Positions 1-64,000 of a stretch of 64,000 nt of DNA are shown here, one piece after another (positions within the stretch are counted from its first letter, which is position 1; every line of letters begins with the position of its first letter). The position numbers and the translations under genes are program-made. The notes beneath the pieces were generated by a model that saw nothing but the letters and a program-made list of their open reading frames with translations, had not been told where the DNA came from and did not search any database. The stretch is taken from the NCBI RefSeq assembly GCF_010731895.1, contig NZ_AP022596.1, positions 2,728,001 to 2,792,000 on the forward strand. The letters run 5' to 3'. The DNA is from Mycolicibacterium helvum (GTDB lineage: Bacteria; Actinomycetota; Actinomycetes; Mycobacteriales; Mycobacteriaceae).

Positions 1-587
1 ACGACGTCATCCTGGCGATGTGCGCCGGCGCCCTACGTGCCTACCTCATCGAGCACGACGCACTGCCGGACCGGCCGCTTATCGCCATGGTCCCGGTCAA
101 CCTGCGCTCCGAGAACGACCACTCCGGCGGCAATCAGGTCGGCAGCATCCTGTGCAGCCTGGCCACCGACCTCAGTGATCCCGGGCAACGCCTGGCTACG
201 ATCCACGCGTCGATCAGCGGCAACAAGGAAGTGTTCTCGCAGTTGCCCAGACTGCAGCAGCTGGCTCTGTCGGCGTTCAACGTTGCACCGCTGGCGTTGA
301 CCCTGCTGCCGGCGCTCGCGGCCGCGGCCCAGCCGCCGTTCAACATCGTGATCTCCAACGTGCCCGGCTCCCGTGAGCCGCTGTATTGGCGAGGAGCCCG
401 GCTCGACGGGAATTACCCGCTGTCGATCGCGCTGGACGGACAGGCGCTCAACATCACGCTGTCTAACAATGCCGACAACCTCGACTTCGGGCTGGTCGGC
501 TGCCGGCGCAGCATCCCGCATCTGCAGCGGTTGCTGGTTCACCTGGAAAACTCGCTGACCGCGCTCGAAGAGGCAGTCGGAGGGTAG
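1..587 (+). CDS. WS/DGAT acyltransferase, C-terminal part (5' end outside window)
   Basis: The frame is open from the window edge (codons in phase with position 3) to the TAG at 587. It begins in the segment DVILAMCAGALRAYL, which matches the conserved V-N-D-V-x-L-A-x-x-x-G-A-L-R region of wax ester synthase/acyl-CoA:diacylglycerol acyltransferases. Further family-type segments follow: MVPVNLRSE, GNQVGSILCSLATDL, and FNIVISNVPGSREPLYWRGARL in the C-terminal WES domain. These membrane-associated enzymes make triacylglycerol or wax esters from acyl-CoA. The N-terminal HHxxxDG catalytic motif lies outside the window, so activity cannot be judged. A strong hairpin follows the stop. Confidence 0.85.
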   Translation, partial: DVILAMCAGALRAYLIEHDALPDRPLIAMVPVNLRSENDHSGGNQVGSILCSLATDLSDPGQRLATIHASISGNKEVFSQLPRLQQLALSAFNVAPLALTLLPALAAAAQPPFNIVISNVPGSREPLYWRGARLDGNYPLSIALDGQALNITLSNNADNLDFGLVGCRRSIPHLQRLLVHLENSLTALEEAVGG

Positions 588-598
588 CCGAACATAAA

Positions 599-633
599 GA
601 AGCGGCGGTGACCCCTCAGGGCACCGCCGCTTC
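599..633 (-). terminator. Rho-independent-like hairpin between convergent genes
   Basis: Arms GAAGCGGCGGTG (599-610) and CACCGCCGCTTC (622-633) are perfectly complementary over 12 bp with an 11-nt loop. On the minus strand the stem is followed by TTTATGTT, so it best serves lpqH. It probably also stops transcription from the WS/DGAT gene on the plus strand, where no T tract follows. Confidence 0.75.
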
Positions 634-644
634 GTTGTCCCCCG

Positions 645-1154
645 CTACGGGCAGGTGACCTGGATTTCGAAGGGCTTGGTCACCGGCTGCATCGGGTTGG
701 CCATGTCCACACCCGTGGCAGTTCCGCTGATCTTGTAGGTGCTGCCGTCCTTGGTGACGGTCGCGTTGGCCCCACCGGGCACACCGGCCGTGTAACCCAG
801 CGTCACGCCGTTGACGTTGCCGAGCCCGACGGACTGGACGGTCGAGCCGTCCGCGGACAGCACTGCTGCGATACCGGTCATCGCCTCGCCGATCGCGATG
901 TTGACGTTGCCGCCCGCCGTCGCGCAGACGACCTGACCCTGGACGTTCTGCGCCTGGCCGTCGATCGTGACCTTGGTGCTGCCGGCGCCGGCGCTCGCGG
1001 TCGCTGACCCTGCCGCACTCGTTGTCGCCGCAGCGGAGGTAGTAGCGGTCGCGGTCGCTGTCGACGTTGACTTGTTGTCGTCCTTGGAACAACCGGATAA
1101 CCCGGCCACCAAGACTGCGGCGCCGGCTACGGTCACCACCAATCCACGTTTCAC
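645..1154 (-). CDS. lpqH: 19 kDa lipoprotein antigen LpqH
   Basis: The 169-residue product begins [21 protein letters not shown] and has the lipobox LSGC (Cys22), so it should be lipidated and anchored outside the membrane. A Ser/Thr/Ala-rich linker (about residues 24-58) is typical of glycosylated mycobacterial lipoproteins. The remainder contains [37 protein letters not shown] and [12 protein letters not shown], which closely match remembered M. tuberculosis LpqH, a TLR2-binding cell-surface antigen. The start is GTG, preceded by AAGGAG at a spacing of about 6-7 nt. An inverted repeat lies just upstream in the probable 5' UTR (1176-1199). Confidence 0.95.
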
Positions 1155-1175
1155 CGATGTCTCCTTAGGTAGGCG

Positions 1176-1199
1176 TGATCCGTCGACATTGACGGATCA
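1176..1199. promoter_or_regulatory. Inverted repeat upstream of lpqH
   Basis: Perfect 9-bp arms TGATCCGTC and GACGGATCA are separated by 6 nt (GACATT). The repeat starts 22 bp upstream of the lpqH start codon, in the interval shared with the divergent dehalogenase gene. It could be an operator or, if transcribed, a hairpin in the lpqH leader. The sequence alone does not decide. Confidence 0.5.
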
Positions 1200-1337
1200 T
1201 CGAGTGAAGTATGTGTCGCGAATTTCCGCTGGTGGCAGGAATGGACGAAATATCCGCCTGACAGCTGACTCGCAGTAATTATCTCGAGTACCGGGCAAAT
1301 CCGTGTCGGCGCAAGAAAAGTCGGTATCTTCACCGTC

Positions 1338-3490
<2,153 letters not shown>

Positions 3491-3494
3491 GTAG

Positions 3495-4754
3495 ATGACT
3501 GCTGCCGCCGAGCCGCAAGAACTGCTGATGAAGCTGCTCGACCCCGCAATCCGGGCCAATCCGTACCCGGTCTACCGGGAGATCCTCGATGGCGGGCCGA
3601 TGCAGATGCCCGAGTCCACGTTGCACGTTCTGTCCAGCTTCGCCGATTGCGACGAGGTGTTGCGGCACCCCGACTCGTGCAGTGACCGGCTGAAGTCCAC
3701 CGCCGCGCAGCGGGCCATTGCGGCCGGGGAACAGCCTCGGCCGTTCGGCACGCCCGGGTTCCTGTTCCTCGACCCGCCGGATCACACCCGGCTGCGCAGG
3801 CTGGTCAGCAAGGCGTTTTCGCCCAGGGTGGTCAAGGCGCTGGAGCCCGATATCACCGGGCTGGTCGACGACCTGCTGGACCGGGCCGACGAGGCCGGCC
3901 AGTTCGATGCGGTCGAGGCCCTCGCCCATCCGCTGCCGGTCGCGGTGATCTGCCGGCTGCTGGGTGTGCCGATCGAGGACGAGCCCCAATTCAGTGCGGC
4001 ATCAACACTTCTGGCTCAGGGACTGGATCCGTTTGTGACGTTCTCCGGTGAGGCGCAGGGTCTCGAGGAACGCATGGCGGCCGGGCTCTGGCTACGGGGC
4101 TACCTGCGCGAGCTGCTCGAGCGGCGGCGCTCGCAGCCCGCCGACGATCTCATGTCGGCGCTGATCTCCGTCGAGGAATCCGGTGACCAGCTGACCGAGG
4201 AAGAGATCGTCGCGACCTGCAACCTGCTGCTGATCGCCGGTCACGAGACGACGGTGAACCTGATCGCCAACGGAATCCTGGCGATGTTGCGGAATCGGGA
4301 GCACTGGATGGCGTTGAGCGCCGACCCCAGTCGGGTGTCGGCCATCATCGAGGAGACGCTGCGCTACGACCCGCCGGTACAACTGGCCAGCCGGGTCGCG
4401 GGTGCCGATATGGAGATCGGTGCTGGTTCCGGCGGGCAGGAGCGCAGCGACTCGGGGATCATCCGAGTTCCGAAGGGCGACATCATGATGGTGTTGCTGG
4501 CCGCGGCGCATCGCGATCCCGCGGTCGCCGAACGCCCTGATGAGTTCGACCCGACGCGCGGCACGATTCGCCATCTGGCGTTTGGGCACGGCCCGCATTT
4601 CTGCCTGGGCGCCCCGCTGGCGCGAATGGAGGCCGCGGTGGCGTTGTCCGCGGTGACGAAGCGGTTCCCGGATGCCCGCCTGGCCGACGAACCGATCTAC
4701 AAGCCGCACGTCACGCTGCGGGGCATGGCCCGCCTCGACGTCGCCGTTGGCTAG
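3495..4754 (+). CDS. Cytochrome P450
   Basis: A soluble bacterial-type P450 of 419 residues. The I-helix oxygen-activation motif AGHETT is at 248-253, the ExxR motif is in EETLRYDPP, and the haem loop FGHGPHFCLGAPLAR has Cys370 as iron ligand. The N-terminal NPYPVYREI is typical of mycobacterial CYPs. The substrate cannot be inferred. It starts 4 bp after tgt with GGTAG just ahead, suggesting one transcript with the dehalogenase and tgt. Its TAG stop shares CTAG with the stop of the opposing acyl-CoA ligase gene. Confidence 0.92.
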   Translation: MTAAAEPQELLMKLLDPAIRANPYPVYREILDGGPMQMPESTLHVLSSFADCDEVLRHPDSCSDRLKSTAAQRAIAAGEQPRPFGTPGFLFLDPPDHTRLRRLVSKAFSPRVVKALEPDITGLVDDLLDRADEAGQFDAVEALAHPLPVAVICRLLGVPIEDEPQFSAASTLLAQGLDPFVTFSGEAQGLEERMAAGLWLRGYLRELLERRRSQPADDLMSALISVEESGDQLTEEEIVATCNLLLIAGHETTVNLIANGILAMLRNREHWMALSADPSRVSAIIEETLRYDPPVQLASRVAGADMEIGAGSGGQERSDSGIIRVPKGDIMMVLLAAAHRDPAVAERPDEFDPTRGTIRHLAFGHGPHFCLGAPLARMEAAVALSAVTKRFPDARLADEPIYKPHVTLRGMARLDVAVG

Positions 4755-6208
4755 CCGAACAGCTGGGCCAGCCGGTTGCGGTCGACCGACCCTTTGGCAG
4801 TCACCGGCAACTCGTCAACCGGCGAAATCTTCTCCGGCACTTCGAATCGTGCCAGCCGCGACGCGCAGAACGATTGCAGCGCTTCGCCGTCGAATGATGC
4901 ATCGGCCCGCAGCACCACCACCGCGGCGACCTGCTCGCCGTACTTGGCGTCGGGCACCGGGAACACCGCCGCCTGCACAACGTCGGGGTGGGCCAACAAC
5001 ACGTCTTCCACCCGCTCGGGGGAGATCTTCTCGCCGCCGCGGTTGATAATGTTCTTGATCCGGCCCTGAAGTGTCAGCACGCCAACAGCATTCACCGATC
5101 CGAGGTCACCGGTGCGCAACCAGCCGTCGGCGAATGTCGCGGCGGTGGCGGCCGCGTCATTGAGGTAGCCGCGAGCCACGGCGGGCCCACGCAACCAGAC
5201 CTCACCGGTATCGGCGATCCGCAGCTCCGAGCCGACCGGCGCACCGACCGTCTGCAGGCGGGTCTCGGTGTCGGCGGTCGCCGCCACCGCGCACGCTTGG
5301 TGTGTTGCCTCCGTCATCCCGTATGCGGGCAGCACCGGTGCGCCGAATGCCGCTTCCAGGCGCGCGGCGACCGCGGGCGGCAGCGGGGCGCTGCAACTGC
5401 GCAGAAACCGCAGCCGAGCCGCCGCTGGAGCTCCCGCTGGTGCGACGTCCAACAGGACTTGATAGATCGTCGGCACCGCGGTGACCCAGGTGGCCTTCGT
5501 CGCGGCCAGCTCCTGGAAGAACGTATGGGCCGAAAAGCGCGCCTTCTCAGGTAGTCCCAGCGTTCCGCCGCTGGACAATGTCGCCAACAATCCGGCCACC
5601 AAACCATGCCCGTGGAACATCGGCATCACGGCGACGGTGGCGTCATCGGCGCCCAGCCCGTAGGCGGAGACGACGTTGTTCATCGCCGCCGCCAGCGTGT
5701 CATGGGTCCACGGCACCATCTTCGGCTTGCCGGTGGTGCCCGAGGTGAACATCACCATGGCGTCGTCGGGCGTGAGGCCGATCGCCGACGGATCGCCACC
5801 GGCGGCCGGGGTGCCGCTGATCGTGCACTGTGATCCGTCGATTCCGACGGCGATTTCGGGCGCGCTATCCAGTGCTGCGGCCGGGGTGTCGGTGAGTACG
5901 GCCCGGGCGCCAAGCCGTTGCATGCGGTCCTGCTGCTCGGCGGGTGGAAGCGCCGGGTCCAGCGGAGCGACCACCAACCCGGCCCGCGCGGCGCCGAGCA
6001 GTCCGACGATGTAGGCGACGGTGTTCGCCGCCCGCAGTCCCACCACGTCACCGTCGGTCAACCCGGTGCTCGCCAGTGCGTTCGCGGCCTGCTCGATCAG
6101 GTCGGCCAGCTCGGGGTAGGTGATGCAACGGTTCTCGGCGGTGACGACCAGCGCAACCGCGTGTGGGGTGGTCGCGGCAGTGCGCGCGACCAGTTCACCC
6201 AGCAACAT
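4751..6208 (-). CDS. AMP-forming acyl-CoA synthetase, probable oxalate-CoA ligase
   Basis: ANL-superfamily enzyme of 485 residues. It has the P-loop MFTSGTTGKPKMVPW, YGMTEATHQ, GEVWLRGPAVARGYLND, the WLRTGDLG hinge and the C-terminal catalytic Lys segment LPVTAKGSVDRNRL. The ATG at 6208 is chosen because GGAGG lies 6 nt upstream and the start falls 13 bp after the frc stop; the frame is open further upstream but would overlap frc. As the last gene of an oxc-frc operon it most likely activates oxalate to oxalyl-CoA and so primes the CoA-transfer cycle. That substrate is inferred from context. Confidence 0.85.
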   Translation of the reverse strand: MLLGELVARTAATTPHAVALVVTAENRCITYPELADLIEQAANALASTGLTDGDVVGLRAANTVAYIVGLLGAARAGLVVAPLDPALPPAEQQDRMQRLGARAVLTDTPAAALDSAPEIAVGIDGSQCTISGTPAAGGDPSAIGLTPDDAMVMFTSGTTGKPKMVPWTHDTLAAAMNNVVSAYGLGADDATVAVMPMFHGHGLVAGLLATLSSGGTLGLPEKARFSAHTFFQELAATKATWVTAVPTIYQVLLDVAPAGAPAAARLRFLRSCSAPLPPAVAARLEAAFGAPVLPAYGMTEATHQACAVAATADTETRLQTVGAPVGSELRIADTGEVWLRGPAVARGYLNDAAATAATFADGWLRTGDLGSVNAVGVLTLQGRIKNIINRGGEKISPERVEDVLLAHPDVVQAAVFPVPDAKYGEQVAAVVVLRADASFDGEALQSFCASRLARFEVPEKISPVDELPVTAKGSVDRNRLAQLFG

Positions 6209-6221
6209 AATCGGCCTCCGG

Positions 6222-7484
6222 TCAGATGACGTGTGCGGTCTTGAGCTCTGCGATCTGGTCTGTGGTGTAGCCGAGGTCGCTGAGCACATCGATTGTGTGC
6301 TCTCCCAGCAGCGGTGCGCCGGTGATTGTCGGGGAGAAGTCGGAGAACTTCACCGGGCTGCCGACGGTCAGGTACTTGCCGCGCCCCTCCTGCTCGACCT
6401 CGACGACGGTGCCGCTGGCTCGCAATGCCGGGTCGTAGGCGATCTCCTTCATGCTCAGCACCGGTGCGCAGGGCACGTCGTAGGTGCGCAGGATGTCGAC
6501 GGCCTCGTACTTCGTCTTGTCGGCCAGCCACTTCTCGATATCGGCGAAGATGTCGAAGATGTGCGGCTGGCGGGCCTCGGCCGTGCTGTAGGCGGGATCG
6601 TCCACCCATTCCGGCTTGCCGACCGCTTCGCAGGTCTTCGCCCAGTTCTGCTCCTGGATGGTGAAGTAGATGTAGGAGTTGGGATCGTCCTGCCAGCCTT
6701 TGCATTTGAGCACCCACCCGGGCTGCCCGCCACCGCCGGCATTGCCGCCGCGCGGCACCGCATCGCCGAAGGGTGTGTTGGGGTATTGCGGGTACTCCTC
6801 GAGGTAGCCGACGGCTTCCAGGCGTTCCTGGTCGCGCAGCTTCACCCGGCACAGGTTGAGCACCGCGTCCTGCATGGACACCGAAACCTTCTGTCCCACC
6901 CCGGTCTTCTCGCGAGCCAACAGCGCGGTGAGGATCCCGATCAGCAGGTGCATCCCGGTATTGCTGTCACCGAGCGCCGCGGAGCTCACGGTCGGCGGCC
7001 CGTCCCAGAACCCGGTGGTCGACAGCGCACCGCCCGCGGCCTGCGCCACGTTCTCGTAGACCTTGAGGTCCTTCCACGGCGACTGCTCGTTGAAGCCCTT
7101 CACCGATCCGAAGATCAGCCGGGGGTTCAATTCGTGGATGTGGTCCCAGGACAAACCCATTCGGTCGAGAGCTCCCGGTGCGAAGTTCTCCACCAGCACG
7201 TCGGCCTCGCGAATCAGCTTCTCCATCACCGCAAGCCCCTCCGGGGTCTTGGTGTTGATGGCCAGCGAGCGCTTGTTGCTGTTGAGCATGGTGAAGTACA
7301 GCGCGTCGTGATCGGGAATGTCACGCAATTGGTGGCGGGTGACGTCGCCACCGTCGAGGCGCTCCACCTTCAGGACGTCGGCGCCGAACCACGCCATCAT
7401 CTGGGTGCAGGCCGGGCCGGCTTGAACGCCGGTGAAGTCGATCACCTTGACGCCGGAAAGGGGTTGTGGGACTTCTGTATTCAT
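6222..7484 (-). CDS. frc: Formyl-CoA:oxalate CoA-transferase
   Basis: A class III CoA-transferase that moves CoA from formyl-CoA to oxalate, giving oxalyl-CoA and formate. The 420 residues follow remembered E. coli Frc almost end to end, for example [45 protein letters not shown], and the glycine loop [14 protein letters not shown]. The catalytic aspartate is Asp173 in [10 protein letters not shown]. It lies between oxc (16 bp gap) and the acyl-CoA ligase in one reverse operon for oxalate degradation. Confidence 0.97.
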
Positions 7485-7500
7485 CGGTCGTCCTTCTCGA

Positions 7501-9213
7501 TCAGGCGCGGGTGGATTGCAGTGCGCTACGCGGGTTGAGGTTGGTCAGGTGACCGCTTTCGGTGCCGGCCGACGGATCCAGCTCGCAGTCGATGAGTGCG
7601 GGCCGTCGGGATGCAACCGCGGCGGCCAGGGCGCTGGCCAGTGCATCGGGGGTGTCCACGTGATAGCCCGTCCCGCCGAACGCTTCGATGAGCCGTTCGT
7701 GGTGGGCGCGCGGTGCCAGCACCGTGGGCTCCGGGTCGGTGCCGTAGGGGTCGATACCATCGCCGCGGTACACGCCACCGTTGTTGAGGATGACCACGGT
7801 GATGGGAAGGCCGTAGCGGCAGATGGTTTCGATTTCCATCCCGCTGAACCCGAAGGCGCTGTCTCCTTCGATGGCGATGACAGGCTGGCCGGTCTCGACG
7901 GCCGCCGCGATCGCGTACCCCATCCCGATGCCCATGACGCCCCAGGTGCCGCAGTCCAGCCGGTGCCGCGGCACCCGCATGTCGACGACGTTGCGGGTGA
8001 TGTCCAGCGCGTTGGCGCCTTCGTTCACCAGGTACACCTCGGGGTGGTCACCGACGAAGTCCCGGATCGGGCGCAAGGCGTTGTAGAAGCGCATCGGCCG
8101 GGGGTCCTCGGCCAGCCGGCCGGCCATAGCGGCAGCGTTGTGTTCGCGCTTGTCGGCCAGCTCGGCGCGCCAGTCCTGCGGGCACATGATGGGGTGACGC
8201 TGTAGTCCGGCGCCGAGTGCGGTGATGACCGATGTGATGTCGCCGGCCAGGGGGACTGCGGTCGGTTGATTGCTGTCGAACTCGGTCGGGTCGATATCGA
8301 TCTGGATGAACTTGGTGTCGGCGGACCAATGCGGGGCCTCACCGTGCTGCAACAGCCAGTTCAGCCGTGCGCCGACGAGCAACACGACGTCGGCCTTCGC
8401 CATCGCCAGTGACCGCGCGGCAGCGGCCGAGAGCTGATGGTCGTCGGGAATCAGTCCCTTGGCCATCGACATCGGCAGGAACGGAATGCCGGTGGTCTCG
8501 ACGAATGAGCGGATCTGCTGGTCGGCCTTTGCGTAGGCGGCGCCCTTGCCTAGCACGATCAGCGGGCGCTGTGCCCCGGCCAGTAACTCCAACGCCCGCA
8601 AAACCGCTTCGTGCGCGGGGGATTGGGCAGGCGCGGGGTCGGTGACCTTCCACAGGGTCGCCGCGCCGGTCGCCGCGTCGATGGTCTGAGCCAGAACGTC
8701 ACCGGGGATGTCGAGGTACACCCCGCCGGGTCGGCCGGACACCGCGGTGCGGAATGCCCGGGCGATTCCGCGCCCGATGTCCTCCACCCGGTCGACGCGA
8801 TAGCTCGCCTTGGCAAGGGGTTTGGCGATGGCCATCTGGTCGAGCTCTTCGTAATCGCCGCGCTGCAGATCGACGATGGCCCGGGTGCTCGATCCGGCGA
8901 TGTGGACCATGGGGAAGCAGTTCACCGTTGCGTTGGCCAGCGCCACCATTCCGTTGAGGAATCCGGGACCCGAAACCGTCAGGCAGACACCGGGCTTGCC
9001 AGTCAGGAAGCCGGCAGCGGCGGCGGCATGGCCGGCGTCGGACTCGTGCCGGAATCCGATGTAGCGGATGCCGCAGGCCTGAGCCAGCCGGGCGAGATCG
9101 GTGATCGGGATACCGACCACCCCGTAGATGGTGGCGACATCGTTGAGTTTGAGCGCGTCGACCACGAGGTGGAACCCGTCGGTCAGTGGACCGTTGATGT
9201 CAGGCGAAGTCAT
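7501..9213 (-). CDS. oxc: Oxalyl-CoA decarboxylase
   Basis: A thiamine diphosphate-dependent enzyme converting oxalyl-CoA to formyl-CoA and CO2. The 570 residues match the family length. The N-terminal Pyr domain has [18 protein letters not shown] and the active-site Glu region [16 protein letters not shown]. The C-terminal PP domain carries the ThDP/Mg2+ motif starting at [20 protein letters not shown] and ending in VVILNNGG. First gene of the oxc-frc-ligase set; together these degrade oxalate to CO2 and formate. No oxalate or formate transporter, or formate dehydrogenase, is in the window. Confidence 0.97.
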
Positions 9214-9277
9214 GGTTGAAGTGTGCGCGACGTGACGGGCGGGGACCAGAGCGCTAGCGGTACATCGCGAGGTAGGG

Positions 9278-10315
9278 CTAGCCCCCAGTGGGCAATGGGA
9301 TCGTCACACTGATTGTCGTCCCGGCGCCGTCCAAGCTGGCGATGCCGAGCCGGCCGGACAGCGCCTCAACCCGGTCCTTGAGCCCGATCAAACCCGATCC
9401 GCCGCCGGGACCGGCGCCACCGATGCCGTCGTCGGCGATGCGCAGCGTCAGCTCGGCGTCGGTCGCCGTGGCCGACACGGTGACTTCGTCGGCCTGTGCG
9501 TGTTTGGCCGCGTTGGTGAGCGCCTCGGCGACCACGTAGTAGGCGGCGACCTCCACGGATTCGGGTAGCCGGCGGTCGACGTCGAGGTCCAGGCTGACCG
9601 GGACCGCGGAGCGCCGGGCCAGCGTCTTGATCGCGGGTCCCAAGCCACCCCTGGACAGGATCGCCGGGTGAATACCCCGGGACAGCTCCTGCAGGTCGGC
9701 GTGCAGGTGGGCCACCCCGTCGATGATCTCGCTGAGCTGCTCGCGGATCTCGGTCAGCTCCTCGGGCACGGACGCCTCGAGCGCACGCAGCTCCAACCCG
9801 AGCGACACGATCCGCTGCTGGGCACCATCGTGCAGGTCGCGCTCGAATCCCCGGCGGGCCTGATCAGCCGCGGTGACGATGCGTGCCCGCGAGGCCTGCA
9901 GCTCAAGGCTGATCTGGATGGCTTCGGCGCCGCGTTGCCGGGCCTGGCCCACGAGAAGATTGGTCAGCAGTGCCAACGTCAGGAACACCACCACCGCGGG
10001 GATCAGGCTGCCGCTGCCCTCGTTGACGTGAAACCACACATAGGCCATGGCACTGGCCAGTGAGGTCGCCACCGCCAGACCGAAGCCCCAGCTGGCCGAC
10101 ACCACCAGGACGCCCAGCAGGAAAATCGCCCCGAAGGCGTCGTCGGGGGCCACGCGCTTGAGAACGTGGACAATCACCGTCTCCACGGCGATGAACGAGA
10201 GCGCGGTGAGCACGCCCCATAGCAGCGGTGGCGGGGTCGGCCGGATCAGTAACGCCGGCAGGCGATCACGCAGGGGCACGGCGGGGCGGGAAGCTGCAGC
10301 TGAGGACGGAGTCAT
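9278..10315 (-). CDS. Sensor histidine kinase, HisKA_3 (NarL-partner) type
   Basis: A 345-residue membrane kinase. Hydrophobic helices at about residues 31-125 resemble a DUF4118-type membrane sensor module. A dimerisation/phosphoacceptor helix follows with His162 in ERDLHDGAQQR, then an ATPase domain with EALTNAAKHA (N box), DDGIGG and GLIGLKDRVEALSG. This kinase type phosphorylates LuxR-output regulators, and one (10814-11467) is encoded nearby on the same strand, with a lone receiver gene between them on the other strand. The signal is unknown. Confidence 0.9.
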   Translation of the reverse strand: MTPSSAAASRPAVPLRDRLPALLIRPTPPPLLWGVLTALSFIAVETVIVHVLKRVAPDDAFGAIFLLGVLVVSASWGFGLAVATSLASAMAYVWFHVNEGSGSLIPAVVVFLTLALLTNLLVGQARQRGAEAIQISLELQASRARIVTAADQARRGFERDLHDGAQQRIVSLGLELRALEASVPEELTEIREQLSEIIDGVAHLHADLQELSRGIHPAILSRGGLGPAIKTLARRSAVPVSLDLDVDRRLPESVEVAAYYVVAEALTNAAKHAQADEVTVSATATDAELTLRIADDGIGGAGPGGGSGLIGLKDRVEALSGRLGIASLDGAGTTISVTIPLPTGG

Positions 10316-10445
10316 GGTGTGGAATCGATGGTAAAGGGCACCCGCGGGTCAGGTACCTGCAAGGCGACGTTTACCGCTAGCAGCAATGCCAAGTCCCGAC
10401 CGGTTCTGCGATCCTGAAAGACATGTTCGGCTTCGGAGGTTCGTG

Positions 10446-10802
10446 ATGCGCTGTTTGATCGTCGATGACAGCGTTCAGTTCCGCACGACAGCCAGCACGA
10501 TTCTGCAGCGCGGCGGGATCGCCGTGGTCGGCATGGCGACGAACACCGCCGACGCGCTGCGCAGCTACCAGGAACTGCGCCCCGACGTGACGCTCGTGGA
10601 CGTCGACCTCGGTGCCGAAAGCGGATTCGACGTCGTACAAGCACTCCACGAGGTCGGGGCACCCGCGTCCGGGATGATCCTGATCTCCACCCATGCCGAA
10701 TCCGACCTGGCCGACCTGATTGCCGTCAGCCCGGTATCGGGGTTCCTGCCGAAGTTCGCGTTCTCCACCCAGGCGGTACGGGATCTCGTCGGCGACGTGT
10801 AA
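10446..10802 (+). CDS. Single-domain response regulator (receiver only)
   Basis: The 118-residue product is one CheY-like receiver: acidic pair Asp7-Asp8 (LIVDDSVQFR), phosphoacceptor Asp52 in TLVDVDLG, Ser/Thr in ILISTHAE and Lys in FLPKFAFS. There is no output domain and the protein stops just after the last receiver helix. The ATG at 10446 is chosen because GGAGG lies 6 nt upstream; an in-frame GTG is one codon earlier. It is divergent from the kinase and convergent with the LuxR-type regulator 11 bp away. It may be a phosphate sink or a connector. Confidence 0.85.
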   Translation: MRCLIVDDSVQFRTTASTILQRGGIAVVGMATNTADALRSYQELRPDVTLVDVDLGAESGFDVVQALHEVGAPASGMILISTHAESDLADLIAVSPVSGFLPKFAFSTQAVRDLVGDV

Positions 10803-10813
10803 TCGACTGCTGT

Positions 10814-11467
10814 TCAGAGTGATTCGAGGTAGACGATCACCGCGCGCACTCGGCGGTGGTCGTCGTTGGTCTCCGGCAGGTCCAGTTTGGTCAAGATGCT
10901 GCGGACATGCTTTTCCACCGTGCCCTCGGTGACGAAGATTCGCCGGCCGATACCGCCATTGGACAGCCCTTCGGCCATCAGCGCTAGTACTTCTCGCTCC
11001 CGGCTGCTCAGCGCTTCCAGCGGGTCGTTGCGACGGCGGGCCGAGACCAGCTCGGTCACCAGAGCCGGGTCGATCACCGACGCACCGTTGACGACGCGGC
11101 CGACCGTGTCGAGGAAATCGTTGACGTCGGTGACCCGGCTCTTCAGCAGATAGCCGATGGCATGGCCTCCAGACAACAACTCCAGGGCGTGGTCGACGTC
11201 GACGTGAGCCGACAGCACGAGGATCGCGGTGTTCGGTGCTTCCTCGCGAATGAGCCGGGCCGCGTCCAGACCTTCGGTGGTGTGGGTGGGCGGCATGCGG
11301 ATATCGGTAACCACCAGGTCGGGGTGCTCCCCGCGGACCAAGTCCAGCAGCTCGGTGCCGTCACCGGCCTGCCCGACGACCTCCAGACCTGAGCGGCTGA
11401 GCAGGCTGGCCAGCCCCTCCCGCAGCAGCACATCGTCATCGGCCACGACCACGCGTGTGCCTGCCAT
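10814..11467 (-). CDS. LuxR/NarL-family response regulator
   Basis: A DNA-binding response regulator of 217 residues. The receiver has VVVADDDVLLREGL, phosphoacceptor Asp55 in VVTDIRMPP, and the Ser/Lys positions ILVLSAH and YLLKSRV. The C-terminal helix-turn-helix reads LSSREREVLALMAEGLSN, then FVTEGTVEKHVRSILTKL. The ATG at 11467 has AGGAGGGG just upstream; the open frame continues further but without a comparable site. The likely partner is the kinase at 9278-10315. Targets are unknown. Confidence 0.92.
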   Translation of the reverse strand: MAGTRVVVADDDVLLREGLASLLSRSGLEVVGQAGDGTELLDLVRGEHPDLVVTDIRMPPTHTTEGLDAARLIREEAPNTAILVLSAHVDVDHALELLSGGHAIGYLLKSRVTDVNDFLDTVGRVVNGASVIDPALVTELVSARRRNDPLEALSSREREVLALMAEGLSNGGIGRRIFVTEGTVEKHVRSILTKLDLPETNDDHRRVRAVIVYLESL

Positions 11468-11501
11468 TGCCCCTCCTGACCCGAACCGAGCCTTCAGTGT
11501 C

Positions 11502-12890
11502 TCATCGACGCTCAAGGAGTTCGACGACGACTGCCTGGGCCGCCCGCTCGCCGGCGTCGACGGCACCCTCCATATAGGCGCTCCAATAGGTGGCGGTATC
11601 CGTTGACGCCCAATGGATCACGCCTATCGGTGCGCTGAGGGCGGGGCCGTACGAAGTCCACACATGGGGGCCGAGGTTGGCGTTGTAGCAGCCGCGCGTC
11701 CACTGCCGATCCGACCATTCCCCGTCCACATAGAACTCCGGCTTTGCCGCCTTGCTGCCGTAGTGGCGCACCAGTTCCGCGGTCAGCGCGGCCCGGCGCT
11801 CTTCTTCGGGAAGACGCCCGAAGGTGCGGGCCTGGTCGCCTTCCAAGAACATCAGGATCACGCCGTGGTTGTCGCCGGGGATGCAGGTGTCGTTGGACAT
11901 CCGGGCGGGGCCGGCGTCGGAGATCAGCTGCCCGTTCAAGCCGTCGGCGCGCCAGAAGGGTTCGTCGTAGACGAAGAACGCCTTCATCGACGAACCGTTG
12001 GGCAGTCGTTGAGTGAGCTGGTCACGGACGCCGGAAAGTGGCGGGTCGTACATGATTCGGCCCGCAAGCGTCGGCGAGATGGCGACGATCACCCGTCGGC
12101 CACGGGCGACCACTCCACCGCGGCAGTGCACGGTGACGCCGGTGGCGGAGTGTTCGATCAGTTGAACCGGAGCGTTGAGCACGATGTGGTCGGTGATCAA
12201 CGCGGCCAGCCGGCGGGGGATTTCACTGGTGCCGCCGACGAACCGCGTGGTCTGGGCACCACCCTCGGATTCGGCGAACAGCTCCGAGGTCACTCCGCAG
12301 GTCTGAATGGTGAACAGCAGATGCAGGAAGGACACCTCGGCAGTGGGCACCGCCAGGATCCCGACCGTACAGATCTCCAGCAGGGTGCGGGCAACCGTCG
12401 ACAGGCCCTGCGCGTCGTACCAGGCGCCGGCCGTGACACCGTCCCATTCCGCGGCCCGCGGCGCCAACCAGGGCGCCTCCACCGGAACTTCGGCGGCCAA
12501 CTCGTCGAGGCGGCGCAACACGCGCTCGAGTTCGGCCAACTCGTCGGCGTAGCGGGTGTGAAACTCATTCTCGCGCAGCACGCCGGTGTCGCCGAACTCG
12601 TAGGACGTCTCGCCGTCCTCGAACTGCGGGTAGGTCTCGACCCCGAGGTCGGCGGCCAGTGCGAACATCCGCTCGTGGGTATCGCCGATCCACTGGGCGC
12701 CGAGCTCCACCGGCAATCCCGGCAGGACTTCCTCGGTGAGGATGCGGCCGCCGACGCGCTCGTCGGCCTCCAGCACCACCGGTTGCAAACCGGCCTCGAG
12801 AAGTTTGCGGGCGGCGATCATTCCCGAAAGCCCTGCGCCCACAATGATGACGTCCGCGTCGATGTCCTTCTGCTTCGGCATGGTGGACAC
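11502..12890 (-). CDS. Flavin-containing monoamine oxidase family protein
   Basis: A 462-residue FAD-dependent amine oxidase. The N-terminal dinucleotide-binding motif is VIIVGAGLSGMIAARKL, followed by VVLEADERVGGR and the substrate-domain start GLPVELGAQWIG. The C-terminal FAD signature is IHWASTDTATYWSAYMEGAV. It resembles mycobacterial AofH-type proteins that oxidise primary amines to aldehyde, ammonia and peroxide; the amine is not predictable. It lies 21 bp downstream of the amino-acid ABC transporter genes on the same strand, so the transporter might supply substrate. Confidence 0.9.
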   Translation of the reverse strand: MSTMPKQKDIDADVIIVGAGLSGMIAARKLLEAGLQPVVLEADERVGGRILTEEVLPGLPVELGAQWIGDTHERMFALAADLGVETYPQFEDGETSYEFGDTGVLRENEFHTRYADELAELERVLRRLDELAAEVPVEAPWLAPRAAEWDGVTAGAWYDAQGLSTVARTLLEICTVGILAVPTAEVSFLHLLFTIQTCGVTSELFAESEGGAQTTRFVGGTSEIPRRLAALITDHIVLNAPVQLIEHSATGVTVHCRGGVVARGRRVIVAISPTLAGRIMYDPPLSGVRDQLTQRLPNGSSMKAFFVYDEPFWRADGLNGQLISDAGPARMSNDTCIPGDNHGVILMFLEGDQARTFGRLPEEERRAALTAELVRHYGSKAAKPEFYVDGEWSDRQWTRGCYNANLGPHVWTSYGPALSAPIGVIHWASTDTATYWSAYMEGAVDAGERAAQAVVVELLERR

Positions 12891-12911
12891 TTTGGCACAG
12901 GGCCGGTTCGG

Positions 12912-13688
12912 CTACAGCGGATTGAGGACTCGATCCAGGAACTGCCGGGTGCGCTCCTCCTTCGGATTCCCGATCACCTCCGACGGTGGCCCCTTCTCCA
13001 GAATGACGCCACCGTCGGTGAACAGCACCTGGCTGGAAACCTGCTTGGCGAACTGGATTTCGTGGGTGACGATCACCAGCGTCCACCCTTCGACCGCAAG
13101 GTCCTTGATCACCGAGAGCACCTCGCCGACCAGTTCGGGGTCCAGCGCTGAGGTCGGTTCGTCGAACAGGACCAGTTTGGGCTTGAGCGCCAGTGCCCTG
13201 GCGATACCGACCCGCTGCTGCTGTCCGCCGGACAGTTGGTAGGGATATTGGTCCTTCTTGGCGGCCAGCCCGACCTGGTCGAGGAGTTCGACGGCTTCGG
13301 CCACCGCCTCCTCCTTGGGCCGCTTCTGCACGATCACCGGGCCTTCGATGATGTTCTCCAGCACGGTCTTGTGCGGAAACAGGTTGTGCCCCTGGAACAC
13401 GAAGCCGCTACGGGATTGGAATCTGCGCACCTCGGGTTTGGGTGTCGGCGTCGAGAAGTCGATCTCGATGTCGTCGACCCGGATCACCCCGGCATCGGCC
13501 CTGTCGAGCGCGTTGAGCGTGCGTAACAGTGTCGTCTTGCCCGACCCGGACGGCCCGATGATCGCGGTCGCCGTGCCCCGCTCCACGGTGAACGAGACGC
13601 CTTTGAGTACCTTGTTGTCGCCGAACGCCTTCTGCACGTTGTCGGCGACGACGCGGTATTCGACCTCGCCGGTGGTGGTGTCAGTCAT
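12912..13688 (-). CDS. Polar amino-acid ABC transporter, ATP-binding protein (GlnQ-like)
   Basis: A 258-residue ATPase with Walker A GPSGSGKT (45-52), Q-loop FVFQGHNLFPHKTVLENI, signature LSGGQQQRVGIARAL, Walker B LVLFDEPTSALDPE and the H-loop IVTHEI. The ATGA overlap with the upstream permease shows translational coupling. It drives import of a polar amino acid through the fused binding protein/permease encoded upstream. Substrate specificity cannot be read. Confidence 0.93.
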   Translation of the reverse strand: MTDTTTGEVEYRVVADNVQKAFGDNKVLKGVSFTVERGTATAIIGPSGSGKTTLLRTLNALDRADAGVIRVDDIEIDFSTPTPKPEVRRFQSRSGFVFQGHNLFPHKTVLENIIEGPVIVQKRPKEEAVAEAVELLDQVGLAAKKDQYPYQLSGGQQQRVGIARALALKPKLVLFDEPTSALDPELVGEVLSVIKDLAVEGWTLVIVTHEIQFAKQVSSQVLFTDGGVILEKGPPSEVIGNPKEERTRQFLDRVLNPL

Positions 13689-15157
13689 CGCGCCACGTAC
13701 CTTTCCAGTCGGCGTTCAAGGCGGCTTTGGCCGAACGAGAGCACCAGGCAGATGATCCAGTAATACACAGCTGCTGTGCCGTACAGCGCGAAGAACTCGA
13801 AGGTCGGCGCCGCGGCCACCTGTGCGGTGCGCAGCAGCTCGGTCACCAGGATCGTCGACGCCAGGGAGGTGTCTTTGACCAGAGAGATCAGCGTGTTGGA
13901 CAGCGGCGGCACCGCCACCCGGGCCGCTTGCGGGAGGATGATCCGCCGCAGCGCGCCGGCGTAGTGGTAGCCGATGGTTTCGGCGGCCTCCCATTGGCCC
14001 TTGGGAATGCTCTGGATCGCCGAGCGGATGATCTCAGCCGCGTAGCCGCCGACATTGAGGCTGAAGGCGATCACCGCAGCCAGGAACGGCTCGAGTTTGA
14101 TACCGATCTGCGGCAGTGCGAAGAAGATGATGAACAACTGCACCAGCAGTGGGGTGCCGCGAATGATCGAAATGTAGAACCGGGAGACGTTCGACACCAC
14201 CACATTCCTGGACAACCGGCCCAGCGCTACCACGAGCGCAATCACTAGGCCGAAGATGAAGCTGATCACGGTGAGCGGTACGGTCACCGTGATCGCGGCC
14301 TTGGCCAGCGGCCACAAGTTGTCGGCGATGAGCTTCCACACTGAGCGGTGGCCGGCTTCGGCTCCGCCGGCCGCCGGCGCCCCGGTGGCGTTGGCCTTCA
14401 GATACTTCTGCGAGATCGCCGCCAGCGTGCCGTCGGCCTTCAGCTCATCGAGTGCCTTGTTCAGGTCGGGCAGCAGGCCGCTGTTCTTGCGGGCCGCGAA
14501 GCCCTGCTCGCTCTTCTCGCCGATCGTCGCGCCGATCTTGACCGACTGGTTGTTGGTCTCGGCCTGGTAGGCGTGAAAGGCGATGCTGTCGTTGACAACA
14601 GCGTCCACCCGGCCCTGGTTGAGTAGGGTGATCGCCTGGGTGAAGCCCTCCACCGGTGCCACTGTCGCGCCGGCGTCGCGGGAGATCTGGGCCCAGTTGC
14701 TGGTGATGCTCGCACCGACGGTCTTGTCCTTGAGATCATCGAGGGACTTGATCGAGTCGTCGTTCGCCCGGGTGATGATGACGCCTTCGCCTACCGAGTA
14801 GGGTTCGGAGAGGTCGTATTTGCTCTGCCGTTCGGGGGTGATGGTGACTTCGTTGGCCACCACATCGAATCGGTTGGCTTCCAATGCGGCGAAGATAGAA
14901 TCCCATGGTGTCTGGACGAATTCGACCTTCTTGCCCAGCTTTTGGCCGACTGCGTTAGCGACGTCGACATCGTAACCGGCAAGTTGTCCGGTCGCGGGAT
15001 CCTGGAAACTGAACGGCGCATAGGTGCCCTCGGTGCCGACTCGCAGCACACCGGAGGACAGCGGACCGCCACCGTCGGGCTGCGATCCGCAGCCGCCCAC
15101 CAGCACGGCGGCGATCATCGCGATGGCCACTAGCGCAGCGCGTGGTAGGTGACGCAT
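13685..15157 (-). CDS. Fused amino-acid-binding lipoprotein and ABC permease
   Basis: The 490-residue protein begins with a lipoprotein signal peptide ending LVGGC. A family-3 solute-binding domain follows, with RVGTEGTYAPFSFQDPATG and a substrate-binding fold to about residue 240. The C-terminal half is a BPD_transp_1 permease with LIADNLWPLAKAAITVTVPL, the EAA-type loop EAAETIGYHYAGALRRIILPQAARVAVPPL and several membrane helices. Binding protein and permease on one chain is a known but minority layout. The ATG at 15157 is preferred over an upstream TTG because it places the signal peptide at the N-terminus. Confidence 0.88.
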   Translation of the reverse strand: MRHLPRAALVAIAMIAAVLVGGCGSQPDGGGPLSSGVLRVGTEGTYAPFSFQDPATGQLAGYDVDVANAVGQKLGKKVEFVQTPWDSIFAALEANRFDVVANEVTITPERQSKYDLSEPYSVGEGVIITRANDDSIKSLDDLKDKTVGASITSNWAQISRDAGATVAPVEGFTQAITLLNQGRVDAVVNDSIAFHAYQAETNNQSVKIGATIGEKSEQGFAARKNSGLLPDLNKALDELKADGTLAAISQKYLKANATGAPAAGGAEAGHRSVWKLIADNLWPLAKAAITVTVPLTVISFIFGLVIALVVALGRLSRNVVVSNVSRFYISIIRGTPLLVQLFIIFFALPQIGIKLEPFLAAVIAFSLNVGGYAAEIIRSAIQSIPKGQWEAAETIGYHYAGALRRIILPQAARVAVPPLSNTLISLVKDTSLASTILVTELLRTAQVAAAPTFEFFALYGTAAVYYWIICLVLSFGQSRLERRLERYVAR

Positions 15158-15202
15158 GTGCGGGACTGTAATGAGGCCAGGGATGCCCGCCAAGGGTTGC
15201 GA

Positions 15203-16087
15203 TCAAACGGGTTGATATACCCACGGCTCACGGGGAATTTGGGCGGGGTCGAAGCGTCTCAGAAGTTCGGCCATGTCCGCTGCCGGCCAGCCCAGTGATT
15301 CGGTGATCAACCCAAAGGCCCGAGGGACCCCCAGCTCGGCCAGGGTCACTGCGCCGTCGCGTTTGGCCAGTCGCTTCCCTTCGGTGTTGACGACCAGCGG
15401 CACGTGGGCGTACACCGGCTGCGGATAGCCGAGCAGGTTCGCCAGGTACGCCTGCCGCGGGGAGGACGACAGCAGGTCGTCACCGCGGACTACCTGGTCG
15501 ATGCCGGACTGCGCATCATCGACGACGACGGCCAGGTTGTAGGCCGGCACGCCGTCACCGCGACGCAACACGAAATCGTCGACCACGCCGGTGTAGCTGC
15601 CGTGCACCAGATCGGAGACCCTGTACTCAGCGCTGTCGGCCCGCAGCCGCAGCGCGGGCGGTCGGCCGGTCTCGCGCTTGGCGGTTCGTTCGGCGTCGCT
15701 CAACTCGCGACAGGTGCCAGGGTAGGCCCCTTCGGGAGCGTGCGGTGCACGCGGAGCGCCGAGAATATCCTTTCGGCTGCAATAGCATTCGTAGACAAGG
15801 CCGCGATCAGCCAGGCGAGCGATCACCGCGTCGTAGCGCTCTCGCTGCCGGGATTGCCACTGCGGCTGGCCATCCCAGGTGACGCCGATGGCGGCCAGAT
15901 CGGCCAGTTGCTGGTGCGCCACCTCGTCGTGGGTCCGGTCGTCGAGGTCTTCGACGCGCATCAGGAAGCGCCGTCCGGTCGAGCGGGCGAACAGCCACGC
16001 GAGCACAGCGGTGCGCAAGTTGCCGATGTGCAAGTCGGCTGACGGGCTCGGGGCGAACCGGCCCGCGCCCGATGTTGGGCGGGTCAC
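15203..16087 (-). CDS. gluQ: Glutamyl-Q tRNA(Asp) synthetase
   Basis: A truncated GluRS paralogue that attaches glutamate to the queuosine base at position 34 of tRNA-Asp. The 294-residue length and lack of an anticodon-binding domain are diagnostic. Features: RFAPSPSADLHIGN class I signature (HIGN at 20-23), zinc ligands Cys101, Cys103, Tyr122 and Cys126 in the same pattern as E. coli GluQ-RS, and a KMSKS-like KRLAKR at 238-243. It needs queuosine-modified tRNA as substrate, which fits with tgt at 2.3-3.5 kb. It sits between an ABC transporter and mmpL with no obvious operon role. Confidence 0.93.
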   Translation of the reverse strand: MTRPTSGAGRFAPSPSADLHIGNLRTAVLAWLFARSTGRRFLMRVEDLDDRTHDEVAHQQLADLAAIGVTWDGQPQWQSRQRERYDAVIARLADRGLVYECYCSRKDILGAPRAPHAPEGAYPGTCRELSDAERTAKRETGRPPALRLRADSAEYRVSDLVHGSYTGVVDDFVLRRGDGVPAYNLAVVVDDAQSGIDQVVRGDDLLSSSPRQAYLANLLGYPQPVYAHVPLVVNTEGKRLAKRDGAVTLAELGVPRAFGLITESLGWPAADMAELLRRFDPAQIPREPWVYQPV

Positions 16088-16101
16088 GCCCGCAATCTAG
16101 C

Positions 16102-18957
16102 TCAGTTGTGCACCGGAACCGAAGTCTCGGTCGCGGATTTCGTAGGGCGGGCGGGACGGCTACGGACATTGATCGGCCACCAGAACCACCGGCCCAGCAG
16201 TGCGGCGATCGCCGGTGTCATGAAGGACCGCACCACAAGGGTGTCCAGTAGCAGTCCCAGCCCGATGGTGGTGCCGATCTGACCGATGATGCGCAGATCG
16301 CTGACCACCATCGACGCCATGGTGGCGGCGAACACCAAGCCGGCCACCGTGACGACGCTGCCGGTCCCACCCATCGAGCGGATGATGCCGGTCTTGATAC
16401 CGGCCGGCAGCTCTTCTTTGAACCGGGACACCAAGAGCAGGTTGTAGTCCGAGCCGACTGCCAGCAGGGCGATCACCGACATCGCCAGCACCAGCCAGTG
16501 CAGTTCGATACCGAAGATGTACTGCCAGATGAGGATCGACAGCCCGAAGGCTGCGCCCAACGACGCGACCACGGTCCCCACGATGACCAGCGCTGCGACC
16601 AGGCTTCGGGTCACCACCACCATGATCATGAAGATCAGGCACAGCGCAGCGATCCCGGCGATCAGTAGATCGTATTTCGAACCGTCGGCCATGTCTTTGA
16701 AGGTGGCCGCCGTGCCCGCCAGGGAAATCTTGGCGTCCTCCAACGGGGTGGCCTTGACCGCCTCGATCGCGGCGACCTTGATCGGTTCGACGAGGGACAG
16801 CCCTTCGGGTGATGCCGCATCGCCGCGATGAGAAATGATGAACCGCACCGACTTACCGTCCGGCGACACGAAACTCTTCATCCCGCGCTGGAAGTCAGGG
16901 TTGTCGAACACATCAGGCGGCAGATAGAAGGAGTCGTCGTTCTTGGCGTCATCGAAGGCTTTGCCCATGGCCGTCGAGCTCTGGCTCAGCTCATCGAGCT
17001 GGTTCCACATGCCCGCCATGGTGCTGTGCGTGGTCAGCATCATCTGCTGCATGTTCTGCATTGTGGTGATCATCGGCGGGACCGTGACCAGCATTTCCGG
17101 CAAGAGCCGGTCCAATTCGCCCATGTTGGCGATGACTTTGTCCATGGTGGCGGTCATCGTGTCGACGCCGTCCATGGTGTCGAATATCGACCTGGTGGAC
17201 CAGCACAATGGGATGTTGTAGCAGTGCGGTTCCCAGTACAGATAGTTGCGGATTGGCCGGTAGAAATCGTCGAAATCAGCTATCCGGTCCCGTAATTCGT
17301 GAACCGTTCCCTGGAGTTCGATGGTCTGGCCGACCATGTCGTGCGTCACGCCGGTCATTTGGGACATCAGGTTGTACATGCGCTGCATCGTGGCGACGGT
17401 GGTGCCCATCTCATCGGCCTGCCGCTTCATGTCGGCCATCCGGTCCTTCATCAGCTTCATGTTCTGGACCATGCCGACGTTCTGCATGCTGACCAGGAAT
17501 GGGAGCGATGTGTGGGCGATCGGCATCCCGTCGGGACGGGTGATCGTCTGCACCCGCGCGATACCGGGAACCCGGAAGACGGACTTGGCGATCTTGTCGA
17601 TGACCAGGAAGTCGGCGGAGTTGCGCAGGTCGTGATCGGCCTGAATCAGCAGTATCTCGGGATTCATCCGAGCCTGGCTGAAGTGCCGGTCGGCGGCCTG
17701 AAAGCCCTCGTTGGCCGGGATGTTCTGGGGGATGTATCGAGTGTCGTTGTAGCTGGTGCGGTACCCGGGCAAGGCTGCCAGCCCGAGCAGGACGACGGCC
17801 AGCGAGGCGGTAAGGATCGGTCCCGGCCACCGCACGATCGCGGCACCGATCCTGCGCCACATTCGGATTCGCATGGTGCGCTTGGGTTCCAGTAGCCCGA
17901 ATCGGCTGCCGACTGTGACGATGGCCGGGCCCAGCGTGAGGGCGACCGCGACACCAGCCACGATGCCGGCGGCGCACGGAGGACCCAATGATTGGAAGAA
18001 CGGCAGTCGGGTGAAGCTCAGGCAGTATGACGCACCGGCAATGGTCAGGCCGGATCCCAGCACGACAGGTGCCGTGCCGTTGAACATTTCGTAGTACGCC
18101 GCTTCGCGGTCCGCACCGGCCTGGCGTGCTTCCTGGTAACGGCCGACGAGGAAGATCGCATAATCGGTACCCGCCGCGATCGCCAGTGAGACAAGCAGAT
18201 TGACGGCAAACGTCGATAGTCCGATGACGTTGTGATAGGCCAGCGCGGCCACGATGCCGCGTGCCGCCGCCACCTGGACCAACACCGTCGCGATCAGCAA
18301 CACCACTGTCACGATCGAACGGTAGAAGAACAGCAGGATCGTGATGATCACGGCGAAGCTGACCAGCGCGATCTTGGCCATACTGTGTTCGCCGGCAGCT
18401 TCGATATCCGCCTGCAGCGCAGCAGGTCCGGTCACATAGGCAGTGACTCCGGCCGGCGGCGGCGTGTCGGTCACCGCCTTGCGCACAGCGGCCACCGACT
18501 CGTTGGACTGGGTCGTACCGATGTTGCCGGCCAGGTTCAGCTGAACGTAGACCGCCTTGCCGTCGGAACTCTGCGCCGCCGCCTCGGTCAGTGGATCGCC
18601 CCAGAAGTCCTGGACGTGCGTGACGTGAGAGGTATCGGCCCGAAGTTTCTGAATGATGTTGTCGTAGTAGCGGTGTGCGTCCGGACCTAGCGGTTGATCG
18701 CCTTCGAGCACGATCATCACAACGCTGTCGGACTCGGACTCCCCGAAGGCGCGGCCCATCTGTGTCATCGCCTGCACCGACGGCGCATCCGGTGCGCTCA
18801 TCGGCACCGCACGCATCTTGGCTACGGTTTCCAGCGGCGGTATGGCGATGCTGGACACGACGACGACGCCCAGCCAGCCGAGGATGATCGGGATGGCCAG
18901 TCTCCGAATCCAGCGCGGCAGCGGCCGGGAATCCCTGAGCGATGACGACGGTGTCAT
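16102..18957 (-). CDS. MmpL-family RND transporter
   Basis: A 951-residue MmpL with two blocks of membrane helices and two large extracytoplasmic loops. Recognisable segments are [35 protein letters not shown] and the C-terminal partner [36 protein letters not shown], which hold the family proton-relay Asp-Tyr pairs. Its ATG overlaps the mmpS stop by 4 bp (ATGA). The MmpS partner and coupling to irtAB suggest the MmpL4/MmpL5 class, which exports mycobactin/carboxymycobactin. The exact paralogue number cannot be assigned. Confidence 0.9.
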
Positions 18958-19391
18958 GCCGACTTCACAAAGCAGTAGACGTAGGCACTCACCGCGTCCG
19001 CGGTCCGTTCCATCTTGATCTCTCCATCTGCGGTGATGCGGCACCCGATCGAATCGTTATTGCCCTGCGCCAACACATTTCCTGCCATGGCGGGCGCATT
19101 CGTGACGATCTCCACCGACCATGGCAACGTTGCCCCGTTGATCTGGTGCGGGGTTCCGCTGTCATCGAGGTAGTTGATGTCGGCGACTGTCCCCGGCGGG
19201 CCGAAGATCTGGTAGACCACACGTTTGGGATCCGACTTGCGCTTCTCGTCGGATTTGCTGCCGGCATACGTCGGCAGCTGGTGGGAGCCGAACACTCCGC
19301 GGACCCGGGAGACGGCCAAACCACCGGCCGCGATCACCACTACCAGAACCAGCGGAATCCAGAACCGCCTGGCGACACCAAGAATTTTCAT
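18954..19391 (-). CDS. MmpS-family membrane protein
   Basis: The 145-residue product has one N-terminal membrane helix ([21 protein letters not shown]) and an extracytoplasmic beta domain with [19 protein letters not shown] and [10 protein letters not shown]. This is the accessory protein paired with MmpL4/5-type siderophore exporters. Two cysteines, in SIGCRIT and YVYCFV, probably form a disulfide. Four-bp ATGA overlaps with irtB upstream and mmpL downstream place it in a single translationally coupled operon. Confidence 0.92.
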
Positions 19392-21142
19392 ACCCGACCG
19401 GATGCCTCCGCCGCGATCTGCCAGCCGGCGCTGGTCTCCTGTTGACGCCAGAACTCGGCGAATCGCCCACCGCGCGTGTTGAGTTCGTCGATGGTTCCCT
19501 GCTCGAGGATCACACCGTCATTGACGAACAGCACCTGGTCGGCGTTGCGGATGGCGTCGAGCCGGTGCGCGATGATGACCCGGGTGCGCTGATGCGGATC
19601 GTCGCTGATCGCCTGGGTGATCGACGCCTCGTTCTCGGTATCCAGCGCGCTGGTCGCCTCGTCGATCAGCAGGACCCCGGCCGGCTTGGCCAGGGCGCGC
19701 GCGATGCTGACGCGCTGGCGTTCACCGCCGGACAGCGCGGTGCCGGCCTCGCCGACCTTGGTCTGCGCGCCGTCGGGCAGCCGCTCGACGATATCGTCGA
19801 CACGAGCCAGGGTCATGGCGCGGTGAATGGTGTCGTCGTCGGCCGCCGGATGGCCGGCCCGGATGTTGTCGGCGATCGTCCCGTCGAACAGGTACGGATG
19901 TTGGAACACCACACTGACCAGCGCACGCCGGGCCTCGGGGTCGATTTCGGTGACATCGGTGCCGTCGATGAAGATCTGACCGCGCGTGGGCGTGTGCAGG
20001 CCGGCGATCAGGGACAGGATCGTGCTCTTACCCGAACCCGATGGGCCGACGACGGCGGTGGTGGTGGCCGGTTCGAGGGTGAAGGTGACGTTCTTGAGTA
20101 CCTCGGAGTCTTGGTAGCCAAAGCCCACCGAGCGGAATTCGATTCGGGGCGGACGGGATTCACCGGATGGCAGCGGCCCGCGTCGCGGCTGTTCGTCGAG
20201 CGGTGCGGTGACGACGGTGTTCAGCCGGTCCAGCAGCCCGCGAGATGACTCCATGGCGCTGGAAAGATCGGCGAGCACGGTGAAGGGCTCGAGGAACCGC
20301 ACCATGACGATCGCCAGTGCCACCGCCGAGGGAGCGCCGAGGTGGCCTTGCAATGTCAGCGTCGTGATCGTGCCCGCCAACAGGATCAGCGCGATCTGGC
20401 TGGCCACGCTGAACAGAAGCTGACCGGGGATTCCGAATAGCAACAGCCGCAGGGTGGCCCCCCGCACGGCGGTGATGGCCTCCCCGGTCTGGCTACGGGC
20501 GGCTGTGACGCGGCGGCTGGCCCGCAATGCTTGCTGGGTGCGGGCGAACTCGACGAGGCGTTCGGTGAGGGCGCTGTGGGCGCTGGCGTCGGCGGCGTCG
20601 GCGGCACGGACCAGCCGCTGGCTTGCGGCGAGTGCGCCGAGCATGAATGGCAGCGCGATCGCGGCGGCTACTGCCACCTGCCAGGAGACGAAGAACAGCC
20701 CGATGGTGATCGCGGCCGGCAGCAGCAGCGCACCGATGAACGGGCTGAGCAGGTTGGCGATGAAACCGACGAGGTCGGGAGCGCTGGCCGCGATGGCCTG
20801 TCGAGCCGCCGCGGTGTTGTCGGCGGTGAACCAGCGCAGGGGAGTTTGGGTGAGCCGGTTGGCCATTGCGTGCTGGGTGGTGTCCGCCAGCGTGAAGCCG
20901 ATGCCGTAGCCGATGCGTGCCAGGGTCATGTCGATGACCCATCCGCTGACGGTGACCGCGGTGAGCGCGCCGACCCACGGCCAGGCGTCGGCTGGGTCTG
21001 AGCCGAACAACACCGCCAGTAGTGGCACCAATAGCAACGCGCTCGCCGCGCGCAGGATGACCGAAATCAGCGACAGCACAACGTAGGTGACGAGTCGCCC
21101 CCGTAGGTGTGCGGGGATCAACCGGATCAGGGACCGGATCAT
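19388..21142 (-). CDS. irtB: Mycobactin ABC importer subunit IrtB
   Basis: A 584-residue half transporter with an exporter-type fold that works with IrtA to import iron-loaded carboxymycobactin/mycobactin. An N-terminal six-helix membrane domain (about 1-310) precedes the nucleotide-binding domain with Walker [10 protein letters not shown], signature [15 protein letters not shown] and Walker [13 protein letters not shown]. It overlaps irtA upstream and mmpS downstream by 4 bp each. Identity as IrtB rests on the fold and on adjacency to an unmistakable IrtA. Confidence 0.95.
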
Positions 21143-23712
21143 CGGGCGACCTCACCGGTCAGCGCACCGGTTGTGTCCGATGTGTTGGCCAGCCTGCTGT
21201 CCCACAGGCGCCGGTAGCGGCCGTCGGCGGCAAGCAGCCCGGTGTGGGTGCCGACCTCCGCGATGCGGCCGTGGTCGAGGACGACAATCTGGTCGGCGCC
21301 GGTGATGGTGTGCAGCCGGTGTGCGATCACCAACACCGTACGGTTCTGGATGAGTGAGCTGAGTGCTTGTTGCACAAGGTATTCCGATTCTGGATCGGCA
21401 AACGCGGTGGCCTCGTCGAGGATCAGGATCGGGGTGTCGGCGAGCAGTGCGCGGGCGATGGTGAGGCGTTGCTTCTCGCCGCCGGACAGCTGGCTGTCGG
21501 CCCCGAGGACCGTGTCGTAGCCGGCTGGCAGCCGCAGGATTCGCTCGTGGATCTGTGCGCTGCGTGCTGCGGTCTCCACTTCTGAGGCGCTGGCTTCCGG
21601 GCGGGCCAGCGCGATGTTGTCGCGGACCGTGCCCGCCACGAGCTGCACGTCCTGGAACACGAATCCGATCTTCGAATAGAGCTCGTCGGGCTCCCACGAT
21701 CGGATGTCGCGGCCGTCGATCCGGATCGCGCCGGTGTCAACGTCGTGGAACCGCGCCAGCAGTGCCGCCAGGGTCGACTTGCCCGATCCGGACGGGCCGA
21801 CCAGGGCGGTCACCGTCGCGGGGTTCAGACCCAGCGTCACATCGTGGATCACCGGCACACCCGGGCGGTAACCGAAGCTGATGCCCTCGAACGTCACCCC
21901 GGGGATGGTCGGAGACGACGGCACATCCTGCTGTGTGCTCAATTCGGTCTCGTTGAGCGTGACTGCGATGCGCTTGGCGGCCTGCGTGCCCTCCCTGATA
22001 CCGCCCAATCCGTAGGCGATGCCCAGCAGGCGGCTGCCAAACGTGGTGCCCAGCACCAGGAATGGCAGCAGCGTGGTCGGGGCGGTCCAGCCGGCTACGA
22101 CGAACCCGGTGCCTGCCGTCACGATCAGCCACAGGAATGTCGATGGTCGGGTGACCAGATCCATGAAGGTCTTCTTGGCGATGAACGGTCGCTGCCACTC
22201 GTTGAGGAAGGCGATGTAGTCGTCCAGGCGCCGGCGGAATGACGAGGCCGCCGCACCGCCGAACACCCGGATCACGGGCTGGCCCTCTAGGAAGGCGGCC
22301 GACTCGCCGTTCATCCGCTCGGCCCACTTCGAGGCTTCGGCGATCTTTGGTCCGCTCTGGTACATCATCGTCGCGGTGGTCACGATATAGACGAGGATCG
22401 GCAGGAACAGGATCAGCGCGATCCGCCAGTCGACGGAGAACAGGTAGATCAGTACGGCTATCGGCGCGACCACCGCAGCGACCGCGTCGCACACGGCGTG
22501 GGTCACCAGGTAGTGCAGCGACAGGGTGTCGTCCTGGATGAGCTTTTTGACCGCGCCGGAGCCGCGATCGGTGAACCAGCCCAACGGCATTCGAGCGAGC
22601 TTGTCCAGCAGGCGGCGCCGCACCTCGGCGCTGAACCGCATATCGACCACGTGCAGCCAGAGCACGAGGACCGCGCCCAGCGTGGTGCCGGTGGTCAGTA
22701 GCACCACGAACACTGTCACGGTCTTCCACACCCGGGAAGGGTCTGTGCCGCTCAGTAACTGCTGAGTCAACTCGACCAGTACCACGAACGGGGCCAGTTG
22801 GAGCAGGGTGAGCAGCGCTTGGAGCACGCCGGCGACGATCAATTGCGATTTCACCGGCGCCAGTAGGTCTTTGCCCGCTTGCGAGCGCCACTTACCCTTG
22901 GCGGCAGGGCCGGGCTGGGCGGGCGCGGACGAGGCGGGGACTTCCCTTGCGGGCGCTGGCGCGTCGTCGTCGCGACTGCTGCCCATCTCGCGGCCTCGGG
23001 TCCAGTACGCCTGGGCCTTCAGTTCGGTCTTGGGGAACCCGAAGGTGTCCTTCAGGCGCTTGCGCAGGTGCTTGAGCGCGCCGGCTTCGGGGCCGGCCCA
23101 CGCCGACCAGTTCGACCAATCCCGGTCCTCGATAGCATCCGCCAGCGAGGTGTCGTCGGTTCGGGTCACCCAGTGCAGGCGACGGCGCGGGTGCTCGGTG
23201 AGTGGGATGAGTTCGTCCTCGTCGCAGTGGCGTTCGAGATACACCTCGATGTCGACGTCGGGCGGGAGCGCAGCCACGATGGAGTTGATTGCCGGTATCG
23301 ATGCCGAATCGCCGACGAGGAGGAAGCCCGCTGGCAGTTCCTCCGGGACTTCGAACCGCGTCGACCCAAGGGACACAACCGGGATGGTCATCCCCGGCGC
23401 GGCCGCCGAAGCCCAGGCGCAGGCGGGACCGGCGGGCTCGTGCAGTACGACGTCGACGGCGAACCGGCCGGCGTCGGGGTCAGCCCAGACGAGTGTGTAG
23501 GCACGCTGGAACTCGGTTTTTCCGCCGGCCGGATCGGGGAACCAGAACCGTAGCCATGTTGTCGGCCCCACGCTGACATCGGAGAATACGGTCGGCGACG
23601 ACATGGTGATCCGGACGCAGTGCGGGGCGATGTGGGCGACCTGCTCCACGGTCGCGAGGTGATCGCGCCCGCCGAAGCCGCGCAGCATCGCGCCTCCGAT
23701 GCCTCGTCCCAT
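21139..23712 (-). CDS. irtA: Mycobactin ABC importer/ferric reductase IrtA
   Basis: The 857-residue protein fuses a siderophore-interacting FAD domain (about 1-270) to an ABC membrane domain and ATPase. The N-terminal segments [39 protein letters not shown] and [16 protein letters not shown] are the SIP/FAD-reductase signature that reduces ferric mycobactin. The ATPase has [27 protein letters not shown] and [16 protein letters not shown], the same wording as remembered M. tuberculosis IrtA. An IdeR-type box lies 34 bp upstream of the start, so iron repression is expected. Confidence 0.97.
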
Positions 23713-23741
23713 ATCGGTGTCCTCTGCTAGCCGGCCTGCAG

Positions 23742-23768
23742 GTAGTTAGCTTAACCTAAGCTAACTAC
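23742..23768. promoter_or_regulatory. IdeR iron box upstream of irtA
   Basis: Perfect inverted repeat: arms GTAGTTAGCTTA and TAAGCTAACTAC flank ACC. Its 19-bp core, TTAGCTTAACCTAAGCTAA (23746-23764), matches the mycobacterial IdeR consensus TTAGGTTAGSCTAACCTAA at 16 of 19 positions. It lies 34 bp upstream of irtA, as expected for an iron-replete repressor site. Confidence 0.85.
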
Positions 23769-23887
23769 GGCCTGGGGCTCCCCGGGGTCGGCGAGATGCC
23801 GGCAGTGCAGCGGAATTGGATTACCCGCCGCGGACGCAATTCGAGAGCTCGATAGTTTTCAGCCGACCGCTTATTTCGGCGGTCAAC

Positions 23888-23936
23888 TAAGGCGAGACTA
23901 ACCGAATTGAGCTGAAGTCAGCCAAGCCTTATCTTA
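23888..23936. promoter_or_regulatory. Two IdeR-box-like sites upstream of bfrA
   Basis: TAAGGCGAGACTAACCGAA (23888-23906) matches the IdeR consensus at about 14 of 19 positions. A second, weaker site starts 30 bp later (23918-23936, about 12 of 19). In M. tuberculosis IdeR activates bfrA through sites upstream of the promoter, so a pair here is plausible. The rest of the 368-bp interval 23713-24080 holds the irtA box and no convincing gene. Confidence 0.5.
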
Positions 23937-24080
23937 TTTGCCGTCGCGGGTCGAAATGTGCCAATCTTCAAGCAACACAACCCGTCTGACCACGATAAGC
24001 GGTGCACCGTCGGCGAATCTGTATTACGTTCATCGAATACGGATTTGCTTGCGGTCTGCGATATTTGACAGGAGAAAGCC

Positions 24081-24569
24081 ATGCAAGGCGACAGCGAGAT
24101 TCTCACTCTCCTCAATCAACAGCTGACAAGCGAACTGACCGCGATCAACCAGTACTTTCTGCACTCGAAGATGCAGGACAACTGGGGCTTCACCGAGCTT
24201 GCGAAGCACACCAGGGACGAGTCGTTCGACGAGATGCGCCACGCGGAGCGCGTCACCGACCGGATCCTGCTCCTCGACGGGCTGCCCAACTACCAGCGGA
24301 TCGGCACGCTGAACATCGGCCAGACGATCCGCGAACAGTTCGAGAGCGACCTGGCCCTCGAGTACGAGGTGGTCAACCGGCTGAAGCCGGCCATCGTGCT
24401 CTGCCGCGAGAAGCAGGACTCCACCACGGCCAATCTGTTCGAGGACATCGTGTCCGACGAGGAAAACCACATCGACTACCTCGAGACTCAGCTCGAGCTG
24501 ATGAACAAGCTTGGTGTGGAGCTGTACTCGGCGCAGTGCGTCTCCCGGCCGCCGGGCGCGCTGGGCTAG
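24081..24569 (+). CDS. bfrA: Bacterioferritin BfrA
   Basis: A 162-residue haem-containing ferritin that oxidises and stores iron as a 24-mer. All ferroxidase ligands are in the expected places: Glu18, Glu51, His54, Glu94, Glu127, His130; the haem ligand is Met52. ATG with AGGAGAA upstream. It is divergent from irtA, giving one interval that controls both uptake and storage. The stop shares the CTAG with the convergent ligC stop. Confidence 0.97.
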   Translation: MQGDSEILTLLNQQLTSELTAINQYFLHSKMQDNWGFTELAKHTRDESFDEMRHAERVTDRILLLDGLPNYQRIGTLNIGQTIREQFESDLALEYEVVNRLKPAIVLCREKQDSTTANLFEDIVSDEENHIDYLETQLELMNKLGVELYSAQCVSRPPGALG

Positions 24570-25636
24570 CGGGCCTGGAGCCCAGGAATGATGTCGGCAA
24601 GACTGAACGTCAGCGGGCGCTCGAGCTGCTCGTAGGTGCACGAGCGCGGGTCGCGGTCGGGCCGCCAGCGATTGAACTGCGCGGTGTGCCGAAACCGCTC
24701 ACCCTCCATGTGGTCATAGCGCACCTCGACCACCCGCTCGGGCCGCAGTGGCACGAACGAGAGATCTTTCCCCGCGTTCCACCGGGATCCGGCATTCTTC
24801 TGGGGCGTGCGCTCGCCTGCCTGGTGCGCCGCCCAGTTCCATGGGTGAAGCTCGAATTCGGTTACCAGAGGCTGTAATTCGGTGAACAGCCGGCGGCGTT
24901 CGGCCATCGGAAATGCGCCGATGACACCCACCGACGCCAGGGTGCCGTCGTCCTTGTAGAGCCCGAGGAGTAGCGAACCGATGGCATCCTCTCCCGACTT
25001 GTGCACTCGGTAACCCGCGACCACGCAGTCGGCGGTCCGCTCGTGTTTGACCTTGTACATCACTCGCTTGTCGGGCTGGTAGGTGATCATGAGCGGCTTG
25101 GCGATCACTCCGTCCAGGCCGGCGCCCTCGAATTCGGAGAACCAGCGCTGCGCGGTCGGCAGATCCGTGGTGGCCGGCGTGACATGAAACGACGGCCCGG
25201 CGTCGGCCAGGGCCTGCACCAGAGTGGCGCGCCGCTCGCTGAACGGCCGGCCGGTGTAGTCGTCGTCGCCGAGTGCGAGCAGGTCGAAGGCGACGAACGC
25301 CGCCGGGGTTTTCTCGGCGAGCATGCGCACCCGGGAGTCGGCGGGATGGATGCGCTGCTGCAGGGCATCGAAGTCCAGACCCGTCCCGGTGGCGATGACG
25401 ATCTCACCGTCGATCACGCAGCGCTGCGGCAGCTCGGCCAGGGCGGCGCCGACCAGCTCTGGAAAGTACCGCGTCAGCGGCTTCTCGTTGCGGCTACCGA
25501 GGACGACGTCGTCGCCATCGCGAAAGCACACCGACCGAAACCCGTCCCATTTCGGTTCGTAGGAGGCATCGGGCGGTATGGCGGGCACCGACTTGGCGAG
25601 CATCGGCGACACCGGGGGATTGACGGGCAGCTGCAT
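24566..25636 (-). CDS. ligC: ATP-dependent DNA ligase LigC
   Basis: The 356-residue ligase has the adenylation motif YEPKWDGFRS with nucleophile Lys29, motifs DGEIVIA and GLDGVIAKP, and a C-terminal OB domain with SLLLGLYKDDGTLASVGVIGAFP and RPERVVEVRYDHMEG. It follows remembered M. tuberculosis LigC (Rv3731) closely. LigC takes part in short-gap DNA repair with the primase-polymerase whose gene is divergent 84 bp away. The ATG at 25636 gives the family N-terminus MQLPVNPPVSPMLAKS; the upstream frame is open but lacks family sequence. Confidence 0.95.
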   Translation of the reverse strand: MQLPVNPPVSPMLAKSVPAIPPDASYEPKWDGFRSVCFRDGDDVVLGSRNEKPLTRYFPELVGAALAELPQRCVIDGEIVIATGTGLDFDALQQRIHPADSRVRMLAEKTPAAFVAFDLLALGDDDYTGRPFSERRATLVQALADAGPSFHVTPATTDLPTAQRWFSEFEGAGLDGVIAKPLMITYQPDKRVMYKVKHERTADCVVAGYRVHKSGEDAIGSLLLGLYKDDGTLASVGVIGAFPMAERRRLFTELQPLVTEFELHPWNWAAHQAGERTPQKNAGSRWNAGKDLSFVPLRPERVVEVRYDHMEGERFRHTAQFNRWRPDRDPRSCTYEQLERPLTFSLADIIPGLQAR

Positions 25637-25720
25637 CGGTTCATTCTCGTCTCGTCCGGGTTGGCTTCGTGTCGGTAGGTTGAAGAGCGTGAGCGGATTC
25701 CAATTCAACCCGTCGCGCTG

Positions 25721-26806
25721 ATGGCGGCCAAGGCTGAAGAGATCGACGTCGACGGTGTCGCCGTCCGGCTCACCAACCCGGACAAGGTGTACTTCCCCAA
25801 GCTGGGTTCGAACGGCACCAAGGGGAAGCTGGTCGAGTACTACCGGACAGTGGGAGCCGGCTGGCAGCAGCGCAGCGACTCAGGGAGTGGTCTGAGCCCG
25901 TTGCTGACGGCGCTACGGGATCGGCCGACGCATCTGCAGCGCTTCCCCGACGGTATCGAGGGCGAAGAGATCTACCAGAAGCGCGTCCCCGAAAAACATC
26001 CCGAATACCTGCAGACCTGCCGGGTGACATTCCCGTCCGGGCGTACCGCCGATGCGTTGAAGGTGACCCACCCGTCGGCGATCGTCTGGGCGGCGCAGAT
26101 GGGCACAGTGACGTTGCACCCGTGGCAGGTTCGCTGCCCGGACACCGACCACCCCGACGAGCTCCGGGTGGACCTCGACCCGCAGCCGGGCACGGGCTTC
26201 GCCGAGGCGCGCACGATCGCTGTCGACATCCTCAAGCCGGTGCTCGACGAACTCGGGTTGATCGGTTTTCCGAAGACGTCCGGCGGGCGCGGGGTGCACG
26301 TGTACGTGCGGATCCGGCCGGACTGGGATTTCATCGCGGTGCGCCGAGCTGGGATCGCGCTGGCGCGTGAATTGGAGCGCCGGGCACCCGATCTGGTGAC
26401 CACCTCGTGGTGGAAAGAGGAACGCGGCAAGCGGGTGTTCATCGACTACAACCAGAATGCCCGTGACCGGACGTTCGCCAGCGCGTACTCGGTGCGGGCG
26501 ACCCCGATCGCCACCGTCTCCACACCGTTGACGTGGCAGGAGCTGGCAAGCGCCAATCCCGATGATTTCACCATGGCCACCGTGCCGGCACTGATCGCCG
26601 AGCGTGGTGACCCGATGGCCGAGCTGGATTCGGTTGTCCAGTCGATTGATCCGCTGCTGGAGATGGTGGCCGCCGACGAGGATCGCGGTCTCGCGGATCT
26701 GCCCTACCCGCCGAACTATCCGAAGATGCCGGGCGAACCGCCGCGCGTGCAGCCGAGTAAAAAAGTCGCGGCGAACTGGGATGAGGACGGTAACCCCAAG
26801 AAGTGA
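25721..26806 (+). CDS. LigC-associated primase-polymerase (Prim-PolC/PolD type)
   Basis: An archaeo-eukaryotic primase-superfamily polymerase of 361 residues, related to the polymerase domain of LigD. It shows RLTNPDKVYFPK, HLQRFPDGIEGEEIYQKRVP, the metal-binding pair in ELRVDLDPQPG, the nucleotide-binding SGGRGVHVYV and the third metal ligand region VFIDYNQNARDRT. Such proteins fill short gaps with LigC. Between EYYRTV and RDRPTHL lies GAGWQQRSDSGSG, which looks about 11-13 residues longer than LigD-Pol proteins I remember. The next gene begins in a GTGA overlap. Confidence 0.92.
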   Translation: MAAKAEEIDVDGVAVRLTNPDKVYFPKLGSNGTKGKLVEYYRTVGAGWQQRSDSGSGLSPLLTALRDRPTHLQRFPDGIEGEEIYQKRVPEKHPEYLQTCRVTFPSGRTADALKVTHPSAIVWAAQMGTVTLHPWQVRCPDTDHPDELRVDLDPQPGTGFAEARTIAVDILKPVLDELGLIGFPKTSGGRGVHVYVRIRPDWDFIAVRRAGIALARELERRAPDLVTTSWWKEERGKRVFIDYNQNARDRTFASAYSVRATPIATVSTPLTWQELASANPDDFTMATVPALIAERGDPMAELDSVVQSIDPLLEMVAADEDRGLADLPYPPNYPKMPGEPPRVQPSKKVAANWDEDGNPKK

Positions 26807-27162
26807 AAGCACTACGCGCAGTGATTATTGCGGGCTGCACGGTCTGCGTGGTCGGAGGCTGCTCATCGGGTGGTCATGCCGTCGTCGCGACTGATGCGAG
26901 TGTCACCAGTGCGCTCGCACCGACTTACACGGCGAGTCCGCCGACGCATCCGCGCGACTCCCTGGTCATGCCCGACCTGCGCGGCATGTACTGGACCGAC
27001 GCGGATCCAGCTCTTCGTACGCTCGGCTGGACGGGTGTGCTGTCGAAGGCCCCTGATCTGGCGAACTCGCAATACCAGAGCAATCACATTGCCGCGCAGG
27101 TGCCGGCCCCCGGCCAAGTCATCGCTAGCGATGCCGTCATCACCTTGCAGTTCGCCCGGTAA
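26803..27162 (+). CDS. Small lipoprotein with one PASTA-like domain
   Basis: A 119-residue protein with signal peptide and lipobox VVGGC, then a short Ser/Thr/Pro linker. A single PASTA-like unit follows: VMPDLRGMYWTDADPALRTLGWTG, then QVPAPGQVIASDAVITLQF. PASTA units usually bind cell-wall fragments in kinases or penicillin-binding proteins, but here there is no catalytic domain. The GTG start overlaps the polymerase stop (GTGA), so the two are co-translated although their functions look unrelated. Confidence 0.75.
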   Translation: MKALRAVIIAGCTVCVVGGCSSGGHAVVATDASVTSALAPTYTASPPTHPRDSLVMPDLRGMYWTDADPALRTLGWTGVLSKAPDLANSQYQSNHIAAQVPAPGQVIASDAVITLQFAR

Positions 27163-27170
27163 TGCAGATC

Positions 27171-27186
27171 GATTGAGCGCTCAATC
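27171..27186. promoter_or_regulatory. Perfect 16-bp palindrome, TetR-operator-like
   Basis: GATTGAGCGCTCAATC is perfectly self-complementary with no loop, so it is not a terminator. This form, with TTGAGCGCTCAA at the centre, is common for TetR-family operators. It lies between convergent genes and overlaps the stop codon of the small frame at 27185-27253. No TetR gene is in the window near it. It could be a working operator for a distant regulator or a remnant of a lost gene. Confidence 0.5.
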
Positions 27187-27253
27187 AACACCTGGCGGTA
27201 ATAGATGGCCAGCCCGGGTTGACCGCCTCGATGTACTGCTCGGAAATCGACAT
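27185..27253 (-). CDS. Candidate 22-residue peptide downstream of a P450
   Basis: ATG at 27253 lies 3 bp after the P450 stop, with GGAAGGA about 8-9 nt upstream, so it would be translated by coupling. The peptide begins MSISEQYIEA, has a Trp at position 15 in NPGWPS, and ends SITARC with the only cysteine last. No known family is recognised. It may be a real small protein, a peptide substrate of the adjacent P450, or the truncated start of a lost gene. Confidence 0.35.
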   Translation of the reverse strand: MSISEQYIEAVNPGWPSITARC

Positions 27254-27256
27254 GGG

Positions 27257-28498
27257 CTAATCCTTCCGCGGATTGATCGTCACGGGCATGTGCCGGACTC
27301 CGCTGTGCTTGTTGCTGCGAACGTATTCGATGGGTCCGGTCAGTGTCACCGAGGCGACGCGGTCGAGCAGGACGTCGAACATCACCCGCATCTCGATGCG
27401 GGCCAGCGATGCGCCGAGGCAGAAGTGGACTCCGCGTCCAAAGGCAAGATGTGGGTTGGGATTTCGGTCGATATCGAAGGCGTAGGGATCCGCAAAAACT
27501 GCGTCGTCCCGGTTAGCTGACGCCCACCACAGGGAGACCTTGTCGCCGGCCTTGATCTGTTGGCCGTGCATCTCGATGTCGCGCGTGGCGGTGCGCCGGT
27601 TGTAGGGCGTGCTCGATGCCCAGCGCAGCATCTCCTCGACCGCCGTTGGAAGCAGCTCGCGGTTGTCGCGCAGTCGTTCCCACGTCTCCGGCCGCTCACT
27701 GAGGGCCGACATCGCGATGGCGATGGAGTTGCGCGTCGTCTCACTACCGGCCGCGATAATCAGGCTGAGGAACAGGCGCTGCTCGTTCTCGCTGAGTGGC
27801 TCGTCATTGATCAGCGCGTGCGTCACGATGGACAGTAGATCGCTAGTGGGTGGCTCGGATCGCTTGCGCGCCAGCAGATTCGTTCCGTAGGTGAACATCC
27901 GGGCTTGCGCCTGAGCGAGGATCTCGTTGACCTCGCCGAGTTCGCGTCCCTCATAGTCGAGGGTGACGTTGGCCCAGTTCATCAACTCATGCCGATCGGA
28001 TTGCGGCACCCCCGCCAAGTCGGCCACCGCTTGCAGCGGCAACTCGGCAGAGACGTCGATGAGAAAGTCGCAGTCGCCCTTGGCGATCGCCGCGTCGACG
28101 ATGTCGATGGCCCGGCGACGCAGGTCCTCTTCGATGATGCGGAGGGCCCGAGGCGTCGTGCTCGGGGTCAGCAATCGGCGGAATTGTGCATGACGTGGGT
28201 CGTCCATCATGTTCAGCAGGGCACCGACGGCGAACTCCATCGGCATGTCCTCCAACGTGGTGCCGCCGCCCACGCGGTTACCGCCCGTCTCGGACGAGAA
28301 CGTCGCGTCGTCTGCGGACGCGGCGACGATGTCGGCGTAGCGGCTCAGTACCCAGAAACCCTCGCCTCCCGGGGTGTGGGCGGTTGGCGGATGCCACCAA
28401 ACCGGAGCGTCTCGACGCAGATCGTCGAAGACGCGGTAAGGGAACCCGGCCGTAAATCGGTCCAGGTCGGCAAGGTCAATGTCGTCCAACTTCGGCAT
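27257..28498 (-). CDS. Cytochrome P450
   Basis: A 413-residue P450. The I-helix motif is AAGSETTRNSI, ExxR is in EEMLRWASS, and the haem loop is FGRGVHFCLGASLAR. NMMDDPRHAQFRRLLTPSTTPRAL and NRDDAVFADPYAFDIDRNPNPHLAFG are typical of mycobacterial CYPs acting on sterols or lipids, but no specific substrate is inferred. The ATG at 28498 has GGAGG six nt upstream and is chosen over an upstream in-frame start. A tiny open frame follows 3 bp after the stop. The region 28499-28765 holds no gene that I can support. Confidence 0.92.
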   Translation of the reverse strand: MPKLDDIDLADLDRFTAGFPYRVFDDLRRDAPVWWHPPTAHTPGGEGFWVLSRYADIVAASADDATFSSETGGNRVGGGTTLEDMPMEFAVGALLNMMDDPRHAQFRRLLTPSTTPRALRIIEEDLRRRAIDIVDAAIAKGDCDFLIDVSAELPLQAVADLAGVPQSDRHELMNWANVTLDYEGRELGEVNEILAQAQARMFTYGTNLLARKRSEPPTSDLLSIVTHALINDEPLSENEQRLFLSLIIAAGSETTRNSIAIAMSALSERPETWERLRDNRELLPTAVEEMLRWASSTPYNRRTATRDIEMHGQQIKAGDKVSLWWASANRDDAVFADPYAFDIDRNPNPHLAFGRGVHFCLGASLARIEMRVMFDVLLDRVASVTLTGPIEYVRSNKHSGVRHMPVTINPRKD

Positions 28499-28765
28499 CG
28501 CATCCTCCGGCAGCCTCGTCACTTGGACCATACACTCGAGCATCCAGTGTCTTGTCGACCTTGTCGCTGACTCTCAGAAGACCCAGCTCGTCTCGACGCC
28601 GTTGATGTGTCCGGCATTCTGGTCGATCTGTCCACCGGCTGGCAGATTCGTACGCGACTGCCAGGCGGGTTTGCTATTGCCGCCCCGGCCTCCTGTGGTA
28701 GACACTCAGCAAACTAGCGACTGCGCAATGGGCTGTCGCCGCCTTTGGTGCATGAGGGGGAAGCG

Positions 28766-30523
28766 ATGAGCCACAGTGACAGCGGGCAGCCCCGCGGGGA
28801 CGGCAAGCATCGATCCCGGCGCAATCGCCGCCGGCCGTACGCGTGGCTGGGTGCCGGTGCCGTAACCCTGGGCCTCGGCGCCGCCCTGGCCAGCGGATCC
28901 GCGGTCGCCTACGCCGACACCGGCGCCGGCTCGGGTGCCGGTAAGACATCGTCAGCCAGTTCCGAAAGCGGCTCATCGTCCTCGACCGCCACCGGTTCGT
29001 CGACCGCGGCGAAGGCCACCGCCCATTCGGCGCGCAGCAGTGCCACCACCTCATCGGGTGGAAACGTCAGCTCGCGCAAGGCGTCGACCGCTGCGGCGAG
29101 CAACGCCCCAGCGGCCGCCGTTGTCGACACCACGGCGACCCAGACCGCGACGGCTACGGCCACGGCCGCGGAGACGTCGTCGACGGGCCATTCCGCGCGC
29201 GGGGCCGCCGCAAGCGCCGCAGCGAGCGACAGCTCGTCGACCGCCGCTGCCAATTCGACCCCGAGCAGCACCTCCTGGTTGCCGTCGACGCCGCCGGTTG
29301 TGGCGAATGTCGCGGTGAGTCTGGCCCAAGAACAGATCTCTGAAGCGCAGTCGCTGTTGCAGCAACAGACCTGGGGCAGTGGCAATATCGCCGCGGGCCT
29401 GGTGTCGATCGCCCCGCAGATCCTGCTCGCGCAGGCCGCATTGGCATTGAACACCTGGGGGGCCGCGATAACGCCGGCCCAAGAGCTCTACGCGAAGACA
29501 TCCGGCGTTCCGATCGTGCACGAGTTGGCCGGGGTGACCTTGCTGGGCGCGTTGTTGCTGCCGACGCTTGCCACCACCGCACTGAACAGCACGGGACTGA
29601 TCCTCCCGCTGGTCGGTGCCTTCGAGGGAACCGGCGCCATCACGCCGGTGCAGAACGCAGTCAGCACGGCGGCGCTCAACGGTCGGGTGTACGCCCTGGT
29701 CCCGGTGACCATGCGGTCCACCACCGAGCCGATCGTCTACATCACGGTCAACGGCGGCCCGAGCACGCCGGTGCTGGTCGACACCGGTTCGTCTGGACTG
29801 GTGCTCACCGCCGCATCGGTGGGCGATGCTGTGCCTCTTGGCGCTTCGACCGGTAGCGGTACGAGTGGTTACAGCGGCGGGCTGAGCTATAGCTACACGA
29901 CCTACACGACGACGGTGAACTTCGGGAGCGGCATCGTCTCCGGGCCGACCAGCGTCAACATCGTCGACGCCAACGACGCGGCGGCGGCCCTGGCCTTCTT
30001 CCACCAGCTTGGTGGTGCCTCCGGAGTGCTGGGGATCGGGGCGAACGCCGCCGGCCCCGGTCCTGTTGGTATTCCGACCACCGCGCTGCCCGGTGACCTC
30101 AGCCAAGGCGTATTCCTCTATCAGGGCTTGTTCTTCGGCCTCGCCGGCGTGATGGTCTTCGGCCCGAACCCGCTGCCGACCCGAACGTCGGTATCCGGCG
30201 CGCCTGACGCGTATCTCAAGGTGAAGATCAACAACGGCACGCCGACTCAAGTCGGGGCGATCATCGACTCCGGTGGCGTATACGGCACCATCCTGTCCTC
30301 GATGATCGGCGGGGGCAGCAGTGTGCCGGTCGGGACGAAGATCTCGGTGTACACCGCGGACGGGGTGTTTCTGTACTCCTACATCGTCACTTCGCAGAAC
30401 CGCCCGGAGGTGATCTCGAGCGGGTTGATCAACACCGGTTATGTGCCGTTCCAGCAAGGCCCGGTCTACATCGACTACACCACGCCCGACGGCATGGGTT
30501 CGACTAATTTTGACTACGCCTGA
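28766..30523 (+). CDS. Secreted PecA-like aspartic protease without PE domain
   Basis: The 585-residue protein starts with an Arg-rich N-terminus and an export signal ending VAYADT. A long Ala/Ser/Thr-rich linker follows (about residues 50-170). The C-terminal half has two pepsin-type motifs, VLVDTGSSGLVL (Asp339) and AIIDSGGVYGT (Asp501). This matches the catalytic domain of mycobacterial surface proteases PecA/PecB (PE_PGRS35/16), which trim secreted lipase LipY, but here no PE domain is present. The ATG at 28766 has a GGGGGAAG ribosome site. Confidence 0.8.
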   Translation: MSHSDSGQPRGDGKHRSRRNRRRPYAWLGAGAVTLGLGAALASGSAVAYADTGAGSGAGKTSSASSESGSSSSTATGSSTAAKATAHSARSSATTSSGGNVSSRKASTAAASNAPAAAVVDTTATQTATATATAAETSSTGHSARGAAASAAASDSSSTAAANSTPSSTSWLPSTPPVVANVAVSLAQEQISEAQSLLQQQTWGSGNIAAGLVSIAPQILLAQAALALNTWGAAITPAQELYAKTSGVPIVHELAGVTLLGALLLPTLATTALNSTGLILPLVGAFEGTGAITPVQNAVSTAALNGRVYALVPVTMRSTTEPIVYITVNGGPSTPVLVDTGSSGLVLTAASVGDAVPLGASTGSGTSGYSGGLSYSYTTYTTTVNFGSGIVSGPTSVNIVDANDAAAALAFFHQLGGASGVLGIGANAAGPGPVGIPTTALPGDLSQGVFLYQGLFFGLAGVMVFGPNPLPTRTSVSGAPDAYLKVKINNGTPTQVGAIIDSGGVYGTILSSMIGGGSSVPVGTKISVYTADGVFLYSYIVTSQNRPEVISSGLINTGYVPFQQGPVYIDYTTPDGMGSTNFDYA

Positions 30524-30660
30524 TTCTTTGGCGTTCAACGCGACTCGGTAACTTCAGCAAACCCATATCTGACAGTTTCGGCAATTTGCGGTCTTGCGCC
30601 GCTCGACGGGTTTACCCTCCGCAAAGGCATAGTGGCCGCTGGTCGGGGAGGTAGACAATC

Positions 30661-33135
30661 ATGGGTGCTTCACGCTTTGTGGGCCGGGTTGGCGGATTGG
30701 CGGTGGCCCTCGGTGTGGGCGCCGCACTGTTCTCAACGGGATACGGCGTCGCATGGGCCGACGCGTCGACGGGATCGTCGGCGGCAGGCGGGAATTCCTC
30801 GACGGCCAGTTCTCCAGGTGCTGGGTCCCAGAGCTCGTCCCACTCCACCGCTTTGTCGAAGCGGTCCGGGACGGCTGGATCGGGTCAGGCTGTCAGCACC
30901 GGCGGTGCCAAGACGAGTTCGAAGCACTCGAACTCAGGGTCAAGCCAGAACCAGACTGCTGCCACATCGTCGTCGGCGGATTCCAGTTCGGCTGAGGTGA
31001 CGGCAAACACCTCACCGAGTGCCAGCGCCCAGACGCTGTCGGCGACCCCGGTCGCCACGCGCCTGACCACCGCGGTGCACGATGCGTTCGATCAGTTGAC
31101 CGGTGGATTGCCGGCGGTGCCCGCGGATTCGCCACTCGCACTTGGCTTTGTGGCGCTCCAGCGCCGGGGGAGTGCGACGGCCAGTAGCGTGACGTCGGCG
31201 TTGTCCACGGCGTCGCTGACGCTCAGCAACCCCATCACCATCAACCAGTCGCTGAGCATTGTTGACGGCATCTACAACGGCAGCACCGGGGCGACGACAA
31301 CGTCGACCAACCCGCTCACCTACACCTTGATCAGTGGTCCGAGTGCTGGCGGCAAGGTCACCTTCTCGAGCTCGAACGACACCAACTATGTGCTCGGCAA
31401 TTTCAGCTACCTGCCGAATCAGTCGATCCTTGCCTCGGGCAGCGAGACGTTCAAGGTCCTGGTGGCCGAGAAGACCCAGTTCGACAAGATCGTCGAAGGG
31501 ATCCCGCTCCTGGGCGGCCTCGCTGGACAGGTGATCCTCGTCCTGCACCAGACCCCGATCCTCGGTGGCCTGCTGGCCCCTATCATCGGCTACTCGCAGG
31601 TCGTTACGTTCGCGCCGAATCCGTCGGCCGACAACCCGCTCGGCAACCCGCTGGCGTTCACGTACAAGATGCCGTCGTTCGACGGCACACTGATCAGCCT
31701 CAACTGGTTCCCGGCATCGACGGTGGGCGCCAACGGAGTTCCGGCCGGTGACGTGGCACCGACCATCCTCAACGGCCCGGGCTTGGCCACCGCCGGTCAG
31801 ACTGATCCGTACACGCCGTACGGGATCAGCGGACTCACTCCCGGTGTGCAATCGCTGCGCAACGACGGCTATAACGTCGTCACCTGGGATCCGCGCGGCG
31901 AGTTCAACTCCGGCGGCATCCTGCAGCTCGACAGCCCGGCTTTCGAGGGTCGCGATGTCACCGCGATGATCAATTGGATTGCGACGCAACCCACATCAGA
32001 TCTCAACGGGCCCAACGATCCTAAGGTCGGCATGGTCGGCGGCTCCTATGGCGGTGGCATTCAGCTGACGTCCGCGGGCACCGATTCCCGCATCGACGCC
32101 ATCGTGCCTGGCATCGCGTGGAACTCGCTGAACCAAGCGCTCTACCCCAGCGGCGCGTTCAAGACCTCCTACTCGACCTTGTTGTTACTGGATCTGGTCC
32201 TGAGCAACGCGCGCATCAACAACCAGATCTACCTGGGCGTCATCAGCGGCTTGCTGACCGGCTTCCTCAGTAACACCGCGCAAGCCGTGTTGGCTAGCAG
32301 CGGGCCCGATTTCGTGGTCGGGAACATCAGCGCGCCAACGCTCTTCCTGCAGGGCACGATCGACGTGCTGTTCACCCTGCAGCAAGCCATCCAGAACGCG
32401 GAGGCGTTGAAGCCGGGCGTGCCCGCCCAGATGATCTGGTCCTGCACCGGCCACGGGGTCTGCCTGACCCCCGACACCACCGGTACCCGCAACCTGGATG
32501 CGACCCTGAACTGGCTCGACAAGTACGTCAAGGGCAAGGTGGTGCCGGCGGCGCCGAACTTCCAGTACACCGACCAGTTCGGGAACTGGTTCTCCTCCAA
32601 CGATCTGCCGACCGCGGGCAGCGCGTTCTTCGGTTCGAATTTCACCGCCGCCAGTGGGGCATCGGGTGGAACATTGGGCATCGTTCCGATCGTCGGCGGC
32701 TCCGGCCCGGCTCCGCAGGCCTCGATTCCGTATTCGCTGGGGTTGGCGTCGAAGGCCAGCAATGCGATCAACGTCAAGCTGAATTTGACCGGGCTGGATC
32801 AGACGGTTGGGGCGCCGACGCTGACCTTCGACTACCAGGGCCTGGGGACCAGCCGCTTCGTCTACGCGCAGTTGGTGGACAACAACACCGGCCTAGTGGT
32901 GGGCAACCTCGTCACGCCGGTACCGGTGACCCTGGACGGGCGCACGCACAGCGTGACGTTCAACATGGAGAACATCGTCTACACCTCGGATGATCCGGTC
33001 ACCCCGGGTGATCTGACGCTGCAGATCACCAGTTCGGCCACGGCGTACGAGAACTTCACCGCGTTCGGTGTCATAAACATCTCCAACATCGGCCTGACAC
33101 TGCAGACGCCGGCCACCGTCACCCCGGAGCCGTAG
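30661..33135 (+). CDS. Secreted S15/CocE-like serine hydrolase
   Basis: The 824-residue protein has an export signal ending VAWADA and a Ser/Gly/Thr-rich linker to about residue 130. After a small beta-rich module comes an alpha/beta hydrolase domain with VVTWDPRGEFNSGG and the nucleophile elbow GGSYGGG (Ser462), FLQGTIDVLF near the acid position and SCTGHGVC as the likely His. A C-terminal beta-sandwich (about 690-820) resembles the X-Pro dipeptidyl-peptidase C-terminal domain. Peptide or ester substrate is unknown. The same signal-plus-linker plan as the upstream protease suggests a shared surface localisation. Confidence 0.75.
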   Translation: MGASRFVGRVGGLAVALGVGAALFSTGYGVAWADASTGSSAAGGNSSTASSPGAGSQSSSHSTALSKRSGTAGSGQAVSTGGAKTSSKHSNSGSSQNQTAATSSSADSSSAEVTANTSPSASAQTLSATPVATRLTTAVHDAFDQLTGGLPAVPADSPLALGFVALQRRGSATASSVTSALSTASLTLSNPITINQSLSIVDGIYNGSTGATTTSTNPLTYTLISGPSAGGKVTFSSSNDTNYVLGNFSYLPNQSILASGSETFKVLVAEKTQFDKIVEGIPLLGGLAGQVILVLHQTPILGGLLAPIIGYSQVVTFAPNPSADNPLGNPLAFTYKMPSFDGTLISLNWFPASTVGANGVPAGDVAPTILNGPGLATAGQTDPYTPYGISGLTPGVQSLRNDGYNVVTWDPRGEFNSGGILQLDSPAFEGRDVTAMINWIATQPTSDLNGPNDPKVGMVGGSYGGGIQLTSAGTDSRIDAIVPGIAWNSLNQALYPSGAFKTSYSTLLLLDLVLSNARINNQIYLGVISGLLTGFLSNTAQAVLASSGPDFVVGNISAPTLFLQGTIDVLFTLQQAIQNAEALKPGVPAQMIWSCTGHGVCLTPDTTGTRNLDATLNWLDKYVKGKVVPAAPNFQYTDQFGNWFSSNDLPTAGSAFFGSNFTAASGASGGTLGIVPIVGGSGPAPQASIPYSLGLASKASNAINVKLNLTGLDQTVGAPTLTFDYQGLGTSRFVYAQLVDNNTGLVVGNLVTPVPVTLDGRTHSVTFNMENIVYTSDDPVTPGDLTLQITSSATAYENFTAFGVINISNIGLTLQTPATVTPEP

Positions 33136-33152
33136 GCCACTGGCGATCCCGG

Positions 33153-33821
33153 TCAGCCGGCGCTCGATGTCAGCCGGCCGGCCGCGAACTGCGCAGCCTG
33201 GGCCACCAGCCCAGAACTGACGTACCTGCCGTGAGCGGTCAGGTCCGTCCCGTTCGAACAGATCGGGTCGCCGGTCAGGCAGACATCGACGGCCTTGGAG
33301 CCGTAGAGAACGCTTCGGGTCGGCAGCGGTCCGCCGCCGACCTTTCTCGACGGGTTACCGAAGACCACGACCGCCGCTATGTGGCCTGCGACGGCATCGG
33401 GCATCGGGGTGGGGGTGCCGAACGCGGCGCCCGCCGTGGTGGTGAGCAGGTCGATGACGTCAGCACCCTGTGAATACCCGCCGAGTACCACTCGGGTATT
33501 CGGACATGCGGCCACCAGGTTCTGGACATGCACCCACCCGTCGGTGGCACCGGTGGTGGACCCGCCGGCGAGATCCAGATTGGCCGGGTAATTGATGCCA
33601 TAGATGGCCAGGGACTTGCCTGGCAGTCGTGCACTCAACGCGTTGACCAGAGCCTGCCCGACCTGGTCGACCGGCGGAATTGTGTCGGTTCCCCGCGCGT
33701 AGACGACCTGGATATCGGCGCAGTTGTCGGCACGTGCGACCGGTGTTGGTACGGACGCCAGATGTGCAGCGGTCATGAGGAACGCAGCAGCAAAAATCCG
33801 TGCGGCGTGGCTGTTCTGCAC
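33153..33821 (-). CDS. Secreted cutinase-family (culp) esterase
   Basis: A 222-residue secreted hydrolase. The signal peptide ends VARADN; the mature start NCADIQVVYARGTDTIPP is typical. The triad is Ser117 in GGYSQGA, Asp185 in CLTGDPIC and His197 in LTAHGRYV, with the conserved cysteines. Mycobacterial culps hydrolyse esters and lipids at the cell surface. It is convergent with the S15-like gene (17 bp apart). Confidence 0.93.
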   Translation of the reverse strand: MQNSHAARIFAAAFLMTAAHLASVPTPVARADNCADIQVVYARGTDTIPPVDQVGQALVNALSARLPGKSLAIYGINYPANLDLAGGSTTGATDGWVHVQNLVAACPNTRVVLGGYSQGADVIDLLTTTAGAAFGTPTPMPDAVAGHIAAVVVFGNPSRKVGGGPLPTRSVLYGSKAVDVCLTGDPICSNGTDLTAHGRYVSSGLVAQAAQFAAGRLTSSAG

Positions 33822-33995
33822 GGGCGCATGTTGACACCGTTGGGGCGAAGACGTCCCAGGCGCGCCGACACGGACGGCAAGTCGTGGGCAAATCCACAGC
33901 GTTGCCTAGGGGCAGTTAGGGGCGCCTAAGTTGTTGGTGGGTACGGGAATTCGACTCAAGGTCGCCTTGGCTTTGGCGCCTGCATCGAGCGTCCT

Positions 33996-35066
33996 CTAAC
34001 TCGACGGCACCACGCCGCGGGCCTGGGGCAGGTTGAGGTCGTTGTAGGTCGCGATTCCCGGCGCCGCCGCGACGACAGCGGGGATGGCGTGGATCGGTGG
34101 CATCGCGGTCATGATGTGGCCGAGGACGAAGAAGTCCTCGATCGAGGTGGCGTTCTCGATGAGATCGGGCGGCGGCAGGAAGCCGACGTTCATGGTCACT
34201 GTCGGACGCCCGTCGATGGTGATCTTCCAGCCGTCACCGTCGAGTTTCCAATCCGGCTCCAGGGTCTGGCCCTTCTTCCATCGCACATTGATGTCGATGA
34301 CGGTCTTGCCGTTGACCAAGCCCTGCCAGCTGGCGTAGACACCGGCCACGTGGCCGGCCTTGATGGTCCACGACGCCATCGGCAGATCCTCGGTGGTCTG
34401 GGCGTAGTCGGACACGCAGGTGATCTCGTCCAGCTCGACGCCGAGCGAGTCGGCGACCAATTGCACGGCCTCGGCGAAGACGGCTGTGCCCTTGGCGGCC
34501 ATCGGCTGCAGTTCGGGATCGTCGATCGCCATATCGAATCCGACCGGACGCTCGGTCTCGGGGGAGTCGTACAGGGTGGTGTCCGCCGTTTCTTGGATGG
34601 TGACTTTGTCGACGCGATCGCAGGCGGTGGCGGCGACGATCGCCAGCAGTTCGGCGAAGCCGGGGCTCACACCCGAGCCGAACATCGTTGACCCGCCGCT
34701 CTTGCACGCCGCTTCGAGGCGAGCGCGGCCTTCGCCGAGGTTGTGTCCGGTGATGAACGAGGCTGAGGCGACCACGTTGACGCCGGCCGACAAGATTCGG
34801 ACCAGCTCATCGACATCGATCCACATCGGGTTGTAGACCACGCAGTCCGGCTTCAGCGCCAGCAGGGCGTCGATGTCGCTGGTCGCGGTGATTCCCAGCG
34901 GTTCAATGCCGACCAGTTCCCCGACATCGCGGCCAGACTTCGCGTCTGACCAGGCATAACAGCCCACGAGTTCGAGGGTGGGATTGGCGGCGATCGCCTG
35001 GACGGAGCTCTTGCCGACGTTGCCGGTCGTCCACTGGACGACCCGATAGGGGGAAGTGTTGTGCAC
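33996..35066 (-). CDS. NAD(P)-binding dehydrogenase, DapB/2,4-diaminopentanoate dehydrogenase-like
   Basis: The 356-residue product starts with a Rossmann motif, VVQWTTGNVGKSSVQAIAAN, then ELVGCYAWSDAKSGRDVGEL, the pattern of actinobacterial dihydrodipicolinate-reductase-like amine dehydrogenases. A later segment, FGSGVSPGFAELLAIV, is also family-typical. The true substrate is not known for the mycobacterial members; it is probably not a lysine-pathway DapB. GTG start. It stands alone between cutinase and lucA. Confidence 0.75.
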   Translation of the reverse strand: MHNTSPYRVVQWTTGNVGKSSVQAIAANPTLELVGCYAWSDAKSGRDVGELVGIEPLGITATSDIDALLALKPDCVVYNPMWIDVDELVRILSAGVNVVASASFITGHNLGEGRARLEAACKSGGSTMFGSGVSPGFAELLAIVAATACDRVDKVTIQETADTTLYDSPETERPVGFDMAIDDPELQPMAAKGTAVFAEAVQLVADSLGVELDEITCVSDYAQTTEDLPMASWTIKAGHVAGVYASWQGLVNGKTVIDINVRWKKGQTLEPDWKLDGDGWKITIDGRPTVTMNVGFLPPPDLIENATSIEDFFVLGHIMTAMPPIHAIPAVVAAAPGIATYNDLNLPQARGVVPSS

Positions 35067-35161
35067 TCGCTCAGCATAGGGCGCGCAAGCGTCACCCGAA
35101 CCAACGTTTGGGCGAAGAAGCTCGAGAGAATGGCGCTGAAACGTCGATCTCGACGCCGGGC

Positions 35162-35854
35162 CTACTCCGATTCGTCGACGGCGACGGCACCGCGATTGCG
35201 CCGACGCAGCCGGTGGTTCGTCTTTCCGGTCGGGCGCTTGTTACGCAGGCCGCCGGCAGAATCTTCAGGTCCGGCTTCGGTCGACACCTCGACCGTCTCT
35301 TCGATCGCGACGGCTTTTTCGATCGATACGGCCTCGGGCTCATTGGGCTCGCCGGCCGAATCTTCGCCGGACTCGACGGACTCGGCCGTCTTGTTGCGCT
35401 TCGCCTTCTCTTTCTTGGGCTTCGGCGCCTTGGCCGGCAGTTCGGCGGTGTGCGCCAGGTTGTAGGCCAGCAGCGCCAGGACCGCGATGGCGGCGGCCGC
35501 GCCGTAGATCCCGAACAACCATTTCCCGTCTTTGTCCAGGCTGACCCAGATCTCGGCAACCGCCGCCCCGACGATCAATACACCGGCCAGCACGTACAGG
35601 CTCATCGACCACACCCGCAACCGCAGCGCCACCTGTGGTGTTCCGAGCTCGGGCTTACGGGTGCGCAGCAGGGTGGCCAGCACCGGTAGCGCGGCCAGCG
35701 CGATCACGACACCGGTGACGATGCGCAGCACGGTGCCCAGGGTGTGGGACGTGTCGCCCATCAGCTCCCACCACCGGGGCAGGACGAACAGGAAGTACAG
35801 GGCGCCGGACAGTACCCACAACACGAGGTGCGCTGCAGTCGCGGCGGCGCGCAT
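35162..35854 (-). CDS. lucA: Membrane protein, LucA (lipid uptake coordinator) homologue
   Basis: The 230-residue protein has four predicted membrane helices in the first 135 residues (AAHLVLWVLSGALYFLFVLP; VLRIVTGVVIALAALPVLATLL; SLYVLAGVLIVGAAVAEIWV; WLFGIYGAAAAIAVLALLAYNL) and a charged C-terminal tail rich in Lys and Glu. Its position next to tRNA-Ser, the SRP RNA and the aminotransferase gene matches M. tuberculosis Rv3723, LucA, which stabilises the Mce1 and Mce4 fatty acid and cholesterol importers. ATG at 35854 with AGGAGGGG. The name rests mostly on synteny and topology. Confidence 0.65.
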   Translation of the reverse strand: MRAAATAAHLVLWVLSGALYFLFVLPRWWELMGDTSHTLGTVLRIVTGVVIALAALPVLATLLRTRKPELGTPQVALRLRVWSMSLYVLAGVLIVGAAVAEIWVSLDKDGKWLFGIYGAAAAIAVLALLAYNLAHTAELPAKAPKPKKEKAKRNKTAESVESGEDSAGEPNEPEAVSIEKAVAIEETVEVSTEAGPEDSAGGLRNKRPTGKTNHRLRRRNRGAVAVDESE

Positions 35855-35937
35855 GCCCCTCCTAGCCCAGCTCGTCTGATGGCGAAAATCCGAGGTGCGA
35901 CCAGGCGCTTTGATCCCCCGATCGCACCTCGGACAGG

Positions 35938-36026
35938 TGGCGGAGGATAGGGGATTTGAACCCCTGAGGGCTATTAACCCAACCCGCGTTCCAGGCGAGC
36001 GCCATAGGCCACTAGGCGAATCCTCC
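35938..36026 (-). tRNA. tRNA-Ser (anticodon GGA)
   Basis: The reverse strand folds as a class II tRNA: acceptor GGAGGAT pairs with ATCCTCC, then discriminator G and an encoded CCA (35938-35940). The anticodon loop CTGGAAC carries GGA, closed by CTCGC/GCGGG. A long variable arm and TTCAAAT T-loop are present. With CCA the gene is 89 nt. Confidence 0.95.
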
Positions 36027-36123
36027 GTCGGCAATGGTAACCGACTTGGGAAGTGCCTCGCCCCGGCTGCCTGACTCGGGCTGGTCTTGCGGCCTCCGCG
36101 GCGGGCCGGCACCCGGTGGGTAT

Positions 36124-36129
36124 TACACT
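36124..36129 (+). promoter_or_regulatory. -10 element of the SRP RNA promoter
   Basis: TACACT fits the mycobacterial TANNNT -10 consensus and ends 6 nt before the inferred RNA 5' end at 36136. No recognisable -35 lies 17 bp upstream. Confidence 0.5.
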
Positions 36130-36135
36130 CGCGAT

Positions 36136-37536
<1,401 letters not shown>

Positions 37537-37545
37537 CCTTCACCC

Positions 37546-39477
37546 GTGGCGCTCTACCGCAAGTATCGGCCGGCAACTTTTGCCGAGGTGGTGGGCCAGG
37601 AGCACGTCACTGAACCGCTGTCGACCGCGTTGTCGGCGCATCGGATCAACCACGCGTATCTGTTCTCCGGTCCGCGCGGCTGCGGTAAGACATCCTCCGC
37701 GCGCATCCTCGCCCGTTCGCTGAACTGCGAGCAGGGCCCGACGCCAACCCCGTGCGGGGTGTGCGGCTCGTGCGTGGCACTGGCCCCCAACGGCGGCGGC
37801 AGCGTGGACGTCACCGAACTCGACGCCGCCAGCCACGGCGGTGTGGACGACACTCGCGAACTGCGTGACCGGGCGTTCTACGCGCCCGCGCAATCGCGCT
37901 ACCGCATCTTCATCATCGATGAAGCGCACATGGTCACCAACGCCGGCTTCAACGCGCTGCTCAAGATCGTCGAGGAGCCACCCGAGCATCTGATTTTCGT
38001 GTTCGCCACCACCGAGCCGGAGAAGGTGCTGCCGACGATCCGGTCGCGGACCCACCATTACCCGTTCCGGCTGCTGGCGCCGAAGACCATGCGCGCGTTG
38101 ATCGAGAAGATCGTCGCCTCGGAGAGCGTCGAGGTCGACGATGCGGTGTATCCGCTGGTGATCCGCGCCGGTGGCGGCTCGCCCCGTGACACCTTGAGCG
38201 TCCTCGACCAGCTGCTCGCCGGTGCGGAGGGCAATCATGTCGCCTACCAGCGCGCCCTGGCGCTGCTGGGTGCCACCGATGTCGCCCTGATCGACGACGC
38301 GGTGGACGCGTTGGCCGCCGGCGACGCCGCCTCGCTGTTCGGCGCCGTGGAGTCGGTGATCGACGCCGGTCACGATCCGCGTCGGTTCGCCATCGACCTG
38401 CTCGAACGGTTCCGGGATTTGATTGTGCTGCAAGCAGTTCCGGATGCTGCCAGCCGAGGCGTCGTCGATGCGCCCGATGACATCCTGGACCGGATGCGTG
38501 ACCAGGCCACTCGCGTCGGCCCCGCGACGCTGACGCGCTACGCCGAGGTGGTGCACGCCGGCCTGGGGGAGATGCGCGGTGCGACGGCTCCACGACTGTT
38601 GCTGGAGGTGGTGTGCGCCCGGTTGTTGCTGCCGTCGGCCAGCGACACCGAGTCAGCACTGTTGCAGCGCATCGAACGCATCGAGACCCGGATGGACATC
38701 TCGATACCCGCCGGCGAGGCCGCGATGAGTTCCGGCGCGCCGGCGGCCGCGCCGGTCAAGCAATACGTACGCAAGACGCAGGCGGCACCGGCCGCTGCGC
38801 AGCCCACGCCCGAGCCGGTTGCGGCGCCCGAGCCCGTCGCTTCACCGGAGCCCGTTGCCAGGCCCGAACCCGTTGCGAGGCCCGAACCCGTTGCCCGGCC
38901 TGCCGCGGTCGTCGAGGCGCCGAAAGCGGAGCCGGTCGTTGAAGCGCCCAGGATCGCGCCGGCGCCGCCGGCGGCACCAGAGCCCCCGAAGCCGGCACCC
39001 GAGCCCGCCGCGCCACCTGCTGCTGCCGTGGGGGAGCCCGGCGCGGCGGCCGTGCGCAGCATGTGGCCGACGGTGCGGGAGAAAGTCCGTGATCGCAGTA
39101 AGCCTCTCTACGCCATGTTGGATGCCGCGATCGTTCGGGCAGTCGATGGTGACACCTTGGTGCTGGGACACCCGTCGGCGCCACTGGCCAAGCGGCTGGG
39201 TGAGCAGCGCAACGCCGACGTGATTCGTGATGCCCTCAAGGACGCGCTCGGCGTGGACTGGCGGGTGCGCTGCGAGGTTGGCGTCGGCCAGCCGGTTCAG
39301 GAGGCCGAGCCGCTGCCGCCGGAGCCCGAGCCGGACCCGGTGGATGCGCAGCGCGCCGAAGAGGACAGCATGATCGCCGAGGTTGGTCGCGACGACGCTG
39401 CGCCGCGGCGCGATCCCGAGGAAGTTGCCCTCGAGCTGTTGCAAAGCGAATTGGGCGCCCGCAAGATCGACGGCTGA
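37546..39477 (+). CDS. dnaX: DNA polymerase III subunits gamma/tau
   Basis: The 643-residue clamp-loader ATPase has Walker A SGPRGCGKTS (41-50), a zinc module (Cys61, Cys70, Cys73, Cys76), Walker B IFIIDEAHMVT and SRC-like TIRSRTHHYPFRL. Domain III is followed by a Pro/Ala/Glu-rich tail with tandem PEPVA units and then a compact C-terminal domain (about 500-600) that should bind the polymerase. GTG start 9 bp after the aminotransferase stop. No slippery A/T-rich frameshift site for a short gamma form was seen. Confidence 0.96.
   Translation: MALYRKYRPATFAEVVGQEHVTEPLSTALSAHRINHAYLFSGPRGCGKTSSARILARSLNCEQGPTPTPCGVCGSCVALAPNGGGSVDVTELDAASHGGVDDTRELRDRAFYAPAQSRYRIFIIDEAHMVTNAGFNALLKIVEEPPEHLIFVFATTEPEKVLPTIRSRTHHYPFRLLAPKTMRALIEKIVASESVEVDDAVYPLVIRAGGGSPRDTLSVLDQLLAGAEGNHVAYQRALALLGATDVALIDDAVDALAAGDAASLFGAVESVIDAGHDPRRFAIDLLERFRDLIVLQAVPDAASRGVVDAPDDILDRMRDQATRVGPATLTRYAEVVHAGLGEMRGATAPRLLLEVVCARLLLPSASDTESALLQRIERIETRMDISIPAGEAAMSSGAPAAAPVKQYVRKTQAAPAAAQPTPEPVAAPEPVASPEPVARPEPVARPEPVARPAAVVEAPKAEPVVEAPRIAPAPPAAPEPPKPAPEPAAPPAAAVGEPGAAAVRSMWPTVREKVRDRSKPLYAMLDAAIVRAVDGDTLVLGHPSAPLAKRLGEQRNADVIRDALKDALGVDWRVRCEVGVGQPVQEAEPLPPEPEPDPVDAQRAEEDSMIAEVGRDDAAPRRDPEEVALELLQSELGARKIDG
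38806..38895 (+). repeat. 18-bp tandem repeat inside dnaX (five units)
   Basis: Five consecutive 18-bp units encode x-P-E-P-V-A hexapeptides (T/A/S/R in the first position). The last two units, starting AGGCCCGAACCCGTTGC, are nearly identical, showing recent duplication. The tract lies in the flexible tau linker, so copy-number change would be tolerated and could serve as a strain-typing locus. Confidence 0.85.
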
Positions 39478-39560
39478 GGGCCCTGTGAGAGGTCTCGCCA
39501 CGCCCTGTGGCTTTCCTGTGCTGTGAAGCGCGCCTGTCCGCAGGCCCCTACCGTCGACGC

Positions 39561-39926
39561 ATGAGCATCGACACTCGCCGGCTGGTGGCTGCGCTGGCCG
39601 GATGCGGCGCGATTGCCGCCGCCATGTTCGGCCAGATCCCATCTGCGGCAGCAGATCCTGATGCGCCGCCCAACTGTACGGCCGCCGATATGGAAGGCGT
39701 GCGCATGGGTGTGCAGGCCGCGACATCGGCCTACCTGTTCACCCATCCCGACGTCAACGCCTTCTTCACGAGCATGGCCGGTTTACCGCGTGATCAGGTG
39801 CGTGCCAGGGTGAAGGCCTACATGGCCGCCAACCCGCAGACGGCGTCCGACATCACCGGCATTCGACAACCGTTGGTGGACATCAAGAATCGCTGCGGCG
39901 GTCAGCTACCCGGCTCGGCGGTTTAA
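39561..39926 (+). CDS. Secreted haemophore-like haem-binding protein
   Basis: The 121-residue protein has a signal peptide ending IPSAAADPDAP, then a small helical domain with NCTAADMEGV, AATSAYLFTHPDVNAFFTS and IKNRCGG; two cysteines would pair. This is the pattern of the mycobacterial haemophore family (Rv0203-like), which binds haem outside the cell. Haem-binding residues cannot be confirmed by eye. It stands alone between dnaX and the methyltransferase, a position where I recall no gene in M. tuberculosis. Confidence 0.7.
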   Translation: MSIDTRRLVAALAGCGAIAAAMFGQIPSAAADPDAPPNCTAADMEGVRMGVQAATSAYLFTHPDVNAFFTSMAGLPRDQVRARVKAYMAANPQTASDITGIRQPLVDIKNRCGGQLPGSAV

Positions 39927-39941
39927 CTCCTAACCAAAAGG

Positions 39942-41255
39942 TTAGGAGCTCCACCACGGACGCAGCGGCAGCCCGCCGTCGCCGCCCCGCTCGTCGAGTT
40001 TGACCGCCAGCACCTGGTGCAGCTGAACCACATTGGTTTCGAAGCCAACTCGTGACCCGGCCATGTAGAGGCCCCACACCTTGGCGGTGGCCAGGCCGAC
40101 CTCCTCGACGGCCTCGTCCCAGTGTTCGACAAGGTTGCGGCACCAGTCGCGCAGCGTCATCGCATAGTGGTGACGCAGGTTCTCCTCGTGCACCACTTCC
40201 AGACCCACGTCTTGGGCTTCGGAGATGATGCGCCCGGAACCGGTCAGCTCCCCGTCGGGGAAGACATAGCGGTCGATAAAACCGCCGGCGCTGGGACCGG
40301 TCTTGTTGTCCGGGCGGGTGATGCAGTGATTGAGCAGCAGACCACCGGTGCGCAGCTTGGTTTGCAGGAACGCGAAGTATGCCGGGTAGTTGGCCACTCC
40401 GATGTGCTCGGTCAGGCCGATCGAGGACACCGCGTCGAAACCGCTCTCCAGCACATCGCGGTAGTCGCAGTGGCGTACCTCGGCCAGATCGGCCAAACCT
40501 TGTTCGGCGATTGCCTTCTGCGCCCAGGCGGCCTGCTCGCGTGACAGCGTGACCCCGATGGCTTTCACTCCGTGGCGGGCCGCGTAGCGCACCATGCTGC
40601 CCCAGCCGCAGCCGACGTCGAGTAGCCGGTCACCGGGCTGCAGGCGCAGCTTCTCGAACACCAAGCGGTACTTGTTCTCCTGAGCCTCCTCAAGCGTCGC
40701 CTCGGCGCTGGGATAGCAGGCGCAGGTGTAGGTCATCGACGGGCCGAGCACCCACTCGTAGAACGTGTTGGACACGTCGTAGTGGTGGTGGATGGCGTCG
40801 GCGTCGCGCCGCTTGCTGTGGCGCAGGCCCTCGGCGAAGCGCCGCCACCGCGGCAGCGCCTCCTGCGGCGGCGGGGCGATCGGCTTGAGGTGCTCGATGC
40901 CGATAGAGCGCACGATGTCGACCAGGACCCGCGGCGGCGGCAGCTTGAAGTCGAGATTCTGGGCAAGTGCCACGAGCAACTCGTACGGGTCGCCGGGGTG
41001 CACGCCATGCATCTCCAGATCGCCGGCGACGTAGGCGCGGGCCAAGCCCAGATCACCGGGTGCGGTGGCCAGGTAGGTAGTGCCGCGCGGCGTGAGCAGG
41101 TCCAGGCCCAGCGCGGCGTCGGCAGGGCCTGCGCTACTGCCGTCGTAGGCGCTGAACTTCAGGGGCAGCTCGCCGCCGGCAGCGAGGATCTCCAGGATCT
41201 CGGCCAGGCTGAACTTGCGCGGCGCGTTGGCCGCGTTGTCACGGTAGGTCGTCAT
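39942..41255 (-). CDS. Cyclopropane-fatty-acid-synthase-family SAM methyltransferase
   Basis: A 437-residue enzyme with an N-terminal family domain and a SAM domain at about 190-400: LLDVGCGWGSMVRYAARHGVKAIGVTLSREQAAW, then the catalytic-region FDAVSSIGLTEHIG and YVFPDGELTGSGRI. It is the Rv3720 orthologue by position. Its 4-bp overlap with the FAD oxidoreductase gene mirrors the TmsA/TmsB-type pairs that make 10-methyl (tuberculostearic-like) fatty acids: methyl transfer to an oleoyl phospholipid, then reduction. Whether this pair does that or acts on another lipid is unknown. Confidence 0.85.
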   Translation of the reverse strand: MTTYRDNAANAPRKFSLAEILEILAAGGELPLKFSAYDGSSAGPADAALGLDLLTPRGTTYLATAPGDLGLARAYVAGDLEMHGVHPGDPYELLVALAQNLDFKLPPPRVLVDIVRSIGIEHLKPIAPPPQEALPRWRRFAEGLRHSKRRDADAIHHHYDVSNTFYEWVLGPSMTYTCACYPSAEATLEEAQENKYRLVFEKLRLQPGDRLLDVGCGWGSMVRYAARHGVKAIGVTLSREQAAWAQKAIAEQGLADLAEVRHCDYRDVLESGFDAVSSIGLTEHIGVANYPAYFAFLQTKLRTGGLLLNHCITRPDNKTGPSAGGFIDRYVFPDGELTGSGRIISEAQDVGLEVVHEENLRHHYAMTLRDWCRNLVEHWDEAVEEVGLATAKVWGLYMAGSRVGFETNVVQLHQVLAVKLDERGGDGGLPLRPWWSS

Positions 41256-42625
41256 TGTCGTTGCACCGCCTTTGCGTAGAGGTCGAGCAGCCGTGAATCG
41301 GGGTCGTAGGTCTTCTTTACGGTGTTATACGTTTCGCCGCCGTAGAGTTCGTCAAATTCTTCACGGCTGTAGAACGCGTCGGAATACAGCGATTTGTGGC
41401 CGTCGAGATCACTGATCTTCTCCTCGATGAGCCGATTGGTGTGGCCGGGTGTCGGCCCGGCCGGGACTGATGACCAGAATCCGATGTTCACATAGGTGTG
41501 CCCGGCCCGCAGCGGGTACAGCGGCCAGCCCCCCGCGTCGTGTAGTCGTAGCGGGCACAGCCAGACCGGTTCGATGGGGACGTCGGTCAAGAACCAGTTC
41601 AGGAACTCTTCGGTGCGTTCGATCGGCACTTCGACGTCCTGGACCACCCGTTCCAGGGGCGGCCGGCCGCCCAGGGCCTCGATCCGGTCGGCGATGTTGT
41701 ACTTCTGGTCGTAGCCGATCAGCTTCCAGTAGAAGCTGCTGCGCCGGTAGCGCCGTGGCCAGAACCGGCGAAGTTTCGGGTTCTGCGCGCCGAACGCCCG
41801 CGAGCACCAGAACCAGTCGGTGTCCCAGCGCCACAGGTAGTCGTGGATGGTCAGACGATCGTCCTTCACCCCGTCGGGGTGCTGGATGGATCGGTAATAG
41901 ATGTCCTGACCGGTGTAGTCGCTGACCGTTCCGGCGGTTGCGGTCTGCATGCCCAGGCACAAGTAGCTCTCGTCGGCGCTGAACACCACGCCGTCGAGGT
42001 AATCGACCCGGACTCCTTGGTATCCACCGGTCTCGATGATGCGGTCCATCGCGGCGATCAGGTCGGCCAACGTGTGAAATCTCAGGTGCTTGAGCGTCAC
42101 GAACGGCTTGACCGATTCCAGCTCGATCCGCAGTCGCACCGAATAGCCGAGCGTGCCATAGGAATTGGGGAAGCTTCGAAACAGGTCCTGGTGCTGTTCG
42201 CGGCTGGCTGTGATCACTTCGCCGGACCCGGTGAGAATGTCCATCTCGATGACCGATTCGTGCGGCAAGCCGTTGCGGAATGAGGCGGACTCGATCCCCA
42301 GTCCGGTGACTGCGCCACCCAGGGTGATCGTCTTGAGCTGCGGGACCACCAACGGCGACAGGCCGTAGGGCAAGGTCGCGGCGACCAGGTCTTCGTAGGT
42401 GCACATACCGGCAACGTCGGCGGTCTTGGCGGCTTGGTCGACGGAGATCACGCCCGTCAGACCGGAGACGTCCAGGCCTGGGGCGGTGCGTTTGGCGCGG
42501 GCGCGGAACAAATTGGACGTGGGTTTGGCCAGGCGTATCGAGGCGTTCGTAGGAATGGCGTGGTAGCTCGCCAGGAGCCGGTCCACGCCTTCGGAGTGAG
42601 CTGTCAGTGCTGTGGAAACAGGCAC
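41252..42625 (-). CDS. FAD-binding oxidoreductase paired with the methyltransferase
   Basis: The 457-residue protein has a vanillyl-alcohol-oxidase-type FAD domain: VISVDQAAKTADVAGMCTYEDLVAATLPYGLSPLVVPQLKTITLGGAVTGLGIES is the PP-loop region, found at about residues 58-115, followed by HESVIEMDILTG. The C-terminal half resembles DHCR24-like sterol/fatty-acid reductases. GTG start. It is the Rv3719 orthologue by position and is co-translated with the downstream methyltransferase, so it probably reduces the methylene intermediate that enzyme makes. Confidence 0.82.
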   Translation of the reverse strand: MPVSTALTAHSEGVDRLLASYHAIPTNASIRLAKPTSNLFRARAKRTAPGLDVSGLTGVISVDQAAKTADVAGMCTYEDLVAATLPYGLSPLVVPQLKTITLGGAVTGLGIESASFRNGLPHESVIEMDILTGSGEVITASREQHQDLFRSFPNSYGTLGYSVRLRIELESVKPFVTLKHLRFHTLADLIAAMDRIIETGGYQGVRVDYLDGVVFSADESYLCLGMQTATAGTVSDYTGQDIYYRSIQHPDGVKDDRLTIHDYLWRWDTDWFWCSRAFGAQNPKLRRFWPRRYRRSSFYWKLIGYDQKYNIADRIEALGGRPPLERVVQDVEVPIERTEEFLNWFLTDVPIEPVWLCPLRLHDAGGWPLYPLRAGHTYVNIGFWSSVPAGPTPGHTNRLIEEKISDLDGHKSLYSDAFYSREEFDELYGGETYNTVKKTYDPDSRLLDLYAKAVQRQ

Positions 42626-42715
42626 ACGACTACGCTAGTCCGCAGCCACAGCCGATGCGACCGCATGGCTGGTGGATCACACTCAAAACCGCCGTCACCC
42701 GAGGAGTATTACCTG

Positions 42716-43156
42716 ATGGGACAGGTCAGCGCCGCAAGCACGATCTTGATCGACGCCGAACCCGCGACCGTGCTCGCCGCGATCGCCGACTACCAGGGCG
42801 TGCGCCCGAAGATCTTGTCGCCGCAGTACAGCGAGTATCAGGTGCTGCAGGGTGGCCAGGGTCAGGGCACTGTCGCCAAGTGGAAGCTGCAGGCCACCAA
42901 GTCGCGGGTGCGTGAGGTGCAGGTCGCCGTTGACGTCGCCGGTCACACCGTCATCGAGAAGGACGCGAACTCGTCGATGGTGATCAACTGGACCGTCGCA
43001 CCGGCCGGCCCCGGCTCCAGCGTCACCGTCAAGACCACCTGGAACGGTGCGGGCGGCATCGGGGGCTTCTTCGAGAAGACCTTCGCGCCGCTGGGGCTGC
43101 GCCGGATTCAGGACGAGGTGCTGGCCAACCTGAAGAAGGCCATCGAGAGCAAGTAG
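42716..43156 (+). CDS. SRPBCC-fold (START-like) protein
   Basis: A 146-residue protein with the helix-grip pattern of polyketide cyclase/START proteins: STILIDAEPATVLAAIADYQGVRPKILSP at the start and a C-terminal amphipathic helix IQDEVLANLKKAIE. Such proteins bind hydrophobic ligands; this one is the Rv3718c orthologue by position and has no assigned function. The ATG at 42716 has GAGGAG about 9 nt upstream; the frame upstream is open but has no such site. Confidence 0.8.
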   Translation: MGQVSAASTILIDAEPATVLAAIADYQGVRPKILSPQYSEYQVLQGGQGQGTVAKWKLQATKSRVREVQVAVDVAGHTVIEKDANSSMVINWTVAPAGPGSSVTVKTTWNGAGGIGGFFEKTFAPLGLRRIQDEVLANLKKAIESK

Positions 43157-43160
43157 CGGC

Positions 43161-43931
43161 CTAACTGGTCCTGGCCGGTTGGGTGGCCAGGAACGCCGCG
43201 ATGCCCTGGACCACCGCGGACGCGATCTTCTGACGGCCCTCGGGGCTTTCCATCAGTGCGGAGTCGGCCGGATTCTTCATGTTTCCGCATTCGACCAGCA
43301 CCGAGGGGTATTGGGCCAGGTTCAGTCCGGTGAGGTCGGAGCGCCCGTACAGACCGTCGGAGCCGATGTAGTTGGCGGCCGGCAGCCCGGAGGCGACCAT
43401 CTGATCGCGCATGATCTTGGCGAGCTGCACCGAGGGCCCGGCCTGCGCCTCGTTCAGCGGCGGGCTGGAGTAGTTGACGTGGAAGCCGCGGCCGGTCGCC
43501 GGGCCGCCGTCGGCGTGGATGGACACCACGGCGTTGGGTGCCAGGGCGTTGGCCATCGCCGCGCGTTCGTCGACGCACGCCGCGACCTGGTTGTCGTTAC
43601 CGCGGGACATGGCGGTCCGGACACCGAGCTGGCTCAGCATCTGGCGGATCAACAGCACGGTGTCCCAGTTGAAGGTGTGCTCGGGGAACCCGTCGTTGGT
43701 GGTGGTGCCCGACGTCTGGCAGTCCTTGGTGCCGCCGCGGCCCGTGGGGACCTGTTTGGTCAGCGATGCGTCGTTGGCGCCGTTATGGCCGGGGTCGAGG
43801 AAGACGATCATTCCGGCGATGTTGGGTACGGCGTGGGCGAGGGGGCTGGTCACCGTCGACGCGGCCAGCAGCATGGCGGTGCATGCTGCGGCGACGACAC
43901 GCGTGCGGGTGGACATAAGCACGCGCGTCAC
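43161..43931 (-). CDS. Secreted N-acetylmuramoyl-L-alanine amidase (Rv3717 type)
   Basis: An Amidase_3 zinc hydrolase that cuts the MurNAc-L-Ala bond of peptidoglycan. A signal peptide ends SPLAHAV. The catalytic domain has IVFLDPGHNG (zinc His), FPEHTFNW (zinc Glu), SIHADGG (zinc His) and LVECGNMKN (catalytic Glu). It has no separate cell-wall-binding domain, like its M. tuberculosis counterpart. The GTG at 43931 has GAAGAG five nt upstream; the ATG at 43916 is an alternative with a weaker site but a tidier signal peptide. Confidence 0.9.
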   Translation of the reverse strand: MTRVLMSTRTRVVAAACTAMLLAASTVTSPLAHAVPNIAGMIVFLDPGHNGANDASLTKQVPTGRGGTKDCQTSGTTTNDGFPEHTFNWDTVLLIRQMLSQLGVRTAMSRGNDNQVAACVDERAAMANALAPNAVVSIHADGGPATGRGFHVNYSSPPLNEAQAGPSVQLAKIMRDQMVASGLPAANYIGSDGLYGRSDLTGLNLAQYPSVLVECGNMKNPADSALMESPEGRQKIASAVVQGIAAFLATQPARTS

Positions 43932-44020
43932 CGTAACTCTTCGCCGTCTAGGCTTGAAGTCGCTGACCGCCCAAATCCGCAGGCGCAACCAAGTCGAGAC
44001 CTAGACGCAAGGAGACTGTC

Positions 44021-44404
44021 ATGCAACCCGGTGAGATACCCAACCTGGAGGGATTTCGCGAGCGGGCCGAGGAGATGCGTGACCAGTTGATGCCAGGTCT
44101 GCAAGCCGCGCTCCAGCAGGCCCAGGAAATGCAGCAGAAGCTGATGGAGGCCCAGGCGGCGCTGGCGGCCGCCGAGGTACACGGTCAGGCCGGCGGTGGG
44201 CTGGTGCAGGTGACCATGAAGGGCAGCGGGGAAGTGGCCGCGGTGCGGATCGACCCGAAGGTCGTCGACCCCCAGGACGTCGAAACGCTGCAGGACCTGA
44301 TCGTCGGCGCGATCGCCGACGCGGCGCGTCAGTTCGCCATCCTGGCGCAGACCCATCTCGGTCCGCTGGCCGGGCAGGCTGCACCGGGTCTGCCGGAGGC
44401 CTGA
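44021..44404 (+). CDS. YbaB/EbfC-family nucleoid-associated protein
   Basis: A 127-residue protein with an N-terminal coiled-coil helix rich in Gln ([25 protein letters not shown]) and the conserved core [25 protein letters not shown]. YbaB proteins are dimeric DNA-binding proteins almost always next to recR, as here (15 bp upstream). ATG with AAGGAG. Confidence 0.92.
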
Positions 44405-44419
44405 CTTCTTTGTACCGCC

Positions 44420-45031
44420 ATGTTTGAGGGCCCGGTCCAGGATCTGATCGACGAGCTCGGCAAGCTGCCGGGCGTCGGTCCCAAGAGTGCGCAGCGGATC
44501 GCGTTCCACCTGCTGTCGGTGGAGCCGCCGGACATTGACCGACTGACCGCGGCGCTGGGCAGGGTTCGCGACGGGGTGCAGTTCTGCGAGGTGTGCGGCA
44601 ACGTCTCCGATGCCGAGCGCTGCCGAATCTGCAGCGACGCACGCCGGGATGGGACGCAGGTGTGTGTGGTCGAAGAACCCAAGGACGTGCAGGCCGTCGA
44701 ACGCACCCGGGAGTTCCGCGGGCGCTATCACGTGCTGGGCGGCGCACTGGATCCGCTGTCCGGAGTCGGGCCGGATCAGCTGCGAATTCGTCAGTTGCTC
44801 AACAGAATTGGTGAACGAGTCGACGGAGTGGACATCACCGAGGTGATCATCGCGACCGATCCGAACACCGAGGGTGAGGCGACGGCCACCTACCTGGTGC
44901 GGATCCTCCGCGATATCCCCGGGCTCACCGTGTCGCGCATCGCGTCGGGCCTCCCGATGGGCGGTGACCTGGAGTTCGCCGACGAGCTGACGCTGGGCCG
45001 CGCCCTATCCGGCCGCCGCCAGATGGTCTAG
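44420..45031 (+). CDS. recR: Recombination mediator protein RecR
   Basis: The 203-residue protein has an N-terminal HhH motif ([20 protein letters not shown]), a four-Cys zinc finger ([16 protein letters not shown]), a Toprim domain ([15 protein letters not shown] to [17 protein letters not shown]) and the C-terminal [16 protein letters not shown]. With RecO/RecF it loads RecA at gaps. An inverted-repeat-bounded insertion-like unit begins 6 bp after its stop. Confidence 0.97.
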
Positions 45032-45036
45032 TTCTA

Positions 45037-45099
45037 CGCCCAAACCGACATTTCGCAGCAAAAGTGCGAGTAGATCGCGACATTTCGTCGATCTGGGCA
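45037..45099 (+). repeat. Left arm of 63-bp inverted repeat around the DUF559-like gene
   Basis: Positions 45037-45099 match the reverse complement of 45964-46026 at 59 of 63 positions (mismatches at 45053, 45076, 45078 and 45095). Within the arm, CGACATTTCG occurs twice (45046-45055 and 45078-45087), 32 bp apart, about three helical turns. The arm ends 31 bp before the ATG of the enclosed gene. No direct target duplication is visible outside the arms. Confidence 0.9.
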
Positions 45100-45130
45100 A
45101 GGTGTCAGACCCTGCAGCAACGATGCCGAC

Positions 45131-46012
45131 ATGAGTGAAGTGTTTCTAGGCAGAGAAGCGCTGGCCGACGGCCTGTCACGCCATGATCTACAGCGCTGGT
45201 ATCGACCGATGTTCCGGGGCGTGTACGTCCCGAAGTACGTCTCGCCGTCACTGCGTGACTACGCGTATGGGGCGTGGCTTTACACCGACCGGACGGGAGT
45301 GATCGCCGGCGTGGCGGCGTCTGCGCTCCACGGGGCGAATTGGGTCGACGACGATGAACCGATCGAAGTGCTCGTTAATGAACGACGGCGACAGCCCGGG
45401 CTGATCGTTCGAATGGATCGTCTCGCCGACGACGAAGTCGAAAGCGTCGACGGCCTTCTCGTCACAACGCCATCGAGGACTGCCTTCGACATGGGTAGGT
45501 ACCTCAAGCGCGCAGCGGCGTTGGCGCGCCTGGACGCGCTGACGCGAGCAGCCCCATTCGCAGCCGCGGATGTGGAGATGATGATCCACCGGTACGGGCC
45601 TGTCAGGGGTGTACGTCAACTTCGGGACCTGCTACCGCTGATTGATAATGGCGCGGAGTCGCCGAAGGAAAGCTGGCTGCGCTTGCTTCTGATCGACGGT
45701 GGACTACCGGCACCCGAGACCCAGATTCCGATTCTCGAGGGCGGGGTTCCGATCGCCTTTCTCGACATGGGATATCGCGACCTCAAGCTTGCCTTCGAAT
45801 ACGACGGCGACCAACACCGCAGCGACCGTCGTCAATACGTCCGAGACGTTCGACGTCTGCCGATGATTGAACGGCACGGGTGGGAAGTCATTCGGGTCAT
45901 CGCAGAAGACAGACAAGCTGAGGTGCTGTGGCGGGCGAAGGAGGCTTTTCTTCGTCGAGGTGGTGCCGAGATCGACGAAATGTCCCAATCTACTCGCACT
46001 TTTGCTGCGTAA
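45131..46012 (+). CDS. AbiEi-like/DUF559 PD-(D/E)XK nuclease-like protein inside an inverted repeat
   Basis: The 293-residue protein has an N-terminal AbiEi-antitoxin-like segment: RHDLQRWYRPMFRGVYVPKY, GVIAGVAASALHGANWVDD and GLLVTTPSRTAFDMGRYL. The C-terminal third has a Vsr/DUF559-type nuclease pattern: ESWLRLLLIDGGLPAPETQ, FLDMGYRDLKLAFEYDGDQH, RLPMIERHGWEVIRV. The acidic residues Asp, Glu and Asp of the nuclease core are present. By position it corresponds to Rv3714c. The last 15 or so residues are encoded by the right arm of the inverted repeat. Nuclease activity and any toxin-antitoxin role are inferences. Confidence 0.7.
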   Translation: MSEVFLGREALADGLSRHDLQRWYRPMFRGVYVPKYVSPSLRDYAYGAWLYTDRTGVIAGVAASALHGANWVDDDEPIEVLVNERRRQPGLIVRMDRLADDEVESVDGLLVTTPSRTAFDMGRYLKRAAALARLDALTRAAPFAAADVEMMIHRYGPVRGVRQLRDLLPLIDNGAESPKESWLRLLLIDGGLPAPETQIPILEGGVPIAFLDMGYRDLKLAFEYDGDQHRSDRRQYVRDVRRLPMIERHGWEVIRVIAEDRQAEVLWRAKEAFLRRGGAEIDEMSQSTRTFAA

Positions 46013-46026
46013 TGTCGGTTTGGGCG
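45964..46026 (-). repeat. Right arm of 63-bp inverted repeat around the DUF559-like gene
   Basis: Mirror copy of 45037-45099 (59/63). It overlaps the last 49 bp of the coding region, including its stop, and extends 14 bp past it, ending 8 bp before the gatD stop. The unit bounded by both arms is 990 bp and almost fills the space between the convergent recR and gatD genes. Confidence 0.9.
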
Positions 46027-46034
46027 CAGAGGGA

Positions 46035-46751
46035 TCAAGCGCGGCGGGGGGCGGCCAGCCGCTCGCGGCGCAACTGCTCGACCTCGGTCAGCTCCAGCGG
46101 CTCCAGCGGCCCGACGACGCGCGACAGCAGCAGATCCGCCAGTTCGGGGTTGCGCGCCAGACACGGGCCGTGCAGATAGGTTGCGACCACGCTGCCCTGC
46201 ACCGCACCGTCGTAGCCGTCGCCTGCGCGGTTGCCCGCGCCCTTGACCACCGCAGCCAGCGGCCGCGCATCCGGTCCCAAAACCGTTCCACCACGGTGAT
46301 TCTCGAAGCCCGTCAGCGCAAGCGTCATACCGTCGACCAATGGAGTGGACACCACTTCGCCAATGGTCCGGCTGGCCTGCGGGGACGTCGTCACATCGAG
46401 CAGGCCGACACCCTCGACCCGCTCGCCGGCCGACGTCTCGTACCAGTGACCCAGCACCTGAATCGCCGCGCAGATCGCCAGCACCGGAGCGCCGCGGGCC
46501 GCAGCGCGCTGCAAACCCTGATGGGTCAGAAGATGTTTGGTAGCCAGTCGCTGCGCGTAGTCCTCGGCGCCGCCGAGGGTGTAGAGGTCCAGCGAGTCGG
46601 GCACCGGGTCGGCCAGCGTGATCTCGACGATCTCGGCGGCAATCCCGCGCAGCCGCAACCGCTGTCGCAGCACGACGGCATTCCCACCGTCACCGTAGGT
46701 GCCCATCACGTCGGGCAACACCAGCCCAATCCGTACCGTTGAATCCGTCAT
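46035..46751 (-). CDS. gatD: Lipid II isoglutaminyl synthase, glutaminase subunit GatD
   Basis: A 238-residue CobB/CobQ-type class I glutamine amidotransferase. Nucleophile Cys94 in PVLAICAAIQVLG, His194 in TYLHGP. With MurT it amidates the D-glutamate of lipid II to D-isoglutamine, needed for peptidoglycan crosslinking. The ATG at 46751 overlaps the murT stop (ATGA), and this choice gives the family N-terminus VRIGLVLPDVMGTYGDGGN. Often misnamed cobyric acid synthase (CobQ2). Confidence 0.95.
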   Translation of the reverse strand: MTDSTVRIGLVLPDVMGTYGDGGNAVVLRQRLRLRGIAAEIVEITLADPVPDSLDLYTLGGAEDYAQRLATKHLLTHQGLQRAAARGAPVLAICAAIQVLGHWYETSAGERVEGVGLLDVTTSPQASRTIGEVVSTPLVDGMTLALTGFENHRGGTVLGPDARPLAAVVKGAGNRAGDGYDGAVQGSVVATYLHGPCLARNPELADLLLSRVVGPLEPLELTEVEQLRRERLAAPRRA

Positions 46752-48049
46752 TGCATCCGCCCCAAAGCGCGCGTCAGCTGCAGGAAAGCGGTGTAGTTCG
46801 CCACCACCTCGACGTGCCCCTTCGGGCATGACTTGATCGCATCAATAGTGTTGTGCACCAACGTATGCGGCACACCGGCATAGCCCAGCCGCACCGCCAG
46901 ATCGGTTCCGCGCTCCCCGGCGGCCACGACGGGGACACCCTCGAAATGCTCGAAGTTGACGTCCCACAGCCACGACAGGTCTTCACCGTCGGGTACCTGA
47001 CCGTTGACCGAAATCACCACCCCCTGCGCGGTGGCGTCGACCATCGACAGCGCCTCTTGCCACCCGGCCGGGTTCTTGGCCAGCAGGATGCGCGCGGTGT
47101 GCTCGCCCACCGGCACGGTCTGGTAGCGGCCGGCGACCTCGTCCACCGTGGCGACGGCGGCCACTGCCGCAGCGGGATCCGCGCCCAGCGCGACTGCGGC
47201 CGCCACAGCCTGAGTGGCGTTGCCTCGGTTGACCTTTCCCGGCAGCGACAGTCGCATCGGCAGCTCGAGGCCGTCTGGCCCGTAGATCTTCGCGTCGTCG
47301 TACCACCACTGCGGATCAGGGCGCTTAAAGGACGCAGGGCCGCCGGGCCCGACATTGGGATCCGTTCCTGTCGAGTACCAGTGCGAGTGGTCGCGCACGA
47401 TCACCTCGCCGCTACGCGGGCAGCTGACCGAGTCGTTGGCCCAACCAGCGCCGGCAGCCACCCACACCACGCGAGGGCAGTCGTAGGCCGCCGAGGTCAT
47501 CAGTACGTCGTCACAGTTGGCGACGATGATCGCATCGGGGTGACGGGCCAAGCCGGCGCGCAGGGTGCGCTCGATGTGGTTGATCTCACCCACCCGGTCC
47601 AGCTGATCGCGCGACAGATTCAGTAGCACGATCACCGCGGGGTCGACCGCATCGGCGACGTGCGGGACGTGCATCTCGTCGACCTCGAGCGCGGCCAGCG
47701 ACGCGTCGCGGGAGCCGGCCAGCGCGGCCACCAGGCCAGCGTCCATATTGGCGCCCTCGGCATTGGTGGCGACGGTCTGATGTCGTCGCCCTTGCGGCTC
47801 GACCGGGCCGATGGTGGCCAGCGCCGCTGCCGTCATCCGGGTGGTAGTGGATTTGCCGTTCGTGCCGGTCACGACGACAGTGCGACGGCCGGCGCCGAGT
47901 TGACGCAGGATCGAGCGATCCAGGGTCATCGCGACCAGGCCACCGATCATGGCGCCGGCACCGCGTCCGGTCGCCCGGGAGGCCCAACGCGCGGCGGAAC
48001 CAGCGGCCAGCGCAGCGCGGCCCCGCAGTGTCATCGTCGGCTTGGGCAT
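46748..48049 (-). CDS. murT: Lipid II isoglutaminyl synthase, ATP-binding subunit MurT
   Basis: A 433-residue Mur-ligase-family protein with P-loop VVVTGTNGKSTTT (Lys66), ALEVDEMHVPHV in the central domain, and a C-terminal DUF1727 region (DVNFEHFEGVPVVAAGERGTDLAVRLGYAG). An inserted segment with cysteines (NCDD, YDCPR, SCPRSGE) is the remnant of the zinc ribbon found in other MurTs. It activates the lipid II D-Glu carboxylate with ATP for GatD-derived ammonia. First gene of the murT-gatD pair, divergent from dnaQ. Confidence 0.95.
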   Translation of the reverse strand: MPKPTMTLRGRAALAAGSAARWASRATGRGAGAMIGGLVAMTLDRSILRQLGAGRRTVVVTGTNGKSTTTRMTAAALATIGPVEPQGRRHQTVATNAEGANMDAGLVAALAGSRDASLAALEVDEMHVPHVADAVDPAVIVLLNLSRDQLDRVGEINHIERTLRAGLARHPDAIIVANCDDVLMTSAAYDCPRVVWVAAGAGWANDSVSCPRSGEVIVRDHSHWYSTGTDPNVGPGGPASFKRPDPQWWYDDAKIYGPDGLELPMRLSLPGKVNRGNATQAVAAAVALGADPAAAVAAVATVDEVAGRYQTVPVGEHTARILLAKNPAGWQEALSMVDATAQGVVISVNGQVPDGEDLSWLWDVNFEHFEGVPVVAAGERGTDLAVRLGYAGVPHTLVHNTIDAIKSCPKGHVEVVANYTAFLQLTRALGRMQ

Positions 48050-48139
48050 TGGGATGCAAGTTTATGCGGACTCCACGCGGCCGGCCGACACGGATTCGAT
48101 GTCCCGGGCGCTGTCGGACCTGCGTGCCATCCTGACTGT

Positions 48140-49129
48140 GTGAGCCACACCTGGGGTCGACCCGCCCGCGAGCCGGGCGATGGCTGGGTCGTCGTCGATG
48201 TCGAGACCACGGGGTTTCGGCCCGGCCACGCCCGCATCATCAGCCTGGCTGCCCTCGCGCTAGACCCAGAAGGGCGCGTCGAACACTCGGTGGTCAGTCT
48301 GCTCAATCCCGGCGTGGATCCCGGCCCCACCCACATCCACGGCCTGACCGCCGAGATGTTGGAGGATCAGCCGACGTTCGCCGATATCGCCCCCGACGTC
48401 ATCGAGTTGCTGCACGGCCGCACCCTGGTCGCCCACAACGTGGCGTTCGACTACGCATTCCTGGCCAGTGAGGCCGAGCTGGCCGAGACCGCGCTGCCGG
48501 TCGACACGGTGATGTGCACCGTCGAGTTGGCCCGCCGCCTGGACCTCGGGCTGGAGAACTTACGGCTGGAGACCCTGGCCCGGCACTGGGCCGTGCCGCA
48601 GACCCGCGCCCACGACGCTTTTGATGACGCCCTGGTGTTGTCCCGGGTGCTCGCTCCCGCGCTGCAGCGGGCTCGCGAACGCGAGACGTGGTTGCCGGTG
48701 CGTCCCGCGACCCGGCGCCGCTGGCCCAACGGCCGGGTCACCCACGACGAACTGCGGCCGTTGAAGATGCTGGCCTCCCGGATGCCCTGTCCCTACCTGA
48801 ACCCCGGGCCGTACCGGCGGGGTGGACCGTTGGTCCAGGGCATGCGGGTTGCCTTGTCGGCCGAGGTGAACCGCACGCACGAGGAACTTGTCGAGCGGAT
48901 CATTCACGCCGGGCTGGCCTACGCCGATGCCGTCGACCCACAGACGTCATTGGTGATCTGCAACGAACGGACCCCTCAACAGGGCAAGGGCTATCTGGCC
49001 CGTGAGCTCGGGGTACCGGTGGTCTCCGACGGGCAGTTCATGGATTCGGTCGCCTCGGTGGCCAACGGCACCGGGATCGACGAGTTCGTCCCCTCGGTCG
49101 ATCAAGGTCAGCAGTTCGCGCTGTTCTGA
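48140..49129 (+). CDS. dnaQ: DnaQ-like 3'-5' exonuclease with BRCT domain
   Basis: The GTG at 48140 gives 329 residues, the length I recall for M. tuberculosis DnaQ (Rv3711c). The DEDDh exonuclease domain has VVVDVETTGF (motif I), HNVAFDYAFL (II) and RAHDAFDDALV (III). The C-terminal part, LVQGMRVALSAEVNRTHEELVERIIHAGLAYA to the end, is a BRCT domain. Epsilon-like proofreading is the historical name; in mycobacteria the DnaE1 PHP domain does the main proofreading. The frame is open upstream but overlaps murT. Confidence 0.92.
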   Translation: MSHTWGRPAREPGDGWVVVDVETTGFRPGHARIISLAALALDPEGRVEHSVVSLLNPGVDPGPTHIHGLTAEMLEDQPTFADIAPDVIELLHGRTLVAHNVAFDYAFLASEAELAETALPVDTVMCTVELARRLDLGLENLRLETLARHWAVPQTRAHDAFDDALVLSRVLAPALQRARERETWLPVRPATRRRWPNGRVTHDELRPLKMLASRMPCPYLNPGPYRRGGPLVQGMRVALSAEVNRTHEELVERIIHAGLAYADAVDPQTSLVICNERTPQQGKGYLARELGVPVVSDGQFMDSVASVANGTGIDEFVPSVDQGQQFALF

Positions 49130-49169
49130 GGGTCGGCTTCGCTAGCATCGCCAGCGGGTGGTGATATAG

Positions 49170-51491
49170 GTGGACGATCGCAGGGGCACGCCGCGATCGG
49201 CTTTGCCGATTTTGTCCTCGGCGGTCAGTTGTCTGCTACTCGCCCTGGGGTTTGCCTTCAAATGGGGCGGCGACAACACCGTTCGGATCGTTGACGCGTT
49301 GGCCTTCGCCGCATACGGGGCGTACGCGGCGGTGTGCTCAGGAGTTGCGGCTCGCGCCGCCCACGGGCGAAACCGCACCGCCTGGACCAGCTTGACGATC
49401 GCCCTGGCAGCGTGGACGGCGGGGGAGCTGACCAGGGCGCTGTACACCCTTGTCTTGCATCGCTCGCTGTTCCCGTCTCCCGCGGACTTCCTCTACCTGG
49501 GTTTCGTCGTGCTGGTCTGCGTCGCGTTCGTGCGGTTTCCCGCCGAACCGATGCAGGGCTCACGGACGCGAGTGCTTTTCGACGCGCTGATCGCCGCCGT
49601 GGCTCTGTTTCTGGTGCTGTGGGTGGCAGTCCTCGGCAACGTCTACCAAGCCACCCGGGTGGACAGCGTCGCACAGGCTCGCGCGCTGCTGTATCCGCTG
49701 TTCATCCTGTTCATCTTCGTGGCCGCGGTCGTGTTCGTCGCCCGGTCCGGCGCCGGAAACAGCGTGGTGATGTGGCTGCTCATGGCTGCGGTCACGCTGA
49801 TGGCGTTTTCCGGGGTCGCGTTCGCCTTTCTCCAACTCTCCAACCGCTATTACCCCGGGCACCTCACGAGTCTTGGCTGGGTGCTGGGGATGGTGTGCTT
49901 CGGTGCGGCCGCACTGCTCAGTAGGCAACCGCGGTTACCCAGTCCGCCGTCGAACACAGCGCAATCGTCGATCCCGTTGTGGTTGCCCTACGTGCCGCTG
50001 TTCATCGCCGGCACCGTCGGGCCGGCACTGGCTCTCACCGGAGTCCTGCAGATCGGGGTTCCGGTGCTGATGGCGCTCATCTGCGTCCGGCAGGTGCTTT
50101 CGGGGTGGGAGAACCGCCGATTGCTCACGGCCGCAGCCGATCAGGCGTTGCGCGATCCGTTGACCGGGCTGGCTAACCGCACCCTGTTCCAGGACCGGCT
50201 GGCGCACGCGATGGCACTGCGCCGCCGCGACGATCGTGCGGTGGCGGTGGTTTCGCTGGACCTCGATGACTTCAAGCTGATCAACGACAGCATGGGGCAT
50301 CCTGCCGCCGACAGCCTTCTGGTCCGGGTGGGTGAACGCATCGCCGGTTGTGTGCGGCCCGGCGATACCGTCGCACGGCTCGGCGGCGATGAATTCGCCT
50401 TGCTGATCGAGGGTGGAGCCGACGAGGCTCACCTGGTCTGCGAGCGGGTGATCGCGTCGTTCGATACCCCGTTCGTCATCGACGGCCACGAAGTGCTGAT
50501 GCGTCCGAGCGCCGGCATGGCGGTCACACTTCTGGCTGAAACAGAACTGGCGCCAGAGGAATTGGTGAAGCGCGCCGATATCGCGATGTACTTCGCCAAA
50601 CGCTCGCGCGATTCGACGGTGCACACGTTCAGCTCGGACATGACGCTGCTCGATCCAGGCATCGAGGAAGTGACGAGCACCGGCGAGAACCGTTCGGTTG
50701 GGAATGGTGCGGCACAGGTACGGTTACTGGGCGAATTGCGGCGCACCATCGACCGCGGTGGTCTCGAGATGGTGTATCAACCGAAGTTGGACCTGAGAAC
50801 CGGTCGAATAGTAGGGGTGGAGGCGCTCCTGCGATGGCCCCATCCACGGCTGAAAGTTCTTCGGCCAGCGGCATTTTTGCCCTTGATACTGCGGCATGGT
50901 CTGATGCGTCCGGTGACCGATCTGGTCTTCAAGAAGGTGCTCGATGACGCGGCCCGATGGATGTCGATGGGGCTGGATGTCCCTGTCGCGGTAAACCTGT
51001 TCGCGCCACTGCTCCGCGATCTGCGACTGCCCGAGGCTGTGAGTGGGGCCCTGCGGGAACGTGATCTTCCGGCGCGGCTGCTGACCATCGAGATCACCGA
51101 GGATCTGGTCCTTGACGAGGTGGGTCGGGTTACCGCAGTACTGCAACAACTTCGCGACGACGGGGTTCGGATCGCCATCGACGACTTCGGCAGTGGCTAT
51201 TCAGCTTTGAGTTATCTGCGCGATCTGCCGATTGATGAGGTGAAATTCGATCGCCACTTCATCGCGTCGGTTGCCACCGACACGCGGGCTGCCGCGGTGG
51301 TCGGTGCAGTCATCGAACTGAACCACAACCTCGGGATCACGGTGGTCGCCGAAGGTGTCGAAGACGCCGAGACAGCGGCATGGCTGCGCGAGCATGGCTG
51401 CGACATCGGACAGGGCTACTACTTCGGTAAGCCTGTCCCCGCCGCCGAGATCCCACCCCTGATGGCTCAGCATGCGCCGCAACGCCCTTAG
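49170..51491 (+). CDS. Membrane GGDEF-EAL protein (cyclic-di-GMP metabolism)
   Basis: The 773-residue protein has about nine membrane helices (residues 10-315), then a GGDEF domain (DPLTGLANRTLFQDRL, LDDFKLINDSMGH, ARLGGDEFALL) and an EAL domain (GLEMVYQPKLDL, GVEALLRWPHP, EITEDLV, IAIDDFGSGYSALSYL, KFDRHF, VAEGVED, QGYYFGKP). Both active-site signatures are intact, so both synthesis and breakdown of cyclic-di-GMP are possible. GTG start; an upstream in-frame GTG is followed at once by a stop. Confidence 0.93.
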   Translation: MDDRRGTPRSALPILSSAVSCLLLALGFAFKWGGDNTVRIVDALAFAAYGAYAAVCSGVAARAAHGRNRTAWTSLTIALAAWTAGELTRALYTLVLHRSLFPSPADFLYLGFVVLVCVAFVRFPAEPMQGSRTRVLFDALIAAVALFLVLWVAVLGNVYQATRVDSVAQARALLYPLFILFIFVAAVVFVARSGAGNSVVMWLLMAAVTLMAFSGVAFAFLQLSNRYYPGHLTSLGWVLGMVCFGAAALLSRQPRLPSPPSNTAQSSIPLWLPYVPLFIAGTVGPALALTGVLQIGVPVLMALICVRQVLSGWENRRLLTAAADQALRDPLTGLANRTLFQDRLAHAMALRRRDDRAVAVVSLDLDDFKLINDSMGHPAADSLLVRVGERIAGCVRPGDTVARLGGDEFALLIEGGADEAHLVCERVIASFDTPFVIDGHEVLMRPSAGMAVTLLAETELAPEELVKRADIAMYFAKRSRDSTVHTFSSDMTLLDPGIEEVTSTGENRSVGNGAAQVRLLGELRRTIDRGGLEMVYQPKLDLRTGRIVGVEALLRWPHPRLKVLRPAAFLPLILRHGLMRPVTDLVFKKVLDDAARWMSMGLDVPVAVNLFAPLLRDLRLPEAVSGALRERDLPARLLTIEITEDLVLDEVGRVTAVLQQLRDDGVRIAIDDFGSGYSALSYLRDLPIDEVKFDRHFIASVATDTRAAAVVGAVIELNHNLGITVVAEGVEDAETAAWLREHGCDIGQGYYFGKPVPAAEIPPLMAQHAPQRP

Positions 51492-51630
51492 CTGGACCGC
51501 GGGCTGACCCTCAGAGCCTCCTGTGTGTCTCTGGTCAACCCCCTGAGGTTTATTTGTAATCGAAATATGCTGGCGTACCGTGACGTTGGGCCCACTGACA
51601 ATGTGTTTCTTGACAGAAGGCAGCTCCGAC

Positions 51631-51837
51631 ATGAAAAAACTACTCGCCGCCACCGTAGGGGCGGCGGCAATCGCGCTGCTCGCGATATTCGCCGTCACCG
51701 CCGCCATTAGCGGCTCCACCTTCAACCGCACCTCCGCAGATTCCGGGCAGGAGTCGAAATTCCCCACGCCCACAGCGCCGTCGCCGGCGGAGGTTTCGGG
51801 GGGTGTAACCACAACAACAGCTTCGTCGATCCACTGA
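51631..51837 (+). CDS. Small exported or membrane-anchored peptide, unknown function
   Basis: A 68-residue product: MKKLLAATVGAAAIALLAIFAVTAAISG is a signal peptide or anchor, and the rest is Ser/Thr/Pro-rich without cysteine. ATG at 51631 with AGAAGG about 10 nt upstream. The run of AAA Lys codons at the start is unusual for this GC-rich genome but common in signal peptides. No family is recognised. It follows the cyclic-di-GMP gene by 139 bp and is convergent with the AraC gene. Confidence 0.5.
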   Translation: MKKLLAATVGAAAIALLAIFAVTAAISGSTFNRTSADSGQESKFPTPTAPSPAEVSGGVTTTTASSIH

Positions 51838-51844
51838 GCTCCCG

Positions 51845-52777
51845 CTATCTACCGCTTGGCGGGGCCTCCTGGTTGCGCCACTGGCGTGGCGAAACACCGT
51901 GGTTGCGAAGGAATACCCGCCCGAAGTAGCCGGCGTCTGCTATTCCGACCCGTCGGGAGACCTCGGTAATGCTGAGGTCGGTATCGCGCAACAGGATTCG
52001 CGCCTGACCCATCCGGCGCTCGACGATCCACTCACCGACGGTGCGGCCGGTGCGACGGCGGACAACGGTGGTGAGATGCCCTGGAGTCAGGCCCAGTTCC
52101 CGTGCGACGTCCCGCAGTGAGGTGGGCTTCTCGATTCGCCGGTCTATCACCGTGAACACGTCGGCAATCAGCGGCTCGCCGCACCGGCGCAGATCGTCGG
52201 CCATGTCTCCGGTCATCCGGGCCAGGTCGATGAGGAGCAAGGTGAGCTGAGCCAGCGCCGCCGGCCGGTAACCGTCGCGGCGAGCAGTGATTTCGGCTTC
52301 GATGGAATGGATCGTACTGTCCCAAAATTGTTTCCGATCATTCGGAACACGGAGACGAAGAATCCCGCCCGGTCGTCCGTGCAGGAACGGAAACAGCAGC
52401 GGATGACGCCGCCAGGCCGGAAACGGCGAATGGGCCCCGTCACCGAGTGCGGCGGGGTCGAATAACACCGCGAAGCCGTTCGAGGAATCGTCAACGGCCG
52501 CTGGGTCGATCGTCTCGCCTGCGGCGACGATGCACACCGATCCCGTGTCCGGAAGATACGTCATGATCGGGAAGCCGTGGATGTGCCGGGACTTCTCGGG
52601 CGGCCCATCGGGGTGCAGGCGCAATACGGACACCGGCGGGAACGCTGGGTCGGTGGGGTACTCGTAGACGGGTACACCGTCGAGATGGCGTACCCGGCGG
52701 GGGGCCGGGACCATTGGCCAAATATAGTCCGGTTTTTGCCGAAGATCGCACAAGACTTGTTCGATCAGTGCAGCCAC
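51845..52777 (-). CDS. AraC-family transcriptional regulator
   Basis: A 310-residue regulator with an N-terminal cupin-like sensor (HIHGFPIMTYLPDTGSVCIVAAGE) and a C-terminal double helix-turn-helix: SLRDVARELGLTPGHLTTVVRRRTGRTVGEWIVERRM, then SITEVSRRVGIADAGYFGRVFLRNHGVSPRQWR. The GTG at 52777 would leave only 1 bp to the divergent methyltransferase start; the ATG at 52714 (289 residues) would leave room for a promoter and may be the real start. The obvious candidate target is the divergent methyltransferase gene. Confidence 0.88.
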   Translation of the reverse strand: MAALIEQVLCDLRQKPDYIWPMVPAPRRVRHLDGVPVYEYPTDPAFPPVSVLRLHPDGPPEKSRHIHGFPIMTYLPDTGSVCIVAAGETIDPAAVDDSSNGFAVLFDPAALGDGAHSPFPAWRRHPLLFPFLHGRPGGILRLRVPNDRKQFWDSTIHSIEAEITARRDGYRPAALAQLTLLLIDLARMTGDMADDLRRCGEPLIADVFTVIDRRIEKPTSLRDVARELGLTPGHLTTVVRRRTGRTVGEWIVERRMGQARILLRDTDLSITEVSRRVGIADAGYFGRVFLRNHGVSPRQWRNQEAPPSGR

Positions 52778-52778
52778 G

Positions 52779-53447
52779 ATGGATTACATGACCAAAAATC
52801 GTCCACATTCGGTGGTCGGCAGGTGGGGTAACGATCACGATTACCTTCCTGCCGCCGGCCACGATCGGTTGCTACCCGCTTACGACCTGTTGACCTGGGT
52901 GTTGGGCGCAGGTCCGATCTACGATCAGCTGATCGCACAGGCCTCGTTGTTCGACGGTGCGCGAGTGCTCGAGGTGGGGTGTGGGACGGGCAATGTAGCG
53001 ATCCGAGCGATCCGGGCCGTCCCAGCCGCCGAGGTGACCGCATTGGATCCCGATCCACGCGCGCTGAACCGGGCCCGCCGCAAGGCCGGTGACCGACCCG
53101 GGGTTCACTTTGAGCAGGGTTACGCCCAGCAGCTGCGCTACGCCGAGGGCGCCTTCGATCGAGTGTTGTCGTCGATGATGCTGCATCACCTCGACCACGA
53201 CGTGAAGGCGGCCGCGCTGGCTGAGGCGTTCCGGGTCCTCAAGCCAGGGGGTGAGATACACGTCGTCGACGTCGTCCACACACACGGGCGCGTGCATACG
53301 ACGGCCGGCGAGGTGCCCGAACTTATCCGGCTGAGCGGATTTCACTGCTCCGTAACGGGAGCTCGTCGGCTGCGGTTCGTCGGGCAGGTGCAGTACTGCT
53401 GTGGCGTCAAACCCGCCGACAACTCGTCGGGACCAGTTCAGAGCTGA
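52779..53447 (+). CDS. Class I SAM-dependent methyltransferase
   Basis: The 222-residue product has motif I VLEVGCGTGNVAIRAIRAV, acidic residue ALDPDPRAL, VLSSMMLHHLDHD and post-motif VLKPGGEIHVVDV. Substrate unknown; resemblance to UbiE/arsenite-methyltransferase-like proteins is general. ATG at 52779 or 52788. It is divergent from the AraC regulator. Past the stop another frame stays open to a TAG at 53527 (see findings). Confidence 0.82.
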   Translation: MDYMTKNRPHSVVGRWGNDHDYLPAAGHDRLLPAYDLLTWVLGAGPIYDQLIAQASLFDGARVLEVGCGTGNVAIRAIRAVPAAEVTALDPDPRALNRARRKAGDRPGVHFEQGYAQQLRYAEGAFDRVLSSMMLHHLDHDVKAAALAEAFRVLKPGGEIHVVDVVHTHGRVHTTAGEVPELIRLSGFHCSVTGARRLRFVGQVQYCCGVKPADNSSGPVQS

Positions 53448-53523
53448 GCGTCACGGTCGATCAGTCCGACGGGCAAGACCAAGCCGGGCTGATCGACCGC
53501 GTGCTCGACGCGGTGTTCTTCGA

Positions 53524-53910
53524 CTAGCTGAGGGCCTTGGTCTTCAGTGCGTCGAACTCCTGCTGCGAGATAGTCCCGGCATCCAAGAGCTGCTTGGCGT
53601 GCTCGATCTCCTGCGCGGGCGAACGCCCGGCAGCGTCCCGGATGTAGTCGTCGGTCTCCTGTTTGGCAGCCAGCGCAGCGTCGCGAGCGCGCTGGGCCAT
53701 CCCCTGACCCCGCGCGATCAGGTAGATCAGCGCGGTCACCCATGGGAACACGATCAGGAAGATCACCCAGACGGCCTTGAGCCAGCCGGATGTCGTGTGA
53801 TCACGCCAGAACAGGTCGACCAGGATCTGGAACAACACCAGCAGGTAGGCGATCCAGGCGAAAATGATCAGGAAGTGCCAGAGGAAATCCCATGTCGAAC
53901 CCCAGTCCAC
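53524..53910 (-). CDS. PLDc_N/SHOCT-domain membrane protein
   Basis: The 128-residue protein has two membrane helices (DFLWHFLIIFAWIAYLLVLFQILVDLFW; LKAVWVIFLIVFPWVTALIYLIARG) resembling the cardiolipin-synthase N-terminal domain, a charged linker and a C-terminal SHOCT motif (AQEIEHAKQLLDAGTISQQEFDALKTKAL). Function unknown; such proteins are common in actinobacteria. It ends 10 bp downstream of the leuA stop, on the same strand, so may be read from the leuA transcript. Confidence 0.8.
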   Translation of the reverse strand: MDWGSTWDFLWHFLIIFAWIAYLLVLFQILVDLFWRDHTTSGWLKAVWVIFLIVFPWVTALIYLIARGQGMAQRARDAALAAKQETDDYIRDAAGRSPAQEIEHAKQLLDAGTISQQEFDALKTKALS

Positions 53911-53920
53911 GGCTTACTCC

Positions 53921-55786
<1,866 letters not shown>

Positions 55787-55787
55787 T

Positions 55788-55848
55788 CAGACCGGCGCAT
55801 CGCGAATACCCGCGACGGGAAGCCAGTCTGGATCAGACCCCGTCGCGG
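55788..55848 (-). promoter_or_regulatory. Attenuator-like alternative hairpins before leuA
   Basis: On the minus-strand RNA, segment A (55848-55839, CCGCGACGGG, inside the leader peptide) pairs with C (55819-55810, CCCGTCGCGG) in a perfect 10-bp stem. Segment B (55830-55823, CAGACTGG), in the loop of A:C, can pair with D (55795-55788, CCGGTCTG) with one G-U. The two stems interleave and cannot form as simple hairpins together. No U tract follows, so control could be by Rho, by sequestering the leuA ribosome site, or by a pseudoknot. Confidence 0.6.
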
Positions 55849-55874
55849 CGTCCGAGAAGGAGCACCCGCTGCAC
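55833..55874 (-). CDS. leuA leader peptide (leucine-rich, probably leaderless)
   Basis: GTG at 55874 opens a 13-codon frame, MQRVLLLGRRDGV, ending TGA. Three consecutive Leu codons (CTC CTT CTC, 55862-55854) sit just before the hairpin-forming sequence, the classic layout for leucine attenuation. No Shine-Dalgarno is at the right distance; the promoter -10 lies 8 nt upstream, so the RNA probably starts at the GTG itself. Confidence 0.65.
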   Translation of the reverse strand: MQRVLLLGRRDGV

Positions 55875-55882
55875 AGTTTCGT

Positions 55883-55911
55883 ACTGTACTCCCGGGGTGC
55901 CGACTGGCCAA
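55883..55911 (-). promoter_or_regulatory. Promoter of the leuA leader transcript
   Basis: On the minus strand, TTGGCC (55911-55906) and TACAGT (55888-55883) are separated by 17 bp, fitting SigA-type -35 and TANNNT -10 elements. The -10 ends 8 nt before the leader GTG. The remaining interval 55912-56186 holds no gene I can support, though GC-rich shadow frames cross it. Confidence 0.55.
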
Positions 55912-56186
55912 AAGTCGAGTTGGTGAATTTGTGCGGCCGCGCCGGAATGTGCCGCCGCTTCTGAGACCAAAGCCTGGGTCGCGGGCTCCCCGCGTGCACC
56001 CTGCCGCGGTACATCCCTCAGCCAAGCGCCCGGTTGAAGCGGCGAGCCAGACGGGTTCGAAAACGGTCGGGAAGCGCCCCGCGGCCGAACGTCGATCCAG
56101 CCAGGCGCGCAGCGCCCGTTCTGCGCCCAAGGATTCGCCGACAAGGTAAATTGACGGCGTCGTAAGCCGTGATCGGGGGTTTATTC

Positions 56187-57071
56187 GTGCAATTGAGCGT
56201 TCGCTCCATGCTGGCTACCGGGTTCGCGATGACCGCTGCCACCACCATCGTCCTGGCGCCGCTGCCCGTCACCGCCCCGCTGCCGGTGACGCGCACCTCA
56301 CCCGTCGTCCTCGCCGGCGCCTGGCAGGACCTCGACGCCAATGTCACCGAGGATCTGACCAACCTGAAGGCCTTGCTCGCCAGCTCCGCTTCCACGCCGA
56401 TCCTGACCCAGCTCGCATCGAACGTCACCACCTACGGGCGTTGGCTGGCCGGCCAGGACGGTGGCAGTCCCGCAAAGGTCGTGCAGACGATCGGCGAACA
56501 CGTTGTCGCGGTCGGCACCACACTGACCAGTCTGGCGCTTCTGGTGCCGCTCAGCTTCATCGGGCCGTTCATCGCGCCCGCCGTCACGATCATCGAGTTG
56601 GTCGCCGACACGGCCAGGTACCCATCTACTCCAGAGACCGTGCTGCAGGCGTTCATCGACGTGCCGGCCGTGTATCTCAACACCACCCTGAACTGCTGCT
56701 CCAGCCCCCTTTTCCAGCTGTCCTTCGGCTTGCTGAACCCCGGGCCGTTGGGTTATCTGCTGCAGGTGCGGTCGGCGATCGCGGCGGCGCTACGGATAAC
56801 GACACCCTCGTCGTCTGAGCCGTCCGCCAGCGCACCGCGGCCGACCGAAGACACGGTTTCGCCTGCGGCCGCGCAGTCGTCCCTGGCTACCGCGGTTAGC
56901 CGGACCCTTCGGGCGCCGCAAGCTGCCGCCAGTGCTTCCAAGACCGCATCCGCGGCCACCGAGCGGTCCGGTGCCGGGCGCAAGGCGGGCGCGAACGCTC
57001 CGGAGACGTCGTGGTCGGGCAAGGGGAAGTCGGCGCGAGCCGTCAAACCTGGGAGTCTGGGAACGCGATAA
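56187..57071 (+). CDS. Exported protein, possibly GjpA-like outer-membrane family
   Basis: A 294-residue protein with a signal peptide (SMLATGFAMTAATTIVLAPLPVTA). The central part has hydrophobic helices: VVAVGTTLTSLALLVPLSFIGPFIAPAVTIIELVADTARYP and AFIDVPAVYLNTTLNCCSSPLFQLSFGLLNPGPLGYLL. The tail is Ala/Ser/Lys-rich and low complexity. This resembles mycobacterial exported proteins annotated as GjpA-like porins, but I am not sure. The GTG at 56187 follows GGGGG by about 8 nt. The 3' end overlaps the convergent regulator gene by 29 bp. Confidence 0.5.
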   Translation: MQLSVRSMLATGFAMTAATTIVLAPLPVTAPLPVTRTSPVVLAGAWQDLDANVTEDLTNLKALLASSASTPILTQLASNVTTYGRWLAGQDGGSPAKVVQTIGEHVVAVGTTLTSLALLVPLSFIGPFIAPAVTIIELVADTARYPSTPETVLQAFIDVPAVYLNTTLNCCSSPLFQLSFGLLNPGPLGYLLQVRSAIAAALRITTPSSSEPSASAPRPTEDTVSPAAAQSSLATAVSRTLRAPQAAASASKTASAATERSGAGRKAGANAPETSWSGKGKSARAVKPGSLGTR

Positions 57072-57684
57072 CCGACAGAAACCGGATCGGCACTTCAATC
57101 AGGTCCGCTGGTCCGTGTGCGCCCTCCCCGTCGATCTGCAGGGAGTCGCCCGGATGCAGCCGGTACACCGAGCGGCTGTGTGCGTAGTCCATAACGCCCT
57201 CGAGCACATAGATGAACTCAGTGCCCGGATGCTGGAACAGTGGGTAGGTCTTGCTCTTCTCTGACAGGGTGACCAGCAGACATTCCAGGCGCTTGTGTTC
57301 GCCCCGCAGCGAGCCCAGCAGTTCGTACTCGTGGCCCTCCCTGGTGCCGTTACGCACGATCCGCGCGCCGGTGCCGGACTTCACGAAGGCGGCGGGACGC
57401 TCGACGTCGGCACCGCGAAACAGCGTGGTCACCGGAACGTCGAAACCCTTCGCCAACAGCGCCAGCGTGGACAGGCTCGGTGAGGTCTGGGCGTTCTCGA
57501 TCTTGCTCATCATCGCCTTGGAGATACCGACCCTGGTCGCCATATCGGCCACCGACAAGCCCAACTGCTGACGCAGTAGCCGCACGTTGTGCGCGATCGC
57601 GGCCTCGAATTCCAGCTCCGCGACCGGCTCGTGCGGTTCGCGATCGCGGGCAGTACCCGATTGGTTGCGCAGCAGATCGGTCAC
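57043..57684 (-). CDS. XRE-cupin transcriptional regulator
   Basis: A 213-residue protein with a Cro/C1 helix-turn-helix (VRLLRQQLGLSVADMATRVGISKAMMSKIENAQTSPSLSTLALLAKGFDVPV) and a C-terminal cupin (FQHPGTEFIYVLEGVMDYAHSRSVYRLHPGDSLQID). This architecture (PuuR-like) often controls polyamine, amine or amino-acid catabolism. It is the last gene of the amine operon, 11 bp after the FAD oxidase, and is the likely local regulator. Confidence 0.9.
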   Translation of the reverse strand: MTDLLRNQSGTARDREPHEPVAELEFEAAIAHNVRLLRQQLGLSVADMATRVGISKAMMSKIENAQTSPSLSTLALLAKGFDVPVTTLFRGADVERPAAFVKSGTGARIVRNGTREGHEYELLGSLRGEHKRLECLLVTLSEKSKTYPLFQHPGTEFIYVLEGVMDYAHSRSVYRLHPGDSLQIDGEGAHGPADLIEVPIRFLSVIAFPDSQV

Positions 57685-57695
57685 AAGGGCAGTAT

Positions 57696-58883
57696 CTATC
57701 TCATCTGCCCGGCGCCGACATAGGGATACGGACTCTTCAACAGCGCACCCTGCGCGAAGCGGGACAACCGGAAGTCTGTCTCGGGTATCCGAGGATCGCT
57801 GCTGCGGCCATCGACGACCAGGTCTGCGACCAGTCGGCCCACGGCCGGTGCGATCTTGAACCCGTGACCGCTGAAGCCGGCGGCGACGAACAGCCCGTCG
57901 CGACCGCTGGCCGAGATCACCGGGTTCCAGTCCGGTGTGACGTCATAGCATCCGGCGTAGCTGGTGGTGATCGCCGCGCCGGTAAAGCCGGGGAAGCGAT
58001 TGCCCACCTTGTCGACGGTGAGGTCGATGAAATCCTCGGTGGCCCGGTTGAGGTAGTCGTCGGGATCGGCGGTCACGACATCGGAGAGATCGCTGTTGCC
58101 GAACAGCACGTCACCGCCGACTTCTGGGCGCACATATTGCAGCGACACCAGATCAGAGAACACCGGCACCGGCCCCAATTCGACGCCGGGGGAGATCATG
58201 ACGATCTGCTCGCGGACCACCCGGATCGGCACGTCGATGCCGTAGGGCGCCAGGAACGCACTCGTCCATACCCCGGTTGCGACGACGACGCTGCCCGCGC
58301 TGATCTCTGAGCCGTCGGCCAGCCGCACGCCGGTGACGGCATCTCCGTCGGTGAGCAGATCGGTTACCGTGGCGCCCTGGCGGATTCGTACGCCGGCCGC
58401 GCGAGCGCTGACGGCGAACGCCTGGGCGGTCTGGTAGGCGTCGCCGTAGCCGCCGCGGGATTCCCAGCCGAACGCGGCGAACGGCGACAGGTCTGCGGTC
58501 GGCCACAGCCGGGCCACTTCGGCGGCGTCGATCTCCTCGGTCTGAACACCGACCGCGCGTTGTGCGGCCATGCTTTTGCGCAAGGAATCGACGTTGGGTT
58601 CGCCGACGCCGACGACGTATCCGGTCTGCCGAAAGCCGATATCGTCGCCGAAGATCTCGTCGGCCTTCTCGAAAACCTCCAGGCCGACGGTTGCCATCGC
58701 GGCCAGCGAGCTCACCCCGTAGTGACAACGCACGATTCCGCTGGACTTACCGGTCATCCCGGATGCCACGGTATTACGTTCGGCGACAACCACATCGGTG
58801 ATGCCACGTTGGCTCAACGCCCAGGCCGCCGCGCACCCCTCGATCCCGCCGCCGACGATAACGACATCGGCTGTCTCGGTCAT
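57696..58883 (-). CDS. FAD-dependent amine oxidoreductase (DAO/sarcosine oxidase family)
   Basis: A 395-residue flavoprotein with VVIVGGGIEGCAAAWALSQRG at the N-terminus, SSGIVRCHYG, a second FAD motif VVVATGVWTSAFL and the C-terminal GLFVAAGFSGHGFKIAPAVGRLVADLV. It resembles sarcosine oxidase beta and dimethylglycine dehydrogenase-like proteins that oxidise N-methyl or secondary amino acids. The ATG overlaps the stop of the glutamate-synthase-like gene (ATGA). In N-methylglutamate pathways a related subunit (MgdA) works with three more, none of which is in this window. Confidence 0.88.
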   Translation of the reverse strand: MTETADVVIVGGGIEGCAAAWALSQRGITDVVVAERNTVASGMTGKSSGIVRCHYGVSSLAAMATVGLEVFEKADEIFGDDIGFRQTGYVVGVGEPNVDSLRKSMAAQRAVGVQTEEIDAAEVARLWPTADLSPFAAFGWESRGGYGDAYQTAQAFAVSARAAGVRIRQGATVTDLLTDGDAVTGVRLADGSEISAGSVVVATGVWTSAFLAPYGIDVPIRVVREQIVMISPGVELGPVPVFSDLVSLQYVRPEVGGDVLFGNSDLSDVVTADPDDYLNRATEDFIDLTVDKVGNRFPGFTGAAITTSYAGCYDVTPDWNPVISASGRDGLFVAAGFSGHGFKIAPAVGRLVADLVVDGRSSDPRIPETDFRLSRFAQGALLKSPYPYVGAGQMR

Positions 58884-60214
58884 CGGCCTGTCCCGGGAAT
58901 CCACGAGGTGCCTGCCAGCGGAACCCGGGCCATCGCCGCCGCCTCGATGGTCACCGCGACCAGGTCCTCGGGCTCCAGGTGCAACAGGTGTGCCTTGCCA
59001 CAGGCACGGGCGATGGTCTGGGCCTCCATGGTGAGCACTCGCAGATAGTTGGCCAGTCGCCGGCCGGCATCCACCGGATCCAGCCGGGCCGCCAGCTCGG
59101 GGTCCTGGGTGCTGATGCCGGCAGGGTCGCGGCCATCCTGGAAGTCGTCGTAGAAACCGGCCGCACTGCCCAGCTTCTCGTACTCGGCGGCGTACTTGGG
59201 ATTGTTGTCTCCCAGCGCGATCAGCGCGGCCGTGCCGATCGCCACGGCGTCGGCGCCCAGGGCCATCGCCTTGGCGACGTCCGCGCCGGTGCGGATGCCG
59301 CCGGACACGATCAGCTGGACTTTGCGATGCACCCCCAGCTCTGAGAGTGCCTGCACGGCTTGTGGAACCGCGGCCAGCGTCGGGATGCCGACGTGCTCGA
59401 TGAAGACATCCTGGGTGGCGGCGGTACCGCCCTGCATCCCGTCGACGACCACCACATCGGCGCCGGCGGCCACCGCCAGCTTCACGTCGTAGTAGGTGCG
59501 GGTGGCACCGACTTTGACGTAGATCGGCTTCTCCCAATCGGTGAGCTCGCGCAGCTCGTTGATTTTGATGGTCAGGTCGTCGGGGCCGGTCCAGTCGGGG
59601 TGCCGGCAGGCGGAGCGCTGGTCGATGCCCTCGGGCAGGGTGCGCATCCCCGCGACTCGCTCGGAGATCTTCTGTCCCAGCAGCATTCCGCCACCGCCCG
59701 GCTTGGCGCCCTGGCCAAGAACGACCTCGATGGCATCGGCCTTGCGCAGGTCGTCGGGATTCATCCCATACCGGGAGGGAAGGTATTGATAAACCAGGTA
59801 CTTGGACTGACCGCGTTCCTCGGTTGTCATGCCCCCGTCGCCGGTGGTGGTCGACGTGCCGACCTCGCTGGCGCCGCGGCCCAGTGCCTCCTTGGCCGGG
59901 CCTGATAGCGCGCCGAACGACATACCGGCGATGGTGACCGGAATCTCCAGATGCAGAGGGTGTTTGGCGTGCCGGTTGCCGAGTACGACATCGGTGCCGC
60001 AGCGCTCACGGTAGCCCTCCAGCGGATAGCGCGACATCGACGCGCCCAGAAACAGCAGGTCGTCGAAGTGGGGGAGTGCCCGTTTGGCGCCCCAACCGCG
60101 GATGTCGTAGATGCCGGTCTCGGCGGCCCGCTGAATACCTGCGATGGTGGCGCGGTCGAAGGTGGCTGATTCGCGCAGGCCCAGGCGGGCCCGCTCGTCG
60201 TGGGTGTATGTCAT
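58880..60214 (-). CDS. Glutamate-synthase-like FMN subunit (MgsC/GlxD type)
   Basis: The 444-residue protein is a free-standing version of the FMN-binding synthase domain of glutamate synthase: AGMSFGALSGPAKEALGRGASEVGTSTTTGDGGM, AKPGGGGMLLGQKISERVAGMRTLPEGIDQRS, IYVKVGATRTYYDVKLAVAAGADVVVVDGMQGGT and LIVSGGIRTGADVAKAMALGADAVAIG. In N-methylglutamate synthase this subunit joins the amine to the 2-oxoglutarate skeleton. It starts immediately after the GXGXG gene. Confidence 0.88.
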   Translation of the reverse strand: MTYTHDERARLGLRESATFDRATIAGIQRAAETGIYDIRGWGAKRALPHFDDLLFLGASMSRYPLEGYRERCGTDVVLGNRHAKHPLHLEIPVTIAGMSFGALSGPAKEALGRGASEVGTSTTTGDGGMTTEERGQSKYLVYQYLPSRYGMNPDDLRKADAIEVVLGQGAKPGGGGMLLGQKISERVAGMRTLPEGIDQRSACRHPDWTGPDDLTIKINELRELTDWEKPIYVKVGATRTYYDVKLAVAAGADVVVVDGMQGGTAATQDVFIEHVGIPTLAAVPQAVQALSELGVHRKVQLIVSGGIRTGADVAKAMALGADAVAIGTAALIALGDNNPKYAAEYEKLGSAAGFYDDFQDGRDPAGISTQDPELAARLDPVDAGRRLANYLRVLTMEAQTIARACGKAHLLHLEPEDLVAVTIEAAAMARVPLAGTSWIPGTGR

Positions 60215-60901
60215 TTAGTAAACCGCGCTGTTGTCGACGTGGAAGTGGTAGAGCGCCCGGGCGGAGCCGTAGCGGGTGTAGGTGCTGGTGTCATCGTCCT
60301 CGAAGCCGGCGGCCTTGAGTAGGCGGCCAAGCTCCTCGTGGTGTTCAGCGCGCATCTCCTTGGCGATGCAGTCGGCGCCAAGTGAGGCCACCGCACCGCG
60401 GACGTACAGGCGAGCCTCGTAGATCGAATCACCCAGCGCCTCACCGGCATCGCCACGAATTACCAATCGGCCGGCTTGTGCCATGAACGCGCTCATGTGT
60501 CCGACGCTGCCACCCACGACGATATCGACTCCCTTCATTGAGATCCCGCAGCGTGCCGCGGCGTTGCCTTCGACGACGAGCAGCCCGCCATGCGCGGTGG
60601 CGCCGGCCGACTGGGAGGCGTTGCCCTTGACCCAGACCGTGCCGCTCATCATGTTCTCGGCGACCCCGGTCCCGGCATTGCCGTCGATGATGACCTCGGC
60701 ATGCTGGTTCATCCCGGCGGCGTAGTAGCCGACGTGACCGTCGATTCCGACGCGTACCGGGGCGTCGAGACCCACTGCCACATTGTGGGCGCCGGCGGGA
60801 TTGGCGATCTGGAACGCGCCGGACAGGCCAGGCGTATGCAGGGCGGCGTTGACCTCACGCAACGGCGTGGTGCCCAAGTCGAATCGGATTACCTCGTCCA
60901 T
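60215..60901 (-). CDS. Glutamate-synthase GXGXG-domain subunit (MgsB/GlxC type)
   Basis: A 228-residue stand-alone GXGXG beta-helix domain with repeated glycine turns: HVGYYAAGMNQHAEVIIDGNAGTGVAENMMSGTVWVKGNASQSAGATAHGGLLVVEGNAAARCGI. In glutamate synthase this is the C-terminal structural domain; as a separate protein it is a subunit of N-methylglutamate synthase-like complexes. The ATG at 60901 overlaps the amidotransferase gene by 13 bp; the frame is open further upstream but without family sequence. Confidence 0.87.
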   Translation of the reverse strand: MDEVIRFDLGTTPLREVNAALHTPGLSGAFQIANPAGAHNVAVGLDAPVRVGIDGHVGYYAAGMNQHAEVIIDGNAGTGVAENMMSGTVWVKGNASQSAGATAHGGLLVVEGNAAARCGISMKGVDIVVGGSVGHMSAFMAQAGRLVIRGDAGEALGDSIYEARLYVRGAVASLGADCIAKEMRAEHHEELGRLLKAAGFEDDDTSTYTRYGSARALYHFHVDNSAVY

Positions 60902-61782
60902 GCGTAGACCACCTCCGGTTCGGGCTCCCAAATAGCCGCCTTCTCGACGCCGGGAAGTCCTGCCAGCGCGCGATATTCGCTTCCCATCGCCACCCAGTCG
61001 TCGGTCTCGGCGATCACCGCAGGCTTGCAGGCGATCGCGTCGCGGACGACGGCGAACGAGTCGTGGTTGGACACCAGCAGTGTGTAGAAGCCGTCGAACG
61101 TGGCGCACAGTTCCTTCAGTGCCGACTCCACGTCGCGGCCGTGGGCCAGCTGGTCGGCCACGAAACGCGCGCCGACCTCGGTGTCGTTCTCGCTGTCGAA
61201 TACCACCCCGGCGGCCTGCAGGTCGCGGCGGATCGTGGCGTGGTTGGCAAACGAACCGTTGTGCACCAAACACTGATCCGGTCCCACCGCGTACGGGTGT
61301 GCCCCGGCCGGGATCACCGCCGATTCGGTGGCCATCCTGGTGTGGCCCACCCCCTGCCAGCCCTGGGCGTTCGCCAGCCCCCACGCCTCGGCGAGTGCTC
61401 GGGGATGACCGACGCCCTTGAGCACAGCCACGTTTGCCCCGAAGCCGGCGATCAGTGCGTGCGGGTAGTGCGCCGTGACCGCGGCGTGCAGGGTCTCGGG
61501 CGTGACATCGGCCGATACCAGCAGCGTCTCGTCGACGCGGTGCACGGACACCTCGCCGAGCGCCGCGCGCAGCGCCGCAGCCATCTGTTCCGGACTGTCA
61601 TCGACGTCGAGCACCGAGACGGTGCCCTTCCCCGGTGGTGACCAGTGAGGGTCGCCGTAGACCGCCACCCCAGCGGAATCGCTTCCACGGTTGGACATTT
61701 CACAGAGCATGCCGGTCAGTAGTTCACCAAGCCGGGGGTAGAGCTCCGGGTTGCGTAGGTGCAGACCCACGATCCCGCACAT
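60889..61782 (-). CDS. Class II glutamine amidotransferase subunit (MgsA/GlxB type)
   Basis: The 297-residue N-terminal-nucleophile amidotransferase starts MCGIVGLHLRNPELYPRLG; Cys2 becomes the catalytic N-terminus after Met removal, which fixes the start at 61782 (AAAGGA upstream). Conserved blocks are SNRGSDSAGVAVYG, GVGHTRMATES, CLVHNGSFANH and SENDTEVGARFVA. It should release ammonia, or an amine from a gamma-glutamyl amide, for the synthase subunits encoded downstream. Confidence 0.9.
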   Translation of the reverse strand: MCGIVGLHLRNPELYPRLGELLTGMLCEMSNRGSDSAGVAVYGDPHWSPPGKGTVSVLDVDDSPEQMAAALRAALGEVSVHRVDETLLVSADVTPETLHAAVTAHYPHALIAGFGANVAVLKGVGHPRALAEAWGLANAQGWQGVGHTRMATESAVIPAGAHPYAVGPDQCLVHNGSFANHATIRRDLQAAGVVFDSENDTEVGARFVADQLAHGRDVESALKELCATFDGFYTLLVSNHDSFAVVRDAIACKPAVIAETDDWVAMGSEYRALAGLPGVEKAAIWEPEPEVVYAWTR

Positions 61783-61814
61783 AGTTTTCCTTTCTGGCGA
61801 AGTCAGAAGTGAAG

Positions 61815-63122
61815 TCAGAATGCGGTCAGGTACTGGTCGACCTCCCACGGACTGACCGCGCTGTGGTAGGCGAAGAACTCGTCGCGCTTGAGTCCGGCGA
61901 AGTAGGTCGCCACGCCGTCTCCGACGGCATCGAGCACACCGGTGATCACCGCGTCGCCCTCGAACTCGTCGACAGCGTGCAACAGGGTGGGCGGCAGGGC
62001 GGTACGGCCGTCGGTGCCGCCGATCGCACCGGGGTCGATGCTGCGCTTGATGCCGTCGATGCCTGCGCCCAGCGCCGCGGCGATGGCCAGGTACGGGTTG
62101 GCCGATCCGTCCCCGCCGCGCAGCTCGACCCGTTGGGAGTCCGGGACGCGGATGTAATGGGTGCGGTCATTACCGCCGTAGGTCGGTAACTTCGGCGCCC
62201 AGGACGCTCCCGAAGCAGTGGTGAGTGCGCCGGTTCGCTTGTAGGAGTTGACCGTTGGTCCGACGACTGCCTGTAGCGCACAGGCGTGGTCGAGGATCCC
62301 GCCGATGAACGCATACGCGGTAGACGACAAGCCCAGCCCACGGTCGTCGGAGTCTTCGGGGAACACCGGGGTGCCGCCGCTGGTCAGCGACAGATGCAGG
62401 TGCAGACCGCTGCCGGTCCGGTCGGCGAACGGTTTGGGCATGAAGGTGGCGACCATGCCGCGTTCGGCGGCGATCATCGACAGCAGGTAGCGCAGCGTGA
62501 TCACCCGGTCGGCGGTGGTCAGCGCGTCGGCGAACTGAAAGTTCTGCTCGAACTGGCCGTTGCCGTCCTCGTGGTCGTTGGCATAGTTGGACCAGCCGAG
62601 GGTGTTCATCGCGGTCGATATGGCGGTGAGATGGTCGTACATCCGGGTGACACCGCGAGCGTCGTAGCAGGGCTGGGCCGCGGTGTCGGCCGTGTCGGCG
62701 GTCGCCAGAGTGCCGTCGGCGGCGCGGGTCAGCAAGAAGTACTCGACTTCTGCACCCACCCAGGGTTCGAAGCCGGCGTCGGCGGCTCGCTGGATCAGCG
62801 ACTTGAGGATGACCCGTGGTGCGTACGGCCAGGGCTGGCCTTCGACATACGGATCGCAGTGCACGATCGCCAGGCCCTCTTTGATGAACGGGACCGGGGT
62901 GAACGACGCGGGGTCGGGGATCGCCATCAGGTCCGGGTCTTTGGGCTCCTGACCGATCGCCCCGACAGCGTAGCCCGCGAAGCCGACTCCGTCGGTGGCC
63001 AGTAGGTCAATGGCTTCAACGGGAACCAGTTTGGCGCAGGGCTTTCCACGCAGATCGACGAACAGCGCAAGGATGAATGTGGTTGCGGACTTCTCAGCCA
63101 GCTCGGCGAGGGTGGCGGACAT
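61815..63122 (-). CDS. Glutamine synthetase-like ligase (GlnT/gamma-glutamylmethylamide synthetase type)
   Basis: A 435-residue glutamine-synthetase-fold ligase with the GS metal and substrate motifs GAEVEYFLL, NDHEDGNGQFEQNF, GSGLHLHLS, TVNSYKR and RVELRGGDGSANPYLA. It is shorter than GlnA and of the GlnT/GmaS type, which joins glutamate to ammonia or a small amine. Clustering with separate GOGAT-like subunits favours an amine such as methylamine; that substrate is an inference. ATG at 63122. Confidence 0.9.
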   Translation of the reverse strand: MSATLAELAEKSATTFILALFVDLRGKPCAKLVPVEAIDLLATDGVGFAGYAVGAIGQEPKDPDLMAIPDPASFTPVPFIKEGLAIVHCDPYVEGQPWPYAPRVILKSLIQRAADAGFEPWVGAEVEYFLLTRAADGTLATADTADTAAQPCYDARGVTRMYDHLTAISTAMNTLGWSNYANDHEDGNGQFEQNFQFADALTTADRVITLRYLLSMIAAERGMVATFMPKPFADRTGSGLHLHLSLTSGGTPVFPEDSDDRGLGLSSTAYAFIGGILDHACALQAVVGPTVNSYKRTGALTTASGASWAPKLPTYGGNDRTHYIRVPDSQRVELRGGDGSANPYLAIAAALGAGIDGIKRSIDPGAIGGTDGRTALPPTLLHAVDEFEGDAVITGVLDAVGDGVATYFAGLKRDEFFAYHSAVSPWEVDQYLTAF

Positions 63123-63212
63123 GTTCTCTAACAGACTCTTTCGTGGTGTCGACGGGAAGAAGGTAGGTCGAGCCGGGCGCGGGAAGGAGGCCGCGCCCGG
63201 CTCGGGTCCTCC

Positions 63213-64000
63213 TTAGGCGTACTCGAGCTCGTACGCCAAGTCGCGGTGCACGTGGGCGTCGATACCCTTCTCCTCGACCTCGGAGGGGATTCGGATGCCC
63301 ATCGTTTTCTTGATCGCCCATGCGATGACGAAGGCAATCGTGAACGAATAGACCATCACCGCACCGGCGGCCACCGCCTGCCGCCACAGCTGGTCGAGAC
63401 CGCCACCGTAGAACAGCCCGTTGACCTTGTTCGGCATGCTGTCGCTGGCCAGGAAGCCGATCAGCAGGGTGCCGATGACACCACCGACGAGGTGCACGCC
63501 GACGACGTCAAGGGAATCGTCGTAGCCGAACTTCTCCTTGAGTCCCACGGCGTAGGGGCAGATGGCGCCCGCGACCAGGCCGAGGATGATCGCGCCGACC
63601 GGCGTCACCGATCCACAGGCCGGGGTGATCGCGACCAGGCCGGTGATCGCACCCGCGGCGGCGCCGACACCGGTGACGTGGCCGTCTTTGATCTTCTCGA
63701 CCGCCAGCCAGGCAAGGGTGGCAGCGCAGGTGGCCACGAACGTGGTGACCATGACGATGGCTGCCGAGTTGCCCGCGGCCAGTGCCGAGCCGCCGTTGAA
63801 CGCGTACCAGCCAGCCCACAGCAGGCCGGCGCCGAGCAGGGTCAGCGGGACGTTGTGCGGCTTGCGCAACTTGCCCCAGCTGGCGCCTTTCCCGAGCACG
63901 ATGGCCACCGCCAGCGCGGCCGCGCCGGCGTTGATATGCACCGCGGTCCCACCGGCGAAGTCAATTGCCTTGAGGTTGTTGGCAATCCAGCCACCGACCG
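63213..64000 (-). CDS. amt: Ammonium transporter Amt (5' end outside window)
   Basis: The visible 262 residues cover the C-terminal part of an Amt/Mep/Rh channel. The pore histidines are present, in GGTAVHINAGAAALAVAIVLG and DVVGVHLVGGVIGTLLIGF, along with VEKIKDGHVTGVGAAAGAITGLVAITPACGSVTPVGAI. The frame is open to the window edge. It lies 90 bp upstream of the glutamine-synthetase-like gene and probably leads the amine operon. Such channels carry ammonium and can carry methylammonium, which fits the genes downstream. Confidence 0.95.
   Translation of the reverse strand, partial: VGGWIANNLKAIDFAGGTAVHINAGAAALAVAIVLGKGASWGKLRKPHNVPLTLLGAGLLWAGWYAFNGGSALAAGNSAAIVMVTTFVATCAATLAWLAVEKIKDGHVTGVGAAAGAITGLVAITPACGSVTPVGAIILGLVAGAICPYAVGLKEKFGYDDSLDVVGVHLVGGVIGTLLIGFLASDSMPNKVNGLFYGGGLDQLWRQAVAAGAVMVYSFTIAFVIAWAIKKTMGIRIPSEVEEKGIDAHVHRDLAYELEYA

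Follow-up and report, generated by a model that had tools for sequence, protein, structure and literature searches.

What is a single nuclease-like gene doing between two inverted copies of the same sequence, in the gap between recR and a gatD-like gene of Mycolicibacterium helvum? The locus lies in a 64,000-nt stretch of the genome, and this whole stretch is referred to as the window. An earlier note on this DNA had reported two arms (45037-45099 and 45964-46026) that match at 59 of 63 positions around one gene. The arms were confirmed, and a repeat search extends them to 67 nt (45033-45099 and 45964-46030; 62/67 identical, 93% complementary). One intact open reading frame (ORF) lies between them, and its final ~15 codons and stop codon are inside the right arm. 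The left neighbor (44420-45031, plus strand) is recR, as the note had it, with 268 bits to the NCBIfam recR model, above the cut-off. The right neighbor (46035-46829, minus strand, the start of the listed ORF being provisional) scores 120 bits to NCBIfam GatD, below the cut-off, and is called gatD-like here. Elsewhere in the window, positions 38806-38900 hold an 18-bp tandem repeat of about 5 copies.

The gene (45131-46012, plus strand) encodes a 293-aa protein. From the ORF, Pfam, PADLOC, an AlphaFold model and structural matches, it is predicted to be an AbiEi-like winged helix joined to an EDxHD-like (I-Bth0305I/Vsr-like) nuclease domain of DUF559-like character. Pfam matches the window gene to MTES_1575, DUF559 and AbiEi_1; all of these matches are weak and below the gathering cut-off. 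The model has a pLDDT of 91.3, and the structural matches back the two-domain assignment. Its recognition helix covers residues 17-23 and its wing strands residues 24-28 and 31-34. Together these make up a feature of residues 17-34 (45179-45232, plus strand), placed by the secondary structure of the model and by the residue-stem associations and partial Mantel tests discussed below. The nuclease domain covers residues 175-278 (45653-45964, plus strand) and contains E180, D212, H229, and D239, which are invariant in 46 aligned family sequences and probably correspond to the EDxHD motif. The alignment and structural matches agree with the EDxHD fold and residues. A profile search against PDB sequences returned no credible relative. 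At an E-value of 0.01, Pfam matches among 46 members are to MTES_1575 (37), DUF559 (26), AbiEi_1 (10), and DUF7030 (1); no transposase family, Transposase_17 (PF01797) included, is among them.

The family is large. M. helvum itself has seven intact members, i.e., the window gene and six others at 39-48% identity, plus two fragments. Matches occur in 60/60 sampled genomes of the genus (2 to 18 per genome), and across the wider order the family alignment has matches at 1e-20 in 67/81 genomes and 36/41 genera. Searches with the window protein found nothing in 50,697 phage records, and the matches in 6 of 72,556 plasmid records were all below 37% identity and none mycobacterial. In open-licence papers we found no link of DUF559 genes with palindromes or mycobacterial repeats. 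This large family of bacterial nuclease-like genes, many of them located between two copies of their own 61-base palindrome, is apparently undescribed. A protein of this make-up could be an orphan defense or toxin-antitoxin gene, an AbiEi antitoxin fused to a nuclease, with the arms as insertion scars. At the window locus, however, no AbiEii partner adjoins the gene, whose neighbors are recR and the gatD-like gene, and dispersed cognate palindromes are to our knowledge not a feature of AbiE. We consider this origin quite improbable.

Each arm is a 61-bp palindromic element in its own right. The class (i) element consists of two inverted 21-bp halves around a 19-nt spacer with the core ACTCGCACTTTCG. 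The upstream element of the window unit (45038-45098, minus strand) has this layout, with the core ACTCGCACTTTTG in the minus-strand reading, and scores 51.9 bits (E-value 2.7e-11) with the covariance model R1; the downstream element (45965-46025, plus strand) scores 52.1 bits (E-value 2.4e-11). R1 was built from 30 sequences that do not include the window arms, but do include arms of the close orthologs L015 and L016. Taken singly, the window arms are decayed palindromes in which 12/21 and 11/21 stem pairs are Watson-Crick. When 67 elements were picked on their 13-nt core only, the halves still paired at positions 0-20, with a sharp end after 20. The stems covary: 86.3% of cells are paired in the 30 sequences vs. 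65.7% when shuffled and 31-42% in slid controls, and double changes number 149 vs. 53.6 in shuffles. The class (ii) elements, cut to 61 nt, also align without gaps. In both classes the gapless alignment is partly by construction, because the pieces were pre-cut to 61 nt around the core, and the constant spacing rests on the pairing tests and on the R1 matches, almost all of which have a length of 61 (a few have 51-63).

Paired arms are found well beyond the window. The earlier note had predicted arm pairs around other members of the family, with arms more alike within a unit than between units, and both expectations held. Among 150 units, 85 carry a palindrome pair of their own (~61 bp), common to both arms and mostly differing between units. 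The first set of 98 units comprised nine M. helvum matches, 29 returned loci and 60 picked among the matches listed; seven were incomplete. At an arm score of at least 40, 49/91 complete units had a within-unit match vs. 211/8,190 mismatched pairs. A further 59 units, absent from the first 98, came from a separate scan of named genomes (of the 80 named loci, 21 were left out as incomplete or as sampled before), and at an arm score of 40 the count was 36/59 vs. 129/3,422. The contrast is conservative, because the mismatched pairs include orthologs. In the first within/between comparison the arms of the window unit scored 109, above all 1,332 between-unit scores. In M. helvum the arm pairs are clear in four of the seven intact members (L005, L007, L010, and L011) and in the fragment L012, and weak in the intact members L006, L008, and L009. 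Counting against our main reading, 42/91 and 23/59 units have no strong pair; we assume that these units have decayed or follow other designs. Outside the genus, at an arm score of at least 36, 11/25 units have a pair vs. 0/600 mismatched pairs, e.g., at two loci in Tsukamurella tyrosinosolvens and in Arthrobacter sp. StoSoilB13. A Nonomuraea locus has no arm pair. R1 did not match the units outside the genus, nor did it match at 1e-11 in four genomes of other genera.

The placement of the arms is regular. Where a pair was found, the distance from the end of the upstream arm to the start codon is mostly 20-90 bp and often about 30, and the second arm sits at the stop codon. Whole 61-bp elements occur on both flanks in 34 units with recognizable cores and in the window unit. 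In the 34, the orientation of the cores relative to the gene is ++ in 21, -+ in eight, -- in four and +- in one, i.e., direct rather than inverted in 25/34 arm pairs. That core orientation is free with respect to the gene argues against an RNA element tied to transcription; a hairpin and a two-fold duplex site both fit. One unit (L061) suggested hybrid arms, with an outer half similar to single copies and an inner half similar to the cassette. The pattern is not general and was rejected.

The stem sequence of a unit goes with the N-terminus of its protein. With the rest of the protein controlled for, the distances of residues 1-50 and of the stem are correlated (tree-uncorrected partial Mantel r 0.43, p 2e-4, 42 units), and the same tree-uncorrected test on 35 new units gave r 0.51 (p 2e-4). 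Other 50-residue stretches gave partial r of -0.10 to 0.19 in the 42 units and -0.20 to 0.26 in the 35 new units. The rest of the protein, given residues 1-50, retains a weak correlation with the stem (partial r 0.14, p 0.01), which counts against our main reading. Residues 17, 18, and 30 were chosen on the first set of units and tested on the second, with shared ancestry remaining in both tests. E17 is associated with a GCG/CGC inner stem in 8/8 and 3/3 cases (together 11/11 vs. 7/66 of the others), R17 with GCAG/CTGC in 29/32 and 22/29, N30 with ATTCC in 8/10 and 3/3, and S18 with TTTCAC in 4/4 and 3/4. The seven of 29 new R17-type units (24%) that do not have the predicted inner stem also count against our main reading. 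In the model, all three residues belong to the recognition helix (17-23) or the wing (24-34). These associations strongly suggest that the nuclease recognizes its own palindrome. The earlier proposal of a nuclease acting on its own ends is thus backed for recognition, by the coupling of stem and winged helix; cleavage is not supported.

The note had also predicted further copies elsewhere in the genome, and these exist. A search with one arm finds only four places and gives too small a picture of the family, since the stem varies from unit to unit: what the arms share is a general 61-bp design, not one sequence. R1 finds 18 places in M. helvum at E < 1e-3, two of which are the window arms, and 53 distinct places in genome G037, where unit arms account for at least two. 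In both of these genomes, the two in which distinct places were counted, palindromes with no gene are the majority of copies. One such element is in the window (35095-35154, minus strand), 7 bp past the stop codon of a minus-strand ORF (35162-36112); it is weak, with 23.7 bits and an E-value of 7e-4 for the window and 0.07 for the whole genome. Matches to R1 at 0.001 occur in 56/60 genomes, and their median is 23 in the 31 genomes with a sampled class (i) unit vs. 8 in the 29 without, in counts that include unit arms and some palindromes found on both strands. The four genomes with no R1 match have six, nine, four, and six class (ii) matches, some of which are arms (two of six in G026 and two of four in G046 flank a unit). 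Genomes G000, G037, and G022 had no class (ii) matches.

The single copies are akin to units in their own genomes. Compared side by side, they resemble the arms of resident units in G049, G013, G027, G021, G053, and G033. When 47 genomes were ranked by the fit of their sampled units to the single copies of a genome, the home genome ranked 1, 1, 1, 2, 2, 4, and 4, and in the case of M. helvum 9; related genomes share families, so the ranking is support rather than proof. The ranking omitted the window arms (L156 and L157), a 51-bp element (L170), four weak matches (L173-L176) and the known unit arms L188, L211, L215, L216, L226, and L229, and the remaining singles may include arms of unsampled units. 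The home unit was the best or tied-best fit for only 16/71 single copies (0/29 in G037, 2/17 in G000), which counts against our main reading; it is rarely the best because stems that are similar or better preserved occur in other genomes. In G037, the stems of 29 fetched single copies differ by 4.2% on average between pairs and their spacers by 36.8%, which is odd for recent copying of whole elements. Two single palindromes in G004 (L334 and L337, at C1:4169135 and C1:4169298) recall REP doublets: they share an orientation and lie at a distance of 163 bp.

At least one gene 3′ end adjoins 43/46 single copies, at a median of 8 bp from the stop codon by a heuristic based on codon position, and 24/46 lie between convergent genes. 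The palindromes could be bidirectional terminators favored between convergent genes, with the nuclease gene flanked by chance. The 24/46 fits this, as a raw share with no chance rate beside it. The fixed spacing of the stem halves around a conserved spacer core does not fit, nor does the stem common to both arms, which occurs far more often within than between units, and the reading is already contradicted by the (tree-uncorrected) coupling of winged-helix residues to the stem. We regard it as very improbable. A more serious alternative, which we still consider unlikely, is an operator system in which an AbiEi-like regulator, bound to the palindromes, represses its own gene and, at the single copies, blocks or ends transcription at the 3′ ends of others, with the nuclease domain secondary or inactive and no mobility involved. 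An upstream arm so close to the start codon would suit an operator, as would the adjoining gene ends, the coupling of stem to winged helix, and stems far more conserved than spacers. Such a system would, however, leave several observations aside: the orientation of the cores is free, the second arm is at the stop codon and not at a promoter, E180, D212, H229, and D239 are invariant, and the same sites differ between species in both elements and units.

Elements have been gained, lost, and exchanged between species. The aligned gene end in G043, G004, G024, and G053 lacks a palindrome that M. helvum has there (L153); in G018 the site has part of a window-type element, as judged by eye, and the poorly aligned row of G009 was not used. 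The tip of this palindrome coincides with the last codons and stop codon of the host gene, hinting at target similarity. At this one aligned presence/absence site, where the tip overlaps the gene end, there is no clear target-site duplication, and no intermediate was seen, which counts against our main reading. At another site, M. helvum has a single decayed palindrome (L167) where G053 and G004 have units (L031 and L043). The arms of L031 are near-identical, the upstream arm of L043 is truncated, and the flanks are 86-89% identical on both sides. Among nine pairs of orthologous single copies, two have the same stem with an inverted spacer (L189/L213 and L217/L219), which points to re-insertion or to a flip of the segment between the 21-bp halves; in three others the stem family differs (L161/L228, L199/L328, and L175/L185, in which L175 is a weak match). 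Inverted spacers and swapped stem families go beyond a simple copying model and count against our main reading.

The recR-gatD site is itself variable, in line with the empty sites that the note had expected. In 41 genomes a unit is present in 17, or 18 with G018, whose unit (L014) was scored as absent because the contig ends there; one genome has a fragment. Contig ends truncate some of the other loci too. Three genomes (G010, G031, and G017) have a palindrome at the site with no unit, and the gap between the genes can be as small as 9 bp. The unit of G053 is of another type (54-56% identical) with another stem, yet its RecR is 98% identical. Orthologs at the site diverge faster than their neighbor, with 82-83% identity in G043 and G009 compared to 98-99% for RecR. 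In G043 the ortholog (L104) is split over two frames, with residues 1-143 in one and 142-293 in the other, and a frameshift is the probable cause. In G024 (L107, confirmed) and, by eye, in G053 (L105) and G004 (L109), recR and the unit are separated by an EAL-domain gene. An apparent inversion of the gene at this site came from loci that had not been oriented to the match and was rejected. In G020 (L149), two class (i) palindromes at recR-gatD flank a metallo-beta-lactamase-superfamily gene, beside a DUF559-family fragment.

Variable occupancy, like arms around one gene and dispersed copies are also what an ordinary transposon or MITE would leave, with the arms as terminal inverted repeats mobilized by a transposase encoded elsewhere and the nuclease as cargo; the palindromes around the metallo-beta-lactamase-superfamily gene in G020 would fit as well. 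Against this, the arm sequence tracks the N-terminus of the nuclease protein itself, 25/34 arm pairs are direct and not inverted, the Pfam matches of the 46 members include no transposase family, and the window protein is absent from the phage records and nearly so from the plasmid records. We find an ordinary transposon improbable. The mobile cassette of the earlier note fared in between: paired units were found, but most copies in the two genomes counted have no gene, an outcome that the note had set against a cassette. The stems of these copies resemble those of resident units, and thus REP-RAYT systems are a better comparison than an insertion sequence.

Our main reading, to which we assign a probability of roughly 0.7, is that the window unit is a master locus of a nuclease-palindrome system, i.e., a protein that binds its own 61-bp palindrome and has cognate elements dispersed through the genome. 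The protein would most likely bind the palindrome as a dimer: each 21-bp half-site would be read by a winged helix, and the nuclease domains would lie over the 19-nt spacer. Specificity would differ among paralogs, over half of those examined being bracketed by two copies of what would be their own site. Single copies may arise and turn over through the nuclease, by a cut near the spacer followed by copying or recombination between palindromes, and a unit whose two arms recombined would be reduced to one palindrome. With somewhat less assurance, we favor a wider reading in which the AbiEi-EDxHD nucleases across the Actinomycetes are a second, independently evolved REP-RAYT-like system: a small residue code in the winged helix would read the 21-bp half-site, a private family of palindromes would be maintained and spread by each enzyme into gaps at gene ends, and specificity and elements would diversify together. 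If this is true, a gene family matched in all 60 mycobacterial genomes sampled gains a testable role, one class of the palindromes found where mycobacterial genes end is explained, and evolution has reached the REP-RAYT arrangement twice, with enzymes unrelated to each other. The units would also be a natural panel of protein/61-bp-site pairs from which to read a winged-helix recognition code.

No known family has all of its defining features in this system. The gene of an EDxHD homing endonuclease lies inside its own target and thereby protects it, and its product cuts sites that lack the gene, which is then copied into them. In contrast to I-Bth0305I and Vsr, the family gene is located between two whole sites and does not interrupt one, has an AbiEi-type winged helix in front of the nuclease domain, and has cognate palindromes dispersed in the genome. 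The available text of PMC3943268 describes the EDxHD homing endonuclease family, and I-Bth0305I is said there to dimerize on nearly 60 bp. The AbiEi antitoxin (6y8q) and Rv2827c (1zel) differ from the window protein, in which the winged helix is fused to a nuclease domain and whose gene has no toxin partner next to it. Myt-1 and Myt-8 of M. tuberculosis, compared by description only, are likewise dispersed structured repeats of a mycobacterium, being stem-loop families of 72 and 92 bp, but the available text of PMC2267715 links no gene to them. They may be earlier sightings of such elements.

The system-level logic resembles that of REP/REPIN elements and their RAYT (REP-associated tyrosine transposase) genes. 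In the available text of PMC2817692, RAYT genes are flanked by two REPs, coevolve with them, evolve fast, and correlate with the abundance of their cognate REPs. The nuclease-palindrome system is similar in that the family gene is flanked by two palindromes, the elements are extragenic, as they are in that text, and enzyme and palindrome appear to coevolve (the tree-uncorrected partial Mantel r of 0.43 and 0.51). Cognate palindromes occur genome-wide, the presence of the gene goes with their abundance, and the gene outpaces its neighbors in divergence. The differences lie in the parts. The family enzyme is AbiEi-EDxHD-like, while RAYT is an HUH transposase (Transposase_17, PF01797; this name is taken from PMC2817692). 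The family element measures 61 bp and has a spacer of 19 nt, the cores of its arms are more often direct than inverted, and the system was found in actinobacteria. On the best reading, the nuclease-palindrome system resembles REP-RAYT in its workings but falls outside it, having converged on the same arrangement with an unrelated enzyme.
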